A stretch of DNA of 13,502 bases from Tannerella sp. GTDB lineage: Bacteria > Bacteroidota > Bacteroidia > Bacteroidales > Tannerellaceae. The stretch covers positions 1 to 13,502 of the forward strand of contig JAITPL010000039.1 of assembly GCA_031289445.1 (NCBI GenBank). The letters are read 5' to 3'. A program made the position numbers and the translations under genes. The notes under the pieces were generated by a model that was not told where the DNA came from, searched no databases, and was given only the letters and a program-made list of their open reading frames with translations. Positions 1 through 13,502 of the stretch are shown piece by piece (the stretch's first letter is position 1; each line of letters begins with the position of its first letter).

Positions 1-949
1 GTACGGGAATATTTACAAGTGAGGAAACAGGCGAGAACATGGCCAGCGCAACTAATATCAGGCCAACGGCCGAAGTTACGGTAAGCATCAGTTTACTCGA
101 TACCTTGCCGCCGATAGAAGCGCCTGTCAGTCGTCCGCAAAGCATCAGGAACCAGTATGTTCCGCATACGAAGCCGGATATGGTAGTTGAGATGCCGATG
201 CCTTTGGTGAGCCACAAATCGAGTACGCCCGGAGTGCCTACGTCAACTCCTACATATATGAAGATGGCAATAGCGCCAAGAACGAAATGGCGGAATTTCA
301 ATGCGCCGGATATCAGTGCGCCAAGCGGTTCGGAAGCCTTTTCTGCGTGCGGTTCGGGTATCCTGACCAATGCCAGAACGGCGAAAGCGAGCGCGAATAC
401 ACCCATTGCGATGAAAAGCACGGGGTAAACGTCTGTGATGTTGGCTTTCGTGATCTCGCCTACAAGCACGCCAACGAACATCGGGGTCACCGTTCCCAAA
501 ACGGAGTTGAACGAACCGCCGACCTGTATCAGTTGGTTGCCTTTGTTGCCGCCGCCGCCGAGGGTGTTAAGCATCGGGTTGACTACCGTGTTGAGCAAAC
601 ACATGGAGAAGCCGGCCACGAACGCGCCTACCAGATAGATGACAAAGCTTGCCTCGCCACCTGACAGGTATTGGATAAGCACTCCTACGATACCGACGGC
701 TATCGCTATAAGCGCCGTCTTCTTGTAACCGTAGCGTTGCAGCATCATACCGCCGGGTATGCCCATCACCGCATAAGCGATAAAGTTGGCAAGGTTGCCG
801 AACAAACCAAGCGCATTGGATACGCCGAACTGGTTTATTAAAATTTTCCCCATAGGGGCTGCCAGATTGGTAACGAATGAAATCATACCAAACAGCAATA
901 CCATCATAATGATTGGTAGCAAATAGTTTTTGTTGTCTTTTTGTGCCAT
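1..949 (-). CDS. Sugar MFS transporter, FucP/GluP-like (partial, runs off left edge)
   Basis: This is a major facilitator superfamily permease of the fucose/glucose-galactose:H+ symporter type. It is expected to import a hexose across the inner membrane. The first 316 residues are visible, starting MAQKDNKNYLLPIIMMVLLF; the C-terminus lies beyond base 1. Family members are about 400-440 residues, so roughly a quarter is missing. Nearly the whole visible chain is hydrophobic helices. The first cytoplasmic loop carries PGGMMLQRYGYKK, matching the MFS loop 2-3 signature. A segment NTVVNPMLNTLGGGG followed by GNQLIQVGGSFNSVLG matches the conserved Asn-Pro and helix-5 region of this family. The ATG at 947-949 lies 39 bases downstream of the galM stop on the same strand with no promoter or terminator between, so cotranscription is likely. 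That neighbour suggests galactose or glucose as substrate; the specificity is inference. Confidence 0.88.
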   Translation of the reverse strand, partial: MAQKDNKNYLLPIIMMVLLFGMISFVTNLAAPMGKILINQFGVSNALGLFGNLANFIAYAVMGIPGGMMLQRYGYKKTALIAIAVGIVGVLIQYLSGGEASFVIYLVGAFVAGFSMCLLNTVVNPMLNTLGGGGNKGNQLIQVGGSFNSVLGTVTPMFVGVLVGEITKANITDVYPVLFIAMGVFALAFAVLALVRIPEPHAEKASEPLGALISGALKFRHFVLGAIAIFIYVGVDVGTPGVLDLWLTKGIGISTTISGFVCGTYWFLMLCGRLTGASIGGKVSSKLMLTVTSAVGLILVALAMFSPVSSLVNIPV

Positions 950-988
950 AATTCTAAGATTATTAATTTATTAGTTATTTAAAAAAAT

Positions 989-2089
989 TTATTTTTGATG
1001 TGAATTAACGGTTGTAAACATGAAAATAGTAAAGCTCAAGAAATGTTCGTTTGGTCGCAAAACCGTTGAAGGATACTCCGGCCGGTTCGGACTGTCGGGA
1101 AAATGTTGAGTTTCGAGGCAGAAAGCCGAGCGTCGGGGGTAGCGTTGACCGTTCTTCCCGACTAAATTGCCTGTCATCCAGTTACCTGTGTAGAGTTGCA
1201 ATCCCGGCTCGGAGGTGATTACTCCCATAACAATATCCGTCTTGGGAGAGATGCTTATTGCGGAATAGTCAATATTGCCATCAGACCTGCTTCTATCTAA
1301 TATATATGTATGGTCGTAGCCGTGACCGAATTTCAGTTGTTCGAAGTCGTCGTTGATATGTTCGCCAATCGTCTTTACTTCCTTGAAATCCATTGGCGTA
1401 CCTTTGACCGGCTCCTTAGGGCCGTAGGGGATAGCCGTTTCATCGGTCGGCAGATAGTAGTCGGCGTTAATTGACAGGAGATGGTCGCCAATATCGGGGT
1501 CGCCCGCGCCCGAGAGGTTGAAGTACGAGTGATTCGTAAGATTCAGCACTGTCGGTTTGTCGGTTACAGCCCCATACTTGACAGTAAAATAATTCTCATC
1601 CTTTACCACCCTGTATTCAACGGTTGTCTCAAGTGTTCCGGGAAAGCCTTCTTCGCCATCGACCGACACATATTTCAGCTTCAATACGTTTTCCGAAACT
1701 TCTAAAACGTCCCAGACGACGGAGTTGAAGCCCTTGACACCGCCATGCAGACTGTTAGGTCCGTTGTTGATGGCGAGATTGTCATAGACAACGCCGTCGA
1801 GTTCGAAGCGTCCTTTGGCGATACGGTTGCCGTATCTGCCACAGATTGCTCCGAAATAAGGCTCTTCCGACGTCAGATAGTCGTCGATAGAAGCGTGTCC
1901 TGTTACTACGTCCGTCGGTTTTCCGTCTTTATCGGGCACCACGAGGGACACTACCTTAGCTCCGTAGTTGGTGATGGAAACTTCCATGCCCGCATCGTTC
2001 TTAATCACGTAAAGCGAGACTTCTTTACCATCGACAACCTTCTGAAAATCAGAAATTTTCAGTCCTGAAAGAGTTTGTTCGTTCTCCAT
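989..2089 (-). CDS. galM: Aldose 1-epimerase (galactose mutarotase)
   Basis: The enzyme interconverts alpha and beta anomers of galactose or glucose, supplying alpha-D-galactose to galactokinase at the head of the Leloir pathway. The 366 residues match the usual length of a cytoplasmic GalM. Family motifs appear in order: GRYGNRI (84-90), NGPNSLHGG (109-117), NLTNHSYFNL (183-192), GYDH (257-260) and ETQHFPDSPN (326-335). By comparison with characterised GalM, His115, His187, Asp259 and Glu326 are the expected substrate and catalytic residues, with Glu326 as base and His187 as acid. There is no signal peptide. The ATG at 2087-2089 is the first in frame and follows a weak promoter-like TACCTTTA. 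The gene sits just upstream of the sugar transporter. Bacteroidales often place galactokinase beside this pair; if present here it lies left of the window. The C-terminus is ordinary and nothing is missing. Confidence 0.95.
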   Translation of the reverse strand: MENEQTLSGLKISDFQKVVDGKEVSLYVIKNDAGMEVSITNYGAKVVSLVVPDKDGKPTDVVTGHASIDDYLTSEEPYFGAICGRYGNRIAKGRFELDGVVYDNLAINNGPNSLHGGVKGFNSVVWDVLEVSENVLKLKYVSVDGEEGFPGTLETTVEYRVVKDENYFTVKYGAVTDKPTVLNLTNHSYFNLSGAGDPDIGDHLLSINADYYLPTDETAIPYGPKEPVKGTPMDFKEVKTIGEHINDDFEQLKFGHGYDHTYILDRSRSDGNIDYSAISISPKTDIVMGVITSEPGLQLYTGNWMTGNLVGKNGQRYPRRSAFCLETQHFPDSPNRPEYPSTVLRPNEHFLSFTIFMFTTVNSHQK

Positions 2090-2110
2090 AAAATCGTTTA
2101 AAATCGACCG

Positions 2111-2118
2111 TAAAGGTA
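2111..2118 (-). promoter_or_regulatory. Weak candidate -7 box for galM
   Basis: Read on the minus strand this is TACCTTTA, one base off the Bacteroidota -7 consensus TAnnTTTG. It is 22 bases before the galM ATG, giving a leader of about 15 nt. No TTTG is found at the expected -33 distance, so the call is tentative. Readthrough from tamB is the alternative. Confidence 0.35.
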
Positions 2119-2151
2119 GTTATATAATTTGAAACACGTTGAATTTGGAAT

Positions 2152-2165
2152 ATGTTATATAACAT
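2152..2165. promoter_or_regulatory. Perfect 14-bp palindrome upstream of galM, possible operator
   Basis: ATGTTATATAACAT is a perfect inverted repeat. It lies about 45-60 bases upstream of the inferred galM start of transcription, where an activator would bind. A sugar-responsive regulator site is inference. AT-rich palindromes of this length do occur by chance. Confidence 0.35.
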
Positions 2166-2205
2166 GTTTTTGCCAAATGACGGTTTAAACCACACTAAAA
2201 GAGCG

Positions 2206-2247
2206 TAGTGAATAGTGAATAACGAATAGTGAATAGTGAATAACGTA
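2206..2247. repeat. Heptamer tandem repeat in a 21-bp higher-order unit
   Basis: The tract is TAGTGAA, TAGTGAA, TAACGAA, then TAGTGAA, TAGTGAA, TAACGta. It is six heptamers forming two 21-bp blocks that differ only in the last two bases. It lies in the 169-bp gap between the tamB stop and galM. Short heptamer tracts of this kind are common between genes in Bacteroidota. No function is evident. Confidence 0.85.
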
Positions 2248-2258
2248 CAGTCCATCCG

Positions 2259-5200
2259 TCAGGGCTTTGGGGGTGGCGGGGGAACCAGAGAAGTTCTTCT
2301 TCGTCTGAAAATGTCTGAAAATATGGAGAAGTCCTTGCGGAACATTAAGCCTACGCCTTGACGTGTGAGTGATTTGGTGTTGTAGCGATAGAGGTCGTTT
2401 GCGTGATTGTAGGCTTTGAGGCTTATGTCGCCGGTGCGGGTCAGTTTATATTCGAGGTCGAACTCGCCTACGAAGGCATTCGATTGAATATAGTTATCCT
2501 TGTATCCGAAATTGCCGTTGAAGAGCAGGCGGTTATTGAGCAGTTGGCTCGACAGCAGCATCTCCACCTCGGTATCCTTTATGCCGTCCTGTCGCGAGCG
2601 TATGTTAGTGCCTATCTGCACTTTATCGGTGAGGGTACTGAGCAGATTCGACAGTTGCGAGGACAGCGCCGATGAAGCCACAGCGCTAAACTCGTCGCCG
2701 GTATATGTGTTGCGCGAATAATCGGGGGTATAGAACTTGTTGAGTACAAGGAGGTAAATGATTTGTCGCGTCATCATATCTTCGGTATCTATAAATGATT
2801 TGACCTGCCGTTCGAGTTCGCTGTTCGAGTTGGGCAGTTCGAGGTCGAATGAGATATCCGGATTCTGCAGCCGACCGTCCAGCTTCAGTATGCAATTAAC
2901 CGGTATTGTAGGCGTTCCTGTTTCCATTATCAGCGTTTCGTCGAGGTCTTGAATATTGGCGGCCAAATTGTACGAAGCGTTGATATCGAGGATGGCGGCC
3001 ATCGGGTCTCCGCGAAAAGACACCGTGCTGCCATCGCGAATATTAAAGCGTTTACGCACGACCTGCTGCAGGTTGAAGTTGTATGTGCCGTTGGTAATCA
3101 AGTAGTTGCCGAACAGTTGCAAATCACTGCGACTGCCGTAACTGATTTGAATATTACCGTTGCCTTCACCCCTCAGTTTGTCGCCGTCGTCGGAGTCGAT
3201 TGTTAGCTCAATCTTCGCACTGGGAGTAGCGTTTACAAGGAAGTTAAGTTGATAGTCCATGGAAGAATGACCGTTACCGTTACCGTTGATGACCGCCGTT
3301 GTATCGCCGTCGGCCGTCTGTCGATGTTCTGCGAAAGAAATGAAATCGTAGTCGTTGACCTTCGAATCGTTCATGAAATTGAAACCTACCGATGTGCCTG
3401 CTTCACAACGCGCATTGCCATCAACGAGGATATTATCTTCCGTACCTTCGATATGTGTTTGTCCGCTGGCATAGACCTGTCCGTATATCTTGGGATTGAC
3501 GGTTTGCGGAATATCATAAACCAGCAATTTTTCGGCGTTGACGTCAAGTTCATAGCTCAGGTCGCGAAAACTGTTGTGATGAAGCATGAAGTTCAGGATT
3601 CCGGTATTGTTGTTTCTGTCCCGGACGGCCGTCTGTTTTGTGCCGATGCCGTATTTATCAAGAAAGAGAGTGTCGGAAAACGAATATGAGGTATTCAGGA
3701 TATTCACTTTCATGCTGGCGTCGCGGATATAGGGATTTCCTTCTATAAAAATATCGGAGAAATTGCCGTGTAGAAGGACATGGCCGAAGCCCAATCCCTG
3801 CACGTTGCTTGCGAAGGCGCTCATATATCTTTGCACGAAAGCGAGGTTAATCTCATTCGCGTTGAAATGGATTGAGAGGCCTTGATTAGCGCCTACCGGA
3901 AAGATCTCACCGTCAACGTCTGTATATATGGAATCGTTTTTGTAGATTGACCCTAAAAGACGTATTGCCAGAATGTCGCTGTCCCATTCGCTCGACAGTT
4001 TCAGTTTTCCCTGAACGACCTGATTGAAAGAGAAATCCTGCACTTCAAGGCGTCCGCCTATCATCATGCTCCCAAGCAGGTCGCGACCGTTAACGGCGCC
4101 GGTTGCAAGTCCGCCGAATCGCAGAGCGGGAATGTTAAGTACGTCAAAGATATATGATATTTCAACATCTTTCATGTCAAGGAAAAATGTCTCTCTGGGA
4201 TCTTTCGAGATAACGCCGTTGAGATGCAGGTATTGCTCTCCTTTGGTGATATAGAAATTGTCGATGTTGATCTTGCCGTCAGTGACTGTAGCCGAGGCCG
4301 GGTCAATGTGCCAGACGGAATCTTTCATTACTATCCGCGTAGGATTTACAGTTATTTCGGTACGCAGATCGGCGCGTCCGTCTTTGTTCGCGTCTTTGGT
4401 AAACAAGGCCGAGGCGTCTATCTCCGCTTCATATTTTTCGGTCTTGTCGTTTGACCATTGCAGTTTGAGGCCTATCTTGTCGTCTCCTGCGTCGGACTTC
4501 AGGCTTAGCGCGTTATGCAGACCGTTTTTGTTGTAATGCGTTACATTCAGGTTTAGGTTAATCTTCCCGTCTTTATTATTAATGTGAATGCTTCCCTTTT
4601 CAAACTTGTTTGTTCCGATATTGAAACTTGGTATGTTTATATTGCTCAGCAGCTTGCCCGAAGCATTATCGTAACGTCCCTCGATTGTAGCCTTTTCGAG
4701 GATGGTAACAGGCAGTTTCAATGTGTTTGAAATATGTTCGGTATTGTTGATAACTATATGATAGTCAAAGATGTTTTTTTCTGTCGGCACACTGTCTTTA
4801 TGGTATGTCTCGACCAGCGAAGGCAAATATTTTCGGGTTGTAGTCAGCAGGTCGGGTAGAAGGGAGGTTAAAGAATAGCGCCCCGACAGATCTGCGTTGA
4901 TAACGTCGGAGGTGATTCTCAGACGTCTGTTTTGCGCTTCTTCCGACGATGGTTTTTCCGACGATGATGCGATGAGGACGTCTCGAATCGCGAAACTGTC
5001 AATATCTGTTCTGAAAGAGAGGTTTTTGAGCCTTATGTAACCGTCGAAATCGTCAGGATTGCTGCCGGTGAAGCTGGCATTAAGGCTCAAGGCTATTTCG
5101 GGATGCTTGAAGTTGTCGATTAGATGGAGCGTGTCGGGGCGGAAACCGTCAAGATCGGCTATTAATTCCATCTCGAACTTATCCTTGTCGTTTATCAGCA

Positions 5201-6650
5201 ATCCCTGCATGTCGAAGTGTCCGTAAGGGTCGTCGATGTGCACGATTCCTTCATATCTGTTCTTCCTGAAACCTCCTGACACAGATATGTTTTTGTATTC
5301 GTAGCCTCGATATTCAATCTCGTTTACGTTTGTTTTTATCGTGCCGTACAGGGCTTCGCGTCCGGTTTTTTGCAGTTTTATATCCGCGTTAAACCGCGCT
5401 TTGCCGAATGGATTGCCTTCGTCAAACAATGAGCTGATTATCAGGCTGGACGAAGTTAAGTTTCCCCGAATAAACAGGGTCGTGTCCTTGCTGTATCCTG
5501 TTTTCACATCCATCTTCACGGAGCCTATCGGCGAAGATATTTCTACCTGCGTTGTCAGATTGTCGATAAAACCTGCTACTTCGCCCTTGAAATGCAGTTC
5601 GCCCAGACGCATCACAGGCGTAGGCAGTTGAATAGCGTCGAAGTTGTGTATCAATTTCTGTATGTCGTCGGTAGTGATGTTCAATTGGCTTAAATGTCCG
5701 TTCAGATAAGGCGGGTTGCCTTTGTCGGCGAGGCCTTTTATGTTGATGCCTCCCGCAAGTGACATTTTGTTCCCGTACATTATTATTACCTGGTCGAGAG
5801 AAAGTGAATCTATAGAGCCGCCGATATCTGCGGAAGCGTCAATAATATCGGTAAAACCGACCGGCAGGGGCGTCAACGCATCAAAGTCGGCAGGGGCGAT
5901 TTTTGACCTTGCAATCTTCAGAAACAGGGGCGATTCGCCTGAAATGGCAGGCAGGCTGTCGGTATTGTTAAGCCGGATGCCGGCCGTCGGGATAGAGATG
6001 CTCGAAGCGGGTAGAGTCAGAGCTATGTCGTGAAGCAGTAAGGAATCGCGATTGCAGCTTATGCCAAACGATAACTTGCGGACGTCCAAGCCGGATATCT
6101 CATTGAAACTGAATTTGTTGACCACCGCCATAAGGCTGTCGCTGCTGAAATGCTTCACCGACAGGGCGCCGTTGATATTGCTTATGTCCAGATGGTCGGG
6201 ATTGAAATGGCGCACATTGTTGGCTTTATCGAGGATGTCGTATGTAAAGCGTCCTTTGCGTATCAGTATAGAGCTTATTTTCAGTTCGATATTGCTCTCG
6301 TTTGTCGAATTGCCCGCAAAAGCGTCTAAAATAAACTGCAAATTAGTGTCGCTGTGCGAGTTCTCGCGCTTGATATGGCAGGTAACGTCGAACAGCCGCA
6401 CAGTCGTCAGTATCCACTTGTCGCGAAACAGGGAGCGCAGTTTGAAACCGACGGTTACATTTCCGGCTTCCAATAAGCGTTCTCCCGAAGGGTCGTCGAT
6501 TATTACATTCTTGAGTATGAAGCGATTAAGCCATTCTATATCTACATTTTCTATCCGTACATCTGTATTGAGGCGCTTCGACAGTTGGCTTACGGTAAAA
6601 GCAGTTACTTTCTGCTGAATCGACGGGATGTCCAGCAGAATGACAGGCAA
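2259..6650 (-). CDS. tamB: TamB-family translocation/assembly module protein (AsmA-like, DUF490)
   Basis: This is a very large envelope protein of the TamB/AsmA-like group. Relatives span the periplasm from an inner-membrane anchor and serve outer-membrane assembly or lipid transport. The 1463 residues counted from TTG at 6650 consist of repeating beta-rich stretches. The last 400 or so residues match the TamB C-terminal domain: VYDIPQTVNPKIYGQVYASG near residue 1050, FRGDPMAAILDINASYNLAA near 1220, and MTRQIIYLLVLNKF near 1300. The chain ends in a basic and proline-rich tail (RRRR, then PPPPPKP). The start is uncertain. Upstream of 6650 the frame stays open to a TAG at 6723-6725 and encodes a hydrophobic helix (KYIIITALACFILLYALPVI), the expected anchor, but contains no ATG, GTG or other TTG. 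The true start is probably near 6708-6710 (ATT) or the frame is broken there. No tamA neighbour is visible. Confidence 0.88.
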   Translation of the reverse strand: MPVILLDIPSIQQKVTAFTVSQLSKRLNTDVRIENVDIEWLNRFILKNVIIDDPSGERLLEAGNVTVGFKLRSLFRDKWILTTVRLFDVTCHIKRENSHSDTNLQFILDAFAGNSTNESNIELKISSILIRKGRFTYDILDKANNVRHFNPDHLDISNINGALSVKHFSSDSLMAVVNKFSFNEISGLDVRKLSFGISCNRDSLLLHDIALTLPASSISIPTAGIRLNNTDSLPAISGESPLFLKIARSKIAPADFDALTPLPVGFTDIIDASADIGGSIDSLSLDQVIIMYGNKMSLAGGINIKGLADKGNPPYLNGHLSQLNITTDDIQKLIHNFDAIQLPTPVMRLGELHFKGEVAGFIDNLTTQVEISSPIGSVKMDVKTGYSKDTTLFIRGNLTSSSLIISSLFDEGNPFGKARFNADIKLQKTGREALYGTIKTNVNEIEYRGYEYKNISVSGGFRKNRYEGIVHIDDPYGHFDMQGLLINDKDKFEMELIADLDGFRPDTLHLIDNFKHPEIALSLNASFTGSNPDDFDGYIRLKNLSFRTDIDSFAIRDVLIASSSEKPSSEEAQNRRLRITSDVINADLSGRYSLTSLLPDLLTTTRKYLPSLVETYHKDSVPTEKNIFDYHIVINNTEHISNTLKLPVTILEKATIEGRYDNASGKLLSNINIPSFNIGTNKFEKGSIHINNKDGKINLNLNVTHYNKNGLHNALSLKSDAGDDKIGLKLQWSNDKTEKYEAEIDASALFTKDANKDGRADLRTEITVNPTRIVMKDSVWHIDPASATVTDGKINIDNFYITKGEQYLHLNGVISKDPRETFFLDMKDVEISYIFDVLNIPALRFGGLATGAVNGRDLLGSMMIGGRLEVQDFSFNQVVQGKLKLSSEWDSDILAIRLLGSIYKNDSIYTDVDGEIFPVGANQGLSIHFNANEINLAFVQRYMSAFASNVQGLGFGHVLLHGNFSDIFIEGNPYIRDASMKVNILNTSYSFSDTLFLDKYGIGTKQTAVRDRNNNTGILNFMLHHNSFRDLSYELDVNAEKLLVYDIPQTVNPKIYGQVYASGQTHIEGTEDNILVDGNARCEAGTSVGFNFMNDSKVNDYDFISFAEHRQTADGDTTAVINGNGNGHSSMDYQLNFLVNATPSAKIELTIDSDDGDKLRGEGNGNIQISYGSRSDLQLFGNYLITNGTYNFNLQQVVRKRFNIRDGSTVSFRGDPMAAILDINASYNLAANIQDLDETLIMETGTPTIPVNCILKLDGRLQNPDISFDLELPNSNSELERQVKSFIDTEDMMTRQIIYLLVLNKFYTPDYSRNTYTGDEFSAVASSALSSQLSNLLSTLTDKVQIGTNIRSRQDGIKDTEVEMLLSSQLLNNRLLFNGNFGYKDNYIQSNAFVGEFDLEYKLTRTGDISLKAYNHANDLYRYNTKSLTRQGVGLMFRKDFSIFSDIFRRRRTSLVPPPPPKP

Positions 6651-6736
6651 GGCATAGAGTAGTATAAAACATGCTAAAGCCGTTATTATTATGTATTTCA
6701 GTCCTTTAATATCTTCTTGTTTCTATTAATCAGCCG

Positions 6737-6744
6737 CAAAAGTA
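6737..6744 (-). promoter_or_regulatory. -7 box of leftward (tamB) promoter
   Basis: The minus strand reads TACTTTTG, an exact TAnnTTTG. Transcription would start near 6730, about 20 nt before the candidate ATT start of tamB. No TTTG is seen at the -33 position. It mirrors the rightward box at 6767-6774. Confidence 0.65.
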
Positions 6745-6766
6745 TCATTAATTTTTAAATTATCCG

Positions 6767-6774
6767 TACTTTTG
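6767..6774 (+). promoter_or_regulatory. -7 box of rightward (calcium ATPase) promoter
   Basis: TACTTTTG is an exact TAnnTTTG and lies 20 bases before the ATPase ATG, which implies a leader of roughly 14 nt. The -33 element is not recognisable. Its -33 zone falls on the opposing tamB -7 box, so the two promoters overlap. Confidence 0.65.
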
Positions 6775-6794
6775 TGCTTTCTTTGATTTGAAAA

Positions 6795-9554
6795 ATGGAA
6801 CAAAAACGTCATTATAAAGGCTTGACAGACCAGCAGGTTGTAGAGAGCCGCAAGATACACGGCGAAAATATTCTTACACCGCCTAAAAAGGAATCGCTAT
6901 GGTTGCTGTTCCTCGAAAAATTCACCGACCCTATCATCGTCATTCTGCTGATAGCTTTGTTGTTGTCGATTGGCGTATCCTGCCATGAGTTTTTTGCGGG
7001 ACACGGTACGCTTAGCGTCTTCTTCGAGCCGGTTGGCATCCTGATAGCCGTGTTGCTGGCTACGATTGTGGGTTTTCTGTTCGAGTTGAGCGCTAACAGA
7101 AAATTCGAGGTGCTGAACAAAGTCAACGACGACACGCTTGTTAAAGTAATACGCAATGATAATATATTTGAAATAACCAAGCAACAGGTAGTTGTAGGTG
7201 ATATTGTCATACTCGAAGCAGGCGAGGAGCTACCGGCCGACGGCGAACTGCTGGAAGCTGTCTCCATGCAAATCAACGAATCCACACTGACAGGCGAGCC
7301 GGTATGCCGAAAGACTGTCAACGCGGCAGATTTCGACGCCGAGGCTACCTATCCGTCCAATCATGTGATGAAAGGCACGACGGTAGTTGACGGGCACGGT
7401 ATTATGTGCGTCTTGAAGGTGGGCGACGCTACCGAGTATGGCAAAGTGTACGAAGGGGCGCAAATCGACAGCGGCGTAGAGACGCCTCTCAATAAACAGC
7501 TTGACAAGCTGGCCGCTTTGATTACAAAAGCAAGCTATGCTATTGCAGTCATGATAGTTGCAGGGCGTTTGATATGGTTTTTTGCGGATAACCTTGGGGC
7601 GTCGGCCGGATCGGAAGGTAATGTATGGCTTCTTTTTGGCAGTTTCCTGCTACAGACGGTCATGATTGCCGTTACCGTGATTGTGGTTGCTGTTCCCGAA
7701 GGGCTGCCGATGAGCGTTACTCTCAGTCTGGCATTGAGTATGAAGCGGATGCTGTCAACCAACAACCTCGTCCGCAAAATGCACGCATGTGAAACGATGG
7801 GCGCCGCTACCGTCATCTGCACCGATAAAACCGGTACGCTGACCCAAAATCAAATGAAAGTCTGGGATCATGATTTCTGTGATTTGAAAGATTGCATAGA
7901 CATTATATATGAAGGAATAGCCGTAAACTCGACCGCCTATCTTGATTATTCCAACCCGAACAAAATCAAGGTTTTGGGCAATCCTACCGAAGGCGCTTTG
8001 CTGTTGTGGCTTAACGAACAAGGCATCAATTACCTGCATTTGCGCGAAGAAGCGGAAGTGATTGAACAGCTGACCTTTTCGACCGAGCGCAAGTATATGG
8101 CGACTGTCGTTCATTCCCCCATCCTTGGTAAAAACATACTGTACATCAAGGGAGCGCCCGAAATCGTCATGGAACTGTGTAAGCATCCGTTTCGACAGGA
8201 AAATTCTTCCCCGCAGGCAAATGAAGATTGGAAAGCGCCCATGCATCATAAACTCCTTGAATATCAGAATAAAGCGATGCGTACACTCGGTTTCGCCTGT
8301 AAGATATTGGACGACGATAGCTCTCTGTCTCTTGCAGCCCCGCTTTCGCAGGATATTGACGCCGGATTCCTTGGCGTAGTCGCTATCTCCGACCCCGTGC
8401 GAACAGAAGCGCCCGAAGCGGTCAAAACTTGCCTGAGCGCCGGTATAGCAGTGAAAATTGTTACAGGCGATACTTCCGCAACAGCCAAAGAAATAGGGCG
8501 ACAGATAGGTCTGTGGGATAGTAACGAGCCTGATAATCATCATATTAATGGAAATGATTTTGCCGCCATGCCGGACGACGAACTGCTGAAGCGAGTGCTT
8601 GATATAAAAATCATGTCGCGCGCGCGTCCTATGGATAAACAGCGTCTGGTGCAGCTTTTGCAACAAAAAAATCAGGTTGTAGCCGTAACCGGCGACGGAA
8701 CGAACGACGCTCCGGCCTTGAACGCGGCACAAGTGGGATTGTCAATGGGCGACGGTACAAGCGTGGCCAAAGAAGCAAGCGACATAACCATTCTCGACAA
8801 CTCGTTCAGCAGCATCTCGCGCGCCGTGATGTGGGGACGCTCTCTCTATCAGAACATTCAGCGGTTTATCCTCTTTCAGATGACTATTAACGTCGCTGCC
8901 TGTATTATTGTATTGATAGGCGCATTTCTCGGCGCCGAATCCCCGCTGACCGTAACCCAGATGTTATGGGTCAATCTTATAATGGATACTTTTGCGGCTT
9001 TAGCCTTGGCCTCGCTGCCTCCCAATGCGAAAGTGATGCTTGACAAGCCCCGCAAAACAACCGACCATATTATAACACCCGCTATGGTCAAGCAGATTAT
9101 CGGCGTAGGCTTGTTTTTCGTCGTCTTGCTGTTTGCTTTGCTTCAATACTTCAAACATGCTGATATTCAAACATTAAACGATTTCAGCATTGCAGATTTA
9201 GGTCGCAGCTTTCTGAATTTTGAAGCGGGTAACGGCTTGTCGGCCTACGAGTTGTCGCTGTTTTTTACAATATTCGTTATGTTGCAGTTCTGGAACATGT
9301 TCAATGCCAAGGCTTTCATGACCGGCAAGTCGGCTTTCGCCATCCTGCACCGGTGCCGCGGATTCCTTGCTATTGCCGCTGTTATCCTCCTGGGTCAATG
9401 GCTGATTGTTACCTTTGGAGGCAGCATGTTCAATGTCGTCCCTCTAAGGCCGTCAGACTGGGGAATCGTCATCGGAATAACCTCGTTTGTGATGTGGACA
9501 GGAGAAATTTTCAGGCAAATTGAAAAATTTTTCGCCAAAAAGTTTGCAGATTAA
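6795..9554 (+). CDS. Calcium-translocating P-type ATPase, PMCA type
   Basis: This is a P2B-type ion pump that should export Ca2+ from the cytoplasm using ATP. It has 919 residues, complete for the family. Visible elements in order are: paired helices near 45-60 and 80-97; actuator motif LTGEP with TGE at 166-168; M4 PEGLP at 301-305 preceded by VAV; phosphorylation motif DKTGTLT with Asp344; nucleotide-binding KGAPE at 452-456; TGD at 557-559; hinge TGDGTNDAP at 632-640; M5 with Asn699; and M6 LWVNLIMDTFAALAL with Asn727 and Asp731. M5 has no acidic residue at the SERCA site-I position, which fits a one-calcium PMCA-like pump with site II formed by Glu302, Asn727 and Asp731. The ATG follows an exact -7 box and an A-rich leader without a Shine-Dalgarno site, normal for the phylum. 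It is divergent from tamB, with a tRNA promoter starting inside its last codons. Manganese transport cannot be excluded. Confidence 0.95.
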   Translation: MEQKRHYKGLTDQQVVESRKIHGENILTPPKKESLWLLFLEKFTDPIIVILLIALLLSIGVSCHEFFAGHGTLSVFFEPVGILIAVLLATIVGFLFELSANRKFEVLNKVNDDTLVKVIRNDNIFEITKQQVVVGDIVILEAGEELPADGELLEAVSMQINESTLTGEPVCRKTVNAADFDAEATYPSNHVMKGTTVVDGHGIMCVLKVGDATEYGKVYEGAQIDSGVETPLNKQLDKLAALITKASYAIAVMIVAGRLIWFFADNLGASAGSEGNVWLLFGSFLLQTVMIAVTVIVVAVPEGLPMSVTLSLALSMKRMLSTNNLVRKMHACETMGAATVICTDKTGTLTQNQMKVWDHDFCDLKDCIDIIYEGIAVNSTAYLDYSNPNKIKVLGNPTEGALLLWLNEQGINYLHLREEAEVIEQLTFSTERKYMATVVHSPILGKNILYIKGAPEIVMELCKHPFRQENSSPQANEDWKAPMHHKLLEYQNKAMRTLGFACKILDDDSSLSLAAPLSQDIDAGFLGVVAISDPVRTEAPEAVKTCLSAGIAVKIVTGDTSATAKEIGRQIGLWDSNEPDNHHINGNDFAAMPDDELLKRVLDIKIMSRARPMDKQRLVQLLQQKNQVVAVTGDGTNDAPALNAAQVGLSMGDGTSVAKEASDITILDNSFSSISRAVMWGRSLYQNIQRFILFQMTINVAACIIVLIGAFLGAESPLTVTQMLWVNLIMDTFAALALASLPPNAKVMLDKPRKTTDHIITPAMVKQIIGVGLFFVVLLFALLQYFKHADIQTLNDFSIADLGRSFLNFEAGNGLSAYELSLFFTIFVMLQFWNMFNAKAFMTGKSAFAILHRCRGFLAIAAVILLGQWLIVTFGGSMFNVVPLRPSDWGIVIGITSFVMWTGEIFRQIEKFFAKKFAD

Positions 9555-9573
9555 AAAATAAGTCGTACCTTTG
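9543..9573 (+). promoter_or_regulatory. Consensus Bacteroidota promoter for the tRNA genes
   Basis: TTTG (9543-9546), 19 bases, then TACCTTTG (9566-9573) matches the -33/-7 consensus exactly. Transcription should start near 9580, about 13 nt before tRNA-Gly. The -33 box lies within the last codons of the ATPase gene. Confidence 0.85.
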
Positions 9574-9592
9574 CAGCCGCAAAACAGGAAAT

Positions 9593-9668
<76 letters not shown>

Positions 9669-9675
9669 AAAATGA

Positions 9676-9696
9676 GCGACAGAGGTCGCCTTTTTT
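9676..9696 (+). terminator. Short intrinsic terminator after tRNA-Gly
   Basis: GCGAC, loop AGAG, GTCGC, then C and six T residues. The stem is only 5 bp but GC-rich. It may end or attenuate transcription between tRNA-Gly and the leucine tRNAs. No clear separate promoter for the leucine tRNAs is visible, so partial readthrough is likely. Confidence 0.6.
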
Positions 9697-9723
9697 ATTG
9701 TTGAAAACAGAATGATACGAAAT

Positions 9724-9807
9724 GCCCGGGTGGCGGAATTGGTAGACGCGCTCGTTTCAGGTGCGAGTAGGGTTAAAGCTGTGCAGGTTCGAGTCCTGTT
9801 CCGGGCA
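9724..9807 (+). tRNA. tRNA-Leu (anticodon CAG)
   Basis: This is an 84-nt class II tRNA. The acceptor GCCCGGG pairs with TCCGGGC, including a terminal G-U. The anticodon stem CTCGT/GCGAG has the loop TTCAGGT, giving CAG, which reads CUG. A long variable arm (GGGTTAAAGCTGT region) and T-loop TTCGAGT are present. The discriminator is A and CCA is not encoded. Confidence 0.96.
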
Positions 9808-9824
9808 CGTTAGTTCTGATAGAA

Positions 9825-9908
9825 GCGCAGGTGGTGAAATTGGTAGACACGCTACTTTGAGGGGGTAGTGCCGGTAACGGTGTGTGAGTTCGAGTCTCAT
9901 CCTGCGCA
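9825..9908 (+). tRNA. tRNA-Leu (anticodon GAG)
   Basis: This is an 84-nt class II tRNA that begins 17 bases after the previous one. The acceptor GCGCAGG pairs with CCTGCGC. The anticodon stem CTACT/GGTAG has the loop TTGAGGG, giving GAG, which reads CUC and CUU. The variable arm forms CCG-GTAA-CGG. CCA is not encoded. A run of eight T residues at 9911-9918 directly after the gene may aid termination. Confidence 0.96.
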
Positions 9909-9927
9909 CATTTTTTTTGCGTAAAGT

Positions 9928-9958
9928 TTTGTGATGTCATAAATTATCCTTACCTTTG
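9928..9958 (+). promoter_or_regulatory. Consensus promoter of the rpmB operon
   Basis: TTTG (9928-9931), 19 bases, then TACCTTTG (9951-9958) is an exact match to the Bacteroidota -33/-7 consensus. The start of transcription is expected near 9965, giving a leader of about 38 nt that is A-rich and has no Shine-Dalgarno site before the rpmB ATG. Confidence 0.88.
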
Positions 9959-10002
9959 CGCCCTGAAACGAGAATATTAATTAAACATAAAGAATAAGCA
10001 AG

Positions 10003-10242
10003 ATGTCAAAAATTTGTCAAATTACAGGAAAGAAGGCACAGTACGGCAACAACGTGGCTCACTCGAACCTGCGTACCAAGCGCAAGTTTAACGTGAACCT
10101 GTTCACAAAGAAGTTCTACTGGGTAGAGCAGGATTGCTGGATAAATCTCAACGTATCGGCCGCGGGATTGCGGTTGATTAACAAAATTGGTCTCGACGCC
10201 GCTCTCAAGGGCGCCGCCGAGTCAGGTTATTTAAATTCATAA
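10003..10242 (+). CDS. rpmB: 50S ribosomal protein L28 (bL28)
   Basis: A structural protein of the large ribosomal subunit. The 79-residue protein opens with [20 protein letters not shown], which carries the family's CQ-TGK-GNNV-H pattern, followed by [16 protein letters not shown]. Length and sequence are those of the Bacteroidota L28. It is the first gene of a three-gene operon, with rpmG beginning 18 bases after its stop. Only two cysteines (5 and 46) are present and they do not form a zinc ribbon. Translation appears to start without a Shine-Dalgarno site, unlike the next two genes. Confidence 0.97.
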
Positions 10243-10260
10243 ACAAGGAGGAACAAGCAA

Positions 10261-10449
10261 ATGGCAAAGAAAGTAAAAGGAAACAGGATTCAGGTCATCC
10301 TCGAATGCACCGAACACAAAGCGAGTGGTCAGCCGGGCACGTCCCGCTACATCACTACGAAGAACCGCAAGAACACGACGCAACGTCTTGAACTGAAGAA
10401 GTATAACCCCATTCTGAAGAGAATGACCGTTCACAAGGAAATTAAATAA
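10261..10449 (+). CDS. rpmG: 50S ribosomal protein L33 (bL33)
   Basis: A large-subunit protein of 62 residues near the tRNA exit site. It opens [20 protein letters not shown] and has the family's basic [23 protein letters not shown] segment. It is the zinc-free (C-minus) paralogue type: a single cysteine (16) remains and the two CxxC pairs of zinc-binding L33 are absent. An AAGGAGG at 10245-10251, 9 bases before the ATG, is a clear Shine-Dalgarno site, uncommon in this phylum. It sits between rpmB and the DUF4295 gene in one transcription unit. Confidence 0.97.
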
Positions 10450-10464
10450 TAGGAGGATAAACAG

Positions 10465-10617
10465 ATGGCAAAAAAAGTAGTCGCAACGTTCAAGTCCGGC
10501 GAAGGACGCACCTACTCAAAGGTGATAAAGATGGTCAAATCCGACAAGACGGGAGCTTATATCTTCCGTGAAGAGATGGTGCCCAATGATGCGGTCAAGG
10601 ATTTTTTCAAGAAATAG
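10465..10617 (+). CDS. DUF4295 family small basic protein, probable ribosomal protein (bL38-type)
   Basis: A 50-residue basic protein beginning MAKKVVATFKSGEGRTYSKV and ending NDAVKDFFKK. This is the DUF4295 family, restricted to Bacteroidota and almost always found directly after rpmB and rpmG. I recall that a Flavobacterium ribosome structure assigned a DUF4295 protein to the large subunit as bL38; that assignment is from memory. The ATG is 15 bases past the rpmG stop with AGGAGG at 10451-10456, so translation is probably coupled or directly initiated. In many relatives the signal-recognition receptor gene ftsY follows. Here an intrinsic terminator starts 27 bases after the stop and no ftsY appears. 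Confidence 0.92.
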   Translation: MAKKVVATFKSGEGRTYSKVIKMVKSDKTGAYIFREEMVPNDAVKDFFKK

Positions 10618-10644
10618 CAAGTACCGACATCTTGACGATAAACG

Positions 10645-10682
10645 AAACTCTTGTCCCGCCCCCGCGCGGGATAAGAGTTTTT
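10645..10682 (+). terminator. Strong intrinsic terminator of the rpmB operon
   Basis: A 15-bp stem pairs AAACTCTTGTCCCGC (10645-10659) with GCGGGATAAGAGTTT (10666-10680) around a 6-base loop, with a single G-U pair. The stem runs directly into a T tract (10678-10682). The A run at the 5' arm could also make it work for leftward transcription. Confidence 0.93.
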
Positions 10683-10696
10683 CTACTTTGTCGCCG

Positions 10697-10915
10697 TAGG
10701 GGCGACACCCTTGCGGTCGCCCATCTTGGAAGTAGGGGCAACCCTATAAGACATTCCAAGTCTCTAAGACTTGGAATGTCTGCCAATAATGCTATTCCCC
10801 GGTGACTTTTCCTTAAATTGACGACATTGGGGGGCAACCCTTGCGGTCGCCCATGTTATAAGGGGCGACCCTTGCGGTGTGGATGTAGGGGAAACCCTTG
10901 CGGTCGCCCATGTTA
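10697..10915. repeat. Cluster of GC-rich palindromic intergenic repeats
   Basis: Several imperfect copies of a unit of about 28 bp share the form TAGGGGCGACCCTTGCGG followed by TCGCCCAT. Their core is itself a hairpin, GGGCGACC-cttgc-GGTCGCCC. Copies start near 10697 (one extra AC), 10733 (truncated after AACCC), 10829, 10861 (3' half diverged) and 10886. Spacing is irregular and one gap holds a separate hairpin. They resemble dispersed REP-like repeats of Bacteroidota intergenic DNA. No open frame or transposase accompanies them. Confidence 0.85.
10749..10781. repeat. Perfect 15-bp inverted repeat with 3-base loop
   Basis: AGACATTCCAAGTCT (10749-10763), loop CTA, and AGACTTGGAATGTCT (10767-10781) form a flawless hairpin. 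There is no T tract on either side, so it is not a standard terminator. It is embedded in the GC-rich repeat cluster, directly after a truncated copy. Confidence 0.88.
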
Positions 10916-11157
10916 GAACTTCAGAAATATTGACCTGATACCATCGTTATCGGGTATTATACAACATGTTTATAATCAATACTTTCGTAAAATATTATTG
11001 TATTATAGATATTGTACTTTATACAATAAGGCTGTTCGGTACTATTGTTATAAATAACACATTATCAGCGATAAAGACCTTGCCGAGTCAGGAATTACGA
11101 GCCTGAATACTTCAGATGAGATGTAAAGAGGGGGCGAGAAAAATTTTTAGTCAAAAA
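10916..11157. other. AT-rich intergenic stretch without a recognisable gene
   Basis: About 240 bases of mostly A and T between the repeat cluster and the next promoter. It contains small irregular inverted repeats such as TTGTA/TACAA but no convincing promoter, RNA gene or coding region. A 46-codon frame at 10966-11106 is present, but its composition looks accidental. The stretch may be decayed DNA. Confidence 0.6.
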
Positions 11158-11189
11158 TTTGGCAGTTCAAAAAATTATTCGTTTCTTTG
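11158..11189 (+). promoter_or_regulatory. Probable promoter for the secreted-protein gene
   Basis: TTTG (11158-11161), 20 bases, then TTTCTTTG (11182-11189), one mismatch from TAnnTTTG. Transcription would begin near 11196. This places any coding start upstream of that point outside the transcript and favours an ATG at 11219, 11243 or 11285. Confidence 0.5.
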
Positions 11190-11284
11190 TACCCTTGGAA
11201 ATAAAATATTTAGAAATTATGATAAGGATTTTGTTAAACAGAATGAGCGATACGTCGAATCTTCGCGTACGCAGGGAGGCGCCG

Positions 11285-11878
11285 ATGAAGCCCCTCCTGG
11301 TTTGCTTATTGTTGCTTGCGGCAATAACACTTTCGGCGGCAGACGCCAAAAGGTACGAGGTCAAGACCGCTATTATCAAAAAAGAGATCGTGGCCATGGG
11401 AATGAAGCTTGCGGCGACTACTTACTTTGACGACTACGGAAAGAATGAGGCCGCAGAGATAACTATAAAGGACGGTATCACTACCGGCGTGGACAAGCAC
11501 ACCCGAACTATTATGACGGATTCGACTGTGCTTAACATTGACCTGGACTTAAAGGTGGCGACGAAAATTCCGCTACCGCAGAAGCCGGTCAATTACTTGG
11601 CCCTCACCCCCGAAATCATGGAGCAATTCAAGATGAAAGAGGCCGGTGAGAGTGAGATTGCAGGCAAGCCCTGCAAGAAATATACCTTGGAGATGACGCA
11701 GATGGGCCAGAAGATTACCATCACGACGCACGTGTGGAGAGGAATAAGCTTGAAGACCGAAACGGTTGCCAACGGAATGACTGTTGCGACCGAGACGGCG
11801 ACCGAGATTCAGGAAGATGCGTCTGTCTCGTCCGAGAAATTTGTTTTACCCGAAGGAACTGTAATCAAATCGTTATGA
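11285..11878 (+). CDS. Predicted secreted protein of unknown function (LolA/DUF4412-like)
   Basis: From ATG 11285 the product is 197 residues. A signal peptide MKPLLVCLLLLAAITLSAADA ends at an AxA-type cleavage site, so the mature protein should be periplasmic or exported. The cysteine at 7 is not in a lipobox. The rest is beta-rich and hydrophilic with a repeated style of short strands. It includes AGKPCKKYTLEM (126-137), THVWRGISLKTE (148-159) and a final LPEGTVI. This layout resembles DUF4412/LolA-like outer-membrane-associated proteins, but no motif is decisive. GGGAGG lies 5-10 bases upstream. In-frame ATGs at 11219 and 11243 would lengthen the region before the hydrophobic core, which is less typical. 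The stop overlaps the start of the next gene (ATGA), so the two are probably translated together. Confidence 0.8.
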   Translation: MKPLLVCLLLLAAITLSAADAKRYEVKTAIIKKEIVAMGMKLAATTYFDDYGKNEAAEITIKDGITTGVDKHTRTIMTDSTVLNIDLDLKVATKIPLPQKPVNYLALTPEIMEQFKMKEAGESEIAGKPCKKYTLEMTQMGQKITITTHVWRGISLKTETVANGMTVATETATEIQEDASVSSEKFVLPEGTVIKSL

Positions 11879-12105
11879 AAATAAAACCCCTTGATAATAT
11901 GGATAAAAGTTTAAACCGAAATATTCTAATTATAGTGGTTATAGCCGCTGGTTTTAGCGCCAGACCCATCAGGAAATTTTTTTCATCCATATTCTTACCC
12001 GATAATGGAATAGAGAATGTGATAGTTTACCTTATTACTTGGCTTACTGCTGTTGGTATTTGGTTTCTTGTGCTTTTATTCATCAAAAAGCGCCTTAAAA
12101 GATGA
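11875..12105 (+). CDS. Small two-helix membrane protein, unknown function
   Basis: A 76-residue protein begins MKIKPLDNMDKSLNRNILII. It has two hydrophobic segments, around residues 18-29 and 49-70, and a basic end KKRLKR, which suggests an inner-membrane hairpin with both ends in the cytoplasm. I do not recognise a family. Its ATG overlaps the TGA of the secreted-protein gene in the form ATGA, a sign of translational coupling; ATG 11899 is an alternative start. Its base composition is more AT-rich than its upstream partner. It ends 8 bases before the 3' boundary of the proposed leftward RNA gene. Confidence 0.65.
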   Translation: MKIKPLDNMDKSLNRNILIIVVIAAGFSARPIRKFFSSIFLPDNGIENVIVYLITWLTAVGIWFLVLLFIKKRLKR

Positions 12106-12112
12106 CTGCGAC

Positions 12113-12246
12113 AGGATTTTAGGATGTGGTCGCCATTGTCCACACAGCTTGTTACACCGAGATTATGCCTCTCGGTAAAGGGCTATGTATGAATATCAAT
12201 ACAAGTGATGTGCAATTGCTGCCCGACTGAAAAAAATCCTTGCCTT
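12113..12246 (-). ncRNA. Candidate structured small RNA, possibly 6S/Bacteroidales-1-like
   Basis: A leftward transcript of about 134 nt is predicted just after a consensus promoter. Its two ends can pair in a fully nested order: AGGATTTT (12240-12233) with AAAATCCT (12120-12113), GTCG (12227-12224) with CGAC (12132-12129), TTGCACA (12215-12209) with TGTG (12146-12143) and CAA (12138-12136) around a bulge, and CTTGT (12205-12201) with ACAAG (12152-12148). An inner 7-bp hairpin ACCGAGA/TCTCGGT spans 12176-12156. An interrupted long hairpin with an internal side hairpin resembles 6S-type RNA. The family assignment is only a suggestion. The 3' end is not fixed by a strong terminator. It has no credible reading frame. 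Confidence 0.55.
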
Positions 12247-12252
12247 ATCTTA

Positions 12253-12283
12253 CAAAGTTACGAAATATTTTTGAATTGTCAAA
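12253..12283 (-). promoter_or_regulatory. Consensus leftward promoter with no protein gene after it
   Basis: On the minus strand TTTG (12283-12280), 19 bases, then TAACTTTG (12260-12253) fits the Bacteroidota consensus exactly. Transcription would start near 12246. Its -33 box coincides with the T tract of the ARPP-1 terminator, so one unit ends where the other begins. Confidence 0.75.
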
Positions 12284-12315
12284 AACGGCAAGCCGTTTTC
12301 AGGCTTGCCGTTTTC
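12281..12315. terminator. Bidirectional intrinsic terminator
   Basis: AAAACGGCAAGCC (12282-12294) pairs with GGCTTGCCGTTTT (12302-12314) around a 7-base loop, a perfect 13-bp stem. Read leftward it ends in TTTTTG, suiting the end of the ARPP-1-type gene 66 bases upstream. Read rightward it ends in TTTT and could stop the 11285-12105 unit. Confidence 0.88.
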
Positions 12316-12380
12316 ACTTCCTCGTCGAAAACAATAGCTTCATCGCGCGGGATAAACAGATGGGAGAACATTGTAGCAAC

Positions 12381-13367
12381 CTACCATGGTCTGTTACTGC
12401 GATAATCGTGTCTTCTGCCGTTAACTTCCAATCCGTCGGTGTTATAAACCGAAGTATGAACTTTTTCTTTCCTGCCTTCATCCTCATGGTAGGTCTTGAA
12501 AAGGATGCTTCGAGAGGTTTCGTAACGCCGTTCGAGAGTTATCTCTCCTGTTTTGGATACATTTTCCCGACCGCTCTTGGCTTCGATGATGAAGTTTTTC
12601 ACATCTTCTGCCGACGGAATTCTGTAATCCAGCCTTCCGTCATACTTTGAAAATGCCTCATTTGCAGCCGATTCGAGCAGTTTGTCGCGCAGTTTGTCGC
12701 GCAGTTTGCCGAACAGCTCGGCGCTTCCGAAATTCTCTACCGTCGAAATTCTGCCATTGATGCTGAACGCAATTCCTGTTATGCCCGATTTCCTGTCAAA
12801 GGCAGGCCGTATGGCATCAAGGTACTCTTTCACAGAGTTTTGCAGGTTTTCGTTATCCAGGGTCAGTTGCAGGCTCGACGCCGATTCCCGACTTCTCACC
12901 TCACTGCCCAAGGCCATACTTGCATTTCTCTGATAACACGCCACTTCGTCCCAGACCTCACTCTGGCTTTCGCGGTAACGGCTCGCAATCTTCAGCTTCT
13001 CGTCGCTCAGCATCTTTTTCGACGCCGAGAAATACGTTGCATCCTCCCGCCCGCGTTGATGCCAGCGGCTTTGCTCCACGCAAAACGACTTGAGCGGAAC
13101 GTTCCTGCTCGCGGGTTTCAGAATCACGTCCGCCGCCATTGTACGATCCTGACGACCGCCTTTCACAATGTCGCCGGCCATCACGAACACATACCGATCC
13201 GACTTGTTGTCAATCATCAACTCGCCCACATCCCCTGTCTCGTGCAAGACCGTCAGTCCGCTGTCCATAGCCTCTTCGAGAGTCATGTAGTTTTCCGTCA
13301 AACGGTTTTTCCCCTCAATAAGGTAAACCGCCAAATTCCTGTAAATAATTAAATCTCTATCAATCAT
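12381..13367 (-). CDS. ARPP-1/DUF6569-type domain protein
   Basis: The product is 328 residues with no signal peptide or membrane helix, so it is probably cytoplasmic. The segment YVFVMAGDIVKGGRQDR (59-75) followed by DVILKP (80-85) and FCVEQSRW (95-102) is the conserved core I associate with ARPP-1 (ARG and rhodanese-phosphatase associated protein, DUF6569). That family is named for genomic links to ADP-ribosylglycohydrolase and phosphatase genes in nucleotide- or conflict-related systems; its activity is unknown to me. The middle (115-190) is charged and helical. Residues 221-230 contain a duplicated LRDK. The ATG at 13365-13367 follows a near-perfect promoter bracketed by two palindromes, suggesting regulated expression from a single-gene unit. 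Its 3' end is closed by the hairpin at 12281-12315. No partner gene is visible inside the window. I am fairly sure of the family and unsure of any role. Confidence 0.8.
   Translation of the reverse strand: MIDRDLIIYRNLAVYLIEGKNRLTENYMTLEEAMDSGLTVLHETGDVGELMIDNKSDRYVFVMAGDIVKGGRQDRTMAADVILKPASRNVPLKSFCVEQSRWHQRGREDATYFSASKKMLSDEKLKIASRYRESQSEVWDEVACYQRNASMALGSEVRSRESASSLQLTLDNENLQNSVKEYLDAIRPAFDRKSGITGIAFSINGRISTVENFGSAELFGKLRDKLRDKLLESAANEAFSKYDGRLDYRIPSAEDVKNFIIEAKSGRENVSKTGEITLERRYETSRSILFKTYHEDEGRKEKVHTSVYNTDGLEVNGRRHDYRSNRPW
12677..12710. repeat. In-frame 12-bp tandem repeat inside the ARPP-1-type gene
   Basis: GCAGTTTGTCGC occurs twice in a row and is followed by a partial third unit GCAGTTTGCC. 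In the protein this gives LRDKLRDKLLE in a predicted helix. Multiples of 12 bases keep the frame, so copy number could vary without breaking the gene. Confidence 0.8.
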
Positions 13368-13405
13368 AGCTTTAAAATAAGTAAATTAAAAAATTAGTAC
13401 TTCAT

Positions 13406-13422
13406 TGTGTAAAAAATACGCA
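13406..13422. promoter_or_regulatory. Proximal palindromic operator candidate
   Basis: TGTGTAAAAAATACGCA is an imperfect 17-bp palindrome sharing the pattern TGyGTAAaAAwTACGCA with the site at 13462. It covers the predicted start of transcription (near 13417) of the ARPP-1-type gene, the position of a repressor site. Confidence 0.6.
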
Positions 13423-13423
13423 G

Positions 13424-13455
13424 CAAAGGTACGGACTATTTTTCAAGTGGCCAAA
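13424..13455 (-). promoter_or_regulatory. Promoter of the ARPP-1-type gene
   Basis: Leftward TTTG (13455-13452), 20 bases, then TACCTTTG (13431-13424) matches the phylum consensus. It predicts a leader of about 50 nt before the ATG at 13367. The leader is AT-rich with no Shine-Dalgarno site. Confidence 0.85.
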
Positions 13456-13461
13456 TTTATT

Positions 13462-13478
13462 TGCGTAAAAATTACGCA
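13462..13478. promoter_or_regulatory. Distal palindromic operator candidate
   Basis: TGCGTAAAAATTACGCA is a perfect 17-bp palindrome apart from its central base. It lies just upstream of the -33 box, with its centre 56 bp from the centre of the proximal site. It could also serve a divergent gene starting right of the window. Confidence 0.65.
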
Positions 13479-13502
13479 CTACAAAGTTAAATAATATTAA
13501 TT

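Follow-up and report, generated by a model that had tools for sequence, protein, structure and literature searches.

In Bacteroides thetaiotaomicron, 124 intergenic and 78 antisense RNA candidates have been described, and requiring a terminator reduces the intergenic candidates from 124 to 49 high-confidence small RNAs (sRNAs), 27 of which are strain-specific (PMC7366714). The primary promoter consensus of the phylum consists of a -33 box, TTTG, and a -7 box, TAnnTTTG, and random promoters may account for part of the antisense transcription (PMC7366714). The locus analysed here lies in a window (the whole stretch of DNA under study) of 13,502 nucleotides from a Tannerella sp. genome of 1.68 Mb that is 61% complete, and resembles the strain-specific RNAs of B. 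thetaiotaomicron in its sigma-ABfr-type promoter, in being noncoding and in being unconserved (PMC7366714). It differs in that those RNAs are transcripts with mapped starts, whereas the candidate is known from sequence alone, and in that the high-confidence RNAs have an intrinsic terminator, which we did not find for the candidate (PMC7366714). The interpretation of the site as a small RNA gene, put forward in a sequence-only reading of the window, is partly supported by our analysis. The features involved are the following:

11159-11878, plus strand: conserved hypothetical protein, 239 aa from a TTG (start uncertain), the upstream gene of the rightward unit
11875-12105, plus strand: orphan ORF of 76 aa, whose ATG overlaps the upstream stop; looks membrane-spanning
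12108-12246, minus strand: body of the proposed noncoding transcript, placed from the promoter
12113-12240, minus strand: nested hairpin predicted by the folding model
12113-12120 with 12233-12240, minus strand: closing stem of the predicted fold, 8 bp
12135-12138 with 12213-12216, minus strand: stem of the predicted fold, 4 bp
12141-12148 with 12182-12189, minus strand: middle stem of the predicted fold, 8 bp with G-U
12156-12162 with 12170-12176, minus strand: inner hairpin of the predicted fold, 7 bp
12253-12283, minus strand: sigma-ABfr-type promoter, with TTTG (12283-12280), a 19-base spacer and TAACTTTG (12260-12253)
12282-12314, both strands: perfect 13-bp hairpin with A/T tracts on both sides, a putative two-way terminator
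12381-13367, minus strand: ARPP-1 domain protein (PF20208, E 1.2e-52)
13455-13424, minus strand: consensus promoter of the ARPP-1 gene, from the window promoter scan

The convergent gap of 275 bases proposed previously was confirmed as 12106-12380, from the stop of the 76-aa ORF to the stop of the ARPP-1 gene. On its left side, the 239-aa protein matched no Pfam family and its gene was matched in 12 of 40 congeners. The 76-aa ORF is hydrophobic with a basic C-terminal tail; it found itself as the sole match among about 5.8 billion proteins, and gave weak matches (E 0.006-0.09) in 7 of 80 other genomes. On the right side, ARPP-1 has a patchy distribution, being found in one of 60 relatives (G003).

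As claimed, a leftward consensus promoter, TTTG-N19-TAACTTTG, is read on the minus strand at 12283-12253. Scanning the window for TTTG and TAnnTTTG with spacers of 18-20 bases, using 200 shuffles as control, gave four consensus sites, compared with an average of 0.19 in the shuffles. The three besides that at 12283-12253 precede the tRNA cluster (9593), the L28 gene (10003) and the ARPP-1 gene. In the tRNA cluster, a gene for tRNA-Gly and two for tRNA-Leu stand in succession after the promoter at 9543-9573 (plus strand); the L28 gene comes next and has a promoter of its own at 9928-9958 (plus strand). When the gap itself was shuffled, 8 of 1000 shuffles held a consensus promoter. Genome-wide, the form with the 19-base spacer occurs at 54 sites, compared with 5 for the reversed pattern. 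A scan for sigma-70-type promoters did not list the 12283-12253 site, as expected for a promoter of another type.

We took the flanks of 30 of the 54 genome sites, 29 of them other than the site at 12283-12253. In this census, which had no random control, 19 of the 29 sites are followed within 300 nt by an ORF that starts with ATG and has at least 70 aa, and three more are closely followed by a tRNA, bringing the sites with an ORF or tRNA to 22 of 29. The remaining 7 of 29 have neither by these criteria, and three of those seven stand opposite a long ORF. In addition, 5 of the 19 ORF-bearing sites (L071 at 2481, L079, L085, the plus-strand site of L092, and L100) overlap an ORF of at least 100 aa, and some of these five may be chance matches. 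Sites of such quality therefore sometimes arise by chance. Taken together, the enrichment and the census suggest that the promoter at 12283-12253 is probably real, and that an orphan site of this kind is not unique in the genome. At the level of sequence the candidate thus has the promoter of its own expected of a canonical Bacteroidota intergenic sRNA gene. Rfam searches on 11 of the census loci, including L098, which is the 12283-12253 site, gave no match.

At the perfect hairpin of 12282-12314, stretches of 60 nt from one and the other strand fold at -24.8 and -22.7 kcal/mol. The leftward T tract of this hairpin extends into the -33 box, in agreement with the proposal that the box is built into this tract. 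From its sequence, the hairpin could end both the leftward ARPP-1 transcript and the rightward unit. A terminator scan found none on the plus strand between 12106 and 12281, so the rightward mRNA would run to about 12314, and its 3' UTR would consequently be fully complementary to a leftward RNA starting at 12246. That start was placed about 7 bases past the -7 box.

Consistent with the earlier statement that no protein gene needs this promoter, the only minus-strand ORF of at least 20 aa that overlaps the body is one of 38 aa from a GTG, which starts about 110 bases downstream. The description of the site as a compact insulated gene is not supported on the 3' side, since the terminator scan found no intrinsic terminator on the minus strand near 12108. 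In a scan of T-rich tails from 12250 to 11500, no hairpin surpassed -1.4 kcal/mol until 11682. An intrinsic terminator, which characterises the high-confidence Bacteroidota sRNA set, was therefore not found at the proposed 3' end. This silence is weak evidence on two counts: the scan also misses the hairpin at 12282-12314, probably by counting its T tract into the stem, and asking for a terminator leaves just 49 of the 124 candidates of B. thetaiotaomicron (PMC7366714).

The same reading had drawn a fully nested pairing of 8, 4, 7 and 5 bp plus a 7-bp inner hairpin. The folding model recovers the 8-bp and 4-bp stems, the middle stem (8 bp when a G-U pair is included) and the inner 7-bp hairpin, but not the 5-bp helix as one helix; three 2-bp pieces are predicted in its place. 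The model gives probabilities of 1.0 to the closing stem and to the inner hairpin, and 0.54 to a two-pair stem near 12224. A competing pairing of GCGAC with GTCGC (12108-12112 with 12129-12133) had also been suggested; the two sequences are present, but the alternative fold is not competitive. In the 139-nt RNA its helix has a probability of 0.0, and its energy is -31.3 compared with -38.4 kcal/mol, about 7 worse; the probability of the helix rises to 0.12 if the RNA extends to 12000.

As for the strength of the fold, 12100-12246 folds at -38.4 kcal/mol (z -1.65), a value equalled or bettered by 13 of 200 shuffles, and the opposite strand folds comparably (z -1.55). Among minus-strand stretches of the window, 52 of 268 fold equally well, and among those matched for GC 5 of 103 do; the stretches overlap one another, and the site of the candidate may be among them. 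The GC-matched figure puts the fold in the better tail, as expected of a structured RNA. Overall, the folding model does not clearly place the fold beyond chance.

The likeness to 6S or Bacteroidales-1 RNA raised for the candidate found no support. With all Rfam families, no match at cut-off was obtained in the gap. Nine matches, none of them to 6S or Bacteroidales-1, fell below cut-off, led by matches to the hairpin at 12282-12314. One of them, BTnc060 on the plus strand, scored 25.5 bits where the cut-off is 228.9; it owes its score to this hairpin plus AT-rich sequence and was rejected. The DapZ match falls on the same hairpin. Neither 6S (RF00013) nor 6S-Flavo (RF01685) reached its gathering score, and both are absent among the nine weak matches. 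RF00013 gave no match in the 41 genomes searched, with 5 of 14 control genomes positive, so this model may miss 6S RNAs in the group searched. Bacteroidales-1 (RF01693), for which the Rfam line reads '6S-Bacteroidales RNA suggested', had no match in the window at its gathering score of 60 bits; it is over cut-off in 31 of 61 genomes, including that of the window, whose full-length copy lies on another contig (G000:C102:7064-7245, equivalent to L035 1501-1682; 135.3 bits). Together with its promoters and its relatives, this gene would put the genome among the Bacteroidales.

We also built a covariance model, R1, from the single body sequence entered twice; none of 12 Bacteroidales-1 loci (of 30 fetched) was matched by it. 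Bacteroidales-1 RNA has a long-hairpin shape, and its size is broadly similar to that of the candidate (the model has 179 positions); the two differ in that no match links them and that the genome's own copy sits on another contig. We thus give almost no credence to a divergent 6S or Bacteroidales-1 RNA at this site: the general long-hairpin shape is all that speaks for it, while the Rfam result, the Bacteroidales-1 gene elsewhere in the genome and the failure of R1 on all 12 loci have already largely refuted it.

The homolog searches covered one genome per species. By BLAST at E 0.01, the body (12100-12262) matched none of 40 congeners. The R1 searches used the stricter filters of Infernal, with which weak matches are lost, and a single-sequence model limits sensitivity. 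Across the 40 congeners R1 had one match (G026, E 0.81), which we attribute to chance. In 122 family genomes, congeners included, it had one match (G488, E 0.004), located inside an ORF resembling an efflux-pump subunit and with many pairs broken, which we likewise ascribe to chance over 123 genomes. In a BLAST search of 392 other genomes of the order, with at most two candidates per genome scored, the matches listed were of only 19-24 bases, in six genomes.

BLAST with 12090-12290 gave matches in 6 of 60 relatives, confined to the box region. Five of them fall within 12250-12284 and that in G053 covers 12236-12272; all six overlap the -7 box without any of them reaching the remainder of the body. 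Five of the six matches are on the minus strand, and every one of these relatives has a TAnnTTTG box that can be made out by eye. A longer query, 11871-12420, against the relatives' loci returned the same six plus two weak matches (22 and 25 bases, E 0.31). Phages and plasmids gave no BLAST match to 11880-12281, and one exact pattern searched in viral contigs found none. No convincing homolog was therefore found in the genomes searched, and with it none of the compensatory changes that mark a conserved structured RNA.

These results bear on the possibility that the site encodes a dedicated, stable, intergenic sRNA of about 140 nt, a lineage-specific and trans-acting nested hairpin. Such an RNA would have a strong promoter, a long nested fold whose closing stem and inner hairpin are predicted with probability 1.0, and no ORF of note; in B. 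thetaiotaomicron, too, the majority of the 124 intergenic candidates have no predicted terminator (PMC7366714). However, no terminator was found, the fold is not beyond that of shuffles, and no convincing homolog, hence no covariation, was obtained in 40 congeners. We hold this possibility to be doubtful, and give more weight to noise or a mild antisense effect than to a dedicated structured RNA.

How the gap arose was considered from the neighbourhoods of the flanking genes in relatives. In a metagenome-assembled Tannerella sp. relative (L058) the 239-aa gene is present with 88% identity, and next to it comes a leftward gene whose product resembles a DNA methyltransferase, as judged by its sequence. 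This gene (4873-6483 of L058, minus strand) occupies the place of the gap, and at about 4810-4855 the start of the DNA-methyltransferase-like gene is, by eye, repeated as if duplicated. The promoter string at locus L042 of genome G021 is identical to that of L058, and the two may be one genome. In G003, the one relative of 60 with ARPP-1, other leftward ORFs lie behind ARPP-1, and the gap there has no match to the consensus promoter. Since in the two relatives whose neighbourhoods were compared (L058 and L039) the flanking genes have different neighbours, the gap looks, from these sequences, like a young junction.

The promoter might also be a relict of a lost leftward gene, with the gap as a rearrangement scar. 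This would agree with the DNA-methyltransferase-like gene after the 239-aa gene in L058 and with the other leftward ORFs behind ARPP-1 in G003. Against it, there is no recognisable gene remnant, 11880-12281 is unmatched in phages and plasmids, and 12100-12262 is unmatched in 40 congeners. We regard a relict promoter as unlikely.

The type I toxin-antitoxin pairs txpA/RatA and bsrG/SR4 have antitoxins that overlap the 3' end of the toxin mRNA, and toxins of this type are usually shorter than 76 aa. The antisense antitoxin of the yonT/SR6 pair likewise overlaps the 3' end of its toxin mRNA (PMC5848175). The candidate would resemble these three pairs in layout, with an antisense RNA converging on a small hydrophobic ORF and covering its 3' end, and differs from them in that there is no homology and that its 76-aa ORF is possibly not a gene. 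By analogy, the 76-aa ORF could be a membrane toxin and the leftward RNA its 3'-overlapping antisense antitoxin. The convergent layout and the overlap with the proposed 3' UTR would fit if both units are transcribed as we propose, and the ORF has the hydrophobicity, the basic tail and the orphan distribution that such a toxin might show. Yet it is long for such a toxin, it finds itself alone among proteins, and its matches in 7 of 80 genomes are weak. Its ATG, which overlaps the stop of the gene before it, points to an ordinary downstream ORF or to no gene at all. We therefore consider a toxin-antitoxin pair improbable. The boldest reading, a previously unrecorded type I pair coupled through the fusion of the -33 box with the shared terminator, seems just as improbable.

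On balance, we lean, by a narrow preference, towards a promoter that is used and makes a leftward noncoding transcript with no fixed end, overlapping the rightward 3' region. The sigma-ABfr-type promoter at 12283-12253 would start this transcript near 12246, and the transcript would be confined to the source species or a close lineage. Since no intrinsic terminator was detected, it may fade out or be ended by Rho past 12108. The rightward unit would comprise the 239-aa protein and the 76-aa ORF, with a 3' UTR fully complementary to the leftward transcript. Collision of transcription and RNA duplex formation in the shared 3' region could then lower or trim the rightward mRNA, an effect that would be mild at most; equally, the promoter could be an orphan that has no effect at all. 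The promoter sequence and its enrichment, the lack of a CDS of note and the lack of homologs in the genomes searched are the computed parts of this explanation, to which it adds, as proposals, transcription from the promoter, the place where the transcript ends, the 3' UTR of the rightward unit and whatever effect there may be.

If transcribed, the candidate would add another lineage-specific RNA, antisense or intergenic, to a kind known by dozens in B. thetaiotaomicron (PMC7366714). A clean promoter with no conserved product would also be a test case for gauging what share of the transcription of the phylum is functional.
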